In this document: piece by piece, positions 1 to 64,000 of the stretch | How positions within the stretch are numbered: the stretch's first letter is position 1 | How the letters are laid out: every line of letters starts with the position of its first letter | Origin: Bacteroidota bacterium | GTDB taxonomy: Bacteria > Bacteroidota > Bacteroidia > UKL13-3 | Assembly (NCBI GenBank): GCA_947464275.1 | Contig: CANHVU010000001.1 | Span: 186,993-250,992, forward strand | Direction of reading: 5' to 3' | Length of the DNA: 64,000 bases | Program-made: the position numbers and the translations under genes | The notes under the pieces: model-generated | The model's database searches: none | Seen by the model: only the letters and a program-made list of their open reading frames with translations | Told to the model about the DNA's origin: nothing

Positions 1-61
1 ATCTTGAAAAACAAGATTTAGTCAAAGTATTAATAATATTTTACTAATTATAGGTTATAAA

Positions 62-97
62 AAAGCCTGAATAGCGTTAACACTACTCAGGCTTTTA
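62..97 (-). terminator. Intrinsic terminator hairpin downstream of the 114..3641 gene
   Basis: aaaagcctga ... tcaggctttt inverted repeat just past the stop of the minus-strand gene. Confidence 0.7.
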
Positions 98-113
98 GGC
101 TTTTATAAAGTAT

Positions 114-3100
114 TTATTCTTTTACTATTTTAGTTATAAATACTTGGTTTTGGCTAAGTACTTTTATTAGGTAAATTCCGTTAACCAATTGCTCAGTATT
201 TAATGAAATTTCATTTTTACCAAGGGTATTAAATGTTTGGTTCATTATAACTTTTCCTGTTAAATCAATTACTTCAATTTGTATTGTATTGCCAATATTT
301 TCTGGCAATTGAATGTTTAATTCTTTGTTAGCTGGGTTAGGGAAAACCAATAAGTTTGCGCTATTATTAGTATTAACACTTGCAGGATAACCTAAAGTAA
401 ATTTAGAGTAAATGGTATCTGAATATTGAGTAAACACGCCTGATTTTGCCACTACTCTCCATCTTAAATTTTTGCTTTGGCCATTGCTTAAACCCAATAG
501 AGTAAGCGCATTTGCTATTTGTCCGTAAGTTGCAGTTATTATAGTATCTGTTCCCATATTGTTAGATAACATCATGGCATTTGCATTTAAAAACTGTCCG
601 TTTACAGAGTCAATTTGTAAAGCATAAATAGGATTATTAATGGTAGCTTCTGGTATTGATTTACTCCATTTAATGGTAAGTGTTTGGTTGGTATCACCAT
701 TAATTGCTAAATTGTTAAACGCTGATGGGTTGTTAACATAGAATCTGCTCAATGGTTCAAAAATGCGAATATCATTTCCATTACGAGGGCTGATATAATA
801 GCCTGTAAAGGCATATGGTGCAGTTACATTTGATTTTTGACCTCCAATTCCTACTAAATGAAAATATTTGTCTTTAGGTAATAAACTACCCACTAATTGG
901 TTTTTTTCTTCTAGTTTAATGTTAAATTGTTGGTTGCTATCGTTTATAACTTGGTAAGTTAAATTACTTGACCAAAATCTTTCGTTGCTATTCAAATTGA
1001 TGAAGCGTAGTCTTTTTATTTCTACCAATTCATTTTCTGTATTTTCATTTAATTGGGTAGTAATAAATGGTTGTTTTAAAGTTTTAAATTGGCTTATTAA
1101 ACTAATGCTATCTACCTCTAAACTAAGCAACCCTCTCATGCTTATTATTTTACCTAATACCAATATGCTATCACCAATTTGAGGTTGGTAATTATAAGTG
1201 CTGGTGCTTGAGTAAATATTTATACCACCAGTACGGTCGTTTATAACAAATTGAATACCTATTGGATATGGATTTATTTGATTGGTTTGATAAACCAAAC
1301 CTTTTAAAGCCACCCTTACATTGTTTGAATCAGGTACACCTGTTACAGCATTCACTTTATTAATTTGATTGATGAAATATAAGTTAGGCATAGGCAAGTT
1401 TGGAGCTGCTGTTCCAACTCCAGTTGCGCCATTTAACGAGTAAGTTGAATCTTGACTGCGAACCACAAAAACTAAAACATGGTAGTTGGTGTAATTATTT
1501 ACTCCATAAAGCATTACAAAGTTGGTATCGCCTATATAAACAGCGCAAGCATTTGAATCGTTTGGAAATTTAGAGCCTTTATTGTTAATCATTGACTGAC
1601 TAATAATGGTATTACGTCTTATATCACTATTGGTAATTTGTGCATCAATTGGGCTGCCAGCTTTAACATAAACTATGGTGTTATAATTATCGTTATTATA
1701 ATCAATAGGCTTAGTCCAATTTATACGTAAAGTTGAATTGGTTAATCCTGATACTGTTACATTCGATACATTGCTTGGTGGCACGTCCTTAGTAATTCCA
1801 TTTACAATACGAGGGTTTGAATAGCTTGTATCCACAGTATTTATTACATAAACTACTGCATAATAATTGGTATTTGCTACAAGATTATTAATCAATACTC
1901 GGTTTAAATCTCCCTTGTAAACACAATAAGCCAAAGCATCGTGTTGATACGCAGAACCACTTCCAAATATGGCATTAGCGTTAATAGTACTTGCGTCTAA
2001 ATTCGGTGTGCCTAAATTAATGGCACTGCCTTGTTTTAAATATACCACAGTGGTATAATTATTGTCATTGTATAACTCATCTTTTCCCCAACTTATTTCG
2101 CTTAAAGTGTTGTTATAAGCATTCCATTTTGGGGCTATAACACTATTAGGTCCGTTGTTATTGGTAAAATCTGATGTAGTAACTACTTCTGAATAATTGG
2201 AATCTAAATCGTTAATGGCAAAAGCTGCAATAAAGTATTCTTTTCCTGGGGTTAAATTAGTAAGAAAAACTTCTGTATCATCCCCTTTATAAACGCATTT
2301 AGCGGCAGCATCGTTTTGAAATGCACTAGCTGTTGCCGCAAAATCATTGTTGTTTATTATATTAATAGGATTGGTATTTGGTGTGGTTAAATTATTTATC
2401 GCTGTATTTTCTTTTACATATACAACTGTGGTATAATTTGTATTCGAATAATAGTTTAATTGTTGATCCCATTTTACCCTAGCTGTTGTTTTTCCTGTTG
2501 CAGTAAATGTTAAGTTAATTAAAGGTTTTGGTGCAGTGGTTGCAGTTGTAAAATTAGTTTGCAATACCAATGAATACGAATTGTTTAAAGTATTGTAAGC
2601 ATAAATAATGGCGTGATAACTGGTTTTTTGTTTTAAACCGGTAACTGTAATATTGGTACTATCTGTGTTTAGAACACACTTAGCGTTAGCATCATTTTCG
2701 TAAAATGAGTTGGCTGTTAAAAAGTTTGGATTAGGTATATAAAAACTTTGATTGATATTGGGACTACCAATATTTATGGGATTGTTTTCTTTTATAAAAA
2801 CCAAAGTGGTGTAAACCGAATCAAAATAAGCACTGTTTTTCTCCCAAATTAGCTTAACTGAATTGGTTGTTATTTCTCTTGAGTTAAATAGGTTTAAAAG
2901 TTGCAGTTTGGTAGGTTTGTTTAATTCACTCCAGTCGTTTGTACTTCTTATTCCGTCAATAATTAGTTTAGGAGCTATGCTATCGTTTCCTTGTATCAGC
3001 GCCACTCCACTTAGTTTCAATAGATCATTATCAGTACCTGAATTTATTTGTATCAAAGGCATTGGTTCCGAAGTTGGAAATCCAGATTTGAAATTGAAAA

Positions 3101-3641
3101 GAGAAACCACATCGTTATCATTGCCACTTACCGATTCATATTTTAGCACCACTAAACTTGTGATGTTTAAATCGAAACTATCGTTTCCATAAACTGGAGT
3201 TTCATTGATTTTAGCTATTCCAATTTTATAAAAATTTGAACCTGCCGATTTTATATAAACCTTTGTTTTTAATTCTTCAATTGGGTTGATTGTGGTGTAA
3301 GTGAAAAAATAATCACCAGCCAAAGTTGCTTTATTTACATTTAGCATAAAAGCAGTGTAGGTTATTTTGTTTTGCATGAATGGCACACCAAAGCTCATTT
3401 TTAAATCTTGTCCTGTTGAATCAATTTTGGCAGCATTGCCAATATTTGATAAAACATAGTCGGTATAAGTTAAACCAGGACTTACTGTTTTAATGGGATT
3501 AATATTTCCATTGGTATACAGCGAGCTCCATCCAAAGCTTTTCAGCTCTCCCGTAAAGTTAAAATTAGCGGTTAAAAGTTGCTGTGCATGAGCATTAAGC
3601 AATAAAGCTAAAATGGCAATTAAGGTTAGTTTCGTTTTCAT
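114..3641 (-). CDS. Secreted multidomain protein: four FnIII-like repeats, OB-fold-like domain, T9SS type A sorting domain
   Basis: Signal peptide (MKTKLTLIAILALLLNAHAQ); repeats with DxxAxCVYxGD motif; C-terminus NLLVFPNPANKELNIQLP...GIYLIKVLSQNQVFITKIVKE is a typical Por secretion tail. Confidence 0.85.
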   Translation of the reverse strand: MKTKLTLIAILALLLNAHAQQLLTANFNFTGELKSFGWSSLYTNGNINPIKTVSPGLTYTDYVLSNIGNAAKIDSTGQDLKMSFGVPFMQNKITYTAFMLNVNKATLAGDYFFTYTTINPIEELKTKVYIKSAGSNFYKIGIAKINETPVYGNDSFDLNITSLVVLKYESVSGNDNDVVSLFNFKSGFPTSEPMPLIQINSGTDNDLLKLSGVALIQGNDSIAPKLIIDGIRSTNDWSELNKPTKLQLLNLFNSREITTNSVKLIWEKNSAYFDSVYTTLVFIKENNPINIGSPNINQSFYIPNPNFLTANSFYENDANAKCVLNTDSTNITVTGLKQKTSYHAIIYAYNTLNNSYSLVLQTNFTTATTAPKPLINLTFTATGKTTARVKWDQQLNYYSNTNYTTVVYVKENTAINNLTTPNTNPINIINNNDFAATASAFQNDAAAKCVYKGDDTEVFLTNLTPGKEYFIAAFAINDLDSNYSEVVTTSDFTNNNGPNSVIAPKWNAYNNTLSEISWGKDELYNDNNYTTVVYLKQGSAINLGTPNLDASTINANAIFGSGSAYQHDALAYCVYKGDLNRVLINNLVANTNYYAVVYVINTVDTSYSNPRIVNGITKDVPPSNVSNVTVSGLTNSTLRINWTKPIDYNNDNYNTIVYVKAGSPIDAQITNSDIRRNTIISQSMINNKGSKFPNDSNACAVYIGDTNFVMLYGVNNYTNYHVLVFVVRSQDSTYSLNGATGVGTAAPNLPMPNLYFINQINKVNAVTGVPDSNNVRVALKGLVYQTNQINPYPIGIQFVINDRTGGINIYSSTSTYNYQPQIGDSILVLGKIISMRGLLSLEVDSISLISQFKTLKQPFITTQLNENTENELVEIKRLRFINLNSNERFWSSNLTYQVINDSNQQFNIKLEEKNQLVGSLLPKDKYFHLVGIGGQKSNVTAPYAFTGYYISPRNGNDIRIFEPLSRFYVNNPSAFNNLAINGDTNQTLTIKWSKSIPEATINNPIYALQIDSVNGQFLNANAMMLSNNMGTDTIITATYGQIANALTLLGLSNGQSKNLRWRVVAKSGVFTQYSDTIYSKFTLGYPASVNTNNSANLLVFPNPANKELNIQLPENIGNTIQIEVIDLTGKVIMNQTFNTLGKNEISLNTEQLVNGIYLIKVLSQNQVFITKIVKE

Positions 3642-3733
3642 ATTAGTACATGTTTAAAGATAATGAGCTAGAATTTATTTAAACGTTGCAGAAAAAATGA
3701 AAACGTGATGTTTTTAAGAAAACGTTTAGAAAA

Positions 3734-6700
3734 TTAAAAATCTAAACCAAGCGCAAAATAATAAACTGGTTTTGAAGCCACTTCCGCATCTTGAATTCCC
3801 CAAGCAGTATCAAAGCGTAAAAAATACCCCAATACCTTTGTCCTTAATCCACCTCCAAAACCCGCCACTAACGGATCTCTTACATTAGTAACTCTAGCCA
3901 AAACAGGAGCAACATTAATGGTTTTCTGATTAAAGGTATTATCATCACCATAAGGATTAGAGCCAATCCAAGCGGTCCCCATATCAAAGAAAGGAACCAT
4001 TTGAAAAGTATTTAGAAACTCACTTCTCAAAGGTCTGTTAAAAGCATATTGAAAAATTGGAATTCTAATTTCGGTATTTATTAAAGCAAAATTGTTACCA
4101 TTTCTAATGTTTTGCTCAAAACCTCTTAGATTAGCAGCCAGTGCCTGAAAAACATAATTTTCGGATGAAGAAGTGCTAGATTCGTTATTAAAACGAGGCA
4201 ATATCCAATTTTCGACCCCACCTAAATAATAAACTACTTTAGCTGGACCAAAAGAGGAGTTGGCTGTAAGGCGAGTACACCAAATTATTTGTCTATGTAT
4301 TTTTTCATAATGACGTGCATCAAAACCAATAGCACTTAATTGAACATTCCAATCGTCCAAATTAGCATAACGCTCATAAAATACTTTTAAACGTGTACCA
4401 TTCCATAAATTTAATCCTTTTGGTACGGTATTATCAAATACATATTCTGCCTTGGCTCCAATCCAATTAGTAACCCTATCAGGCGTTTCTAAAGTAGCGT
4501 TGTTAGAGCCTCTTAAAATATCTCTATCTGTGCGTCCAAATATGTTTAACCTTAGGCTGCTTGTTTGTGAAATAGGGTACTTCAAAATATAACGAAGCTC
4601 ATGACTATAGCTTTTTACAGCAGTATTGTTTTCGGGTATACCGCCACTTCTACTTTGGCGATAGAAAACAAATTTATGGTCTAAGCGTTTTTTTAATGTT
4701 TCGAACGATGCAAAATAATCAAAGCCATTGCCATCAAAGCTTACCCGAACACCGCCCGTAAATCTATAGTCCTCTAAAAGATCAATCATTCCTAGCTTAA
4801 ACATCCCGTTTAATCCTGGATTAAACATTTGAGCCGCGGCACCACCTATTGGTTGATAGTAAGTATTTATTATCGAATTGTCGATTTGAGTTATTACTTG
4901 GTCTGCGAAGAAAGTAACATCGTAAAATTTCGGTGTACTAATTTTTAATGTACGTTTTAGTGTTTCATTAGTTCCTGTTTTGGGTATTAGAATAAATGCA
5001 GGACGCTTAAATTCTTCTGGGGTAAACTCACTCATAAAGAAAAATTGCGTTGTATCTTGCATAACCTTGATTTCCAATTCTGCGGTTTCGTCTGTTTGTT
5101 TATTATAAAAGGTATCAGGAGAATTTATTTGCTCTGCAAAACTCCTAAATATACGCAATCCACTTTCAAATTGTTTATTGGTAACCCCACTTTTTAACCT
5201 GAACATATTTGGATAACTTTCAATCGTTTTACCCCACTCTTCAATGCTTCGTTCTTGCGGACTTATTTTTATGTAATACTTGTTTTTGTAAAGCATTAAA
5301 TCATAAGTAGTTTTAGATTGAACAGACACATCTTGGGCCAAAATTCCACGTTGGTAGTTGGTAATAGGGTAGGTGTAAACTAAATCCTTGTTATAAACTA
5401 AAGTATCTATTTTTTCTACTGTGCTGTCTAGCGTTATAAGTTTTCCTCTATAGGTAAATTGTGAGCCATTCCATGTTGGCTTTTCTATATAGCATAAAGT
5501 ATCGATAGGCTTTTCAGTATATTCAAAATATTTTACGTATATGGCGGTATAATCATATTCCTCCTCCAAACGGCTTGCATAGCGATTTTTAGTGCCATTA
5601 TAATCGCTTAAATAGGCGTAATAATTGCGTTTATATTCAATTGGATTTGTTTCGTTAATATAAGGTGTTTTGGTAAGTCTTTTTAACATTCTTGTTTTTA
5701 TTGACTCTTCTATATCGTATAAATATACATCATAATTATTGTCAGGTCTTAAACTGCTAATAATTCCAGCATTTAAAGAATCGGTAGGGCGATTTGAGCT
5801 AAATATAATTTTACTTGAACCGTCAGTATAACGAGGGTTGGCGTCATCATAAATATCGTTTGTTAATTGTTTTTCCTTTCTACTAGGTATATCAAAAGTG
5901 AAAATATCTGACTGACCCTTTCTAATGGCACTAACTACTAGGGTTCTACCATTATCGCTGTAGTCAAAACCAGTAATTTTATCAAATTTAAAAAACTCAA
6001 CGGTTTCTTTACTTTTATTAACCAAATCAATTGTTTTGAGCAACAGTTTACCCTTTTTTTCGTAAACCATGGCTAATTTATCACCTCCTTGTTGCCAAGC
6101 TAATGTTGGAAAGCTATAATCGTATTCAAGTTGATAATATTTTATGCCACCCTTTAATATTTTTTTTAGTTTATTGGTTTTGGTATTTAGCAGCCAAACT
6201 TTGTATTTCCCGTTTTTGTTGGATGTAAAACTAACATAATCACCCTTGCTCGAAACCTTCATTTGCGGTTGAATATATTGTGCTACTCTTCGCTTGATTT
6301 TTATATCTACCAAGGGCATGTTTCTACCTATATCCTCGCGACTATACATTTTTTGGTAATACTCAAACCAATCTTTTTGAATTTGTTTAAAGGTTTTATC
6401 ATTACATACATAGCTTAAAGCACTTTCATAATTGCGAGTAACCCTTATGGCATATATAACTTGTTTTATAACCTCTTCAGGTCTTTCATTATTGTCTATA
6501 ATATATTTCCAAATGCTATGTCCAGCAAAAACTGCATCTTTTTGATTTAAGCGATTAAATTTTTTAAACTTTTTGGTAAGCACACCGTCCTTCATTCGGT
6601 TATCCATATCAGCATCCCAATCCTTACTTATGTATGAGGTTAGTCCATGTAAAAACCACTCTGGTAAATTAAGCAAGGCTGCATTTTGAATTCGCTCTTG

Positions 6701-7165
6701 TAGGCTCCCTCCGTATAGAACCTCGTTAATTATTACTAAGGCTATACCTTCGTTAAGTTGCCTTGCCAAATCAGCATGGTCGCCATTAAAATAAACATAT
6801 ATTTTATTACTATTAACCTGCGTGTAACCACCAGTATTTTGAGCCAAATCTTCTAAACCAAAATTACTTTGTTTCAAATCCGATTGTGTATTGTAACAAA
6901 TAATTTCTATTCTACCGCTTAAAGGATGCTCTAATCTATCTTCTAAAAGGGGCAACTTATCGGTTACATATTTTAAACAAAATGTAGCCAACTCTTTACC
7001 TCCACTGTAATAGTAGGCATCAAAATTTTCTACACGCAAATAGTTCCAATCAAAGCGACCATACTGCACCCTATTTTGGCCAAAAGGTGTATTAATGCCT
7101 TGGCTAAATAATGATTTAGTTAACCCCAAAAAAAGTACTATAAAAAGATATTTTATTAAGCGCAT
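3734..7165 (-). CDS. Outer-membrane protein: degenerate peptidase-MA-like N-terminus, TolB/PD40-like beta-propeller, C-terminal Omp85/BamA-like barrel
   Basis: Signal peptide; propeller motifs (YSDNGRTLVVSA, DANPRYTDGSSKIIFSSNRP); C-terminal LRGFEQNIRNGNNFALINTEIRIPI, FFDMGTAW and GFGGGLRTKVLGYFLRFDTAWGI resemble Omp85 barrel signatures. Confidence 0.75.
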   Translation of the reverse strand: MRLIKYLFIVLFLGLTKSLFSQGINTPFGQNRVQYGRFDWNYLRVENFDAYYYSGGKELATFCLKYVTDKLPLLEDRLEHPLSGRIEIICYNTQSDLKQSNFGLEDLAQNTGGYTQVNSNKIYVYFNGDHADLARQLNEGIALVIINEVLYGGSLQERIQNAALLNLPEWFLHGLTSYISKDWDADMDNRMKDGVLTKKFKKFNRLNQKDAVFAGHSIWKYIIDNNERPEEVIKQVIYAIRVTRNYESALSYVCNDKTFKQIQKDWFEYYQKMYSREDIGRNMPLVDIKIKRRVAQYIQPQMKVSSKGDYVSFTSNKNGKYKVWLLNTKTNKLKKILKGGIKYYQLEYDYSFPTLAWQQGGDKLAMVYEKKGKLLLKTIDLVNKSKETVEFFKFDKITGFDYSDNGRTLVVSAIRKGQSDIFTFDIPSRKEKQLTNDIYDDANPRYTDGSSKIIFSSNRPTDSLNAGIISSLRPDNNYDVYLYDIEESIKTRMLKRLTKTPYINETNPIEYKRNYYAYLSDYNGTKNRYASRLEEEYDYTAIYVKYFEYTEKPIDTLCYIEKPTWNGSQFTYRGKLITLDSTVEKIDTLVYNKDLVYTYPITNYQRGILAQDVSVQSKTTYDLMLYKNKYYIKISPQERSIEEWGKTIESYPNMFRLKSGVTNKQFESGLRIFRSFAEQINSPDTFYNKQTDETAELEIKVMQDTTQFFFMSEFTPEEFKRPAFILIPKTGTNETLKRTLKISTPKFYDVTFFADQVITQIDNSIINTYYQPIGGAAAQMFNPGLNGMFKLGMIDLLEDYRFTGGVRVSFDGNGFDYFASFETLKKRLDHKFVFYRQSRSGGIPENNTAVKSYSHELRYILKYPISQTSSLRLNIFGRTDRDILRGSNNATLETPDRVTNWIGAKAEYVFDNTVPKGLNLWNGTRLKVFYERYANLDDWNVQLSAIGFDARHYEKIHRQIIWCTRLTANSSFGPAKVVYYLGGVENWILPRFNNESSTSSSENYVFQALAANLRGFEQNIRNGNNFALINTEIRIPIFQYAFNRPLRSEFLNTFQMVPFFDMGTAWIGSNPYGDDNTFNQKTINVAPVLARVTNVRDPLVAGFGGGLRTKVLGYFLRFDTAWGIQDAEVASKPVYYFALGLDF

Positions 7166-7555
7166 TTAATTATTTTACCGACACCAAAAATAAACGCATT
7201 TTTACAATTACAAAGTAATATTATCATAAACTTTGGTTGCTTGTTTTAAATAATAAATACATTTTTGGAATCTATAAGAGGTTAAATTTTTATGATAACC
7301 TTTCACTTACAATAGTTTCAGTATAGTTTACTATATGCAATTTACAAATTAAGGGTTCGAAAACGAATAAAAGTGTAAAGCAATAACAAACTGTGGTTTT
7401 AAGTAAAAATCAGATGTGAGGCAAATAATCTCACAATTTTTCCAGCTAAAAAAATTAATTTTCTAAGATAGATAATCTATTCAATGGCATTTTCTAAAGC
7501 AAAAGCATTCTTGGTTCAAATACCAAGGGTTCGTTTTATATTTTAATCAAATAAA

Positions 7556-7587
7556 AAAGGCTTATAAGTTAAAACTTATAAGCCTTT
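7556..7587 (-). terminator. Hairpin downstream of tRNA-Val
   Basis: aaaggcttataagtt aa aacttataagccttt near-perfect inverted repeat. Confidence 0.7.
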
Positions 7588-7596
7588 AATTTAGTG

Positions 7597-7671
7597 TGGA
7601 GGCAACAGGATTCGAACCTGTGACCCTCTGCTTGTAAGGCAGATGCTCTGAACCAGCTGAGCTATGCCTCC
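7597..7671 (-). tRNA. tRNA-Val (anticodon UAC)
   Basis: Reverse complement GGAGGCATAGCTCAGCTGGTTCAGAGCATCTGCCTTACAAGCAGAGGGTCACAGGTTCGAATCCTGTTGCCTCCA folds as a cloverleaf; anticodon loop CTTACAA. Confidence 0.95.
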
Positions 7672-7879
7672 ATTTTAAAACGAATATTTTGTTCGTTTTG
7701 GGGAGTGCAAATATAGATATACATTTAAATAATGCAAAACTTTTTATAAAAATAGCTTGCTTTTTTTCTTAAGTCCTAATAATCTTCGCAATAAAATAAA
7801 GTACACATTCAAAAAAATGTGCATTTTACTTTATTTTCAATATAAAATATATACTGCAAATTTGCGTTCTATATATACT

Positions 7880-10390
7880 GTGAAACCATTTTTTAAAATA
7901 TTACTTGCCAGCACCCTGTTTTTGTTATTTGCGGCAGCCGTTTTTGTGGGCTACCTGCTTAACAACAAACGTATTTTAACTAATTTCGTAATTGAACAAA
8001 TTAACAATAACCTCAATGCTGAGTTGCAAGTTAAAAATAGCGATGTTACTATTTTTCAAAATTTTCCAAACGTAAGCCTTGATTTAATCGGGGTTTCGCT
8101 ACAAACCAAAACAGAAAATATATTAACTGCCAACCACTTATATTTTGGCTTTAACATAAAAGATATTTTAAACAAAAATTACCATATCCAAATAATTACC
8201 ATTGATAGTGCTACCATTAATTTAAAAATAGACGAAAATGGCAAATCGAACCTAGATATAGTAAAGAGTAGTAAAGAGCAAGAAAGCAATAACACCAACT
8301 TTTTAATTGATTTAGAAAAAGTAAAACTCAAACGTGTTAACTTTAATTTTAACGATTTACAAAGTAATCAGAACTATAAAACACAAATTAAGGAAGCGGA
8401 ATTTGATGGAAGTTTTAAAAATACAGAGTTTAAACTAAATGTTTATGCCGATGCATTTGTAAACCAGATTACTAGCAGCAATGTAAATTTTGTAAAAGGT
8501 AAAAATGTAGTGCTGAAAGCCAATATTGCGGTTAATAACAATAAAAAAACATACGCATTTAAAAATGCTGAACTAAAAATAAACGAACTTGATTTATTGT
8601 TGAACGGATTAATAACAGGCAAGCAAGTTGGAAGCGAAGTCCAACTAGATTTTGATTCTAAAAAAATAAGCATTGCTTCATTATTCAGTTTACTACCCAT
8701 AAAAATTCCAGCCGAGGTTTTGGCCTACGAGAGTAAAGGAAATGTGTTTTTTAAAGGAACCGTAAATGGTTTGATATCGCCAGTTAGTAATCCAAAAATA
8801 TTGGTTGATTTTGGAGTAAGTAATGGCAGTATTCATAACAAAAAACTCAATATTAAACTGAACAATGTTTCGATGGTGGGTAAATTTAACAATGGCGCAA
8901 AACAAGACCTAACAACAAGTTTATTGGTACTTAACAACATAAAAGCCAAACTAGCTAACGACCAAATTAACGGAGACATAACCATAGAAAACTTGGCTTC
9001 TCCTAAACTTGATTTGGCATTAGCCGGAACCATGAATTTGGAAAATTTGTTTCAACTTTTTCCAGTTAAAGCCATTGAAAGCATAAAAGGTAATATTGGT
9101 TTCGACACAAAAATTAAAGCCAATTTAGCTTATAAAAACACCAGCAATATTTGGAAACAAGCAGGTAATTATGGTAAATTTAATTTATTGGTTAACAACT
9201 TAAAAGTTAAAGATTTTGATAAAAAAATTGATAATTTAGAAGCCAATTTTGCTTTAAACGGAGCCAATTTAGACATAGAAAAATGCAATGTAAACCTCAA
9301 TCAGTCGGATGTAAAAATTAGTGGAAGCTTAAATAATTTTTTAGGTTATTTATTTGGCAATAACGAAAATTTGACGGCTAATATTAACTACAACAGCAAT
9401 TATGTAGATATGGAACATGTTATTTTTATGCCCGAAACAAAAAAATCAACCACTACAGAAAGCAAATACAACTTACCACAAAATATTGATTTACAAATAA
9501 ATGCAAATATTGATAAATTTAAATACAATAACCTTATAGCCAATAACTTATCATGCAAAATCCAAGTTTTGCCTATGCAAATTATTATAAACCAAGCTAA
9601 ACTAAATGCACTTAATGGCAGTATAAATTTTGCAGCTAAAGTGCTCAATAGCAAGCAAGGCAATTATTTTATAGAAAGTAAAATTGACCTGAAAAATATA
9701 AATGTAACAGAGGCTTTTAGGCAATGCAATAATTTTGGACAAACCAATATTACTGCCCAAAATTTAAAAGGAACTTACAACGGGAGTATTGATTTTGCAG
9801 GAGTTTGGGACGAAAAACTGAACTGCAAAACAGATAAAATTTATGCGCAAATAAAAATTCAATTGCTAAATGGTGAGCTGATTAACTATAAACCATTGGC
9901 GGCTTTAAGTAGATTTGTAAGCCTTACCGATTTACAAAACTTAAAATTTGCTGAGCTTAATAATACCATTGAAATTAAGGAGCAAACCATTACCATTCCT
10001 AAAATGCTTATTGAAAACAATGCAGTGAATATTACCCTTAGCGGCAGTCAAAACTTTGATAACTTTATAGATTACGATTTAAAAGTAAATTTAAGTGAAG
10101 TACTAAGAAAAAAACTGAAAGCTAAAGACAACGAATTTGGCGAAGAAGACGAAAAGAAAAAAGGAATCAATTTATTTATAAATATGCGCGGGCCAATAGA
10201 CAATTTGAAATTTGTTTACAACAAATCGGCCGTTAAGCAAAATATAAAAGAAAAAGCCAAAGGGGAAGGCAAAAGCATTATTGAAACACTAAAAAAAGAG
10301 GTGGGAATAATTCCAAACAATAACAAAAACACCGACAAACCCAAAGAAAAACATAATGAAAACGATGAACTTGAATTTGAAAAAGATTAA
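7880..10390 (+). CDS. AsmA-family protein; probable GTG start at 7880, with the track ORF extended upstream to 7757
   Basis: N-terminal TM helix then LLNNKRILTNFVIEQINNNLNAELQVKNSDVTIFQNFPNVSLDLIGVSL, typical AsmA N-terminus; repetitive beta-rich body. Confidence 0.8.
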   Translation: MKPFFKILLASTLFLLFAAAVFVGYLLNNKRILTNFVIEQINNNLNAELQVKNSDVTIFQNFPNVSLDLIGVSLQTKTENILTANHLYFGFNIKDILNKNYHIQIITIDSATINLKIDENGKSNLDIVKSSKEQESNNTNFLIDLEKVKLKRVNFNFNDLQSNQNYKTQIKEAEFDGSFKNTEFKLNVYADAFVNQITSSNVNFVKGKNVVLKANIAVNNNKKTYAFKNAELKINELDLLLNGLITGKQVGSEVQLDFDSKKISIASLFSLLPIKIPAEVLAYESKGNVFFKGTVNGLISPVSNPKILVDFGVSNGSIHNKKLNIKLNNVSMVGKFNNGAKQDLTTSLLVLNNIKAKLANDQINGDITIENLASPKLDLALAGTMNLENLFQLFPVKAIESIKGNIGFDTKIKANLAYKNTSNIWKQAGNYGKFNLLVNNLKVKDFDKKIDNLEANFALNGANLDIEKCNVNLNQSDVKISGSLNNFLGYLFGNNENLTANINYNSNYVDMEHVIFMPETKKSTTTESKYNLPQNIDLQINANIDKFKYNNLIANNLSCKIQVLPMQIIINQAKLNALNGSINFAAKVLNSKQGNYFIESKIDLKNINVTEAFRQCNNFGQTNITAQNLKGTYNGSIDFAGVWDEKLNCKTDKIYAQIKIQLLNGELINYKPLAALSRFVSLTDLQNLKFAELNNTIEIKEQTITIPKMLIENNAVNITLSGSQNFDNFIDYDLKVNLSEVLRKKLKAKDNEFGEEDEKKKGINLFINMRGPIDNLKFVYNKSAVKQNIKEKAKGEGKSIIETLKKEVGIIPNNNKNTDKPKEKHNENDELEFEKD

Positions 10391-11183
10391 TACAGTTATA
10401 TTACTTTTATTGGCAATAAAAATAGCAAGCGCTCAAAAAATAAAAACATCTTCCATTGAGCTATACGGTTCGTTAGGAGCAGTGTTTAATGGCTCTTTTA
10501 ATTCATCTAGTAGTAGTGAAATGGCAAATAGCCACCAAACCTTTAGACAATACCAAGATTCAACCTCGAACAAAGAAACTTGGCGATTAAACTTTAGCCC
10601 ACAAATTGGAATTATATACCAAATAAACCGCGATTTTGATTTGCAATGTGGCTTAGGTTATATTGTATTAGGCCATCAAAGACAATTAAATAATTTAAAA
10701 TATAAAGATTATACCTATCCCGGAGTTGGCAGCACAAGCGGTCAGATAGTTGAAAACACAAACGTTGAAAGAGACATTAAACTAAACTACAGATACCAAT
10801 ATTTGCAAGTCCCTTTGTTATTTAATTATCATCTAAACGCAAAATCAGTAGGTCAAAAAGTAAAAGCAAGCTTAAGTGGAGGAGTTGGTTTCAATATTTT
10901 ACTAAAACACGATATTAATGCCGTACTGAACGATGGTTTTAAAATTGATGATAAAAGCAGTTTTTCAATTGATAGCACAGGCTTTAAAGCAAATGCTTTT
11001 TCAGCCAATTTAATGCTTGGAATGCGCATAGATTACGATTATAAAAAACAAATTAAATTGATTTGTCAGCCCATGTTTTGTTATTTTCCATTATCGGTTA
11101 GCAGTAATCAATTGGAAGCGAGACCTTGGTTTTTTAACCTTAGTTTTGGCGTTATTTACTCGCTTGACGATTTGAAAAAATGA
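10356..11183 (+). CDS. Outer-membrane beta-barrel (PorT-like) protein
   Basis: Signal peptide, amphipathic beta strands; overlaps AsmA 3' end; in-frame ATG at 10368 is an alternative start. Confidence 0.65.
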   Translation: MKTMNLNLKKINTVILLLLAIKIASAQKIKTSSIELYGSLGAVFNGSFNSSSSSEMANSHQTFRQYQDSTSNKETWRLNFSPQIGIIYQINRDFDLQCGLGYIVLGHQRQLNNLKYKDYTYPGVGSTSGQIVENTNVERDIKLNYRYQYLQVPLLFNYHLNAKSVGQKVKASLSGGVGFNILLKHDINAVLNDGFKIDDKSSFSIDSTGFKANAFSANLMLGMRIDYDYKKQIKLICQPMFCYFPLSVSSNQLEARPWFFNLSFGVIYSLDDLKK

Positions 11184-11629
11184 TAAACAGGCTAAATATT
11201 AGGGTTTATGGACTGTTAATTAATCAGCAAAACGAAATACTTTTGGTTGATGAACAAATAGATGATTTTAAATTTACCAAATTTCCTGGCGGGGGTTTAG
11301 AACTTGGCGAAGGAACCGTTGAATGCCTCAGAAGAGAATTTATAGAAGAATGTAATTTAACAATTGATGTTAAAGCGCATTTTTATACTACCGATTTTTT
11401 CCAGCAAAGTGCATTTAGACCTTCAGACCAACTTATTTCAATTTATTACAAAGTTGAACCTATTCAATTTCCAATAAAAATAAATTTAGAGCCATTTACA
11501 GTTCAAGAATATGGCAAAACAGAAACACTTCATTTTAAGTGGGTAAGCCTAGCAAATTTAAAACCTGAACAGCTAACATTTCCAATTGATAAATTGGTTT
11601 GCGAAATGCTTTTACAACAAAGTATTTAG
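11180..11629 (+). CDS. NUDIX hydrolase
   Basis: Nudix box GGGLELGEGTVECLRREFIEECN. Confidence 0.9.
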   Translation: MINRLNIRVYGLLINQQNEILLVDEQIDDFKFTKFPGGGLELGEGTVECLRREFIEECNLTIDVKAHFYTTDFFQQSAFRPSDQLISIYYKVEPIQFPIKINLEPFTVQEYGKTETLHFKWVSLANLKPEQLTFPIDKLVCEMLLQQSI

Positions 11630-11687
11630 CCATAATTCATATACTAAATTTTTAAGTAAAATCAGTTATTTGTTAAGCCTAGTTACA

Positions 11688-11717
11688 TTGAAAAACAGTA
11701 TGTAAAGGCTAAGTTTG
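11688..11717 (+). promoter_or_regulatory. Bacteroidota-type promoter of icd
   Basis: TTG-N19-TAAGTTTG, matching the -33/-7 consensus, 31 bp upstream of the ATG. Confidence 0.65.
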
Positions 11718-11747
11718 CACTAAAATAAAAAAACAAACACTTTAAAT

Positions 11748-13214
11748 ATGAGTAATATTAAAATTTCGGTAGCCAAAGGCGATGGTATAGGACCAGAAAT
11801 AATGGATGCTGTAATCAGTATTTTTGATGCTGCACAAGTTCCTTTACAATATGAGTTTATTGATATGGGAAAAAGCATTTACGACAAAGGCTTTGGAACA
11901 GGAATGACCGAAGAGGCCAAAAACAGTGTTGAAACCAACGGAATTTTATTTAAAGGACCAATGGAAACACCCAAAGGAAAAGGTGTAAAGAGTATTAACG
12001 TAACTGCTCGTAAAACTTGGAGTACCTTTGCTAACAGACGCCATTTTAGATCGTTAGAAGGAGTAAATACCGTGTTTTCAAAAGCTGGAATTCCAATTGA
12101 TTTAACCATAGTTCGCGAAAATATTGAAGATACTTATGGTGGAATTGAACATATGTTAACACAAGATGTAGCTTTATGCCGCAGGTTTATTACCCGTCCA
12201 GGTAGTTTACAAGTTCATAAATTTGCTTTTGAAATGGCTCGCAAAGAAGGCTTTAAAAAAGTAACCTGCGCTCATAAAGCCAATATCATGAAATTAACGG
12301 ATGGATTATTTTTAGAAACTTTTTACGAAGTAGCTAAAGATTACCCTGAAATTACTGTAAACGATATCATTATTGATGACTTGGCAATGAAACTAGTAGC
12401 TTACCCTCAAAACTTTGAAGTAGTAGTTTTAACCAATTTACAGGGCGATATCATGAGTGATTTATGCGCTGGTTTAGTAGGAGGTTTAGGTTTTGCGCCT
12501 TCGGCAAATATTGGTGAAAATATTTCAATATTTGAGGCTGTACATGGAACTGCGCCTGATATTACTGGTAAAAATATTGCTAATCCAACTTCATTATTAT
12601 TAAGTGGATTAATGATGTTGCGCCATTTAGGTATAATGGATAAAGCTAACTTAATAGAAAATGCTTTATTATACACGTTATCTCAAGGTGCACACACAGG
12701 CGATTTTGGCGACAAATCAAAACCAAGTTTAAACACTACTGATTTTGCTAATACCATCATAGCTAATTTGGGCAAAGAGCCTGAAAATAACAAAGCTCGC
12801 GAAACAAATTCAACTAGTACATTCCATTTGCCAACTCGCCCTAATAATCAAAAAGTAATGTTTACTCAACGCGAAGCTGGATTAAAAGAAAGTATTGTTG
12901 GCGCAGATTTATTTGTGGAGTTCAATAGCACTGCTGATTTAATAGCGCCAATTATTCAAAAACATTTGAATGAAAATATTAAACTGATTATGATTTCAAA
13001 TCGTGGAACTCAAGTTTGGCCTACAGGATCGGTATTTACCGAATGTGTTGACCAATACAGAGTGAGAATTGAAACAATAAATGGTTTTGAAGCAAACGTT
13101 TCAGAAATTTATGAATTAGCTGGAAAAATAACAAAAGATTTGTTGGTTACTTCGGTTGAATTACTAAGAAAATTTGGTGATAAACCAGGTTATTCATTAG
13201 CTCAAGGTCAATAA
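11748..13214 (+). CDS. icd: NADP-dependent isocitrate dehydrogenase
   Basis: KGDGIGPEIMDAV, IVRENIEDTYGGIEH, AVHGTAPDITGKNIANPTSLLLSG. Confidence 0.9.
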   Translation: MSNIKISVAKGDGIGPEIMDAVISIFDAAQVPLQYEFIDMGKSIYDKGFGTGMTEEAKNSVETNGILFKGPMETPKGKGVKSINVTARKTWSTFANRRHFRSLEGVNTVFSKAGIPIDLTIVRENIEDTYGGIEHMLTQDVALCRRFITRPGSLQVHKFAFEMARKEGFKKVTCAHKANIMKLTDGLFLETFYEVAKDYPEITVNDIIIDDLAMKLVAYPQNFEVVVLTNLQGDIMSDLCAGLVGGLGFAPSANIGENISIFEAVHGTAPDITGKNIANPTSLLLSGLMMLRHLGIMDKANLIENALLYTLSQGAHTGDFGDKSKPSLNTTDFANTIIANLGKEPENNKARETNSTSTFHLPTRPNNQKVMFTQREAGLKESIVGADLFVEFNSTADLIAPIIQKHLNENIKLIMISNRGTQVWPTGSVFTECVDQYRVRIETINGFEANVSEIYELAGKITKDLLVTSVELLRKFGDKPGYSLAQGQ

Positions 13215-13278
13215 AAAACATGTTTAATAATTACTTAAACTAGTTTGTGTAGGTATTTCCTTTATAAAATTAATCTTT

Positions 13279-13312
13279 AAATGAGGCTGTTACTAAAGTG
13301 ATGGCCTCATTT
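13279..13312 (+). terminator. Hairpin between convergent icd and recJ
   Basis: aaatgaggc ... gcctcattt with trailing T tract. Confidence 0.6.
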
Positions 13313-13371
13313 TATTAACAATAGATTTGTCGTATTAAAATGTATCTATTTTATCTTCCTGTAAACCAATG

Positions 13372-15099
13372 TTAAGACTTGAATAAAATATCTTTAATGT
13401 TTAATTGTAAGTTTACATGTCCGTTGAAGAAATTTTCTTCAATATAATAGCAAATATCAAAGCTAATGCCTTGTGCAACTTTGTTATAATGTTCGCCCAA
13501 TCCAAAACCAATTGCCTTGTAAATTCGTCCACCTTCTTCGTGGGTTAAGCTCATGCGTAAGTGGTTATTACCCACCACTGTTACATCGCCTACATCCCAA
13601 ACATTTCTTGTCATAAAAATTGGACTCATATTACCGGGACCAAAAGGAGCAAATTGTTTTAACACACTAAAAAACTTAGGCGTAATGGCTCTAAATGGAA
13701 TTTCGGTATCGTATTCTATTTCAGGTGTTAGGCTTCTAGTCTCAATGTTTTTAACTACTATTGATTCAAATTTTTCGATAAACTTTGGAACATTTTCAAC
13801 ACGTAAAGTTAAACCTGCCGCATGAGTATGTCCTCCATATTGCTCCAATAAATCAGCACATTCTTCAATGGCGTGGTATAAATCAAATCCTTCAACTGAG
13901 CGTGCTGAACCCGCAGCCATTCCATTACTTTCTGTTAAAACAATGGTTGGTCTATAATATTTTTCAATTAAACGTGAGGCAACAATTCCGATAACTCCTT
14001 TGTGCCATTCAGAATGGAACAAAACCGTTGATTTTCGATTGTGAAAATCTTTATCGCCCAAAATCATATTAAAAGCTTCTTCGGTAATACTGCTATCAAA
14101 GTTTCTACGCTCATTGTTATGATGGTTAATCATTTCAGCAATTTGTTGCGAATCTTTATCTTTATCCGAAATCATTAATCTAACCGAATCTTTGGCATCA
14201 GCAATACGGCCTGCAGCGTTAATTCTTGGTCCAATAAAAAAAACTATATCATTTACCGAATATTCGGGTCTTGGGGCATAATTTTCTAATAGTGCTTTTA
14301 TACCTCTGTTAGGATTGGTTTTTAATTTTTTAAGTCCTTGATAAGCTAATACCCTATTTTCGTCCATTATTGGAACTAAATCACTAGCTACACTAATGGC
14401 TGAAAGATCCATGTATTCTTCCACCTCTTTAAAATCAATTTCGTGCTTAATACAATAAGCCTGAACTAATTTCAAACCAATTCCACAACCTGAAAGTTCT
14501 TTGAAAGGGTAAGGGCAATCGGCCTGTTTTGGATTTAAAATAGCCACTGCATCTGGCAATTCATCACCCGGTAAATGATGGTCGCAAATTATAAATTCAA
14601 CACCTTTTTTGTTGGCATACTTTACTTTATCATTAGCTTTTATTCCGCAATCTAAAGCAATTATTAAGCTATAACCATTGTTACTTGCCCAATCAATAGC
14701 CATAAACGATATCCCATAACCCTCAGTATATCTATCGGGTATATAATATTCTATTTCTTTAAAGCGCTTTGAAAAAAAATCGTAAACGGTTGCAACAGCA
14801 GTAGTTCCGTCAACATCGTAATCGCCATAAATTAGTATTTTTTGATTTTTTGCTAAAGCCTCGTCTATTCGTTCTACGGCTTTAGTCATTCCTTTCATGA
14901 GGTAAGGATCATGCATGTGGGCATATTGAGGTCTAAAGAAATTCTTAGCCTTTTCAAAATCGTCAATTCCTCTTTGCACTAAAATACCTGAAAGAACTTT
15001 ATTTACATTAATAGAAGCAGCCAAAGCCTCAACGGTCTTCTTATCGGGTTCGGGTTTTGCTCTCCATTGTTTTTGCATAAAGTGTGGCGAATTTAGCAA
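13372..15099 (-). CDS. recJ: Single-stranded-DNA-specific exonuclease RecJ
   Basis: ILIYGDYDVDGTTAVA, ICDHHLPG, FIGPRINAAGRI, GGHTHAAGLTL motifs. Confidence 0.95.
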   Translation of the reverse strand: MLNSPHFMQKQWRAKPEPDKKTVEALAASINVNKVLSGILVQRGIDDFEKAKNFFRPQYAHMHDPYLMKGMTKAVERIDEALAKNQKILIYGDYDVDGTTAVATVYDFFSKRFKEIEYYIPDRYTEGYGISFMAIDWASNNGYSLIIALDCGIKANDKVKYANKKGVEFIICDHHLPGDELPDAVAILNPKQADCPYPFKELSGCGIGLKLVQAYCIKHEIDFKEVEEYMDLSAISVASDLVPIMDENRVLAYQGLKKLKTNPNRGIKALLENYAPRPEYSVNDIVFFIGPRINAAGRIADAKDSVRLMISDKDKDSQQIAEMINHHNNERRNFDSSITEEAFNMILGDKDFHNRKSTVLFHSEWHKGVIGIVASRLIEKYYRPTIVLTESNGMAAGSARSVEGFDLYHAIEECADLLEQYGGHTHAAGLTLRVENVPKFIEKFESIVVKNIETRSLTPEIEYDTEIPFRAITPKFFSVLKQFAPFGPGNMSPIFMTRNVWDVGDVTVVGNNHLRMSLTHEEGGRIYKAIGFGLGEHYNKVAQGISFDICYYIEENFFNGHVNLQLNIKDILFKS

Positions 15100-15246
15100 A
15101 TTATATGGAATTTAAACTCACTTTTTACGTTAACTGATTTTTTGAAACGTTATTTTTTATTAATTCCTTTAAAAATTAATAACTTAAAAGTTATTGAACA
15201 CTTTATTTTATTATTTTTGAAAAATCTTTTTTTATTTAAAAAATAA

Positions 15247-15591
15247 ATGAGCAATAAAAACAAAAAAATTAGTGGAGTAGTTTTTAGCACTGATTCAGAT
15301 TTTAGTTACGATTTTGAGCAGGAGGAAACGACTGAAACCTTGCCTAATAACCAACAAAATCTCAAAATATTTTTAGATAAAAAAAATCGTGCAGGTAAAG
15401 TAGTTTCGGCTGTTAGCGGTTTTGTGGGCACTACCGAAGATTTGAATGCATTAGGCTCAGCGTTAAAAAAACTATGTGGAGTGGGTGGTAGTGTAAAGGA
15501 TGGAGAAATATTAATTCAAGGCCAGTTTAGAGACAAAATTTTAGCACATTTAATTAAATTAGGGTATAAAGCTAAGAAAGCGGGCGGATAA
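15247..15591 (+). CDS. Translation initiation factor, SUI1/eIF1 (YciH) family
   Basis: RAGKVVSAVSGFVGTTEDLNALGSALKKLCGVGGSVKDGEILIQGQFRDKILAHLIKLGYKAKKAGG. Confidence 0.9.
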   Translation: MSNKNKKISGVVFSTDSDFSYDFEQEETTETLPNNQQNLKIFLDKKNRAGKVVSAVSGFVGTTEDLNALGSALKKLCGVGGSVKDGEILIQGQFRDKILAHLIKLGYKAKKAGG

Positions 15592-15778
15592 TAGGGGTTG
15601 CTGGCCTCTGGCTTCTAGCAATTGGCAAAGTTTAATAGGCAATTTGAAACAATTAATTTACAATATTCAAAAATCTATTGCCGGAAACAAATGCAACTAA
15701 CAATCTAGTAATACAACAATTTAACAATTCAAAAAAATCTTTAAATCTCTAAATCAAAAATCATCAAATATTAATAAC

Positions 15779-17173
15779 ATGATTATAGAACAATTATATA
15801 CCAATTGCTTAGCACAAGCAGCCTATTATATAGAAAGTAATGGCGAAGTGGCTATTATAGATCCTTTACGCGATTACAAAATGTATATTGATAAAGCAAC
15901 TGCCAATGGTGCTAAAATTAAATATATTTTTGAAACACATTTCCATGCTGATTTTGTAAGCGGACACGTAGATTTAGCAGCTAAAACAGGTGCTACCATT
16001 ATTTATGGTCCAACTACAGTTACTAATTTTCCTGTACATGTAGCTACCGATAATGAAATATTTGAGGTGGGTAAGTTAAAAATTAAAGTATTGCATACTC
16101 CAGGCCATACTTTAGAGTCAAGCTCGTTTTTATTAACAGATGAAAACGGAAAAGATTATTGTGTATTTACTGGCGATACCTTATTTGTTGGCGATGTTGG
16201 TCGTCCTGATTTATTAGATGGTTTTATGACCAAAGAAGAGTTGGCAGCCAAAATGTTCAATTCATTGAATACTAAAATTAAACCTTTGGCTGATGATGTG
16301 ATTGTTTATCCTGCGCATGGTCCTGGTTCGGCTTGTGGTAAAAATATTGGTAAAGAAACTTTTAGTACTATTGGTGAGCAAAAAGCAAGTAATTATGCTT
16401 TACAACCAATGACTGAAGCTGATTTTATAACAGCTATAACTATAGGAATTGCGCCAGCACCAAGTTACTTTTTTAAAGATGCAAAACTAAATAAACAAGG
16501 TTATGCCAGTTTTGAAACAGTTATTGAGCAAGGTTTAAAACCACTTTCGGTTGATAAATTTGAAGAGTTTTATGTAGAAGGTGCTACTGTCATTGATACT
16601 CGTATTGCCGACTTTTTTGAGTTAGGTTTTATTCCTAAATCGTTTAATTTTGGCTTAAATGGACAATATGCAATTTGGGCTGCTACATTGCTAGATATTC
16701 ACGCACCAATTATTATAGTAGCTAAACCTGGAACTGAACAAGAATCGGTAGAGCGTTTAACACGTGTAGGTTTTGATAACATAAAAGGTTTTTTAGATGG
16801 TGGTTTTGATAGTTGGAAAAATGCTAATAAAAAATTTGATATGATAATCAGTATTTCATCTGAAGAGTTGGTGTTAGATAGTTTGCATAATCCAAGTGCT
16901 GTAATTATAGATGTGCGCAAACCAACCGAATTTGCTAGCGGACACTTAATGCAAGCAAAAAATATTCAGTTGAGCGAAATATTAACCAATAATAGTGAGT
17001 TAGGAAAAAATCAAGAAATTTTGGTGCATTGTGCAGGTGGTTACCGAAGTATGGTGGCTGCTGCTGCATTAAAAACTCAAGGCTTTACCAATGTAAAAAA
17101 TGTTTGGGGCGGCTGGAGTCAAATAAAAGACGAGCCAAAAGCACAAATAGTACAAGAGGCGGTTAATGCCTAA
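15779..17173 (+). CDS. MBL-fold hydrolase fused to rhodanese domains (persulfide dioxygenase-like)
   Basis: THFHADFVSGH, HTPGHTLESSSFLL, FTGDTLFVGDVGRPDL; C-terminal rhodanese loop VHCAGGYRS. Confidence 0.9.
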   Translation: MIIEQLYTNCLAQAAYYIESNGEVAIIDPLRDYKMYIDKATANGAKIKYIFETHFHADFVSGHVDLAAKTGATIIYGPTTVTNFPVHVATDNEIFEVGKLKIKVLHTPGHTLESSSFLLTDENGKDYCVFTGDTLFVGDVGRPDLLDGFMTKEELAAKMFNSLNTKIKPLADDVIVYPAHGPGSACGKNIGKETFSTIGEQKASNYALQPMTEADFITAITIGIAPAPSYFFKDAKLNKQGYASFETVIEQGLKPLSVDKFEEFYVEGATVIDTRIADFFELGFIPKSFNFGLNGQYAIWAATLLDIHAPIIIVAKPGTEQESVERLTRVGFDNIKGFLDGGFDSWKNANKKFDMIISISSEELVLDSLHNPSAVIIDVRKPTEFASGHLMQAKNIQLSEILTNNSELGKNQEILVHCAGGYRSMVAAAALKTQGFTNVKNVWGGWSQIKDEPKAQIVQEAVNA

Positions 17174-17187
17174 CTTATACAGGGATT

Positions 17188-18201
17188 TCAGTTACTTAAT
17201 TCTCTAAAAATATCGCGTTTTAAGCGGAAAAGCACTTTTGCATCGTACATAAAAGTATCGGTTATAACTTCCATTTCTTCCTTTACTTGTTTTGGTGAGC
17301 GCTTGGTATTTCCTACTATTTTTTTCAATAAATCTTGTGTTTCAGTTTCGCTCATACCAATTTCAGCCATTGCTGTTTCAAGGCAAACAGTAATTAAGCC
17401 TTCGTCTTTTAATTGACCACTTTCGGCTATCATCCAGCTAAGTGCATAAAAATTAGCCGATTGAAAACAAATGTATTTGGAAATAGAAACCACTTCGGGC
17501 ATTTTATTAAATGGACTTTCTAAAACCGACTTGGTTAAATAAGTGTTTAAACTTGGATGTGAATTTTCAATCGGTTTTAGTTGAACTAAGCCATTTAAAG
17601 CTTGTGCGTAAATGCTTATCCAACGCAGTTGTCTTCTAAACTCGTGTACACCATGCTCTAAATCGTTAAAATTTAAAATACCTATTTCGTATTTGTATTC
17701 AATTTCTTCAATATACTTAATAAATACTTTCGCAATGGCACTTCTTTCCTCTTCTACTTTTTTCCAACTTGCGGTAGCTAATTCTTTTTGAATACTGTTT
17801 ATTTTAGGCTTTTCAGCATTTATCCAATTATGTTCTAATAGCAATTCATTTAAGTTATTCAACTCTATATCGTAATGCTGCTTTAGGTTTTGAATAATAG
17901 ATTTAGGAACAGCTTTATTTTTAGAAAACATTTTTATGAAACCATCGTAATAATCAATTTTACCTAATTGATCCTCGAACATTTTAAATGCCAAACGCAT
18001 TTTCTCAAAACGTTTTTTATTATGAGTCTCTTTGTAAATTCGGGCCAATGCTTGCAAATAAAAAAGCGATTGCCTAGCTGAAGATTTATAAATAACTAAA
18101 GCAGGTTCATTGGTTAATTGCGCAGCTTCCAACACCTCATTTAAAGCATTTAAATGAATTTGAAAACAGTTATATCCTTCGTGAACAGATTTATTTTTCA
18201 T
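17188..18201 (-). CDS. Hypothetical alpha-helical protein, weak CHAD-like resemblance
   Basis: Long ORF; helical; HGVHEFRRQLRWISIYAQAL segment. Confidence 0.5.
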   Translation of the reverse strand: MKNKSVHEGYNCFQIHLNALNEVLEAAQLTNEPALVIYKSSARQSLFYLQALARIYKETHNKKRFEKMRLAFKMFEDQLGKIDYYDGFIKMFSKNKAVPKSIIQNLKQHYDIELNNLNELLLEHNWINAEKPKINSIQKELATASWKKVEEERSAIAKVFIKYIEEIEYKYEIGILNFNDLEHGVHEFRRQLRWISIYAQALNGLVQLKPIENSHPSLNTYLTKSVLESPFNKMPEVVSISKYICFQSANFYALSWMIAESGQLKDEGLITVCLETAMAEIGMSETETQDLLKKIVGNTKRSPKQVKEEMEVITDTFMYDAKVLFRLKRDIFRELSN

Positions 18202-18271
18202 AGGTAAACAGGGATAAGCAATTGTTGTAAATGCCTAATAAATAATACTTTGCGCAATTCGATTAACAATC

Positions 18272-18772
18272 TTACCAAGCCTTAGATTCTTGGCTCCAAA
18301 ACTCTACCCTTACTCCTGCGCTTACTACATTAGCCAATACTTCATCGCGCATGTTTTGCTCTAAACTAAAGGTATAAATGCCTTTTTGTTTAAATTTTAT
18401 ACGCGGTTTATATTGCAATTGGTATTCGTAAATATCGCCTAAACCTTTTCCAAACCATTTTCCTCTCTCATCCTGTAAAGTAAATTCCATTCTTTCTTTC
18501 TGAGTGGTTTTATCGGGCAAGGTTTCAGTAACCCATATAAACATATTGCTAAATTTATAATCGCCTGTAATACGAAAATTGATGTACACATTGCAGTACT
18601 TGGTGGTATCAGCAATATTTACATCAAACGATACCGGATTTTTATAATTCCAGTTATGCTCAGTTATATCTTTATTTTCATCAAAAATGGGTGGCTCCGC
18701 ACACGATTGAAAACAAAAAACTACATACAACAATGCAATTATTGAAAAAACAGATTTACTCTTTCTTATCAT
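18272..18772 (-). CDS. gldH: Gliding motility lipoprotein GldH
   Basis: Lipobox FCFQSC; W..TLPD..T..ER.E..L.D..GKWFGKGLGDIYEYQ; directly downstream of ricT-like gene. Confidence 0.85.
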   Translation of the reverse strand: MIRKSKSVFSIIALLYVVFCFQSCAEPPIFDENKDITEHNWNYKNPVSFDVNIADTTKYCNVYINFRITGDYKFSNMFIWVTETLPDKTTQKERMEFTLQDERGKWFGKGLGDIYEYQLQYKPRIKFKQKGIYTFSLEQNMRDEVLANVVSAGVRVEFWSQESKAW

Positions 18773-20192
18773 TGGGTTTTGGTGTATTTGGTCGATTATT
18801 GTTATTGCGGTTTTTATTAAACCTTGGCTTATTATTTTGTGGCTTTTCGCCTCCTTCAGCTACTGGTTTATTGTTATTATTAGGCACTCTTTCCTCAACA
18901 GGTTTATTAGCATTGTTTGGCCTATTGGGTTGCTGAGGTCTTGGGTTATTATTTACCGGTTTTGCATTGTTGTTATTAGTAGCTGGCCTTGGTTGTTGTG
19001 GTCGGTTATTGTTTACATTTTGCGGCTTACCTTCTGCATTGGCGTTACGGTTAGCGTTATTACGGTTATTATTTTTATTTCGATTATTGTTATTGCGCTT
19101 TCTATCTTTATCATCTAAACGAGTAAGGCTATCCATTCCCATATCGTTTTTAAAATCAAGCTCAACTATTTTTTTAGGTTCAGCCTTTGGTTTTATAACC
19201 AATTCTGGCTTAACACCATCTTTGTTCAAGGCCAAATATTCGTTTACTTTATCTACCCCAAGTTCAATCCATTCACCGGCAATTTCGCCCATTGGTGCAA
19301 AAAACAATACACGTTTTAAAATATCGCTCTTAACTTGGCGGTAACGTACATCTCCCGCAAATTCTAATATATTATTTTCTTTATCAGGAAAATCTTTTAA
19401 CGATTCTTGGTACACATCTAATTCAAAATTTAAACAACATTTTAACTTACCACATTGACCCGAAAGTTTAAGTTGATTAATAGATAAATTTTGGTAACGT
19501 GCCGCATTGATATGAACCATTTTAAAATCAGTTAACCAAGTACTACAACATAACTCTCGGCCGCAACTACCTATGGCTCCAAGCCTACCTGCTTCTTGGC
19601 GATAGCCAATTTGTTTCATTTCAATTCTTACCTTGAACTCATCAGCAAGTTTTTTAATTAATTCTCTAAAATCAACACGTTCTTCGGCAGTGTAATAAAA
19701 AGTAGCTTTGCGTTTGTCGCCTTGGTATTCCACATCACTTAATTTCATGTTTAACCCCAACTGCAATGCATGTGTTCTGGCCTTAAACATGGTAGGAATT
19801 TCTAATTCCTTGTTTTCTTTTTGCCTTGCAATGTCGGCCTCATTAGCTCTTCGTAACACACGTTTAATATGTTCGCTTTCGGGCGAGAGACCTGCTTTTT
19901 TAAGCTGAAGTTTTACCAACTCGCCTTTTAAATTTACTTTACCAATATCGTAACCATTTTCCAACTCAACCACCACCAAATCACCATTGGTTATGTCTAA
20001 ATTATTGGTATTGCGATAATATTCTTTACGTGTACCCTTAAAACTAACTTCTACTACATTAAATAATTGTGTGTTAGGCGGCATTACTAACTCGCTTAAC
20101 CAATCGTAAGTATTTAATTTATTGCACCCTCCTGTGCTACACCCTCCGCTTGAGCAGCCACCAGTGCTGCATCCTCCGCTTGAACATCCCAT
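18756..20192 (-). CDS. ricT: PSP1/RicT-family protein with N-terminal periodic Cys tract and Asn-rich C-terminal tail
   Basis: PSP1 core (VVVELENGYDIGKV), GSCGRELCCSTWL and SGQCGKLKCCLNFE cysteine motifs. Confidence 0.85.
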   Translation of the reverse strand: MGCSSGGCSTGGCSSGGCSTGGCNKLNTYDWLSELVMPPNTQLFNVVEVSFKGTRKEYYRNTNNLDITNGDLVVVELENGYDIGKVNLKGELVKLQLKKAGLSPESEHIKRVLRRANEADIARQKENKELEIPTMFKARTHALQLGLNMKLSDVEYQGDKRKATFYYTAEERVDFRELIKKLADEFKVRIEMKQIGYRQEAGRLGAIGSCGRELCCSTWLTDFKMVHINAARYQNLSINQLKLSGQCGKLKCCLNFELDVYQESLKDFPDKENNILEFAGDVRYRQVKSDILKRVLFFAPMGEIAGEWIELGVDKVNEYLALNKDGVKPELVIKPKAEPKKIVELDFKNDMGMDSLTRLDDKDRKRNNNNRNKNNNRNNANRNANAEGKPQNVNNNRPQQPRPATNNNNAKPVNNNPRPQQPNRPNNANKPVEERVPNNNNKPVAEGGEKPQNNKPRFNKNRNNNNRPNTPKPNDKKE

Positions 20193-20292
20193 TTTATATT
20201 TATTTTTTTAAAAAATAATTTAACATTTAAAAAATTGATTTATTGGCTTAAAACAAAAATGCTTTAACCCCAAATATGGCCCTTCAAAAAGT

Positions 20293-21435
20293 TTATTTTT
20301 TGTTAGTAGCCATTTGTAATTGTTTGCCAATATACATAGAAAGATTTAAATACATAATCTTTACACTTGCATTGCGCTCTACATGAAAAATTGCTTCATC
20401 AATAGCGGTGGTAATTAAGCTCAAATTATTGGGTGTAAATACTGCACTGAATTGATTTAAAAAAGCCAACTCGGCTTCGGTATTTTTCCGTAATGATGGA
20501 TGGCCATATTTGTAAATAAAAGCCGATCTAATCATTTGACTGCTATAAGTTAAAAAGCTTTTTACTTGCTCGCGACCCACCATGCAAAGTCTATCAATTA
20601 GAGCAGTTAAATCGTCAGGCTGACCTACTTGCATTGGTTTATTGTAAGCAAACGATTTTCGCATCCATTCAATAAAAGTATTTAAATAATCGCCATGCTC
20701 TATATCAATTAAACTCAAAGCCAAATTGTAATTTCCACTAACCAAACGGGCTATGGCTTGTGCTTTTTCAGCCTCAATTTGATGATTTTGAACCAAACTT
20801 TGTTCTATATCTTCATCTAAAACCTTTGGAACTTTTACCAATTGCGTGCGAGATAAAATGGTAGCCAATACTTTTTCACTATCGTTAGCCACTAAAATGA
20901 TTAAGGTATTTTCAGGTGGTTCCTCCAACAATTTTAAAATAATATTGCCCTCACTTTTCATGTACTCAGGCATCCAAATAATAAGTGTTTTATATTTGGC
21001 TTCGTAAGCTTTTAAGCCTAACTTTCTAATTATATCGCGGCATTCTTCGGCAGTAATATTTCCTTGTTTATTTCCAGCACTATCTAGGTTGCAAAGCCAA
21101 TCAAAATCGTTCATGTAAGGATTGGCAATTAGGGCTTCTCTAAAATCGGCCAAAACATCAATACTTAACTTGGTTGGCGAAATAGTTGGGTAGGTAAAAT
21201 GCAAATCTGGATGAATGTATTTTTGGTATTTAACGCAGCTTGCGCAAACACCACAACTATCGGTATCGGTTGGAGTTAAACAATTTACATATTGTGCATA
21301 GGCAATGGCTAAAGCTAAATTTCCGCTTCCTTCGGCTCCCAAAAATAATTGTGCATGACTAATCCTACCATCTTTGGTGGTTTGTATTAGCTTGCTTATG
21401 AGGGATTTTTGTCCTACAATAGATTTAAATTGCAT
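20293..21435 (-). CDS. holB: DNA polymerase III subunit delta-prime; likely start MQFKSIVGQ at 21435, not the track start 21540
   Basis: IVGQKSLISKLIQTTKDGRISHAQLFLGAEGSGNLALA, zinc module C..C..C in CLTPTDTDSCGVCASC, LLKLLEEPPENTLIIL; extended start overlaps a terminator hairpin. Confidence 0.85.
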   Translation of the reverse strand: MQFKSIVGQKSLISKLIQTTKDGRISHAQLFLGAEGSGNLALAIAYAQYVNCLTPTDTDSCGVCASCVKYQKYIHPDLHFTYPTISPTKLSIDVLADFREALIANPYMNDFDWLCNLDSAGNKQGNITAEECRDIIRKLGLKAYEAKYKTLIIWMPEYMKSEGNIILKLLEEPPENTLIILVANDSEKVLATILSRTQLVKVPKVLDEDIEQSLVQNHQIEAEKAQAIARLVSGNYNLALSLIDIEHGDYLNTFIEWMRKSFAYNKPMQVGQPDDLTALIDRLCMVGREQVKSFLTYSSQMIRSAFIYKYGHPSLRKNTEAELAFLNQFSAVFTPNNLSLITTAIDEAIFHVERNASVKIMYLNLSMYIGKQLQMATNKK

Positions 21436-21518
21436 AATGGCAAATAAGCAAAAAATAACTATAAAGGCAAAGGCAAAATTTGAATTATTGACTAAAAATA
21501 AAACAATCTCGAAATAAA

Positions 21519-21548
21519 AAAAACCGCATGTGGCTAGCAAGCGGTTTT
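21519..21548 (-). terminator. Intrinsic terminator downstream of prfB
   Basis: Minus strand AAAACCGCTTGCTAGCCACATGCGGTTTTTTTT. Confidence 0.7.
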
Positions 21549-21716
21549 AATTGAACAAAATTTAAGCCTATGAAAAACTATTTAATTAGTTAGTAGCCGT
21601 TACAAATGTAAAAACTCGTAGCATATTTACAACCACTCACATAAAAAAACTTGCTCTTAACATGCGACATTTGTGTAAAAACATAATAATCAATCATATA
21701 AAATTTTAAATTCAGA

Positions 21717-22803
21717 TTAATTTTCTGAATTTTCCATCAAAAATGCCTTTACAAATAAATCCAAATCGCCATCCATAACTGCTTGAACATTACTTGTTTC
21801 GGTATCAGTTCTCAAATCTTTCACTAATTTATATGGGTGCATTACATAATTTCTTATTTGGCTGCCCCATTCTATTTTACGTTTACCAGCCTCTACTTTA
21901 TCTTTTTCTTCATTACGCTTGCGCAATTCAATTTCGTAAAGTTGGGATTTTAGCATTTTCATAGCACGTTCTTTATTAGCACTTTGCGAACGTTCTACTT
22001 GACAAACAATTACTATTCCCGAGGGCTTATGTGTTAACTGAACTTTGGTTTCAACCTTATTTACGTTTTGACCACCAGCTCCGCCCGAACGAGATGTTTG
22101 AATTTCTATATCAGCATCCTTTATTTCTATTTCAATGGTGTCGTCAATAATTGGATAACAATAAACCGATGCAAAACTGGTGTGTCTGCGTGCATTACTA
22201 TCAAATGGAGAAATACGAACCAATCTATGAACGCCATTTTCGCCTTTTAAAAATCCGTAAGCAAAATCTCCAGTAACTTCTATGCTACACGATTTAATTC
22301 CAGCACCATCACCTGCTTGCTCATCTACTACCGAAGCTTTAAAACCTTTTTTGTCAGCATACATTATATACATACGCATCAACATTTCAGCCCAATCTTG
22401 GCTTTCTGTTCCGCCAGCTCCTGAGTTTATATTGATTACACAATTAAACTGATCCTCTTCGGCACTCAGCATATTTTTAAACTCTAATTCTTCTACCGTT
22501 TTGGTAGTTTGCTCAAAGTTTAAATCTAATTCTTCTTCATTTACTTCATCAGCTTGGTAAAACTCGTATAAAACAGCTAGGTCATCTACTTTGGCTCTTG
22601 CTTCTGCAAAACCATCTGTCCATATTTTTTTTTGCTTAATGCCCTTTAGAACCGATTCTGCTCTTTTTGGATTATCCCAAAAACTAGGTTCGTGGGTTAG
22701 GTTTTCCTCTTCGTCTATTTGGTGTAATTTGGTAGCAACGTCAAAGATACCTCCTTAGTGCTTCCACTCTTTCGTCCAAATTTTTTAATTGATCGCTTGT
22801 CAT
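21717..22803 (-). CDS. prfB: Peptide chain release factor 2, expressed via programmed +1 frameshift at the UGA codon 22741-22743
   Basis: ATG at 22803 reads [20 protein letters not shown] then AGG AGG TAT CTT TGA C; the +1 frame continues [30 protein letters not shown]...[43 protein letters not shown] motif [11 protein letters not shown]. Confidence 0.95.
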
Positions 22804-22981
22804 AATTGGCAAAAGTAAGTTTTTAGCCACATATTACACAGAAGCCGCAGATTTATTAAAGATGTAATAGCTTGTAAAGGCAATTTTTTCAATTTTTTAA
22901 TCTTTCAATCTATTATTTCTATCCCACTTATCAACATTTTTTAACCATAAAAACTAAAATTAACCTACCTTTGCAGCTTTA

Positions 22982-24295
22982 ATGGGAAATATAGTAGCAA
23001 TAGTAGGAAGACCAAATGTTGGAAAATCAACACTTTTTAACCGTTTAACAGGCAATAAGCACGCCATCGTTGACGATTTTAGTGGAGTAACGCGAGATAG
23101 ACATTATGGTAAAGCCGAGTGGCTTGATAAAGAGTATAATGTAATTGATACAGGTGGGTATGTGCCAAATAGTGCCGATATTTTTGAATCGGCTATTCGT
23201 AATCAGGTAAAAATAGCCATTCAAGAAGCCGATGTGCTTTTATTTATGGTAGATGTGGCAGTTGGTATAACTGACTTAGATACTGAACTATCAATTATGT
23301 TGCGTAAAAGCAAAAAACCAGTTTTATTGGTAGTTAATAAGGTAGATAATAGCAACCGTCAGTTAGATGCTCATGAGTTTTGGGCTTTAGGTTTTGATAA
23401 TATTTATAATATTTCATCAGCAAGTGGTTCAGGAACCGGTGATTTGCTTGATGAGGCCATGAAACATTTAACTTTTGAAGATCAAGATACTGATGTAGAT
23501 GAAGTTGATTTACCTAAAATTGCTATTATTGGCAGGCCAAATGTTGGAAAATCGAGTTTGGTAAATGCATTGTTAGGTCAAGAAAGAAATATAGTAACCG
23601 ATGTAGCAGGAACCACCCGTGATGCTATCAATTCTCACTATAAATTATTTGATAAAGAATTTGTATTGGTTGATACCGCTGGTATTAGAAGAAAAAATCG
23701 TGTATCAGAAGATTTGGAGTTTTACTCTGTAATGCGCAGTATCAAAGCTTTGGAGGATTGCGATGTAACCGTTTTGGTTATTGATGCTACAGTTGGCTTA
23801 GACAACCAAGATATGAACTTGGTTACATTGGCAATAAAAAATAACAAAGGCCTTGTTATTTTAGTTAATAAATGGGATTTAATAGAAAAAGATACCAAAA
23901 CATCACTCGAATTTGAAAAAGTAATTCGTGAAAAACTAAAACCATTTGATGATGTGCCTATTGTTTTCACTTCGGCAGTTACCAAACAACGTATTTTTAA
24001 AGCCATAGAAGAAGCATTACATGTGGCAGAAAACAGAAAACGTAAAATTACTACAAGTAAATTCAATGATTATATTTTAGATAAAATAGAACATTACCCA
24101 CCACCAAGTGTAAAAGGCAAGTTTGTAAAAATAAAATATGCTACTCAATTACCTGGACGTAGCCCACGTTTTGCATTTTTCTGTAATCACCCGCAATATG
24201 TAACTGATTCATACAAGCGTTATATTGAGAACAAAATTAGAGAAGAGTATGACTTTAAGGGAGTTCCAATAATTATTTATATGAGAGAAAAATAA
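22982..24295 (+). CDS. der: Ribosome biogenesis GTPase Der (EngA)
   Basis: Two GTPase domains: GRPNVGKSTLFNRLTG and GRPNVGKSSLVNALLG; NKVD and NKWD. Confidence 0.97.
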   Translation: MGNIVAIVGRPNVGKSTLFNRLTGNKHAIVDDFSGVTRDRHYGKAEWLDKEYNVIDTGGYVPNSADIFESAIRNQVKIAIQEADVLLFMVDVAVGITDLDTELSIMLRKSKKPVLLVVNKVDNSNRQLDAHEFWALGFDNIYNISSASGSGTGDLLDEAMKHLTFEDQDTDVDEVDLPKIAIIGRPNVGKSSLVNALLGQERNIVTDVAGTTRDAINSHYKLFDKEFVLVDTAGIRRKNRVSEDLEFYSVMRSIKALEDCDVTVLVIDATVGLDNQDMNLVTLAIKNNKGLVILVNKWDLIEKDTKTSLEFEKVIREKLKPFDDVPIVFTSAVTKQRIFKAIEEALHVAENRKRKITTSKFNDYILDKIEHYPPPSVKGKFVKIKYATQLPGRSPRFAFFCNHPQYVTDSYKRYIENKIREEYDFKGVPIIIYMREK

Positions 24296-24313
24296 AAAAA
24301 ATTATGTTTAAAT

Positions 24314-24343
24314 TTTGTTATTAACAAACTATTCATATATTTG
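24314..24343 (+). promoter_or_regulatory. Bacteroidota-type promoter for the small lipoprotein gene
   Basis: TTTG-N18-TATATTTG upstream of ATG 24384. Confidence 0.65.
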
Positions 24344-24383
24344 CACCCGAATTAGAAAATCAAACAATTTAAAATCAAACAAA

Positions 24384-24611
24384 ATGAAAAAAGTATTATC
24401 AATCGTTGCCGCTTCTGCTATGTTAGCTATCGTAGCTTGTGGTCCTTCTGCTGAAGAAAAAGCTAAATTAGAAGCTCAAAAACAAGCTGATTCAATCGCT
24501 GCTGCTACTCGCGCTGCTGATTCATTAGCTGCTTTAGAAAACACTATGGTTGACACAACTGCTGTATCTGCTGATACAACTGCTGCTGCTACAACTGAAG
24601 CTGCTCACTAA
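24384..24611 (+). CDS. Small Ala-rich lipoprotein (75 aa)
   Basis: MKKVLSIVAASAMLAIVACGPSAEEKAKLEAQKQADSIAAATRAADSLAALENTM; lipobox AIVAC; internal start of ORF 24315. Confidence 0.8.
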   Translation: MKKVLSIVAASAMLAIVACGPSAEEKAKLEAQKQADSIAAATRAADSLAALENTMVDTTAVSADTTAAATTEAAH

Positions 24612-24642
24612 TTTTTTTCTTTCAAACAGAAACAAATTATTC

Positions 24643-24676
24643 AAAAATGCCATACTTTTTTAAGTGTGGCATTTTT
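24643..24676 (+). terminator. Intrinsic terminator of lipoprotein gene
   Basis: aaaaatgccatac ... gtgtggcattttta. Confidence 0.7.
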
Positions 24677-24784
24677 ATTTTATACCCGTTTGATTATCAA
24701 CCAATAAAAAAGTGAATTATTTGCGAATAACTTTTTTGTTTTTATAAAAAAAAAGTACATTCGCAGTCCTAAAAAATTAAGCTA

Positions 24785-24946
24785 ATGGCACAACGTACAT
24801 ACCAACCATCGGTAAGAAAAAGAAGAAACAAACACGGTTTCCGTAAAAGAATGGAATCTGCTGCGGGCAGAAAGGTTATTGCTGCACGTAGAGCACGTGG
24901 TAGAAAAAGATTAACTGTATCTGACGAAAAACGTCACAAAAAATAA
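24785..24946 (+). CDS. rpmH: 50S ribosomal protein L34 (missed by ORF track because of short length)
   Basis: [53 protein letters not shown]. Confidence 0.97.
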
Positions 24947-24947
24947 A

Positions 24948-25000
24948 AAACCTAATCCCGAGTTTTACACCTTAGGTTTCAAATTCGGGATTTGTTTTTT
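24948..25000 (+). promoter_or_regulatory. Interleaved hairpins/terminator between rpmH and rnpA
   Basis: aaacctaa(24948-24955)/ttaggttt(24972-24979) and aatcccga(24954-24961)/tcgggatt(24985-24992), followed by a T tract. Confidence 0.6.
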
Positions 25001-25013
25001 ATTTGTTCTAAGT

Positions 25014-25041
25014 ACACATGGTAATTAGCATGTGTTTTTTT
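25014..25041 (+). terminator. Second terminator-like hairpin before rnpA
   Basis: acacatg gtaattag catgtgt TTTTTT. Confidence 0.55.
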
Positions 25042-25092
25042 GTTTATACACAAATCATTTCCAATTAAATAATTTAAAGCATTTGTTTTAAG

Positions 25093-25506
25093 ATGAAATA
25101 TCGTTTTCCTAAAAAAGAAAAAGTGGTATCGCTTAAAATTATCAATGCTCTTTTTGAAAAAGGTGCACATGGTGTTTTTGTGTTTCCCTTCAAAATCTCA
25201 CTAGTAATTGTTCCTAATCAAGAAGTTTCGTGCCAGGTATTGATTATTGTACCTAAACGCAATTTTAAAAAAGCGGTAGACAGAAACAGGATAAAACGAC
25301 AGATTAGAGAAATTTATCGTCTTAATAAAAATTTGTTTTTACAGGGTTTAAAATCTTCACAAATTCAAGTAGCTTTATCTATAGCATTTGTTGGCAAAAC
25401 AGAGCTTGAATACGCCAAGGCCAATCAAGCATTTATTAAAGTACTAAAACAATTAGCCGAATACATTGAAAAAAATAGTACAAGCGCCATTCATACTGCT
25501 AATTAG
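25093..25506 (+). CDS. rnpA: Ribonuclease P protein component
   Basis: Follows rpm[28 protein letters not shown]. Confidence 0.95.
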
Positions 25507-25687
25507 AATTTATCAGCATGTGGTTTCACCATATTTGCCCAATGCATGCAGGTATAATCCTACTTGTAGTCAATATGCTATTGAAGCATTAAATAAACAT
25601 GGTGTTTTTAAGGGCTTGTATTTAGCAATCAAGCGTATTAGTTCTTGCCATCCATGGGGTGGAAGCGGCTACGATCCAGTTCCCTGA
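25466..25687 (+). CDS. yidD: Membrane protein insertion efficiency factor YidD
   Basis: [35 protein letters not shown]...[13 protein letters not shown]; overlaps rnpA. Confidence 0.97.
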
Positions 25688-25759
25688 TTTTATATAATTT
25701 TAATCAAATCACACAAAAAACACTTATTAAGTATATGTTTGTATTAAATAAATATAAAT

Positions 25760-26305
25760 ATGTCAAATTTTAATCCATGGCACGATGTAAGTTTTGGTGA
25801 TGATGCTCCCAATAACGTAACTGCAATTATTGAAATACCTAAAGGAAGTAAAGGTAAGTTTGAGCTTGATAAAGATAGTGGAATGTTAAAATTGGATAGG
25901 GTTTTATTTTCTGCCGTTCATTATCCAGCCAATTATGGCTTTATTCCTCAAACTTATTGTGGCGACAAAGATCCGTTGGATATTTTGGTAATTACCTCTA
26001 TTGAGTTACCTCAGCTATGTTTAATTGATGCCAAGGTAATTGGTGTAATGCGAATGGTAGACCAAGGCGAAGCTGATGATAAAATTATTGCGGTTGCTCA
26101 AAACGATATGTCGGTTAATTATATGAACGATATAAAAGAACTTCCTCCACACACCTTAACAGAAATGCGAAGATTTTTTGAGGACTACAAAAAATTGGAA
26201 AATAAGGAAGTTAAAGTGGAAGATTTTTTAGGAAGAGAAGAAGCTTTGAGGATTATAGAGGAAAGTATTGTTTTATACAGAGAAACTTTTTTACCGCATA
26301 AATAG
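25760..26305 (+). CDS. ppa: Inorganic pyrophosphatase
   Basis: [43 protein letters not shown]. Confidence 0.95.
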
Positions 26306-26384
26306 AAATTATTAAATTTATTATCATTGCATTCCTAAATACATAAACCTGAAATTAATACATAAATATAGAACAGAGGAAACG

Positions 26385-26906
26385 TTGGTAGCTGCTTTAA
26401 AAGCTAAAAGTAGGGATGCGTTCGATTATTTGTATGATAATTATAATGAAGCTCTTTTTGGTGTTATTAATCGCATTGTTCAATCTGATGAAATTGCAAA
26501 TGACATTCTACAGGAATCGTTTGTAAAAATTTGGAAAAACCTTGACTCTTATTCTAGTGAAAAAGGAAGTATTTACACTTGGATGTTAAATATTTGTCGG
26601 AATTTGGCAATTGATACAGTGAGATCTAAGGCCTACAAAAATGAAACACAAAACCAAAGTGTTGAGGATTCCGTAAATGATATAGACAAGTCAACACAAG
26701 TTTTTGGTAAAGAAGATTTTATTGGTTTAAAAAAGGTTATTGATAAATTAAGACCAGAATACATTGAATTAATTAATAAAATTTATTTTGAAGGATATAC
26801 ACACGATGAGGTTTCGAAGCATTTTGAAATTCCTTTGGGTACAGTAAAAACAAGAATTAGAGCGGCCATTTTACAATTAAGGGAGGCTTTGAAAGAAAAT
26901 GAATAA
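26385..26906 (+). CDS. ECF RNA polymerase sigma factor (TTG start)
   Basis: Sigma2 region IANDILQESFVKIWKNLDSY; sigma4 EGYTHDEVSKHFEIPLGTVKTRIRAAILQLRE. Confidence 0.93.
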   Translation: MVAALKAKSRDAFDYLYDNYNEALFGVINRIVQSDEIANDILQESFVKIWKNLDSYSSEKGSIYTWMLNICRNLAIDTVRSKAYKNETQNQSVEDSVNDIDKSTQVFGKEDFIGLKKVIDKLRPEYIELINKIYFEGYTHDEVSKHFEIPLGTVKTRIRAAILQLREALKENE

Positions 26907-27705
26907 GCAGGATTACATAGAAAGTGGAATTTTAGAAAGCTATGCGTTAGGCATTTGTAGTGATGCTGAAAAAGCAGAGGTAGAGAAAATTTGTGCTGAA
27001 AATGCTGATATTAAAGCAGAGCTTTTAGCTGTTCAATCTGCAGTGTTCTCTTATGGTCAATTACATCAAGCCAAGCCTAAAGCTAGTATGAAAGCTAATT
27101 TGTTGAATCAATTAGATTTTGCAGAACCAATTGAAACAGTTAAGCAAGCGGATAAAATTATTCCAATTCAAACTAAAAAATATCCTTTTGCAGTAGCGGC
27201 ATCGCTCACTTTATTTGGTTTAAGTTTAATTGGAAATTATGTTACTTATACTAAATATCAAGAGGCTAATGAAAAAATTACTGCATTAAATGCTGAAAAA
27301 ACATCATTGGCAAATAATTATAAAAAAAACCAAGTAAGATTAGAAACATTACAAGCAGACTTATTGATTACGAGCAATCCTAATGTTCAAAAAGTAATAT
27401 TAAAAGGTGTTGAAAAATCGCCTGAAAGCCTAGTAATGGTTTATTGGAATAAGGAATCGAAAGAAGTTTTTATGGAAGTAAAAAACCTTCCAACTGCCAG
27501 TGCAGGAAAACAATACCAGCTTTGGGCTATAGTGGACGGAAAGCCAGTTAATGCTGGAATCATAATTGAAAACAACGCGGATTCTAGTTTTATAAAAATG
27601 AATAGTTTTGAAACGGCACAAGCTTTTGCTATAACTCTAGAAAATGAAGGCGGAAGCGAAAACCCAACACTTACGGAAATGTATGTATTGGGTGCAACTT
27701 TATAA
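26899..27705 (+). CDS. Anti-sigma factor (RskA-type C-terminus)
   Basis: Overlaps sigma gene; single TM; MVYWNKESKEVFMEVKNLPTASAGKQYQLWAIVDGKPVNAG. Confidence 0.88.
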   Translation: MNKQDYIESGILESYALGICSDAEKAEVEKICAENADIKAELLAVQSAVFSYGQLHQAKPKASMKANLLNQLDFAEPIETVKQADKIIPIQTKKYPFAVAASLTLFGLSLIGNYVTYTKYQEANEKITALNAEKTSLANNYKKNQVRLETLQADLLITSNPNVQKVILKGVEKSPESLVMVYWNKESKEVFMEVKNLPTASAGKQYQLWAIVDGKPVNAGIIIENNADSSFIKMNSFETAQAFAITLENEGGSENPTLTEMYVLGATL

Positions 27706-27751
27706 AAAATTCCTTTCGTTTCAACAAGCACAACGCCCTAAATTATTTAAT

Positions 27752-27786
27752 AAAAAAGCCGATACAATTTTACTTGTAACGGCTTT
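27752..27786. terminator. Bidirectional hairpin between convergent genes
   Basis: aaagccg ... cggcttta. Confidence 0.6.
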
Positions 27787-27808
27787 ATTCATTTATAAAA
27801 AGCAATAC

Positions 27809-28387
27809 TTATTTTTGAACAATATCGCCTTGAGTGGTATAAAGCAATGCTACCAAATCGTCAACCAAAGCTTTGTTATTAGCCGAAGTAACACCATTTT
27901 GAGCTAAACCCGTTCCAATATCACCAACAAATTTATCAAAATCAGCTTTATCTATTTTTTGAGCAATTCTATTATGTTGAGCAGGATCATGAGCAGCCTT
28001 CATACTTTTGCCTGTGTAAGCATAACCACTGTTTTTTGAACCAGTTGCGGTACACATAAAATCTGTAAAGTTTTTACTTAACGCAGTTAAACCAGTAGTA
28101 TTCGACATGCCTAATTCGGCAAATAAAACTGGAAAATATTTTGCCATTTGTGGATCAGCAGCTATTACAAAAATAGAACTGTCAACTACTGCCCTGAGCG
28201 TTAGTCTGCCTGCCTCAATCATTTTTCCTGAATTTGCAGGGTCGTTAACCATGGTTGTGCCGCCTACTCTTTCGTAAAGTGATGGTGTAGGAGTAACCGT
28301 TTTTGTTGTTTCATCTTTTGAACAAGATGAATACATAAATGAAGCAGTAATTAAACCTGCTGTAAGAAATAATACACGTTTTTTCAT
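27809..28387 (-). CDS. Group 1 truncated-haemoglobin-like lipoprotein
   Basis: Lipobox MYSSC; SLYERVGGTTMV; YTGKSMKAAH with candidate proximal His; FDKFVGDIGTGLAQNGV. Confidence 0.8.
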   Translation of the reverse strand: MKKRVLFLTAGLITASFMYSSCSKDETTKTVTPTPSLYERVGGTTMVNDPANSGKMIEAGRLTLRAVVDSSIFVIAADPQMAKYFPVLFAELGMSNTTGLTALSKNFTDFMCTATGSKNSGYAYTGKSMKAAHDPAQHNRIAQKIDKADFDKFVGDIGTGLAQNGVTSANNKALVDDLVALLYTTQGDIVQK

Positions 28388-28411
28388 AATTTTTAGTTGA
28401 TATTTTAGTTG

Positions 28412-28846
28412 TTAATATTTTGATATGTAAGCAGCTATTTTATAGCTTAATGAGGTTTTATCGGTTCCAATTGGGCAACCAGATTGGGCATTAGTTTCGT
28501 TAACCACATACCTAACTGCCTTGTAATTGCCAAAGGCAATCAATTTATTATAAACGTTAAATGAGTTTTGCTTTCCAACCAAATAAGAATATACCAGGAT
28601 ATCATTGTCTAAGTTAAAATACGAGTTTTCCACACCAGATAGTCCATTTACAAAAGCCCTTATTTTATCGGCCTCTTGGGTATCAATATTTTGTTTAAAA
28701 TCAATTCTACTTAATTGTCTTACTCTTTCATCTTGGTTTTTACTTATGCGTGTAACCAAATAAATATGTGTGACCAGAACAGCTATAAACACCAAAAATG
28801 CGGAACCAGACCAAATTAATAATTTAAAAAATTTACCTTTTTTCAT
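28412..28846 (-). CDS. Hypothetical single-TM protein
   Basis: ORF with N-terminal TM; close downstream neighbour of the globin gene on the same strand. Confidence 0.55.
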   Translation of the reverse strand: MKKGKFFKLLIWSGSAFLVFIAVLVTHIYLVTRISKNQDERVRQLSRIDFKQNIDTQEADKIRAFVNGLSGVENSYFNLDNDILVYSYLVGKQNSFNVYNKLIAFGNYKAVRYVVNETNAQSGCPIGTDKTSLSYKIAAYISKY

Positions 28847-28989
28847 AATTTTATTTTTTTGTTTGACTCATTTACGTAAATAAAATATTGTTGGATTTTG
28901 GTAAATAAATAAATTAGCCGAAAAACAGGTTTTAGTTATTCAAAAAATTGTTATTCAATAAAATATAATTTGTTCAAAAGGGTTTAAAA

Positions 28990-29019
28990 CAAAAAAACCG
29001 CTATACATAGCGGTTTTTT
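28990..29019. terminator. Near-perfect palindromic hairpin
   Basis: aaaaaaccgctatacatagcggtttttt. Confidence 0.7.
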
Positions 29020-29059
29020 GTTGTGAGTAAATAATATAGTTTCTAAACTTAAAAAATAC

Positions 29060-29458
29060 TTATTCTAAAGTTGCTTTCGAAGTAGATGTTTCAGCCAACT
29101 TACTTATTCCTTTATAATAATGAAATGCAATTTGACCCATTTTTACAAATATTTTAGTTTCAACGCTAAAAGTATCTCCAGGGTTTTGGGCCATTACTAT
29201 TGCTGAAACTTCAATCGGTCTGGGTTTAGGTGCTTTATTTACAATGATTATTTCCCAACCACTTGGTTTATCGGTTACATTTACCTTTTGATTGTTTTCA
29301 TCTAAGTAATAACCGCTCCAATTTTGTGCATTGGTGGTGTTTACTACATACCTAATGCTATCTGTTGCGTTACTATTGCCATTAGTTGTTGTTGAACTTT
29401 CTTTACTGCAAGCCCACAAGCTACTTGAAATGATTAACAGTGCTATAAATTTTTTCAT
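29060..29458 (-). CDS. Hypothetical lipoprotein
   Basis: Lipobox SSLWAC; 132 aa. Confidence 0.6.
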   Translation of the reverse strand: MKKFIALLIISSSLWACSKESSTTTNGNSNATDSIRYVVNTTNAQNWSGYYLDENNQKVNVTDKPSGWEIIIVNKAPKPRPIEVSAIVMAQNPGDTFSVETKIFVKMGQIAFHYYKGISKLAETSTSKATLE

Positions 29459-29541
29459 ACTATAATTTTTAACTGGACAATATTATGAAACCTGCGTAAA
29501 ATTATTTTTAAAACAAATTCACAAAACAGCTCGTTTCGATA

Positions 29542-30279
29542 ATGAATAACAACAAATTAATACACCAAAAGATGAGTTTTTTAACAGCTGAGTGGAACGA
29601 TTTACTAATGATTAATTATAAAATTGATGGTAAAATATTAGAAAAATATGTTCCTAAAGGAACTGAGTTAGATTTATGGAACAATAACTGTTACGTTAGT
29701 TTAATAGGTTTTATGTTTGAAAATGTAAAAATGTTAGGAGTAAAAGTTCCTTTTCATGTAAATTTTGAAGAAGTAAATTTAAGGTTTTATGTAAAAAAAC
29801 TAGAGGATGGAAAATGGAAAAGGGGTGTGGTTTTTATAAAAGAAATTGTGCCCAAATATGCCATTTCGTGGGTAGCTAATTTGTTGTATAACGAGCATTA
29901 TGAAACACGACTCATGCGCCATAAAAATGAAAAGTCGCAGTTAAGTAACTCCTTTTCATATAAATGGAAGAAAGGAAATAAGTGGCACGAAATTGCAGCG
30001 GAAACGGCTACGGATATTTTACCTATAGAAATTGGTTCGGAAGCGGAATTTATAACAGAACATTATTTTGGCTATACCAAGTACAATGAGATAAAAACCA
30101 TTGAGTACGAAGTAACTCACCCAAAATGGAATCAATATAAATTGATAGATTATAAAGTGGATGTAGATTTTGCTTCGGTTTATGGAAATGATTTTGCATT
30201 TTTACAAAACCAAAAACCCGATTCGGCTTTTGTGGCAATTGGTTCGCCTATTACCATTGAACCTAAAAAAACGTTTTGA
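29542..30279 (+). CDS. YqjF-like / DUF2071 family protein
   Basis: MSFLTAEWNDLLMINYKIDGKILEKYVPKGTELDLWNNNCYVSLIGFMF. Confidence 0.8.
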   Translation: MNNNKLIHQKMSFLTAEWNDLLMINYKIDGKILEKYVPKGTELDLWNNNCYVSLIGFMFENVKMLGVKVPFHVNFEEVNLRFYVKKLEDGKWKRGVVFIKEIVPKYAISWVANLLYNEHYETRLMRHKNEKSQLSNSFSYKWKKGNKWHEIAAETATDILPIEIGSEAEFITEHYFGYTKYNEIKTIEYEVTHPKWNQYKLIDYKVDVDFASVYGNDFAFLQNQKPDSAFVAIGSPITIEPKKTF

Positions 30280-30283
30280 TGAA

Positions 30284-30994
30284 ATGAATTTAAGACTTTT
30301 CCTTTTTTTAGCAGTTAGCTTTATGTTATTTACTGTGTTTGGAACATTGTCGCACGAGTTTGGGCACTTTGCTGTTGCAAGGTTTTTGGGCTATCCGGCT
30401 AAAATAAGTTATGGTAGTACTTATAATTCTGATGCTAACATTCGTGCTCAATATGATAACATCATGAAAAAAAATGAAAAGGAATATAAAGCAGATTTAG
30501 CCTATCCGGGTAAGGAGAAATTTGAATTAGAAGTTTCAAAATTTAAGGCAAATCATATATTTATCATTCTTGGTGGTCCGGTTCAAACGTTGTTTACAAG
30601 CATTATAGCTTTTATATTCATATTGATAAACATTGACGTATTTAGGAACCAAAATAATTTGGGTTTTAGCAAATGGCTTTTGGTGTTTTTTGCTTTGTTT
30701 AGCTTAAGGCAACCTGCAAATTTGTTTACAGGAATTATTGGACATTTAATTACGGGTAAGTTTTCAAATGCTAACGATGAAGCCAAAATTGATTTTCTTT
30801 TAGCATTACCACCATTTACCAGTTCTATCATAACTAGCCTTTTAGGTTTAAGTATTTTTGCTTTTATCTTTTTTAAAGTTATTCCAAAACCTGTTAGAAT
30901 TACCTTTGCTGCTGCTGGTTTGGTGGGTGGTGTATTCGGTTTTTATTTGTGGTTTTATGTTTTAGGCTCAATTTTATTACCAATTTATTACTAA
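30284..30994 (+). CDS. Integral membrane protein with HEFGH motif (M50-like)
   Basis: LSHEFGHFAVARFLGYPAKIS plus several TM helices; ATG 30284 follows the DUF2071 stop, so the track ORF start 30170 is over-extended. Confidence 0.7.
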   Translation: MNLRLFLFLAVSFMLFTVFGTLSHEFGHFAVARFLGYPAKISYGSTYNSDANIRAQYDNIMKKNEKEYKADLAYPGKEKFELEVSKFKANHIFIILGGPVQTLFTSIIAFIFILINIDVFRNQNNLGFSKWLLVFFALFSLRQPANLFTGIIGHLITGKFSNANDEAKIDFLLALPPFTSSIITSLLGLSIFAFIFFKVIPKPVRITFAAAGLVGGVFGFYLWFYVLGSILLPIYY

Positions 30995-31049
30995 CTGTTA
31001 CTGATAATTATCAATCATCAGCAACGGACAATTCATTTAATATTGCAAT

Positions 31050-31132
31050 GTCTTTAGGGGTGGCTGTGTAATAATGGCCTGAGATTACACCCTCTGAACC
31101 TGATCGAGGTAATGCTCGCGAAGGGAATAGAC
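31050..31132 (+). promoter_or_regulatory. TPP riboswitch (THI element)
   Basis: AGGGGTGGC...GGCCTGAGATTACACCCTCTGAACCTGATCGAGGTAATGCTCGCGAAGGGAA; closing GTCT/AGAC helix. Confidence 0.97.
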
Positions 31133-31265
31133 CACCAATGCATTTTTTATTATTTAGCTAGCCACAAAAGTGCATTTTGGGTTTTTCATTCAGAGTTAGA
31201 TAAACAATTTATAGCCACTAACAGCCCCTGTTTTTGGTTTTGTTTAATCTTTCAACTTAACAAAA

Positions 31266-33446
31266 ATGTTAAAAAAATTTATTGCCGCAGGCACATTTAT
31301 GGCTATAAGCCAAATGATCTCTGCACAAACCGACAGTTTAAAAACTAAAACTGATCTTCAAGAAGTAGTTGTTATGGGCACAAAAGCCCAAGCCAACAAT
31401 CCAATTACATTTCAAAATTTAAACAAAAAGGAAATTGACAAGCAAAACTTTGGTCAAGATTTGCCTTTTTTATTGAACTTAACACCTTCAACTGTAATCA
31501 GTTCTGATGCTGGAGGAGGCGTGGGTTACACAGGTATTAGAATTAGGGGAACTGACCCAACACGAACCAATGTAACTATCAATGGAGTTCCAATTAATGA
31601 TGCAGAAAGCCATGGAATGTATTGGGTTAATATGCCCGATATGGCATCATCATCACAAAATATTCAGGTTCAGCGTGGGGTAGGAACATCGAGTAATGGA
31701 GCAGGTGCCTTTGGTGCTAGTATCAACGTACAAACTGATGGTTTAAACCCAAATGCTTATGCCGAAATATCGAGTGGTTATGGTTCATTTAATACTTGGA
31801 AAAATACAGTAAAAGCTGGTTCAGGATTGTTAACAAACAATTGGGCATTTGATGCACGATTATCAAAAATTACAAGTGATGGATTTATAGACCGCGCAAG
31901 TTCTGATTTAAAATCGTTTTTTGTTTCGGCTGCGCATTACGGTAAAAAAAGTATTTTTAAAGTAAACGTGTTTTCTGGCAAGGAAAAAACATATCAAGCT
32001 TGGAATGGTGTTTCTGAAGATTTGTTAAAAGCTGGAAACCGAACTCACAACGATTTTACTTATCCTAATCAAACCGATAATTACCAGCAGGATTATTATC
32101 AAATGTTTTATACTTACCAATTCAATAAACACATAAAAGCAAATGTGGGATTGCATTACACTTATGGCCGTGGTTATTATGAAGAGTATAGAGAAGGAGA
32201 TGAATTTAGTGCCTATAAATTGAAAGATACTTTATTTGTGTTAAATAATAATGTTATTGATACAGTAACAAAGGGTAATTTTGTGCGCAGACGTTGGTTA
32301 GATAATGATTTTTATGGAGCAATTTTTTCGTTTGTTTATGAAAAAAACAAATTAAATGTAACTGTTGGCGGTGGTGTTAATCAATATGATGGCCGTCATT
32401 ATGGCGAATTAATTTGGAGCCAATATGCCATGGGTGGAAGCATTAACCAACATTTTTATGATGGAAAATCGAACAAAACAGATTACAATATTTATGTAAA
32501 AACTACTTATAAACTTACCGAAAAGTTAGATGGATTTGTAGATTTACAAGAACGTGTAATCAATTACAAAACAAGTGGTGAAGATTTTAGTGGAGGCAGC
32601 TATGCTCCTTACAATATTAATTTAAACTTTAACTTTTTTAATCCCAAAGCTGGTTTAACCTATTCAGTCCAAAAAAATGCAAACGTTTATGCTTATGTAG
32701 GCGTTGCCAATAAGGAACCTGTGCGAAGCGACATTATTCAAGCAAGTGCTACAAGCTTACCAAAATCGGAGCAGTTAATTAATTATGAGTTTGGTTTTAG
32801 AAAAAATTGGAAAAAATCGGCCTTTAGCGCAAATATTTATTATATGGATTATAAAGATCAATTGATTACCACGGGTCAAATAAATGATGTGGGTGCTTAT
32901 AATCGTGTAAATGTGCCAAATAGCTATCGTGCAGGTGTTGAACTTACCGCAGGTTTGCAGTTGATTAAAAACTTAAAATGGCAAACTACTTTTACTTATA
33001 GCCAAAATAAGATAAAAGAATTTACTGAATTTGTAGATGATTGGGATAACGGAGGACAAATTCAAACCCAACATAAAGATGTAAGCATTGCATTTTCTCC
33101 GAATTTAATTGGCTCTTCTATTTTTACTTACTCGCCATTTGCAAAATTTGATATTGATTTAATTTCGAAATATGTAGGTAAACAATACTTAGATAATACT
33201 GAAAATGAAAACCGTAAAATTAATGCATTTTTTGTGAACGATATTAGAGTAACTTATGGTTTAACAGTAAAAGGAATGTTTAAATACATTGGCCTAGGCT
33301 TACAAGTAAATAATATTTTTAACGAAAAATATGCGCCTAATGGTTATACTTTCAGTGGTTATAGTGGAGGCGTTCGAGGTGATTACAACTATTATTATCC
33401 TCAAGCAGGAACAAACTTTTTAACCAATTTGGTTTTAAAATTTTAG
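31266..33446 (+). CDS. TonB-dependent outer-membrane receptor, probably thiamine-related
   Basis: Plug domain GVGYTGIRIRGTDPTRTNVTINGVPINDAESHGMYWVNMPDMASS; downstream of TPP riboswitch. Confidence 0.93.
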   Translation: MLKKFIAAGTFMAISQMISAQTDSLKTKTDLQEVVVMGTKAQANNPITFQNLNKKEIDKQNFGQDLPFLLNLTPSTVISSDAGGGVGYTGIRIRGTDPTRTNVTINGVPINDAESHGMYWVNMPDMASSSQNIQVQRGVGTSSNGAGAFGASINVQTDGLNPNAYAEISSGYGSFNTWKNTVKAGSGLLTNNWAFDARLSKITSDGFIDRASSDLKSFFVSAAHYGKKSIFKVNVFSGKEKTYQAWNGVSEDLLKAGNRTHNDFTYPNQTDNYQQDYYQMFYTYQFNKHIKANVGLHYTYGRGYYEEYREGDEFSAYKLKDTLFVLNNNVIDTVTKGNFVRRRWLDNDFYGAIFSFVYEKNKLNVTVGGGVNQYDGRHYGELIWSQYAMGGSINQHFYDGKSNKTDYNIYVKTTYKLTEKLDGFVDLQERVINYKTSGEDFSGGSYAPYNINLNFNFFNPKAGLTYSVQKNANVYAYVGVANKEPVRSDIIQASATSLPKSEQLINYEFGFRKNWKKSAFSANIYYMDYKDQLITTGQINDVGAYNRVNVPNSYRAGVELTAGLQLIKNLKWQTTFTYSQNKIKEFTEFVDDWDNGGQIQTQHKDVSIAFSPNLIGSSIFTYSPFAKFDIDLISKYVGKQYLDNTENENRKINAFFVNDIRVTYGLTVKGMFKYIGLGLQVNNIFNEKYAPNGYTFSGYSGGVRGDYNYYYPQAGTNFLTNLVLKF

Positions 33447-33466
33447 TTTAGCATTAAATAATAAAA

Positions 33467-33504
33467 ACAAAAGGTCATTAGGAAAATTTCTAATGACCTT
33501 TTGT
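33467..33504 (+). terminator. Intrinsic terminator of TonB receptor gene
   Basis: acaaaaggtcatta ... taatgaccttttgt. Confidence 0.75.
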
Positions 33505-33613
33505 GTTAAGCTATCGAAACTATATTATTTTTATGCGAATAATTAGGAATTTGATTACTTATAATTAGTTAAAATTTTTATTAATTGCTTTGAAAATAAC
33601 GCAATTAAAATAA

Positions 33614-34654
33614 ATGATTGATTTACGAAGTGATACTGTAACAAAGCCGTCATCTGAAATGTTGGAATTCATGATGAAGGCTAGGGTAGGTGATGATGTA
33701 TTTGGAGAAGATTCCGCTGTGAACGAATTACAACATTTTGCTGCTGACATGTTTGGAATGGAAGCATCTTTGTTTTGTGCAAGTGGAACCATGACAAATC
33801 AAATTGCTATTAAATTACATACACAACCAGGTGATGAGGTTATTTGTGATAAACTTTCACATATTTACCTTTATGAAGGTGGAGGAATTGCATCTAATTC
33901 GGGTGCTTCTGTGAGGTTACTAGAAGGTAATTTAGGAAGATTTACAGCAGAACAAGTTGCAGAAAATATTAATGATAGAAACAATATTCATTTTCCAATA
34001 AGCAGTTTGGTAAGCATCGAAAACACAGTGAACAAAGGCGGTGGAGCTTGTTGGGAAATTGACGAAATAGTAAAAATTAAAGAGGTTTGCCAGAACAACA
34101 ATATGGCACTTCACTTGGATGGTGCACGTTTATTCAACGCAATGATAGAAAAGAACCAGTCTCCCCAAATTTTTGGACAATTATTTGATACCATTTCAAT
34201 ATGTTTAAGTAAGGGGCTTGGTGCTCCAGTTGGCTCACTTTTAATTGGCAGTAAGGAACATATTACCAAGGCCACAAGAATTAGAAAAGTAATGGGAGGT
34301 GGTATGCGTCAAGCCGGTTTTTTGGCTGCAGCCGGACTTTTTGCCTTGCAAAATAATATTGAAAGAATTACTGTTGATCATTTAAATGCAAAAAAATTAG
34401 AAGCTTGTTTAAGGACTTGCCTTTTTGTTGATTTCATATACTCCGTTGAAACCAATATTATTATTTTTAAACTAAACCCTCATATTTTAAGTGCCATTCA
34501 GTTAATAGATTTTTTAAAACAGAATAGAATCCTTGCTGTAACTATGGGTAATAATTTAGTGCGATTTGTTTTACATTTAGACATTTCGGAATCAGAACTT
34601 AATTTTGTTATTAACATTTTAAACGAATTGAATTTTAAACGAACTATTCTTTGA
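33614..34654 (+). CDS. ltaE: Low-specificity L-threonine aldolase
   Basis: MIDLRSDTVTKPSSEMLEFM, HLDGARLFNA, CLSKGLGAPVGSLLIGS. Confidence 0.93.
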   Translation: MIDLRSDTVTKPSSEMLEFMMKARVGDDVFGEDSAVNELQHFAADMFGMEASLFCASGTMTNQIAIKLHTQPGDEVICDKLSHIYLYEGGGIASNSGASVRLLEGNLGRFTAEQVAENINDRNNIHFPISSLVSIENTVNKGGGACWEIDEIVKIKEVCQNNNMALHLDGARLFNAMIEKNQSPQIFGQLFDTISICLSKGLGAPVGSLLIGSKEHITKATRIRKVMGGGMRQAGFLAAAGLFALQNNIERITVDHLNAKKLEACLRTCLFVDFIYSVETNIIIFKLNPHILSAIQLIDFLKQNRILAVTMGNNLVRFVLHLDISESELNFVINILNELNFKRTIL

Positions 34655-34689
34655 AAATTTAAAACTAATTAGCATATTCGCCCTCCTTT

Positions 34690-35103
34690 ATGAAAAAAAT
34701 ACTTCTTCTCCTAATAATATTTTGCTTTGCCAATAATTATAGCAATGCACAAAGCAAGAAAAAAGCTGTAGCGAAAGGCTATGATGCTATATACCCCTTT
34801 ATAAAGGGTAAAGCAAAAGTTTCGAAAAATGGAAAATATGGTTATATTAACATGGAAGGCGAAGAATTTATACCGTGTAAATATGAAGAAATTTATCCAT
34901 TTGAAAGAGGAATAGCAAAAGTCCAAAGGACTGGAAAATATGGCTTTATTAATGAACAAGGTGAAGAGATAATAGAGTGCAAGTTTGATTATATTGGTCC
35001 TTTTAAAAATGGAAGAGCTATAGTTAAACTAGGCGGTAAACTTGAAATAATAGATACAGAGGGAACTGTTATTACAGAAGGAAATCACGGTTCGGCTCAA
35101 TAA
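34690..35103 (+). CDS. WG-repeat protein
   Basis: Signal peptide; KYGYINMEGEEFIPCKYEEIYPFERGIAKVQRTGKYGFINEQGEEIIECKFDYIGPFKNGRAIV. Confidence 0.85.
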   Translation: MKKILLLLIIFCFANNYSNAQSKKKAVAKGYDAIYPFIKGKAKVSKNGKYGYINMEGEEFIPCKYEEIYPFERGIAKVQRTGKYGFINEQGEEIIECKFDYIGPFKNGRAIVKLGGKLEIIDTEGTVITEGNHGSAQ

Positions 35104-35227
35104 ATAATGATTATCATCAAAAAAGGTAATATTTCTGGATATTTTTTGCGCTAACAAAAACAAATAGTAATTTCGAACGGTTAATATAATTAGTGAGCTG
35201 AAAAGCTATCATACCACATAAATAAAA

Positions 35228-36544
35228 ATGAGTAATTTAAAGAAAAAATTTGCTGATAAAGCACTTCCACTAGCAGTAGAAATTAGAAACTTTGTAAAAG
35301 AAAATGGCGATATAGTTCTTGGTAATTTTACAGTAGAAGATGTATATGCCGGACAAAAAGGAATAATAGGCTTATTAACAGAAACTTCTTTATTAGATTC
35401 TAACGAAGGGATTCGTTTCCGTGGTTATACCATTCCAGAATTAAGACAATTATTACCTAAGGTTCCGGGTGGAACAGAACCGCTTCCTGAAGGTTTGTTT
35501 TACCTTATGCTATTAGGTGAATTACCAACTTATGATGATGTATTAGATATTCAGGCCAATTGGGCAGAGCGTGCTGAGGTTCCTGCTCACGTTTTTGCAG
35601 CTTTGGATGCAATGCCTATAACAACGCATCCAATGACACAGTTTTCAATTGCTATTAACGCCTTACAAACTGACTCAGTATTTGCAAAAGCATACAAAGA
35701 AGGAATCAACAAAAAAGATTATTGGGATTATACATACGAGGATGTTTGTACATTATTAGCTCGTTTACCAAATGTGGCAGCATATATTTACCGCAGAACA
35801 TATAAAAACAATGAGCATATTGCTGCTGACCCTAAATTAGATTGGGCTGCAAATTTTGCGCACATGCTAGGTTACGACCAAAATGAGTTTTATAAATTAA
35901 TGCGTTTATATTTGGTTATTCATGCAGATCACGAAGGTGGAAACGTTTCAGCACATACGACTCATTTGGTTGGTTCTGCGTTATCTGATCCATACTTAAG
36001 TTTAGCAGCGGCTATGAATGGTTTAGCAGGTCCATTACATGGATTAGCAAATCAAGAAGTTATACGTTGGATAAAAGACATGCAAGAAGAAATTGGTGAA
36101 GATCCAACCGAGGAACAAATTGCAAGTTATATCCAAAAAACTTTAACAGAAGGAAAAGTGGTGCCAGGATATGGACACGCTGTATTGCGTAAAACTGATC
36201 CTCGTTTTACTGCTCAACAAGAGTTTGCTAAAACTTATATGCCTGATGATAAATTGGTAAATATAGTTTGGAAAATATACAAAGTGGCTCCTCCTATTTT
36301 AGAAAATACAGGAAAAATTAAAAATCCTTGGCCAAATGTTGATGCACATTCAGGAGCATTATTATTACATTATGGCTTTGCTGAATACGAATTTTACACT
36401 GTACTGTTTGGAGTTAGCCGTGCATTAGGCGTAATGGCATCGTTACTTTGGGATAGAGCTTTAGGATTACCCTTAGAAAGACCAAAATCAGTAACTTACG
36501 AATGGTTAAAAAATACTGTTGCAGCTAAAAAAGCAACTTCATAA
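35228..36544 (+). CDS. gltA: Citrate synthase, eukaryotic/mitochondrial-like type
   Basis: [68 protein letters not shown]. Confidence 0.93.
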
Positions 36545-36563
36545 TTCTAAAAATTAATATTTT

Positions 36564-36595
36564 AAGAGCCTCTAAGTTTTACTTAGGGGCTTTTT
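36564..36595. terminator. Terminator hairpin between gltA and convergent gene
   Basis: gagcctctaag ttttac ttaggggcttttt. Confidence 0.6.
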
Positions 36596-37049
36596 ATTTT
36601 AGAATTATCACAATTTGGTCTAATATTTTTAAAAAATCTTCTGGACCAAGGTATCCTGCAACTAATTGTATCTGTTTTTTATTCGGTTGAATAAAGTAGG
36701 TAGTAGGAAAACCGGTTGATTTACCTTGAGTTAATTGAGAATAGAGGTCACGACCAGAAATCTTTACTCCATCTAAATCATACTGAACATCTGCAATTTC
36801 AGGATTGAATTTTATAATAATAAAATCCTTATTTAAAGCATTTATTATTTTGGTGTCGGTATAAGTATCCCTATCCATTTTTTTACACCAGCCACACCAG
36901 TCGGTATAAGCATCTACCAAAATAATTTTGTTAGTTTTTTTAGCCAATGGATATCCAGTATTCCAATCTAACCATTTTAACTCTTTATCAGCATTTGTAA
37001 AGGAGGTATGAAGTAGTAATGCAAAAATGGCAAAAAAAAAGTTCTTCAT
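36594..37049 (-). CDS. Thioredoxin-family protein
   Basis: VDAYTDWCGWCKKMDRDTY. Confidence 0.88.
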   Translation of the reverse strand: MKNFFFAIFALLLHTSFTNADKELKWLDWNTGYPLAKKTNKIILVDAYTDWCGWCKKMDRDTYTDTKIINALNKDFIIIKFNPEIADVQYDLDGVKISGRDLYSQLTQGKSTGFPTTYFIQPNKKQIQLVAGYLGPEDFLKILDQIVIILK

Positions 37050-37061
37050 GTATATATTGTT

Positions 37062-37751
37062 TTAATTATCAAAAAATTCTGTTATCAAATACTTGAGTAT
37101 ATCAATATTTAATTGGTTAAATTCATGAGGTGAATTAGGTAATACTAATAATTGCGAATTCGACACCTTGGAATAAATGTCTATTGTATCATTTAAACTA
37201 GCGGTTTTATCCCTATCACCTATAGCAAAAAGAACGGGGCATTTTATTTTCATAAAATCCTCATCGGTTATCAGTTTACCTTTGGCTAAATCCATCATCA
37301 TATTACTTGTGCTTTTCAATAAATTTTTCCAAACATTGATACCATGGATCATCATTAAATTATTTGCAAATCCAGGAACCTTGTCCATCATTTTATCGGG
37401 GTTTAAGAATTCTAATTCTTTTGTTGCAGACTCAAGATCCCATTTTAATTTTACACTACAGCTAAAGATTTTATTTACCCGTTCAGGATATTTTATTGCA
37501 AACATTAGAGCCGCATAACCGCCCATACTATAGCCAAACAAATTTATCTTTTCTATTTTATTAGTATTTAAATAGTCAAGAATATCATTTACAAAAACCT
37601 CAAAAGTTAAACCATTTAATGGCATAAAATTTCCACCATGCCCACTAAAATTAAGTGTATGGACGTTATAATTTGTACCAAGCTTTTCTTTGATATCATT
37701 AAATTGAGCGGAAGAGCCAAGTGCGCCATGTAAAAATAAAATATTCAACAT
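37062..37751 (-). CDS. Alpha/beta hydrolase
   Basis: FLHGALGSSAQF, nucleophile elbow GYSMGGYAAL, C-terminal His SPHEF. Confidence 0.88.
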   Translation of the reverse strand: MLNILFLHGALGSSAQFNDIKEKLGTNYNVHTLNFSGHGGNFMPLNGLTFEVFVNDILDYLNTNKIEKINLFGYSMGGYAALMFAIKYPERVNKIFSCSVKLKWDLESATKELEFLNPDKMMDKVPGFANNLMMIHGINVWKNLLKSTSNMMMDLAKGKLITDEDFMKIKCPVLFAIGDRDKTASLNDTIDIYSKVSNSQLLVLPNSPHEFNQLNIDILKYLITEFFDN

Positions 37752-37901
37752 AAAGGATGTTTTTTATATTGCAATGTAAAAAAAAATGTTAAAAAATGGA
37801 CTAAAAATAACTATTTCAACATGGACCAAAAAAATAGTACATTTTTTTTCAAAGCTTTTTTATACTTTTGATGTCTGATTTATTAATTAACTGTAACTAA
37901 A

Positions 37902-38585
37902 TTGAAAACAATAAAAATTACAATCACCATTTTTCTATTAGGATTTGCTCAATTAATCTATGCACAAGGTCAAGATCAAACTTCACCAACTTATGATTAT
38001 AGTTACACTGATAGCACTAGTAACACAGGAGGTGGTGAAACCACTTCAGACTCATCTAATGCAAATACGGAGAATGCTGTTGAGGTTTACAAACGCATAG
38101 TTTTAAACCTTGATTCAAACACAAATTTAATTACCTATACTGGGATTATGGAGCAAGAAGAAAGTGGAAGTGACTCCTTATATGCAAGAGCTAAAAAGTT
38201 TGGAGAAAGACTTTTTGGAAAAGATAAGAACATATTCGAAGTTCAAAAATATGGGCAAAAGTTGGTTATGAATGGCTCAATTACAGCTTATTCATACGCA
38301 AATAAATATAATAAAAAAAGTATTGGAAAATATGAGTTCAAAATGACGGTTTCGATAAAAGAGGGGCGTTATAAGTACACAATAACAAATCTTGTACATC
38401 AAGGGCCAATTCCAGCAAATGGAAAGCCTTATAGAAATTACTTTGAATACTATTATAATTCACCAACAAACGTAAGAGGAAACGATACAATATTGCGATA
38501 CGCTGATAAGGAAATAAAAGACACAATAGCAAGGTTTCAAAATTCAATGAAAGAACCTAAAATTATTGATGAAGATGAATGGTAG
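37902..38585 (+). CDS. DUF4468-like secreted protein (TTG start)
   Basis: Signal peptide; VYKRIVLNLDSNTNLITYTGIMEQ ... TVSIKEGRYKYTITNLVHQG. Confidence 0.7.
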   Translation: MKTIKITITIFLLGFAQLIYAQGQDQTSPTYDYSYTDSTSNTGGGETTSDSSNANTENAVEVYKRIVLNLDSNTNLITYTGIMEQEESGSDSLYARAKKFGERLFGKDKNIFEVQKYGQKLVMNGSITAYSYANKYNKKSIGKYEFKMTVSIKEGRYKYTITNLVHQGPIPANGKPYRNYFEYYYNSPTNVRGNDTILRYADKEIKDTIARFQNSMKEPKIIDEDEW

Positions 38586-38597
38586 ATAATTTAAATA

Positions 38598-38634
38598 AAA
38601 AGGCCATCAACATAATTGTTGATGGCCTTTTTAT
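38598..38634 (+). terminator. Intrinsic terminator
   Basis: aaaaggccatcaacataattgttgatggccttttt. Confidence 0.75.
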
Positions 38635-38664
38635 TTTTCAAATATTTAAAAGTACTTTCGCAAT

Positions 38665-39096
38665 ATGTCATTAATAATAACATCTGAAGTAACTTTAGAA
38701 GCGTTGCAATCAAGAAACAAGAACACTATGAGTGAATGGTTAGGTATAGAGTTTATAGAACTTTCACCCGACTATTTAATGGCAAAAATGCCAGTAGATC
38801 ATAGAACCACTCAACCACTTGGAGTGGTAAACGGTGGTGCCTTTTGTGCATTAGCTGAAACAGTGGGCAGTATGGCAGCTAATTTATGCATAGATAGAAA
38901 TAAGTTTGTAGCACTTGGCTTAGATATTAATGCTAATCATGTGCGTTCAGCGGGTAAGGGTTGGGTTTATGGTAAAGCCTTACCTCTACATTTAGGGAAA
39001 TCTACTCAGGTTTGGGAAATCAGAATTACAGATGATGACGACAAACTTTGTTGTATCAGTAGGTTAACGATGAGTGTAATTGAAATAAGAAAATAG
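38665..39096 (+). CDS. Hotdog-fold thioesterase (PaaI/MenI-like)
   Basis: MPVDHRTTQPLGVVNGGAFCALAETVGSMAA; next to isochorismate synthase-like gene. Confidence 0.88.
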   Translation: MSLIITSEVTLEALQSRNKNTMSEWLGIEFIELSPDYLMAKMPVDHRTTQPLGVVNGGAFCALAETVGSMAANLCIDRNKFVALGLDINANHVRSAGKGWVYGKALPLHLGKSTQVWEIRITDDDDKLCCISRLTMSVIEIRK

Positions 39097-39102
39097 CAAA
39101 TT

Positions 39103-40098
39103 TTGAACAAAGCAACTGTATTTTACAAACTTCCTGGCAAAACAGAAATAGTTAAAAAAACAGGAATAATAGATCCTGTATTAAAGCCAATTCCATTTGA
39201 TGATATTACAGAAGAATTATTTCTTTTTTCACCATACAATAGTGGGAATTTAACATATGTTATCAAGTTAAGTGATGAGATTTTAAAGTTTGAAACAATA
39301 GGGTATTCACAAAATAATATTAACCATTACGATACTGAATTTGATTTCGTCCTAAAAACAAATGAAGCTATTAGCAACATGAAGGACTCAAATGAAATGA
39401 GCAAAGTGGTTATGGCTCGGTGTTCTAAAAAGAATATTGATTATGAATTAGATATCAATACTTATTTTTTAAACTTATGTTTAAACTATCCTAACTCATT
39501 TGTTTATGCTGTATCAAGTGCAGTAACAGGAACATGGATGGCTGCAACCCCAGAAATCTTATTAAAAACCAATTATTCAATCATTGAAACCATAGCGTTA
39601 GCAGGAACTATGTTAAGTAATTCGAAAGGTACATGGGGGGACAAGGAAATAGATGAACACCACCAAGTAGAATTATTTATTGAAGAAATTGCTCAAAAGC
39701 ACCATTTTAAAATAAAAGAAATCATAGGGCCAACTGACTTGATAACAGGCCATTTAAAACACTTATACTCCCATTTTACATTTGAATATCACCCCAAATC
39801 TTTAAATAAATTTATTGAAGAGTTGAACCCAACGCCTGCTGTAGGTGGAGTACCTAAAAATAAAGCATTAGATTTTATTAAAAAAAATGAAAACTTAAAC
39901 AGACGGTTTTATACTGGTTTTGTTGGAGTAATGAATAAAAAGGAAACAAATGTATTTGTTAACTTGAGATGTATGGAGCTTTTTAAAAAGCACATCGATT
40001 TATATGCAGGTTGTGGTATTACAAAACATTCAGATGCAAATGCTGAGTGGATAGAAACTGAAAATAAACTGAAAACATTAGGTAATTTTTTACCTTAA
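39103..40098 (+). CDS. Chorismate-binding enzyme, isochorismate synthase-like (TTG start)
   Basis: KVVMARCSKK, FVYAVSSAVTGTWMAATPEILLK, ETIALAGTM, LNPTPAVGGVPK, FYTGFVGVM. Confidence 0.88.
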   Translation: MNKATVFYKLPGKTEIVKKTGIIDPVLKPIPFDDITEELFLFSPYNSGNLTYVIKLSDEILKFETIGYSQNNINHYDTEFDFVLKTNEAISNMKDSNEMSKVVMARCSKKNIDYELDINTYFLNLCLNYPNSFVYAVSSAVTGTWMAATPEILLKTNYSIIETIALAGTMLSNSKGTWGDKEIDEHHQVELFIEEIAQKHHFKIKEIIGPTDLITGHLKHLYSHFTFEYHPKSLNKFIEELNPTPAVGGVPKNKALDFIKKNENLNRRFYTGFVGVMNKKETNVFVNLRCMELFKKHIDLYAGCGITKHSDANAEWIETENKLKTLGNFLP

Positions 40099-40533
40099 AT
40101 TTTTAAAAAACTGTTTCATTAAGTCAGAAGCTTCATCGGCCAAAATGCCTTTTTCTATTTTTGTTTTAGGATGTAAATTTACCAAGGCCTTTTGAAACCC
40201 CCTTTTATCATCTGATGCCGCATAGACAACCCTATTGAACTGTGCCCAAAAAATAGCCCCGGCACACATGATGCAAGGCTCTAAAGTAATATATATAGTA
40301 CAGTCAGGTAGGTATTTGGCTCCTAAAAAATTAGCCGCAGCAGTAATTGCTTGCATTTCGGCATGAGCCGTTACATCATTTAAACGCTCTGTTAGATTAT
40401 GTCCTTTGCCAATAATTTGATTATTGGATACAACCACGCATCCAACTGGTATTTCCCCAATTGAAAATGCTTTTTGGGCTTCAAGCAAAGCTTGTTTCAT
40501 AAAGTATTCATCCGAAAACAAAATTGATTCCAT
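40090..40533 (-). CDS. tadA: tRNA-specific adenosine deaminase
   Basis: IPVGCVVV, DVTAHAEMQAI, ITLEPCIMCAGAI. Confidence 0.95.
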   Translation of the reverse strand: MESILFSDEYFMKQALLEAQKAFSIGEIPVGCVVVSNNQIIGKGHNLTERLNDVTAHAEMQAITAAANFLGAKYLPDCTIYITLEPCIMCAGAIFWAQFNRVVYAASDDKRGFQKALVNLHPKTKIEKGILADEASDLMKQFFKNLR

Positions 40534-40617
40534 ATAATTCTATTTAATTTAAAGCAATCTTAATTTATGCAATTTGACTTTTAATATTTAATTTGCAAAG
40601 CTTGTAGCGCTAAAATA

Positions 40618-41028
40618 ATGAACAAAGTAAGTACAATTTGCATAATTAATGATGATGATATTTTTACGTTTATTCTTAAAAAAAGTATAACTAAACTAAA
40701 TATTTGTAATGAAGTAATTTCTTTTATTAACGGTGATGAAGCAATAAAAGAATTTGAAAAACCAAATTCGAGTATCCCAAACATTATATTATTAGATATT
40801 AATATGCCTGTGCTTAATGGATGGGATTTTTTAACCGAGTTTGTTAAAATAAATATCCCAATTAAGGTAGATATTTATTTAATAAGTGCCCATATTTCTA
40901 ATGAAGATTTGATTAAAGCTAAAAATCAAAAAGAAATAACAGGAATATTAACTGATCCGACCGACAATAAAATTCTAATAGAAATTGTAGAAACATATAC
41001 TGGTAGTAATAAAAAAGGCTCACTTTAA
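40618..41028 (+). CDS. Stand-alone response-regulator receiver domain with atypical C-terminal switch site
   Basis: INDDDIF, IILLDINMPVLNGWDFL, YLISA; canonical Lys-Pro replaced by Asp-Pro (LTDPTD). Confidence 0.85.
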   Translation: MNKVSTICIINDDDIFTFILKKSITKLNICNEVISFINGDEAIKEFEKPNSSIPNIILLDINMPVLNGWDFLTEFVKINIPIKVDIYLISAHISNEDLIKAKNQKEITGILTDPTDNKILIEIVETYTGSNKKGSL

Positions 41029-41051
41029 AATATAAAGTGAGCCTTTTTTAT
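41011..41051. terminator. Bidirectional hairpin terminator
   Basis: aaaaaaggctcactttaaaatataaagtgagcctttttta. Confidence 0.8.
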
Positions 41052-41068
41052 GATGTTCTTATTTTGCC

Positions 41069-44000
41069 TTAATCAGCAATAATCACAAAAGCTTTTCTAG
41101 CATAAACATTTCCATTGTTTAATATTACTAGATTGTATGTGCCCGGAGCTATACTTAGGCTATTCAAATCAATAGATTCAGTCTTGGTATTTCCATTGAT
41201 ATTAGCTTTGTATATATCTCTACCTAATAAATCAACAACTTTAATTTCACCGTTTATTATCTCATTGCTGTTTAGTTGAAACTTGAATGTACCTTTATTT
41301 GGATTTGGATATAACGTTAAATTATTGTTGTTATTATTTACGTTCATTAAGCCAGTACTATATTCATTGTTTAAGCTAGCAATTTTCCCATCTTTAAATG
41401 ATATCGGATTATTTTGTAATAATGGATTAGGTAAAACTGTAACGGTTTTACTTGCTTCTGCAAAACATCCTGTATTAGTAGTTTGTTGCACAATTCTTAC
41501 AGTATAAGTACCTGCAGAGGCATATCGTTTACTATAAATAATAGTATTGCTAGAACCTGTTCCATCTCCATAAGTCCATGTTGGTGCACCTGCACAATAA
41601 ACAACAGGAACATTATTTGGATAATTAGTGAATGTAGGTTCAAAACCAAAATCATTGGTTAATAAAACTTGACTTGTATTTGGCGCTATGGCAAAATCAA
41701 CACCAACTCTACCGTTAGCTCCTGAATTATCAGAAATATTAACAATTTTGCTTGAAGTGGTTGCACAGCCCACACCATTTAATATAGTTAATGTAATAGT
41801 TTTAAAACCACCTGCAGTATAGTAATGTGTTGGTGCTACTTCGCTAGAAACACTTCCATCACCAAAATCCCAAGCGTATTGGTTGTTGGTACCAGTAGAA
41901 GAATTTGTGGTAGTAACCATATTTCCACATGAACTGCCTACCACAGCAGAGAATATTGATTGATTGCCAGTAATTGCTGCTATAGCATTAACTGAAACAG
42001 TGGTTGATGCACTACAATTTGTGCCGGTAGAAACTGTTAAAGTTACAGTGTAATTTCCATCAGCTACATAACTGTGTAATGGACTTTCTTGAGTAGAGGT
42101 ATCAGCAACTGGTGTTTCACCAAAACTCCATAAGTAGCTTGCTGTATTTCCTGAAGGTATGGTAGAGGTATTGGTAAATTGAACGCTATTACCACAACCT
42201 GTTCCGCCTGTAAAGGCAATACCTGCAGTTGGTGCATCAGCAATTTTAATTGTTCTAGTTGTTGTTCTTGTGCAACCTCCCAAAATATTGGCAGATAATG
42301 TCATTGTATAAGTTCCTACTGCACTATAAGTATGATTTGGTGCAGTGGTTCCAGAATAAATAACTGAGCCATCACCAAAATTCCATAAGTAAGTAACGTT
42401 TGCTTCTACATTAGTATTAGTAAATGAAACTGTTTTACTACAAGAAGCATTGCTAATAGTAAATGCAGGCGTAGGAGCAGGTCTAACATCAATATTGGTA
42501 ATTGGGCTTGTACAAGCACCAATGGTTACAGTATAATCTGTTGAAGTGGTTGGCGTGATATCTGTAAAACAACTAGTAGCTCCGGTTATAGCTCCACCAT
42601 TCCAGGTAGCTGAACTAACAGGTGCACTTCCTGCACCAAGCGATAACTGGAAATTATCAATTGACCAACTTTCATTACATAATTCCTCTAAGCCTAGAGC
42701 TTCTAAAACAATAGAAATAGTGCTAGTATTATGAGGAATAATTTTTGAAATACGGTATTTACTACTTGGGGCACCGCCTCCTAAATTACAACGTGCTGGT
42801 AAAGTTGAGTTAACTGAACCAGTAAAATTAGCGTTAACAGCAGGTGCGTTATTAGGATAAGCTTGAGTCCTATAAGAGAAATTAGAGAAAGTTGTATTGA
42901 TAACACTGTTGCCATCTACATTCATTTTCCATGAATCAACTCCAGTCGAAGGATCATTTCCATCCCAAGTATCGTGAATGTATAAATCAAACTCAACCTT
43001 CACGTATTCGTGAGCGCTTAAGCCATTTTGAGTATAGATGGCTTGTTGGTTAGTTAAGAAACCTAATACTGAATCACCATTAAATTCAGTAATGGTAGGC
43101 TCATTGGCAGGAGAAATAGCAGGGAAACTCCAAGCTGAACCAATTGAAGATTGGAAATTATTTGAATGATTTACTGTGTAAACAACTGGTCCACCACTTA
43201 CAGGTAAACCATTGCAAGCGCTTAATAAATTTGGAGTTGAAGTGTTTACACCTAATTCAACATTAAAATTATCAATTGACCAACTTTCGTTACAAAGTTC
43301 CTCTAATCCTAAAGCTTCTAATTCAAGGTTAAATGAACCTGAAGTATGAGGAATAATTTTTGAAATACGATATACTGAACTTAAAGCACCACCATTATGA
43401 TTGCAAAGGGTTGGTAATGTGTTTGAAACAGCATCTGTTCCATTTAAATTGACAGCAGAAATGTTATTAGGATAAGCCTGTGTTCTATAAGAGAAATTAG
43501 AGAAAGTAGTATTTATGATGTTTGAACCATTTACACTCATTTTCCAAATATCTTTACCAATTAAACTTCCACCAATTGAATCAGTAGAATTACCATCCCA
43601 CGAATCGTGTAAGTATAAATCAAATTCAACTTTTACATAATCGTGCGAAGCTAAACCTGTTTGACTATAAACTGCCTTTTGGTTGGTTAAATAGCCTAAT
43701 ACGTTTTGACCATTGTATGATTGTACGGTTGGTACATTTGCAGGTGTAATTGCTGGGAAAGACCAAGCATTAGTAATTGCGGTTTCAAAATTTTCAGTAT
43801 AAGTTGGTGTATAAACAACTGTGCTTGAACCTCCAATAACTTGATTGGCTGTTAAACGTACCGAGTTGCCAGCACAAATAGGATTTGGCGAAGATTGCGT
43901 AATAACCACTCTAGGGCTAACATTAACAGTTTTAGTAACTCTTCCTCTGCTGTCATTACAATTACCAATTACAGAAGTTGCTACTAATCTTACATTATAA

Positions 44001-47000
44001 CTACCGTGGTTGGCATAAGTATTACCTGTTACATTTTGAGTAGTAGCACTTGTTGTGTTAGCACCAGTCATTGTCCAAGCATAAGTCATTGCTCCACCAC
44101 CTGCTAAAGTTGTTGTGTCGGTAAAGTCATAACTATTTCCAGTTACACATTGGTTAACCGTATTGATAGTAAAACCAGCTCTAGGAGTAGGATTTACTAT
44201 AATTTGTAATGAATCTGAACAACCATTTAAAGTAGCTACATAATAAGTATTAACTATAGGAGAAACTGTAATTGAATTGTTAATTATTGACGGATTTGTC
44301 CAAGTTACATTGCTGTTAGACGATTGAGATCTGTATTGTACAGTTACATTATCAATTGACCAGCTTTCGTTGCAAACATTTTCTAAGCCCGCAGCCTCTA
44401 AAATCATTTCTAATGTTGAAGCTGTATGAGAAACTTTTTTAGTAATATGGTATTTTGCACTTAATGAGCCTCCGCCAAAATTACAAGCTGTAGGTAATGT
44501 TCTTGTTAAAGAACCTGTAAAGCTTGCATTACTAGCAGAAAAATTATTTGGATAAGACTGTGTTGTTGAATTCCAAGTTTCGTTTGAGAAAGTAGTATTC
44601 AATGCAGTATCATTATCTAAAATTACGCGGAACATATCTGGACCGCTTACGGTACTATTTCCATCCCAAGTATCATGAATATATAAATCAAAATCAACTG
44701 TTATTGAATCGTGTGAAGGTAAACTAGTTAAATTTAATTTAGCTTGTTGATTACTTAAATAACCTAAAACAGAACCACCATCATAGTTTTGAATTGAAGG
44801 AACATTAGCTGGAATAATTGCTGGGAATGTCCAAGCATTTCCAATTGAGCTACTAAAATTATTTGAATATGCAGTTGTGAAAACTGCAGCATTTAAAGTA
44901 GATGCTCCATTAGAACAATTAACAGTTGTTGAAGTACCTTCACAAATAGTATTTGCTACTGGTGCCGCAGTTGATGATAAAATAGGCTTTGGTTTGATAG
45001 TTACTATAGCCGAACCCGAAGCCGATCCAGCGCATAAAGTTGAACTTGCATCTACCACACTCACTAAATTATAAGTAAATGTTCCTGAAACGTTTGTTGG
45101 AGCCACTACGTCTACTGAATTGTCTATAGCAGATGCTGTAGATACAGTATAACTGCCAACTCCATTTATATTATAAGTAAAGGTATAAGGTGCAGTTCCA
45201 TTAGCGCCTGTAAAAGTTACGTTAGGGCTAGGAGCATCTTTACAAAGAGTTGTAGTTCCACTAATACCTGCAGTTGGAATAGGATTAACTACCACATTGG
45301 TAGTTGGGTTATAAGTACAATTATTTGCATCTTTTGCTGTAAGGGTATATGTACCGCTCATAGCCACAGTTGCATTTGCACTTACTGTTCTTGCTAATGT
45401 TGCAGAAGCAGTACTCGTATAAGCATTTGGACCAGCCCATGAATAAGTTTTAGAACCTGTGCCTCCTGCAATTGAACCGCTTAAAGATAATGTTGTATTT
45501 GCACAGATTGGTCCGTTATTACTAACTGTTCCGCTTAATGCAGTAGGTTCGTTGATGGTTACAACTGATGACGATGACAAACAACCATTAGCGTCTTTTA
45601 CTATTAAAGTGTATGAATTTGAACCTAAACCTGTGAATACGTTACTTACTTGATAAGCTCCGCCATTTGAATATTGTAAAGCACCAGTTCCACCTGCTCC
45701 AACAACAGTTATTTGACCATTGCTTTGTCCATTACAAGTTAAGTCTGAACCGTTGTATGAAAGTTTAGTTGCTGAAGAAATAGTAGGTAATGAAGTTACC
45801 GTTCCACTCACAGCTATATTTTGTGTAGTAGCACTTGTAGAAGTACAACTAATATTACCAGCTGGTGAACCAGAAGCAGAATTGGTAAGCCTTACATAAA
45901 TGGTAGTACTGTTTACCGATCCACTAGTTTGTGTTAAGGAAACACTCGTAGCAAAACCTGAACCTGAAGTAGTTGAAACTTCATATCCTGATGGAGGGGT
46001 TATAATTATATCTGTTGAAAGGTTTGAACCGCTTACTGAAAAATTTTGTTCTGCTGATACTAAACCAGTACAAGCTGTAAAGGCACTTAATGTTCCTGTT
46101 GTTGAAATGGAAGGATTTAAAGTAGTATTGATATTAAGTTGGGAATATCCTCCGGTACCAGTAACTGAGGTTTTATCTGCATTTACTTTGTAAAAATAAG
46201 TAGTTCCAGGGTTTAATCCAGTTAAAGTTTTCGAAGTACTAGATGCTGAAAATGGAGAACCTGCAATTTGAGTTGCAAATGTTAGTGAAGTGGAAACTGT
46301 CAAACGGTATCCATTATCAACTGTTCCAATCGCTGGGGCGTTCCAATTAACAGTAAAGCCATTGTTTGTAATATTTGTAGCAGTTGTAAAAATTGGAACC
46401 ACCATAGCATAACTTTCAACCCAATTTGAGTTTGAACCTGTTAAACCAAAATTGTTTAAAGTTCCGTTGTTTCCATTACTTGTTAAGTCATTTAAGGTAT
46501 TTAATCCTGTGTTTGTTCCGTCAGCTATTCCGTTATCAAAATTATAATATGCTACTAACCCAGTTGATGAAGCACTAATTGGGTTGAAAGAATTAGGAAT
46601 AAATTCTGATGTTGTTCTTGCTACATTCCAAATACGAACTTCATCTATTGATCCATTAAATCTATTCCAAGGATTAGTAACATTTAAAAACTGACCTAAA
46701 GTAGTGGTAACTGAATTGTTAATATTTGGATTGCCATTAATAGTTACAGGAGTTGCTGCTTGCTGACCATCGATATATAAAAATAATTGACCAGAATTAC
46801 GAATTGCTGCAACGTGATGCCAACGACCATCATTAAACCCAGTTGTACTAGTAATTGCAGTATAATCTGCCATATTAGTTTCATTAATTTCTAAATAGAT
46901 AGTTCCATTAGATCCATACCCTAACATAAAAAAGTTTCCATTGCTATTAGCATTACGTTTTGCTATGATTGTACCTGATGAAGAACTAGTTGTTTTTACC

Positions 47001-48886
47001 CATGTTTCAATGGTAAAATCTCCAGTTCCAAAATTTCCTATGGTATTATTAATACTAACATTATCGTCAGAACCATCAAAAGCCAAAGCATTGCCCGGAG
47101 GTGTTATTCTTGTTACTGTTATAGTATAAGTTTTTAAGGTTGTGCCATCTTCCGCAGTTACTTTAACATCAATAGTATTTGTTCCAAAATTTAATGACAA
47201 TGCACTAGATGCACTACCGCTAGTAACAGTTGCATAAGTTCCACCGTTTACTCTTGCTTGGATGGATGCACCTGCATCTGTTTTTGTTGGAGTAACTGTT
47301 ATAGATGAAGTTATGCTATTAACGATACTTGAATAAGCTGTTGTTCCCGAAGCAAAAGTTGGGCTTAAAGTTCCTGAACTTAATGATAAAGAACTTAAGT
47401 TAGCATTGTTTGATAAAGCAATATTGGTCCTATAAATTGTTACAGTAGTATTGCTATTGGATTGAGCAATATCTGGTTTTCCATCATTATCTAAATCACC
47501 AACTGCAACGCTTATTGGATTACTGCCAATTGCCACACCTACTAGACAAGTGAAGCTAATTGTACCCGAGGTACTATTATTGAATAGCACATCTGGTCTA
47601 GATGTTGCAATATCTGCCTTACCATCACCATTAATATCACCCACTCCAATACCATAACTAGGACCAACAGTTGTAAATGTTTGAACAGAACCAAAAGAAA
47701 TAGCTCCAGTTGTAGAAGTATTTCTTAAAACTTTAATATTGCTTAATCCAATATTACTTAATGCTAAATCTAACATTCCATCATCATCAAAATCAGCTAC
47801 CTCAATATCCCAAGCTTGCGAAATTGATGTTAACACTGGGCTGTTTTTTGTAAAACTTAAAGTTGATAATGAACTAGTATTTCTCCAAATATGTAACTCA
47901 GAAGTATTAGCCATAGGAACTACAACATCTACTTTTCCGTCACCATCAAAATCTCCAAGTCCAACAGAAACGTTTCCATTTCCGCCAAACAAAGAGGTTG
48001 GAGAACCAAAACTTACATTTCCAACTCCAGTGCCTGTACTGGTATTTAACCTTACTTCTATTAAATTGGCACTACCCCTTTCATATATTAAATCCAATAA
48101 ACCATCACCATTAAAATCTGCCAATGCTGCTTCACGAGGTTGATTTGCTGCAGAAATAGTTATTGGAGAAGAAAATGTAATATTAGGTGATGTACTTGTG
48201 TTTATTAGTACTGAAATATCATTGCCTTTATTTGAAACAACAACATCTAAAAGGCCATCACCATCTATATCCCCAACACCAACAGAATTAGGATTACCGC
48301 CAACATTGAAGTCTATTTTTGTATCTAAGCTTATAGTACCACTAGTACTTATGTTTCTAAGAACCGAAATGGAAGAAACATTATTATTAGTAACAAGAAC
48401 ATCCGCCTTACCATCGTTATCCATGTCTGCAATAGTTGTTCTATTTGCACCAATGGAAGCGGTAGTGCTGCCTGTGGTAAAATTGCCACTTGTAAAATTA
48501 CCACTACTCATACATGATAAGATCTGTGTATAGGTTGGGGTAAACTTAGCTAAACTTAATGCCGTTAAACGATTGGACAGGTTGGTTACTGATATATTTC
48601 CAAATGTTGCACCTGCGGGAACATTTACAGTTAAACTTGTTGAAGAAGCAGCTGTTGGAGTGGATGCCTTTACACCTCCAAAAAATACTACATTATTAGC
48701 TGCTGTGCTATTAAAGTTTGTTCCAGTAATGGTTACAGAAGAGCCCACAGCAGCAGTAATTGGACTAAAAGTTGTAATTGAAGGTGCTTGAGCATATACA
48801 TTCAAGACGATCAAATTTACTGTAAAAAGTAATAGTATTTTGGATAAAATCCGGGTAAGACTATTTTTTTGTAACTGTACTTTCAT
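41069..48886 (-). CDS. Giant secreted adhesin-like protein: IPT/TIG, FG-GAP/VCBS repeats, cadherin-like, LamG-like, FnIII-like, SprB-like, PKD domains, T9SS tail
   Basis: ITTFSPITAAVGSSVTITGTNF; GDIDGDGLLDVVVSNKGNDISVLIN repeats; ETWVKTT...GSIDEVRIWNVART; YLWNFGDGS PKDs; tail LTLYPNPNKGTFKFQL...GTYNLVILNNGNVYARKAFVIIAD. Confidence 0.88.
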   Translation of the reverse strand: MKVQLQKNSLTRILSKILLLFTVNLIVLNVYAQAPSITTFSPITAAVGSSVTITGTNFNSTAANNVVFFGGVKASTPTAASSTSLTVNVPAGATFGNISVTNLSNRLTALSLAKFTPTYTQILSCMSSGNFTSGNFTTGSTTASIGANRTTIADMDNDGKADVLVTNNNVSSISVLRNISTSGTISLDTKIDFNVGGNPNSVGVGDIDGDGLLDVVVSNKGNDISVLINTSTSPNITFSSPITISAANQPREAALADFNGDGLLDLIYERGSANLIEVRLNTSTGTGVGNVSFGSPTSLFGGNGNVSVGLGDFDGDGKVDVVVPMANTSELHIWRNTSSLSTLSFTKNSPVLTSISQAWDIEVADFDDDGMLDLALSNIGLSNIKVLRNTSTTGAISFGSVQTFTTVGPSYGIGVGDINGDGKADIATSRPDVLFNNSTSGTISFTCLVGVAIGSNPISVAVGDLDNDGKPDIAQSNSNTTVTIYRTNIALSNNANLSSLSLSSGTLSPTFASGTTAYSSIVNSITSSITVTPTKTDAGASIQARVNGGTYATVTSGSASSALSLNFGTNTIDVKVTAEDGTTLKTYTITVTRITPPGNALAFDGSDDNVSINNTIGNFGTGDFTIETWVKTTSSSSGTIIAKRNANSNGNFFMLGYGSNGTIYLEINETNMADYTAITSTTGFNDGRWHHVAAIRNSGQLFLYIDGQQAATPVTINGNPNINNSVTTTLGQFLNVTNPWNRFNGSIDEVRIWNVARTTSEFIPNSFNPISASSTGLVAYYNFDNGIADGTNTGLNTLNDLTSNGNNGTLNNFGLTGSNSNWVESYAMVVPIFTTATNITNNGFTVNWNAPAIGTVDNGYRLTVSTSLTFATQIAGSPFSASSTSKTLTGLNPGTTYFYKVNADKTSVTGTGGYSQLNINTTLNPSISTTGTLSAFTACTGLVSAEQNFSVSGSNLSTDIIITPPSGYEVSTTSGSGFATSVSLTQTSGSVNSTTIYVRLTNSASGSPAGNISCTSTSATTQNIAVSGTVTSLPTISSATKLSYNGSDLTCNGQSNGQITVVGAGGTGALQYSNGGAYQVSNVFTGLGSNSYTLIVKDANGCLSSSSVVTINEPTALSGTVSNNGPICANTTLSLSGSIAGGTGSKTYSWAGPNAYTSTASATLARTVSANATVAMSGTYTLTAKDANNCTYNPTTNVVVNPIPTAGISGTTTLCKDAPSPNVTFTGANGTAPYTFTYNINGVGSYTVSTASAIDNSVDVVAPTNVSGTFTYNLVSVVDASSTLCAGSASGSAIVTIKPKPILSSTAAPVANTICEGTSTTVNCSNGASTLNAAVFTTAYSNNFSSSIGNAWTFPAIIPANVPSIQNYDGGSVLGYLSNQQAKLNLTSLPSHDSITVDFDLYIHDTWDGNSTVSGPDMFRVILDNDTALNTTFSNETWNSTTQSYPNNFSASNASFTGSLTRTLPTACNFGGGSLSAKYHITKKVSHTASTLEMILEAAGLENVCNESWSIDNVTVQYRSQSSNSNVTWTNPSIINNSITVSPIVNTYYVATLNGCSDSLQIIVNPTPRAGFTINTVNQCVTGNSYDFTDTTTLAGGGAMTYAWTMTGANTTSATTQNVTGNTYANHGSYNVRLVATSVIGNCNDSRGRVTKTVNVSPRVVITQSSPNPICAGNSVRLTANQVIGGSSTVVYTPTYTENFETAITNAWSFPAITPANVPTVQSYNGQNVLGYLTNQKAVYSQTGLASHDYVKVEFDLYLHDSWDGNSTDSIGGSLIGKDIWKMSVNGSNIINTTFSNFSYRTQAYPNNISAVNLNGTDAVSNTLPTLCNHNGGALSSVYRISKIIPHTSGSFNLELEALGLEELCNESWSIDNFNVELGVNTSTPNLLSACNGLPVSGGPVVYTVNHSNNFQSSIGSAWSFPAISPANEPTITEFNGDSVLGFLTNQQAIYTQNGLSAHEYVKVEFDLYIHDTWDGNDPSTGVDSWKMNVDGNSVINTTFSNFSYRTQAYPNNAPAVNANFTGSVNSTLPARCNLGGGAPSSKYRISKIIPHNTSTISIVLEALGLEELCNESWSIDNFQLSLGAGSAPVSSATWNGGAITGATSCFTDITPTTSTDYTVTIGACTSPITNIDVRPAPTPAFTISNASCSKTVSFTNTNVEANVTYLWNFGDGSVIYSGTTAPNHTYSAVGTYTMTLSANILGGCTRTTTRTIKIADAPTAGIAFTGGTGCGNSVQFTNTSTIPSGNTASYLWSFGETPVADTSTQESPLHSYVADGNYTVTLTVSTGTNCSASTTVSVNAIAAITGNQSIFSAVVGSSCGNMVTTTNSSTGTNNQYAWDFGDGSVSSEVAPTHYYTAGGFKTITLTILNGVGCATTSSKIVNISDNSGANGRVGVDFAIAPNTSQVLLTNDFGFEPTFTNYPNNVPVVYCAGAPTWTYGDGTGSSNTIIYSKRYASAGTYTVRIVQQTTNTGCFAEASKTVTVLPNPLLQNNPISFKDGKIASLNNEYSTGLMNVNNNNNNLTLYPNPNKGTFKFQLNSNEIINGEIKVVDLLGRDIYKANINGNTKTESIDLNSLSIAPGTYNLVILNNGNVYARKAFVIIAD
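42620..43185 (-). repeat. Module copy C (~185 aa) in the giant adhesin
   Basis: VVYTVNHSNNFQSSIGSAWSFPAISPANEP...ALGLEELCNESWSIDNFQLSLGAG. Confidence 0.85.
43250..43822 (-). repeat. Module copy B (~185 aa) in the giant adhesin
   Basis: VVYTPTYTENFETAITNAWSFPAITPANVP...ALGLEELCNESWSIDNFNVELG. Confidence 0.85.
44328..44882 (-). repeat. Module copy A (~185 aa) in the giant adhesin
   Basis: FTTAYSNNFSSSIGNAWTFPAIIPANVP...AAGLENVCNESWSIDNVTVQYRS. Confidence 0.85.
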
Positions 48887-49139
48887 ATACTTTTTTTGTT
48901 TTATTTTATACTTTATGGTTTGTTGAAAACTTGTGAGTTTTTACACATTATACAACAACCAAAAATATAAGGACTTATATTAAGCAAAGATGAAATAACC
49001 CAGAAAGCAGTATATTTATTTAAATTGCATTATTATCTATTTTAACAGCTGCGACATTTTAGAAAAAAATTGAAAAATCCGATTTAAAGTAGTAAAATTA
49101 ATATGCGAATAGCAGTAAAGAAGTGGTAATTTCTTTTAA

Positions 49140-49748
49140 CTAAATTGCATAAAATGAATATCCATTTTTTTGATAAAAATGCAATAATTGGGGTAGCAGG
49201 ATTTTTAAATTGTGAAAGGCCTTTTCACTATCATGAAAAACAAAAATAGAGCCATTTGCAGGCAGAAGTTTCATGGCGTTTAAACTCTCTTGAATGTTCA
49301 AATTTGCCTCATAATCACAACTAAGCCTATCCCACATAATTACTTGGTGCGATTTTAAAATAACTTTAGCTTGCTTGGTTTTTATGCGACCGTATGGTGG
49401 ACGAAATGATTGTGTTTCCAAAACAGCTTCACTTTTTCTAAAATTTTCTAAATAGGTTTCGGTTTCAGTTGACCAACCTTTTAAATGATTAAAGGTGTGA
49501 TTTCCTATTTTACATCCTGATTTTTGTACCTGATTTACAATTTGAGGATACTTTACCATATTATCGCCAACCATAAAAAAAGTAGCCTTGGCATTATAAA
49601 TAGCCAACTGCTCCAAAACCCACGGTGTAATTTCGGGATGAGGACCATCATCAAAAGTAAAATAAACCACTTTTTCAGAGGTTTTTACCTTCCATGTATA
49701 ATTTGGATAAATCCAACGAAGTAAATGTGGTATTGTGTATTTAAACAT
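49140..49748 (-). CDS. Polysaccharide deacetylase family protein
   Basis: VYFTFDDGPHPEITPWVLEQL, IGNHTFNHL, FRPPYGR. Confidence 0.93.
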   Translation of the reverse strand: MFKYTIPHLLRWIYPNYTWKVKTSEKVVYFTFDDGPHPEITPWVLEQLAIYNAKATFFMVGDNMVKYPQIVNQVQKSGCKIGNHTFNHLKGWSTETETYLENFRKSEAVLETQSFRPPYGRIKTKQAKVILKSHQVIMWDRLSCDYEANLNIQESLNAMKLLPANGSIFVFHDSEKAFHNLKILLPQLLHFYQKNGYSFYAI

Positions 49749-49814
49749 TATTTTGCGCCTGCAAAATAACCTTCGTTTGGTTTTTACAATAATAATTTTT
49801 CTAAAAAACAGTAT

Positions 49815-51251
49815 ATGTTAAAAGTTAATGTCAAAGTATTTTTTTGTTTTAGTGTAGCATTTTTAACTATGCAAAGCAGTGTTTTTGCCCAAAAAACATA
49901 CTCGCTAGAAGAGTGTGTAAATATTGCATTGCAAAATAATATACAAACCAAGCAACAGAACCTACAAACCGAAAATGCACAAATAGATGCCAAACAAAGC
50001 AAACTAAATGCTTTGCCAAACTTAAATGCTCAAGCTACCAATAACTGGCAAACAGGTTTTAATATTAACCCACGAACCAATACTCCAGAAGAGAATTTGG
50101 CTTTTAGAACCAATAGTTTAGGTGCATCTACTAGTATGCCTGTGTTTAATGGTTTCCAAACTGTAAATACCATTCGTTTGAAAGAGAGCGATTACCAAGC
50201 AAGTAAACATGATTTAGAAAATACTCGAAATACTTTAAAATTAAATGTAGCCAATACTTATTTAAGAGTACTGCAACAAAATGAAGCATTAGATGCTGCA
50301 AAAAACCAAATAGCCACTACCAGAACTCAGCTTAATCGCCAGCAAAAACTGTATGATTTAGGTGGTTTAAATAAAAGTAAACTTTTGCAATTAAAAGCCC
50401 AATTAGCAAGCGAAGAGTTAAACTTAATTACGCAACAAAATTTATTAAACAGCGCTTATTTAGACCTTTGGCAGTTAATAGATTTGCAACCCGATACAGC
50501 CAATAAAATTGTTAAACTAGATGTAAACAAAGTGGTAATAGAAGATGAAAACCGCACGCCTCTGGCTATTTATAACGATTTTGAAAAACAAAGCCCCGAT
50601 GTATTAGCTGCAAAGCAACGCGAACGCAGTGCAAGTTTACAACACTATGTGGCACTTGGTGGCCGAAGCCCACGTATTAGTTTGAATGGGAGTTTGAGTT
50701 CATTTTACACCACATTGAATACTCAGGGAATTGGAAACCCAACATTTTCACCATTTCAAATTGGAACAGTAGAAGGAACAAATCAGGTTGTAAACACAGT
50801 TAGGTTTGTTTATCCAAACACAGAAACTATTTCATTTAGCAGCCAAATGAGTAAAAACTTTGGTACCAGTTTAGGCTTTACATTATCAATTCCCGTTTTT
50901 AACGGTTGGAGTGTGAATACCAATATTCAAAAAGCTACCATACAAATGGAGGTGGCTAAACTTACCGAAAAACAAACACAACAAAATTTATTTAAAAGTA
51001 TAAACACCGCCTTATTGAACTTTAAAAATGCGCAATTAAGACATACTGCTGCTTTGCAATCTTTAGAAGCAAACAAAGAAGCGGTTGATATTAGCGAAAA
51101 ACAATTTGAACTAGGCGGTTTGAGCCTGACAGATTATTTAGCATCAAAAAATAGTTATGTAAAAGCTGAAACAGATTACTTGCAAGCCAAATACGAATTG
51201 GTATTTAGAAAAAAAGTATTAGACTTCTACAGCGGAAAACCATTGAACTAA
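49815..51251 (+). CDS. TolC-family outer-membrane efflux protein
   Basis: YSLEECVNIALQNN, AQIDAKQSKLNALPNLNAQ, FELGGLSLTDYLASKNSYVKAETDYLQAKYELVFRKKVLDFYSG. Confidence 0.92.
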   Translation: MLKVNVKVFFCFSVAFLTMQSSVFAQKTYSLEECVNIALQNNIQTKQQNLQTENAQIDAKQSKLNALPNLNAQATNNWQTGFNINPRTNTPEENLAFRTNSLGASTSMPVFNGFQTVNTIRLKESDYQASKHDLENTRNTLKLNVANTYLRVLQQNEALDAAKNQIATTRTQLNRQQKLYDLGGLNKSKLLQLKAQLASEELNLITQQNLLNSAYLDLWQLIDLQPDTANKIVKLDVNKVVIEDENRTPLAIYNDFEKQSPDVLAAKQRERSASLQHYVALGGRSPRISLNGSLSSFYTTLNTQGIGNPTFSPFQIGTVEGTNQVVNTVRFVYPNTETISFSSQMSKNFGTSLGFTLSIPVFNGWSVNTNIQKATIQMEVAKLTEKQTQQNLFKSINTALLNFKNAQLRHTAALQSLEANKEAVDISEKQFELGGLSLTDYLASKNSYVKAETDYLQAKYELVFRKKVLDFYSGKPLN

Positions 51252-51356
51252 AGATAATTTGTGTATATGATGAATTGACATATCCACAATTGCCTAGAAT
51301 TTTTGTTTTTAGCTTTCTTTTAAAAACATTAGCATTGTTCAATAAACTTTTACAGC

Positions 51357-52790
51357 ATGGCATTAAGTAGATTTTGGTCTTTTATTATAGCGTTAAGCAT
51401 CGTTTTTATTTTTTATATGCTTGGCAGTAACCAAATGTATAACCTTGGCCAATTGGTTAATGGAAAACAAAATGATGCTTTGGTGGTGGCTGAATTTCAA
51501 GCAAGTCATTTTCAACAAACTGATTCGGTTTTATTTACCAATATGCAATTAAATAAGGCGACAGGTTTTGCTCAAAACGATACTGTTTATAGGCTTTTAG
51601 ACAATGGAATAGTTGGAGTTTGTAAGGGTAAACAGTCGGCCGATGGTATTTTTGTTACATGTAAAAATACCATTATCGATATTTGGTTGCCATTAATTGG
51701 TTACTTAACTTTTTTCTGTGGCTTATTGCATTTATTAAACGATTCGAATGCTATTACTAAATTAGCTAAAGTATTAACACCATTTTTTGTAAAAATATTT
51801 CCTGAATTGCCCAAAGGGCATGCGGCTTATGGTTTTATGACCATGAATTTTGCAGCTAATTTTTTAGGATTAGATAATGCCGCAACTCCTTTTGGTTTAA
51901 AAGCCATGGAAAGTATGCAAGAAGTAAATGCCGACAAAGAAAAGGCTTCCAATAGTCAAATTATGTTTTTGTGTTTGCATGCTGCAGGTTTAACCTTAAT
52001 TCCAACCTCAATAATTGGTTATAGAGCTGCGCAAAACGCTGTAAACCCTCCAGATATTATGTTGCCTACCATTATTACATCGTTTGTAGGAACATTGGCA
52101 GCTCTAATTTTTGTAAGTATCAAACAACGCATTAACTTAATAAATTTAGTAGTTATTGGTTTTGTAACAGCAGTTAGTGCCTTAATTGGTTTGGTTTTAT
52201 TTTATGTAAATAAATTAGATGGAATTGAAAAATTTCACTTTACGGGTAACTTAAGCAATGGTGTTTTGTTATTTATTATTCTAGCCATAATTGGTTATGG
52301 CATTTTAAACGAAAAAGTGTTTAAAGCCAATAATACCAATATTTTCGATTCGTTTGTTAATGGTGCTAAAGATGGATTTACTACTGGTGTTCGCGTATTG
52401 CCTTATATGATTGCCATGCTGGTGGCTTTAAGTATTTTCCGTAATTCAGGTTTAATGAATATAGTTATGGGAGGAATTACTTCTTTGTTAAACGTTTTTA
52501 AAGTAGATCCACAAGTTATCAATGCAATTCCTGTTGCCATTATGCGTCCTTTCAGCGCAGGTGGTTCGCGTGGTTTTATGCTTGATGCTATGAAAACCTA
52601 TGGTCCCGATAGCCTTACTGGTCAATTATCGTGCTTGTTTCAAGGTGCGGCCGAAACTACTTTTTATGTGGTAGCATTGTATTTTGGTTCAGTAAATATT
52701 AAAGACAGTCGCTATACTTTAAGCATTATGCTTTTGGTAGATTTTGTTTGTGTTATTGCAGGAATTTTTGTTTGTAAAATGTATTTTTAG
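51357..52790 (+). CDS. Nucleoside-recognition (SpmA/SpmB-like fused) membrane protein
   Basis: MNFAANFLGLDNAATPFGLKAMESMQEVN; second half VLPYMIAMLVALSIFRNSG...RPFSAGGSRGFMLDAM. Confidence 0.88.
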   Translation: MALSRFWSFIIALSIVFIFYMLGSNQMYNLGQLVNGKQNDALVVAEFQASHFQQTDSVLFTNMQLNKATGFAQNDTVYRLLDNGIVGVCKGKQSADGIFVTCKNTIIDIWLPLIGYLTFFCGLLHLLNDSNAITKLAKVLTPFFVKIFPELPKGHAAYGFMTMNFAANFLGLDNAATPFGLKAMESMQEVNADKEKASNSQIMFLCLHAAGLTLIPTSIIGYRAAQNAVNPPDIMLPTIITSFVGTLAALIFVSIKQRINLINLVVIGFVTAVSALIGLVLFYVNKLDGIEKFHFTGNLSNGVLLFIILAIIGYGILNEKVFKANNTNIFDSFVNGAKDGFTTGVRVLPYMIAMLVALSIFRNSGLMNIVMGGITSLLNVFKVDPQVINAIPVAIMRPFSAGGSRGFMLDAMKTYGPDSLTGQLSCLFQGAAETTFYVVALYFGSVNIKDSRYTLSIMLLVDFVCVIAGIFVCKMYF

Positions 52791-52832
52791 AAAAAGAGTA
52801 ACAAAACTAATTCCCATTGCGTATGAGCTGAA

Positions 52833-53477
52833 ATGTTTAACAAAATGGCCCATCGTAACACCCAATCTCTTTTCATATTAATGGTTACATTTTTATTCTG
52901 TAACCAAATATTTGCACAAAGTAGTAGCCAAAAATTCGATTTTGAAAATCCAATAATGGTTGATAGTTCCTCTACTATTGTTTTACCAATTAGCTATAAT
53001 TCTAACTATTTTTCAAATAACAAAATTGCCAATTGGGAAGATGTTTGTGCAAATTTAATTTTCTACAACTTTGTTACTGATAGTAGTAAAAGATTATTTG
53101 AACACAATACCTATATTTTAAATGTTTATAACCGATATGAAACCTTTTACAACAAAAAACCAAATAGGAATTTTACTAAACAACACTTTTTTTGTAGGGT
53201 AAAAAATATTGATTATAATAACAATGGTAAAATTGACGAAAATGATCCAGCAGTGCTTTATGTATGCGATATTTACGGAAATAATTTGAGGGCATTAACC
53301 TCAACTAGTGAAAATGTTGAATCATTTGAAATATTTGAAAAGCTGAACTTTGCCATGATAAAAATTCAACGAGATGCTAACGATGACCACGATTTTAGAA
53401 ATTCAGAAAACGACTATTATTACGTAAAACTAGATTTGAAAACCCTCACTTTTGGGAAAAAAATTGAAATAAAATAA
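52833..53477 (+). CDS. Hypothetical secreted protein
   Basis: Signal peptide-like N-terminus; DYNNNGKIDENDPAVLYVCDIYGNNL. Confidence 0.6.
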   Translation: MFNKMAHRNTQSLFILMVTFLFCNQIFAQSSSQKFDFENPIMVDSSSTIVLPISYNSNYFSNNKIANWEDVCANLIFYNFVTDSSKRLFEHNTYILNVYNRYETFYNKKPNRNFTKQHFFCRVKNIDYNNNGKIDENDPAVLYVCDIYGNNLRALTSTSENVESFEIFEKLNFAMIKIQRDANDDHDFRNSENDYYYVKLDLKTLTFGKKIEIK

Positions 53478-53550
53478 CTGCTTATTATTTTAAAATAAAG
53501 AAAAAAATAAACCGCACAGCCAAAAGCCAATTCAAACTTATTAGGCCAAA

Positions 53551-53976
53551 TTAATCTATTTCAAAACATGTTTTTGTCCATAACATGCTATCTGGAAAAG
53601 ATAAATCAAATTTACTGTAATCCTTTGGCAATAATAATAAATGAGCATTTTCAGCATTTGTTGAATCTAAAATAACAGAAACTAATCTTCCCACCTCTTT
53701 ACATTTAGAAGTTGGAGTGGAAAAACTTTTTTCTATAATTTTACCACTAAACTTAAACTTAACAAATATGCTATAATTGTATTTGATACTTTTCCAATCA
53801 GTAATAATAGCGGTTACTATCTTAGGATGTTTCTTTATTTCATTTACTAATGTCTTGCTTCTTTGTTCATTGTAAAAAACCAAAGCTAAAAAGCAAAGTA
53901 AGACAAACATAATGATTAGGGTGTCTCTTGTAACCATTATTATAAAATCAACTATTTTTAAAATTTCTATTGTCAA
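53551..53976 (-). CDS. Hypothetical membrane protein
   Basis: 141-aa ORF, N-terminal TM helix, overlaps nadK 3' end. Confidence 0.5.
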   Translation of the reverse strand: MTIEILKIVDFIIMVTRDTLIIMFVLLCFLALVFYNEQRSKTLVNEIKKHPKIVTAIITDWKSIKYNYSIFVKFKFSGKIIEKSFSTPTSKCKEVGRLVSVILDSTNAENAHLLLLPKDYSKFDLSFPDSMLWTKTCFEID

Positions 53977-54847
53977 TTCCCCACATCAATTTTTCACGTA
54001 GCGTTTTTAGGTAGTTTTCATTATTTAAACGTAAAAGATTCATTTTAAAACCTGCTTTACTTACTGCTAATTCGGTATTGGCTTCAATGCTTTCTGAACG
54101 CGAATCTAATGTGGCTAAAAACGAGGTGCTTCTTCCTTCAACTTGAAATGAAATTACATTATTATCAGAAATAATAATTGGCCTTACATTTAAATTATGT
54201 GGTGCAATTGGGGTAATAACCAAACTAGCTGATGATGGATACAAAATAGGTCCACCACAGCTTAAATTATAACCCGTAGAGCCTGTTGGGGTTGAAATTA
54301 TAAGGCCATCGCTCCAATAAGAGTTTAAAAATTCGCCATTTATAAAAGTATGAATAGTAATCATACTCGAACTGTCTTTTTTATGAATCACAAAATCGTT
54401 TAAGGCGTATTTTACACCACCAAACATATCTGATTTATTGCTATCCAATTTTAATACAGTACGTGAGTCTATGCTATAACGACCTTTGGCTAATTCATCT
54501 ACCATGAGGCATGCATCTTTGGCGGCAACCCCAGCCAAAAAACCTAATCTTCCAGTATTAATACCTATTATGGGTGTTTCTTTTTCACGCACAAACTCTA
54601 AGCACATCAATATGGTTCCATCGCCACCAATGCTCACAACGTAATCAAAATTACTCTTATTAAAATCCTCGTAAGTATCAAATGTTTTGGTATTTGGCGA
54701 AACGTTTAAGCCATTGCGCAAGCCATCTTCTAAAAACTTTCTATAAACCGTAAAATTAATTTTACTGGTTTTTAAATAATCAAAAAACTGCTGCAATTCA
54801 GTGTAGCGTTCTTCTTTAAAATATCTACCAAAAATGGCTAAATGCAT
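53948..54847 (-). CDS. nadK: NAD kinase
   Basis: VVSIGGDGTILMCLEFV, GINTGRLGFLAGV, WSDGLIISTPTGSTGYNLSCGGPI. Confidence 0.95.
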   Translation of the reverse strand: MHLAIFGRYFKEERYTELQQFFDYLKTSKINFTVYRKFLEDGLRNGLNVSPNTKTFDTYEDFNKSNFDYVVSIGGDGTILMCLEFVREKETPIIGINTGRLGFLAGVAAKDACLMVDELAKGRYSIDSRTVLKLDSNKSDMFGGVKYALNDFVIHKKDSSSMITIHTFINGEFLNSYWSDGLIISTPTGSTGYNLSCGGPILYPSSASLVITPIAPHNLNVRPIIISDNNVISFQVEGRSTSFLATLDSRSESIEANTELAVSKAGFKMNLLRLNNENYLKTLREKLMWGIDNRNFKNS

Positions 54848-54853
54848 AGTTTT

Positions 54854-55510
54854 TTATGTGTTCAAATATTTAATTAACCAATCGTATCTTTTGCTTGAAG
54901 CATCGTCTTCATCTGTTTGCTGACTGCTAAAAACAACTTGGTAATTAAATCGCTCAAAAGTAGCAATGATGTATTTTAGGTCAGTGATATTGTATTTTAA
55001 CGAAACTTGAATATTATTTTCAGCATCGGCCAAAGGATTTACGTGAAGGTATAAAATTTTAGCATTGTTCACTTCTGTAATTCTAGCAATTTCGGCCAAT
55101 GAATAATTGCGTGCATTCATTTGCAATACTATTATTCCTCCATCTTGCGCAAGCGTGCTGTGGTCAAAAAGTTGTTTGGCTAAATCTTTGGAGGCTATAA
55201 TTCCTTTAAAATTTTGCTCCTTATCTAAAACCGAAATAGCTGATATATTTCCAATAAAAAGCAATTTAAGCAAATCATAAAAGTGCGTGTTTTCAAAACA
55301 AAAGGCAGCATTTGAGTTTAAAATATTGGCTACTTTTTCATCTTCATTGTCAAAAAGTACTTTTTCATTAACAGTTCCAATTAGTTTGCCATTTTGCACC
55401 ACAGGTAAATCCTTTACCTGCCAATCTTCCATAAAAACCGATGCACTCGATGCAGAGTCGCTAGGTTTTAAAGCAAACATTTCGTTAGATATAAGTTGAT
55501 ATGCAAACAT
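54854..55510 (-). CDS. CBS-domain protein
   Basis: VKDLPVVQNGKLIGTVNEKVL, ISVLDKEQNFKGIIASKDL; upstream of nadK. Confidence 0.85.
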   Translation of the reverse strand: MFAYQLISNEMFALKPSDSASSASVFMEDWQVKDLPVVQNGKLIGTVNEKVLFDNEDEKVANILNSNAAFCFENTHFYDLLKLLFIGNISAISVLDKEQNFKGIIASKDLAKQLFDHSTLAQDGGIIVLQMNARNYSLAEIARITEVNNAKILYLHVNPLADAENNIQVSLKYNITDLKYIIATFERFNYQVVFSSQQTDEDDASSKRYDWLIKYLNT

Positions 55511-55541
55511 GAATAAATTTAAACAAATATACTTACTATAA

Positions 55542-56147
55542 CTAGGTTTGCAACAATTTAGTTTTTGATATTTGATTTATAAAGTTTTTGATTATTTCAA
55601 TTCCAAAAACAGTTTGGCTACTCTCAGGATGAAATTGCACTGCCCAAATAGGTAAATTTTGATGTCTAAAAGCCATTAACTCACCATTGCAAAAGCAAGT
55701 AGGAATAAGGATTTCGGGCAAATTATTGATAATTAAAGAGTGGTATCGAGTAGCAAAAAATGGAGATGGTACATTCTTAAACATTTCATCGTGATTATGT
55801 TCCATTAAATCAACTTTTCCATGCCTAGGCAATTGCGCTTTGGTTAGATTAGCACCAAAATATTGCGCCAAAGCTTGATGCCCTAGGCAAACACCCAAAA
55901 TTGGAAGTTTATTGTAAAAACAAGTAATCAGTTCCATTAAAATACCTGCATCTTTTGGCGCTTTAGGTCCTGGAGAAATTACCATGGCATCAAAATTTAA
56001 CAAATCTATTTCAGCAACAGAAATTTCATTATTACGAAAAACCATACATTCAGCACCACATTGCTCAATATAATCTTTAAGCATATGGGTAAACGAATCA
56101 TAGTTATCGAGCAATAGGATTTTCAAAATGATAGGAATTAAATGCAA
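55542..56147 (-). CDS. Anthranilate/aminodeoxychorismate synthase glutamine amidotransferase
   Basis: ILLLDNYDSFTHML, SPGPKAPKDAG, LGVCLGHQALA, QFHPES. Confidence 0.92.
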   Translation of the reverse strand: MHLIPIILKILLLDNYDSFTHMLKDYIEQCGAECMVFRNNEISVAEIDLLNFDAMVISPGPKAPKDAGILMELITCFYNKLPILGVCLGHQALAQYFGANLTKAQLPRHGKVDLMEHNHDEMFKNVPSPFFATRYHSLIINNLPEILIPTCFCNGELMAFRHQNLPIWAVQFHPESSQTVFGIEIIKNFINQISKTKLLQT

Positions 56148-56298
56148 TTTTCGGAGTTAATATCCTTTAGAACAAATTAACTAATAAACATTTCATCTTT
56201 AAAATATATTCCATTTCATAAATAATGTAAATTTTGATATAATTGCATAAATGAAAAACAGTCTATAAAAGGTAAAAAATCCAAGTTTAACAATCGAG

Positions 56299-56907
56299 AT
56301 GCTAGTAAGAATACTTAATAAATTTTTTAATTTCTTTTCTTTTAAGTGGTTACATCTAAAATGGAAGAATATATATTTTAATTCATTGGCAATTATTGGA
56401 AAGGACTCATTTTTTTATATTGAAAGTAGAGTTTTTAATTTTACACAAAAAAAGAATAATATACAAATTGGTTCATTTACCCATATACGAGGAGAGCTTT
56501 TACTATTTGCCCACGGTGGATGTATTAAAATTGGAGATTACTGCTACATTGGGGAAGGAACAAGAATTTGGTCCGCAAAAGAAATTTTTATTGGTCACCG
56601 TGTTTTAATTGCACATAATGTTAATATACACGATAATATTTCGCATCCTATAGATTCAAGTTTAAGACATGAACACCAAAAGCACATTATTACAAAAGGT
56701 CATCCAACTAACAACCTTGACTTAAAGGAAAGAAAAATTATTATTAAAGACGATGCTTGGATAGGATTCAATGCAAGTATATTAAAAGGAACAACCATAG
56801 GTAAAGGTGCTATTATTGGCGCATGTAGTGTAATTACAAAAGATGTTCCAGATTTTGCAATTGTTATAGGCAATCCAGGAAAGATTATTGGGTATTCAAA
56901 CAGATAA
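56299..56907 (+). CDS. Hexapeptide-repeat acyltransferase
   Basis: IKIGDYCYIGEGTRIWSAKEIFIGHRVLIAHNVNIHDN...WIGFNASILKGTTIGKGAIIGACSVITKDVP. Confidence 0.92.
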   Translation: MLVRILNKFFNFFSFKWLHLKWKNIYFNSLAIIGKDSFFYIESRVFNFTQKKNNIQIGSFTHIRGELLLFAHGGCIKIGDYCYIGEGTRIWSAKEIFIGHRVLIAHNVNIHDNISHPIDSSLRHEHQKHIITKGHPTNNLDLKERKIIIKDDAWIGFNASILKGTTIGKGAIIGACSVITKDVPDFAIVIGNPGKIIGYSNR

Positions 56908-56910
56908 ATA

Positions 56911-57768
56911 ATGATAAAAAAAATAAAAAAAATAATTTCTCCTATACGCAAACTAGTATATAAGAACTCAAACAAGAAACCTTGGAGTTATGGATATTTG
57001 GATGTTCGTTGGGAACAAACCCAAAAGAATATTTGTAATGAAAATTTATTACACGAATTTTCAGAGAATAGAATACCAAAACAATTTGGGGTCGCAATGG
57101 ATGAAAGAATAGTAGAATATCCATGGATTTTTAGCAGATTATCAAAAAACAAAGGGTCTAAAATTTTAGATGCAGGGTCCACATTCAATTTTCCTGAAAT
57201 AATTAGCCATAATTCATTAAAAGAAAAAGAACTCTCAATTTATACTTTTTATCCAGAGTCAATCAACTTCATTAACCAACGTGTAACCTACGCATTTGGT
57301 GATCTTAGAGATATTCCTTTCAAGGAAAACTTTTTTGATGAAGTTGTATGTCAGTCAACAATTGAACACATCGACATGGACAATTCAATTTATGGCTATG
57401 AGTTAGAAAAAAATAAAGATGTAACAGCAAAAAGTTTTGAATACTTAAAAGTAATTGATGAACTCATTAGGGTTGTAAAAAAAGGAGGAAAACTTTTAAT
57501 CACCTTTCCTTATGGAAAGTTTGAAAATCAAGGATTCTTTCAGCAATTTGATACCGAAATGGTAACATTAATTATAAATAAAATGAAAGATAATGGAACT
57601 TATATTGAAAACTATATAAAATATACAAAAAATGGATGGGAAAACAGCACAGCAGACCAATGTAGAGATGCAGTTTCATTCAACCCACACAAAGGAGTAG
57701 GACAAGGAGATGACAATGCAGCTCATTCCAGAGCTATTTGTTGCTTAGAATTTACTAAAAACAAATAA
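56911..57768 (+). CDS. SAM-dependent methyltransferase
   Basis: GSKILDAGSTF, FKENFFDEVVCQSTIEHIDMD, KKGGKLLITFPYG. Confidence 0.85.
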   Translation: MIKKIKKIISPIRKLVYKNSNKKPWSYGYLDVRWEQTQKNICNENLLHEFSENRIPKQFGVAMDERIVEYPWIFSRLSKNKGSKILDAGSTFNFPEIISHNSLKEKELSIYTFYPESINFINQRVTYAFGDLRDIPFKENFFDEVVCQSTIEHIDMDNSIYGYELEKNKDVTAKSFEYLKVIDELIRVVKKGGKLLITFPYGKFENQGFFQQFDTEMVTLIINKMKDNGTYIENYIKYTKNGWENSTADQCRDAVSFNPHKGVGQGDDNAAHSRAICCLEFTKNK

Positions 57769-57777
57769 GCTATACCG

Positions 57778-58677
57778 ATGAACATTTTAATAATTGGAAG
57801 CAAAGGATTTATTGGCTCGCATTGTGTAAACTATTACAAAAGTAAAAATTACCAAGTGTTTGAGGCGGGAGTGTCAGCAAACATTGACAATAATCCCAAT
57901 TACAGCCAATTAAATAAAAATAACACGAGTTTTGATGAACTTTTTAAAAATCAAAATTATGACTTGTGTATCAATGCTTCAGGCTCGGCTCATGTTGGTT
58001 TCTCGTTCGATAAACCAGATATCGATTTTGAACTAAATGTTTTAAACGTTCATAAAATTTTGGTTAGTATTCGTACTTATCAGCCTAAATGTAAGTTTAT
58101 TAATTTTTCAAGTGCCGCAGTTTATGGCAATCCTGAAAAATTGCCTATAGCAGAAGAAAGTGGTAAAAACCCTTTATCTCCTTATGGTTTTCATAAACTT
58201 CAAAGTGAATATTTAATAAAAGAATACCATCGTTTTTTTGGGCTTTCTACTTGCAGTTTAAGGGTTTTTTCGGCTTACGGACCAGGATTGAAAAAACAAC
58301 TGTTTTGGGATTTACACCAAAAAGCCATTCAAAATCCATCACAAATTGAAGTGTATGGAACGGGCGCTGAATCGCGCGATTTTATTTATATTGATGATTT
58401 GGTAAAAGGTATTGATTTAATTTTTGAAAATGCTTCCTTTGATGGAAGTGCATTTAATATTTCATCTGGAAATGAAACTACCATAAAAGACGTGGTTACT
58501 GAGTTTTATAAACATTTAAACCCGAACCTCACTTTCAGTTTTAATAACAAACAAAAGCAAGGCGATCCTAATAATTGGCAAGCTGACATTTCAGCTCTTA
58601 AAAAACTTGGTTTCAATACAGCAGTTAGTTTAAATGACGGTCTTTTAAAAACAGCTAATTGGCTAAATAGCTTATAA
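57778..58677 (+). CDS. NAD-dependent epimerase/dehydratase
   Basis: MNILIIGSKGFIGSHCVNYY; SSAAVYG; YGFHKLQSEYL. Confidence 0.92.
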   Translation: MNILIIGSKGFIGSHCVNYYKSKNYQVFEAGVSANIDNNPNYSQLNKNNTSFDELFKNQNYDLCINASGSAHVGFSFDKPDIDFELNVLNVHKILVSIRTYQPKCKFINFSSAAVYGNPEKLPIAEESGKNPLSPYGFHKLQSEYLIKEYHRFFGLSTCSLRVFSAYGPGLKKQLFWDLHQKAIQNPSQIEVYGTGAESRDFIYIDDLVKGIDLIFENASFDGSAFNISSGNETTIKDVVTEFYKHLNPNLTFSFNNKQKQGDPNNWQADISALKKLGFNTAVSLNDGLLKTANWLNSL

Positions 58678-58686
58678 TACAACAAA

Positions 58687-59844
58687 TTGAAAAACGAAAA
58701 GTTACATATTTGCCTCCACCTTATTTCTGACCCTAATTGGCATGCAGGAAATATTTATATTTTCAACTTAATTCATGCCATCAGCAAAATAGATAAGGTA
58801 GAGCGTGAAAAAATTAAACTGAGCCTAGCTACTCGAAATATAAAAGAAGTGCCTGATGATATAAAGCCATTATTAGACCATATTTTTATTGATAATATCT
58901 TTGTGCTTGGTTTTTATAAAATCATTTCGCTTTTACCAGCTTTTTTACGTTTAAAAATTTTTAATTTCAGGCAGATAGATTTTTACTACCCTCCGGGCAA
59001 TTTTCCTAAAAAATGGATATTTAATTGGGGTGGGTGGATACCTGATTTTCAATACAAACATTTGCCACATCTTTTTTCTACTGAAGAATATAATAGAAGA
59101 GAAAATAGGAATAAAAACCTTGCAGAACAATCTCCAATTTTAGCTTTTAGCAGTCAGCATGCACTAAACGATTATAAAAAGTTTTTTCCTGCCTACGCTA
59201 ATAATGCTTATTTATTGCGTTTTGTAAGTAATGCCAATAAAAATTGGTTTGATAGTGATGCCATTGCTGTACAACAAAAATTCAATTTGCCTGATAATTT
59301 TTTTATAGTGTGCAATCAATTTTGGAAACACAAAGACCACCCAACAGTAATAAAAGCCATGAGTTTATTAAAACAAAAAGGCATTGAAATTACAGTGGTA
59401 TGCACAGGCGCAACCGAAGATTTTAGGAACCCCGATTATTATCCATCACTTTTAAAACTAGCTGAAGATTTAGGAGTATCAAACCAATTAAAAGTATTAG
59501 GTTTTATTTCGCGTCACGATCAAATTCAACTTATTCGTAGGTCACTAGCCATTATTCAACCATCGCAATTTGAGGGTTGGAGCACAGTGGTAGAAGACGG
59601 ACGCTCACTTGGCAAACATATTTTTTTAAGCAATTTTGAAGTTCACTTAGAACAAAACCCACCTAATACTTGGTTTTTTGAAATGAGTAATGAGGTGGAT
59701 TTGGCCAATAAAATTGAAGCTAATATTTACCAATTAAAGCCAGGACCAAACTCAGAAAACGAAGCAAAAGCCTATACAGAAAACCAAAACTTGATGAAAG
59801 AGTATGGTTTGAATTTTGTAAAAATGGCTAAACCTAATAACTAA
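58687..59844 (+). CDS. Glycosyltransferase family 4-like (TTG start)
   Basis: FFIVCNQFWKHKDHPTVIKAMSLL, LGFISRHDQIQLIRRSLAIIQPSQFEGWSTVVEDGRSLGK. Confidence 0.9.
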   Translation: MKNEKLHICLHLISDPNWHAGNIYIFNLIHAISKIDKVEREKIKLSLATRNIKEVPDDIKPLLDHIFIDNIFVLGFYKIISLLPAFLRLKIFNFRQIDFYYPPGNFPKKWIFNWGGWIPDFQYKHLPHLFSTEEYNRRENRNKNLAEQSPILAFSSQHALNDYKKFFPAYANNAYLLRFVSNANKNWFDSDAIAVQQKFNLPDNFFIVCNQFWKHKDHPTVIKAMSLLKQKGIEITVVCTGATEDFRNPDYYPSLLKLAEDLGVSNQLKVLGFISRHDQIQLIRRSLAIIQPSQFEGWSTVVEDGRSLGKHIFLSNFEVHLEQNPPNTWFFEMSNEVDLANKIEANIYQLKPGPNSENEAKAYTENQNLMKEYGLNFVKMAKPNN

Positions 59845-60763
59845 AAGTTTTGATTAACCTTTTATAAACCAGCTTAAAAATATTAGGTTTTCTATAGAGT
59901 AAATCAAAGGCAAATTCATCTGCTTTTACATCTACTACAATTTTTTTTGGGTGAACCAAATTAGCATCCATGGCAAAAGTTGGTAAGTTTTCAATATCTT
60001 TATTTCCTGAGTTTGTTGTATGTGTTGCATCGGCTCCGAACCCTATATTTGAAATTAAATTAACGTTTGGTAAAATGCTGATAGAATTAGTTTTCCAATT
60101 GGCAAAAGTCCACTGAAAATCCCAGCTATTAATAAGACCATTAAACATATTATCAAAACCCTGGTACCAAAACTGATGCTCTATTTTTCTATTAAAAATT
60201 TTTTCTAGTCCTTGATTAGATTTAAAGCTAGGATAATATTTCATTTCAACATCATAATTTTTCCATGATCTTCTCCAGGTAGCCCAACCCCAAATAAAAT
60301 TATATTGAGAAAAATAATAGGATCCTTCACCTCTTTTTATTCCCTTTTGAAAGTTGTCACCTCCAATATGTCCAATGTGGCAATCTTCCTTGTAATACTC
60401 TAAAAGAGTTTCACAATATTTATAAAATGTGATGTGAGGTAAACAATCATCTTCCAAAATTATTCCTTGTTCTTCATTGTCAAAAAACCAATCTATAGCC
60501 GAACTTACTGCTAATTTACAACCTAGATTTTTCTCTCTAAACAAAGTTTTCACATCACAATCCCAATCTATTAATTCAATTATTGCCCTGGTTTGTTCAC
60601 ACAAATCCTTTTCACCAATTTTGGTGTCGCGGGGCCCATCCGCGGCAACATATAGCTTAATCGGTTTAACAGACTTAATACTCTCAAAAACTATTTTTGT
60701 TGTATTGGGTCTATTGAATATTAGAAAAAGTACAGGAGTATTTAACACAATTTTTTTATGCAA
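59834..60763 (-). CDS. Nucleotide-diphospho-sugar transferase-like glycosyltransferase
   Basis: TPVLFLIFNRPNTTKIVFESI, LYVAADGPR, GIILEDDCLPHITFYKYCETLLEYY, FIWGWATWRRSW. Confidence 0.85.
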   Translation of the reverse strand: MHKKIVLNTPVLFLIFNRPNTTKIVFESIKSVKPIKLYVAADGPRDTKIGEKDLCEQTRAIIELIDWDCDVKTLFREKNLGCKLAVSSAIDWFFDNEEQGIILEDDCLPHITFYKYCETLLEYYKEDCHIGHIGGDNFQKGIKRGEGSYYFSQYNFIWGWATWRRSWKNYDVEMKYYPSFKSNQGLEKIFNRKIEHQFWYQGFDNMFNGLINSWDFQWTFANWKTNSISILPNVNLISNIGFGADATHTTNSGNKDIENLPTFAMDANLVHPKKIVVDVKADEFAFDLLYRKPNIFKLVYKRLIKTFSY

Positions 60764-60883
60764 AAGTAGTGATTTAGAGTAAAAAACTTAATAAAAAGTA
60801 AAACTTTAGGACTGATTTAAACTAAAATGAAGTGTTTTTAGAGAAATTTTTTTTCGTATTATTGCGACTTAATTTAGCAATAA

Positions 60884-63800
60884 ATGGTAAAAAAAAATCT
60901 TTTACTAATACTATTAATTATTAAGTTCAATGTAATAAATGCTCAAAATTTCAAATGGGCTCAAAAGATTGGAAGCACAAGTTCTGATTTTGCGAAATCT
61001 ATGGCATTAGACAATCATGGAAATATTTTTTTAATGGGTGCTTATAATGGAACATTAGTTTTTCCAGGAAATGGTAATTTGGCATCTAGGTCCATTACCT
61101 CCGCAGGTTCTTGGGATATTTACCTTTCAAAAATGGATTGCAATAAAAATTTGATTTGGAAAAATACTATAGGCAGTACAGGAAGCGAATGTGGAAGTAA
61201 TTTTTTTTTAAAAGTTAAATATGATAATAAAGGTAACTTATACACTACAGGTACTTTTAGTGGTTCAGCAACTTTTACGAGTACTTCAGGCTCATCACAA
61301 ACTATTGTTTCAACTGGTGGTGACGAAATATTTTTAGCAAAGTATGATACGAATGGTGTTTTAAAATGGGTAATAAATTCTGGTGGTTCAGATAATGACG
61401 AAGGAACTGATTGTAACATTGATAACAATGGAGATTTATTGTTAACCGGCTGCTTTAAATCAACCGCAACGTTTAGAACACGAATTGGACTCCCAACAAA
61501 TTTAACTAGCATTGGATCTTTTGATATTTTTGTTGCAAAGTATGACACAAGTGGTGTTTTAAAATGGGTTACTAAAGCCGGAAGTACTTTAATTGATGTT
61601 CCATCGTCAATTTGTGCCGATAACCAAAACAATATTTATCTTGGTGGTAATTTTGCCTATGGAGGTGGCACTGCAACATTTGGCACTTTAACAATTAATA
61701 ACACTGCTTTGTGGGGTGGATTTATTGCCAAAGCAACTAGTAGTGGAAATTGGATATGGGTTAATGGAATGGGAGGTTCAGCAAATGAAGGTATAAATGG
61801 GATTGTTGTTGACGAAATATGCAATGTTTTTATCACAGGAAATTATTCAGGAAGTACCACTACTTTTTCGTCTTCATCTCCAGGAGCTGGAATAACAATT
61901 ACAAACAATGGGCAATTTGATGTTAATATAGCTGGACTTGATAGCTCAGGTTTATTATTATGGGCAAAATCTGTTGGAGGTTCAGGAGTTGATTATAGTT
62001 GGCAAATGAGTGTTGCTGATAATAACAAAGTTTTATCATCTGGAAATTTTGAAAATGTTTCAAATTTTGGTAATGGTTTTTCACTAACTTCAAACGGAGG
62101 AAGTGATGGATTTATTTGTGTGTTAGATAAATCAAATGGTACGACTTTAAATGCAATAAAAATTGGTGGATCTGGATCTGATTATTGTAATACTACCATT
62201 ACGGACAATTTGGGTAATATGTACACTTGTGGTTTCTTTTCAAATACTGCTTCTTTCGGAGCAAATACATTAACAAGTTCTGGGACTGAGGATTCTTATT
62301 TTGCAAAATTAGCACCAACAGCCCCTTTTAAACTTAAACCAACCAATACAAATATTTGCAGTGGTGATAGTGTTTTACTGCAACCCCTTGATTCTATGAA
62401 TGGCATTTCTTTTCAATGGTTTAAGAACAATATTGCAATTGCTGGCGCTACTAAATTTAATTATTTTGCAAAAACATCGGGCACCTTCAAACTTAAGGTA
62501 ACTAATAATTGTAGTGAAATAGATTCATCGGAAGAAATAACATTAACTTTAACAAATATCTCAGTTAATGCAGGCATTGACGCCACAATTTGTAGAGGTG
62601 ATAGTGTTCAACTTACTGCTTCTGGAGCAACTTTTTACTTTTGGACACCATCCACAGGTATAAGCAATGCAAATATTTTTAACCCGATTGTAAAACCAAC
62701 AGATACAATTAATTATATTGTGAGGGGTATTAGTGGAAGTTGTATTGCTTACGATACAGTAAAGGTTAATATTAAGCCTATTTTAGCTTTGGCTGGGATT
62801 GATTCAACTATTTGTAATGGTGATAGTATAAGATTAAATGGAACCGCCATTGGTACATTTAAATGGGAAAGTACACCATTTTTAACAGATAGCAATGCAT
62901 TAAACACTTTCACAAAACCAAGTATAACAACCAATTTTATTTTAAAAGTTACCAATTTAGGTTGCATAAGTAGAGATACAGTGAAAATTACAGTTAATAG
63001 TCCTACGGCAACGGCAGGTATTGATAAAACCATTTGTTTAGGCGATAGCATTCTGTTAAACGGCACAGGTACAGGTAGTTTACAATGGACACCAAAAAAC
63101 TACTTATCAGATACTTCAAATATTGTAACATTTGCTAAACCAACCATTAATAGTATTTACTATTTGATTGCAACAATTGGCAGGTGTGTTCAAAGAGACA
63201 CCGTTCAAATTTTAGTAAATCAGGTATTTGTTCAACTTGGTAAAGACACATCAATTTGCAAAGGTGATAGCATACAATTAAACGCAACAGCATTGGGTTC
63301 ATTTTTATGGCAAACAAATGCAAGTTTAACTAATCCTAATCAGCTTTCCCCCTATGTTAAACCGCAAACCTCCACACAATATATATTAGAATCCACAAGT
63401 GGAACTTGTACTAAGCGCGATTCCATTAACATTACGGTTTTTGCGCCAGTTAGCAATGCTTCAACTAGCCAAACTATATGCTTAGGCGACAGTATTCAAT
63501 TAAATGGCTCTGGAGCAAATACACTAAAATGGTATCCTAAATTAGGATTAACCGATAGTTTAATATCAAACACTTTTGCAAAACCAACAATTACAACAAA
63601 TTATATTTTATTAGCGCAGGATGGAAATTGTTTTGCTCGCGATACTGTTAAAATAACCGTGACCCAAATTGCTGCAAATGCAGGAACAAACAAAGGAATT
63701 TGCCCAGGTGATAGTGTTCAACTAAGTGGCTCAGCCATTGGCTCGTTTTTTTGGGAAACAAAAACAGGTCTTATTAATACAACTATTTTAAACCCATATG

Positions 63801-64000
63801 TAAAACCAAACATTTCAACATATTATGTATTGACCTCCATTGCGGGTACGTGCGTAAAACACGATACTGTTGATGTAGCCGTTTCTATACCTTTAACATT
63901 AAATGCAGGAGCAAACCTTGAAATATGTTTGGGAGATTCAGTTAGGCTTGATGCAACGGGTGGTTTTAATTATAATTGGATAAAGGCAATAAACATGAGT
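60884..64000 (+). CDS. Large secreted repeat protein, 3' truncated by window edge; SBBP-like propeller then Ig/PKD-like repeats
   Basis: Open frame from ATG 60884 with no stop to 64000 (1039 codons), so absent from track; signal peptide MVKKNLLLILLIIKFNVINAQ; AKYDTNGVLKWV repeats, then (I)CxGDSxxLxG repeats. Confidence 0.9.
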   Translation, partial: MVKKNLLLILLIIKFNVINAQNFKWAQKIGSTSSDFAKSMALDNHGNIFLMGAYNGTLVFPGNGNLASRSITSAGSWDIYLSKMDCNKNLIWKNTIGSTGSECGSNFFLKVKYDNKGNLYTTGTFSGSATFTSTSGSSQTIVSTGGDEIFLAKYDTNGVLKWVINSGGSDNDEGTDCNIDNNGDLLLTGCFKSTATFRTRIGLPTNLTSIGSFDIFVAKYDTSGVLKWVTKAGSTLIDVPSSICADNQNNIYLGGNFAYGGGTATFGTLTINNTALWGGFIAKATSSGNWIWVNGMGGSANEGINGIVVDEICNVFITGNYSGSTTTFSSSSPGAGITITNNGQFDVNIAGLDSSGLLLWAKSVGGSGVDYSWQMSVADNNKVLSSGNFENVSNFGNGFSLTSNGGSDGFICVLDKSNGTTLNAIKIGGSGSDYCNTTITDNLGNMYTCGFFSNTASFGANTLTSSGTEDSYFAKLAPTAPFKLKPTNTNICSGDSVLLQPLDSMNGISFQWFKNNIAIAGATKFNYFAKTSGTFKLKVTNNCSEIDSSEEITLTLTNISVNAGIDATICRGDSVQLTASGATFYFWTPSTGISNANIFNPIVKPTDTINYIVRGISGSCIAYDTVKVNIKPILALAGIDSTICNGDSIRLNGTAIGTFKWESTPFLTDSNALNTFTKPSITTNFILKVTNLGCISRDTVKITVNSPTATAGIDKTICLGDSILLNGTGTGSLQWTPKNYLSDTSNIVTFAKPTINSIYYLIATIGRCVQRDTVQILVNQVFVQLGKDTSICKGDSIQLNATALGSFLWQTNASLTNPNQLSPYVKPQTSTQYILESTSGTCTKRDSINITVFAPVSNASTSQTICLGDSIQLNGSGANTLKWYPKLGLTDSLISNTFAKPTITTNYILLAQDGNCFARDTVKITVTQIAANAGTNKGICPGDSVQLSGSAIGSFFWETKTGLINTTILNPYVKPNISTYYVLTSIAGTCVKHDTVDVAVSIPLTLNAGANLEICLGDSVRLDATGGFNYNWIKAINMS
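62572..64000 (+). repeat. Protein-level tandem repeat, 222 bp (74 aa) period, at least 7 units reaching the window edge
   Basis: IC.GDS motif starts at 62588, 62810, 63032, 63254, 63476, 63698, 63923. Confidence 0.9.

Follow-up and report, generated by a model that had tools for sequence, protein, structure and literature searches.

The window, a stretch of 64,000 nucleotides, contains on its reverse strand an open reading frame (3734-7165) that begins with ATG, has no internal stop and encodes a protein of 1143 amino acids. No paralogue was found at E<=10 in the 3.4-Mb assembly of the organism, in which the gene is thus single-copy. It adjoins, both here and in locus L016, a gene encoding a 1175-residue fn3 protein with a Por secretion tail (114-3641, reverse strand), a cargo of the T9SS. 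On the other side, an AsmA-family gene (PF05170, 5.6e-10; 7757-10390, forward strand) is transcribed divergently. AsmA and TamB are members of the same superfamily. The product of this gene was considered as a possible partner and rejected, the gene not being adjacent in L016 (98% identical), L005, L007, L019 and L021. The window also encodes a secreted protein of 2605 residues (41069-48886, reverse strand) with FG-GAP, laminin-G, PKD and cadherin-like domains and a Por secretion tail. The features of the gene and its product are collected in Table 1.

Table 1. Features of the gene and of the encoded protein (positions in the window; residue numbers of the window protein).
Feature	Position	Strand	Basis
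Whole gene, 1143 aa: pseudo-peptidase, TolB-like propeller and Omp85 barrel	3734..7165	-	Open reading frame, single copy, full-length conservation
Signal peptide, aa 1-22 (MRLIKYLFIVLFLGLTKSLFSQ), without lipobox cysteine	7100..7165	-	Read from the sequence; cleavage site putative
Domain resembling gluzincins (peptidase MA), about residues 23-285, catalytically dead	6311..7099	-	Profile comparison; relatives match PF13485; dN/dS about 0.02
Position of the lost HExxH, E139-G140-I141-A142-L143	6737..6751	-	Alignment with 37 relatives carrying H-E-H
Position of the lost second site (EGxxE), H173-G174-L175-T176-S177	6635..6649	-	Same 37-relative alignment
TolB-like beta-propeller, about aa 286-640, boundaries approximate	5246..6310	-	TIGR02800, PDB TolB, Foldseek
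Variable linker, about aa 641-740, no POTRA recognised	4946..5245	-	Lowest conservation; highest dN/dS among the domains in most comparisons
Omp85-type beta-barrel, about aa 741-1143	3737..4945	-	Profile-profile comparison, Foldseek, PF01103 in relatives
LRGF, Omp85 loop 6 motif, aa 1013-1016	4118..4129	-	In own class, R1014 and G1015 conserved at 98%
FFDMG strand motif, aa 1059-1063	3977..3991	-	Conservation of F1059, D1061 and G1063

Relatives of the window protein at 56-98% identity are encoded at 21 loci in public MAGs, and the alignment of 11 full-length rows gives a mean column identity of 77%, which argues that the architecture is not due to chance. The motifs quoted in the initial annotation (QLNEGIALVI, LPEWFLHGLTSYIS, LRGF, NTEIRIPI, FFDMGTAW and the C-terminal strands) are all present. 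From its own sequence alone, the window protein displays only traces of the propeller in Pfam and NCBIfam; the peptidase-MA and Omp85 assignments come from relatives above the Pfam cut-offs, from profile-profile comparisons and from Foldseek. Three relatives from other classes (L056, L065 and L067) score above the thresholds of Peptidase_MA_2 (about 1e-14), PD40 (1e-20 to 1e-23) and Omp85 (2.5e-11 to 8e-8), the last match extending to the final residue, and the window protein can be aligned with other-class relatives along its entire length. The AlphaFold2 models were obtained from shallow alignments (18 rows) and both are of low confidence (pLDDT 50 for the full-length model and 45 for the barrel model); they were used for fold comparison only. 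We consider it almost certain from these sequence comparisons that the window protein combines a gluzincin-like domain, a TolB-like propeller and an Omp85 barrel.

The barrel profile of the class of the window organism (own class) matches the barrels of BamA and TamL with a probability of 98.0 and an E-value of 1.5e-13 in profile-profile comparison. PF01103 is detected in relatives down to 2.5e-11; the genome-wide Pfam scan gave no direct match of this family (Omp85) to the window protein. In the low-confidence barrel model, which displays about 15-16 strands, the top 50 PDB matches given by Foldseek are all BamA or Sam50 (best E-value 5e-9), and no barrel of another type appeared among them. 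Both signature motifs of Omp85 proteins, LRGF (loop 6) and FFDMG (the FxDxG strand), are present and conserved, the residues F1059, D1061 and G1063 being conserved in 89-91% of own-class sequences and in 81-97% elsewhere. The C-terminal Omp85-like barrel proposed initially is thus well supported.

For the middle region, TIGR02800 matches residues 356-459 at 1.6e-13, covering positions 197-299 of the 418 of the model, with a score of 50.4 bits that is far below the equivalog cut-off of 343.15. The TolB of the PDB is matched by sequence at 8e-6, the best Foldseek match of the full-length model (of low confidence) is TolB at 5.9e-9, and the PD40 matches of the window protein are sub-threshold in Pfam. 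These results bear out the PD40/TolB-like blades read in the sequence beforehand. The least conserved stretch lies between residues 520 and 740, where the identity with other-class relatives is 15%. No POTRA domain was reported in the window protein (Pfam, E<=1) or in the five other-class relatives scanned (E<=0.1), in agreement with the first reading.

The N-terminal profile of the own class matches the corresponding domain of the zinc-site-bearing relatives with a probability of 100 and an E-value of 1.3e-55, and these relatives themselves match PF13485 at about 1e-14, above the cut-off. The N-terminus is thus peptidase-MA (gluzincin)-like, as suspected at the outset. In the alignment, the sequences HHELVHAV and NEGLAEY of the relatives correspond to LNEGIALV and LHGLTSY in the window protein, in which E139, G140, L143, H173 and S177 occupy the positions of the ligands H, E, H, E and E. 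The motif HExxH has therefore become E-G-I-A-L and the second site EGxxEY has become H-G-L-T-S. No other HExxH was found in the N-terminal region of any own-class row. The earlier prediction of a catalytically dead domain is supported by this alignment, and no intact zinc site was detected elsewhere in the N-terminus of the own-class sequences.

Among the 82 rows of the alignment, the zinc site (HExxH and EGxxEY) is intact in 37 and lost in 45. On a tree constructed without the zinc-site columns, the state of the site changes twice: on the own-class branch (support 100), of which all 44 rows have lost the site, and in L094, the single exception among the other-class relatives sampled. L094 (G276), located on a long branch, has independently lost HExxH (RRELA) and has kept the second site NEGLAEY. 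A divergent clade with an active-looking site occurs in one family of the own class (L076, L077, L078 and L082). Since the outlying clades keep the site, its loss is probably the derived state, and the sequences point to two losses, one in the common ancestor of the own-class clade and another outside it. In three loci of the divergent clade (L076, L078 and L082), a gene for a class A penicillin-binding protein directly precedes the family gene, and a gene of similar size is found at this position in L077. Diverged paralogues, as many as three per genome, occur in some other-class genomes (G231, G341; L088-L091 and others), and those checked all have an intact zinc site.

The dN/dS ratio of the dead domain is 0.02 in the comparison with L016, for which synonymous change is unsaturated; in the other comparisons, some of them saturated, it is the lowest or near the lowest. 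Judging from these substitution ratios, the dead domain is not decaying and strong purifying selection persists after the loss of the site.

Relatives were sought within the phylum. The profile of close relatives matches 255 of the 396 sampled genomes and 149 of the 172 genera, values that are slight overestimates since a few matches are other proteins. Three genomes gave weak matches (L079-L081) that have no peptidase domain; these were regarded as unrelated propeller proteins and excluded. Full-length homologues of about 1035-1200 amino acids occur throughout the phylum, and the gene is missing from most genera of one own-class family (f5). This distribution, which answers the initial question of conservation across the Bacteroidota, indicates an old, phylum-wide outer-membrane protein and not a rare fusion.

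The most frequent neighbour among own-class loci is a gene for an MBL-fold hydrolase of about 212-230 amino acids, located divergently upstream in 15 of 20 loci (L118-L137). A FAD-oxidoreductase-like gene, recognised by eye, is sometimes found between this gene and the family gene. These two neighbours gave no functional lead. A tamB gene near the family gene is absent from all 20 own-class loci, and in the genome of the window organism TamB, a protein linking the inner and outer membranes, is encoded on another contig. In the other classes, a TamB-like gene, an RNase R gene (rnr) and the family gene follow each other on one strand. This order, tallied by hand from locus inspection, is present in 39 of the 65 sampled other-class genomes and in 10 of the 29 families. 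It was observed in 8 of 23 loci picked for family diversity, then in 31 of 40 further loci; as two families are heavily represented in this second set, the number of families is the more balanced measure. The family proteins of the linked form are active-looking, with an intact zinc site.

The linked TamB proteins comprise 1468-1627 amino acids and possess a hydrophobic N-terminal stretch. Their identity was established with PF04357 for part of the linked genes (matches in G001, G022, G252 and G299) and by BLAST clustering for the remainder. In G078 and G065 a second tamB adjoins a different Omp85 gene (L113 and L114), so that both tamB copies are accompanied by an Omp85 gene of their own. The linked copies fall into two deep lineages of the TamB tree, which implies that the linkage either is old, with replacement, or has arisen twice.

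The fusion of a TolB-like propeller with an Omp85 barrel is not wholly new, since such proteins were catalogued as 'WD40-Omp85' in the 2014 survey by Heinz and Lithgow (PMC4104836). This group was described in 2024 as not well characterized (PMC11116518). The initial annotation had pointed to an unusual fusion; the architecture is confirmed, but the rarity is not, given the phylum-wide and old distribution and the class named in 2014. By description, the window protein corresponds to the WD40-Omp85 proteins by its N-terminal TolB-like propeller, its Omp85 barrel and its lack of POTRA. It differs by the gluzincin domain, the class-wide inactivation and the TamB operon, none of which is mentioned for WD40-Omp85 in the available text of the survey; the 'Metallo' Omp85 group defined there carries PF00149, another fold than the gluzincin domain. 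In the open-access literature, we have found no paper joining Omp85 with peptidase MA, and the one mention of a gluzincin concerned the type II secretion apparatus of mitochondria. Compared with Peptidase_MA_2 (PF13485), the fold and the position of the zinc site in relatives are shared, whereas the window protein and its class retain none of the zinc ligands.

The POTRA domains of TamA are its binding site for TamB (PMC11014939). In Bacteroidota, TamL takes the place of TamA; in Flavobacterium johnsoniae it is recovered together with TamB on purification, and neither protein is dispensable (PMC12045153). The family studied here resembles TamL and TamA (PMC12045153, PMC4494059) in that, in the sister class, a gene for an Omp85 barrel lies beside tamB. 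In contrast to these proteins, it has no POTRA, its periplasmic half would consist of a propeller and a peptidase, and in the own class it is unlinked to tamB; contrary to TamL, the signal peptide of the window protein has no lipobox cysteine. The Omp85 protein PlpD, whose N-terminal domain is kept in the periplasm (PMC11116518), provides a precedent for an Omp85 barrel that holds an enzyme-type domain in the periplasm. PlpD carries a patatin lipase and one POTRA instead of a (pseudo)peptidase and a propeller, and no patatin domain was matched by Pfam in the window protein.

The tamB-rnr operon of the sister class, which is not visible from the window, is the best clue to function. Our best reading, whose chances we rate as evenly balanced, is that of a POTRA-less Omp85 protein that acts, or acted in the past, where a TamB-type bridge reaches the outer membrane. 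The N-terminal half would be located in the periplasm, in place of POTRA domains, where the propeller and the (pseudo)peptidase would bind a partner or substrate arriving from the periplasm and deliver it to the lateral seam of the barrel. TamB is the most likely partner, given the many sister-class genomes in which the active-looking form shares its locus with the gene for a TamB-type inner-membrane bridge. As TamA docks through POTRA domains and TamL co-purifies with TamB, the propeller and peptidase of a POTRA-less Omp85 protein encoded with tamB would most likely make the same contact or capture the substrate. The protein would thus be the outer-membrane component of a TAM-like system that handles outer-membrane proteins or lipids, and the form with an intact site may also cut stalled substrates.

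We lean slightly towards the TamB-type partnership in the sister class. The RNase R gene located between tamB and the family gene, the two deep lineages of the linked TamB copies, and the 19 of the 29 other-class families without linkage are points against it. In the window organism the same partnership is a more tentative proposal, since the linkage and the zinc site are both missing from its class. The binding role alone would remain there, the inactive peptidase and the propeller serving as docking or substrate-holding modules and the partner being an unlinked TamB or another AsmA-type protein.

It is rather unlikely that the protein acts independently of TamB as a BamA-BamB-like insertase of outer-membrane proteins or as a BAM accessory, with the propeller in the part of BamB and the pseudo-peptidase as a further docking face. 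The barrel does resemble BamA, and Heinz and Lithgow likened WD40-Omp85 proteins to BamA-BamB (PMC4104836); but the propeller matches TolB and not BamB, the genome contains a separate Omp85 gene of 841 amino acids that probably encodes BamA, and the conserved neighbour in the sister class is TamB.

A role in quality control comparable to that of BepA, also unlikely and perhaps a little more so, would make the active form an outer-membrane-anchored protease clearing stalled outer-membrane proteins and the dead form a holdase or chaperone. BepA is a periplasmic Zn-metallopeptidase that both promotes and degrades LptD (PMC8423444); HExxH and the third-ligand Glu are intact in the relatives, and the dead domain is strongly constrained. 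However, the resemblance to BepA, a zinc peptidase at the site of outer-membrane assembly, is by analogy only: BepA is not anchored by a membrane barrel, and a barrel would be an unusually elaborate anchor. This possibility is moreover compatible with the TAM-like role and not opposed to it.

Export of the N-terminal half to the cell surface by the barrel of the same protein, in the manner of a type V system, appears very improbable: the order of passenger and C-terminal barrel recalls the original proposal for PlpD, but the N-terminal domain of PlpD stays in the periplasm (PMC11116518), and a folded propeller would be a poor passenger. Least probable of all is a replacement of TolB in Tol-Pal envelope constriction, for although the genome has no TolB above the equivalog cut-off and the window protein is its best TolB-propeller match, only the propeller is shared, and that in part, in a protein anchored in the membrane by a barrel, no tol-pal genes were identified nearby, and a Bacteroides control genome likewise has only sub-threshold TolB matches, so that the absence is not special.

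With respect to the open-access literature, the new elements are the spread of the family throughout the phylum, the class-wide loss of the zinc site under constraint and the tamB-rnr linkage of the active-looking form. These observations suggest that the protein helps to build the outer membrane, and the tamB operon offers a concrete, testable partner for the WD40-Omp85 group. It is conceivable, though we put it forward with reserve, that the family represents a third kind of TAM. A TamB-type bridge of the inner membrane would here use the propeller and the peptidase as its docking points on an Omp85 protein devoid of POTRA; one class would couple proteolysis to delivery at the outer membrane, and in its sister class the former peptidase would be a pseudoenzyme with docking as its sole role. 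Catalytic death is apparently the derived state of one class, the sister-class relatives retaining an intact gluzincin site, and the active-looking and dead classes constitute a natural comparison that separates a binding role from a cutting role. The family also raises the question of whether unrelated domains can replace POTRA, the presumed docking site of TamB.
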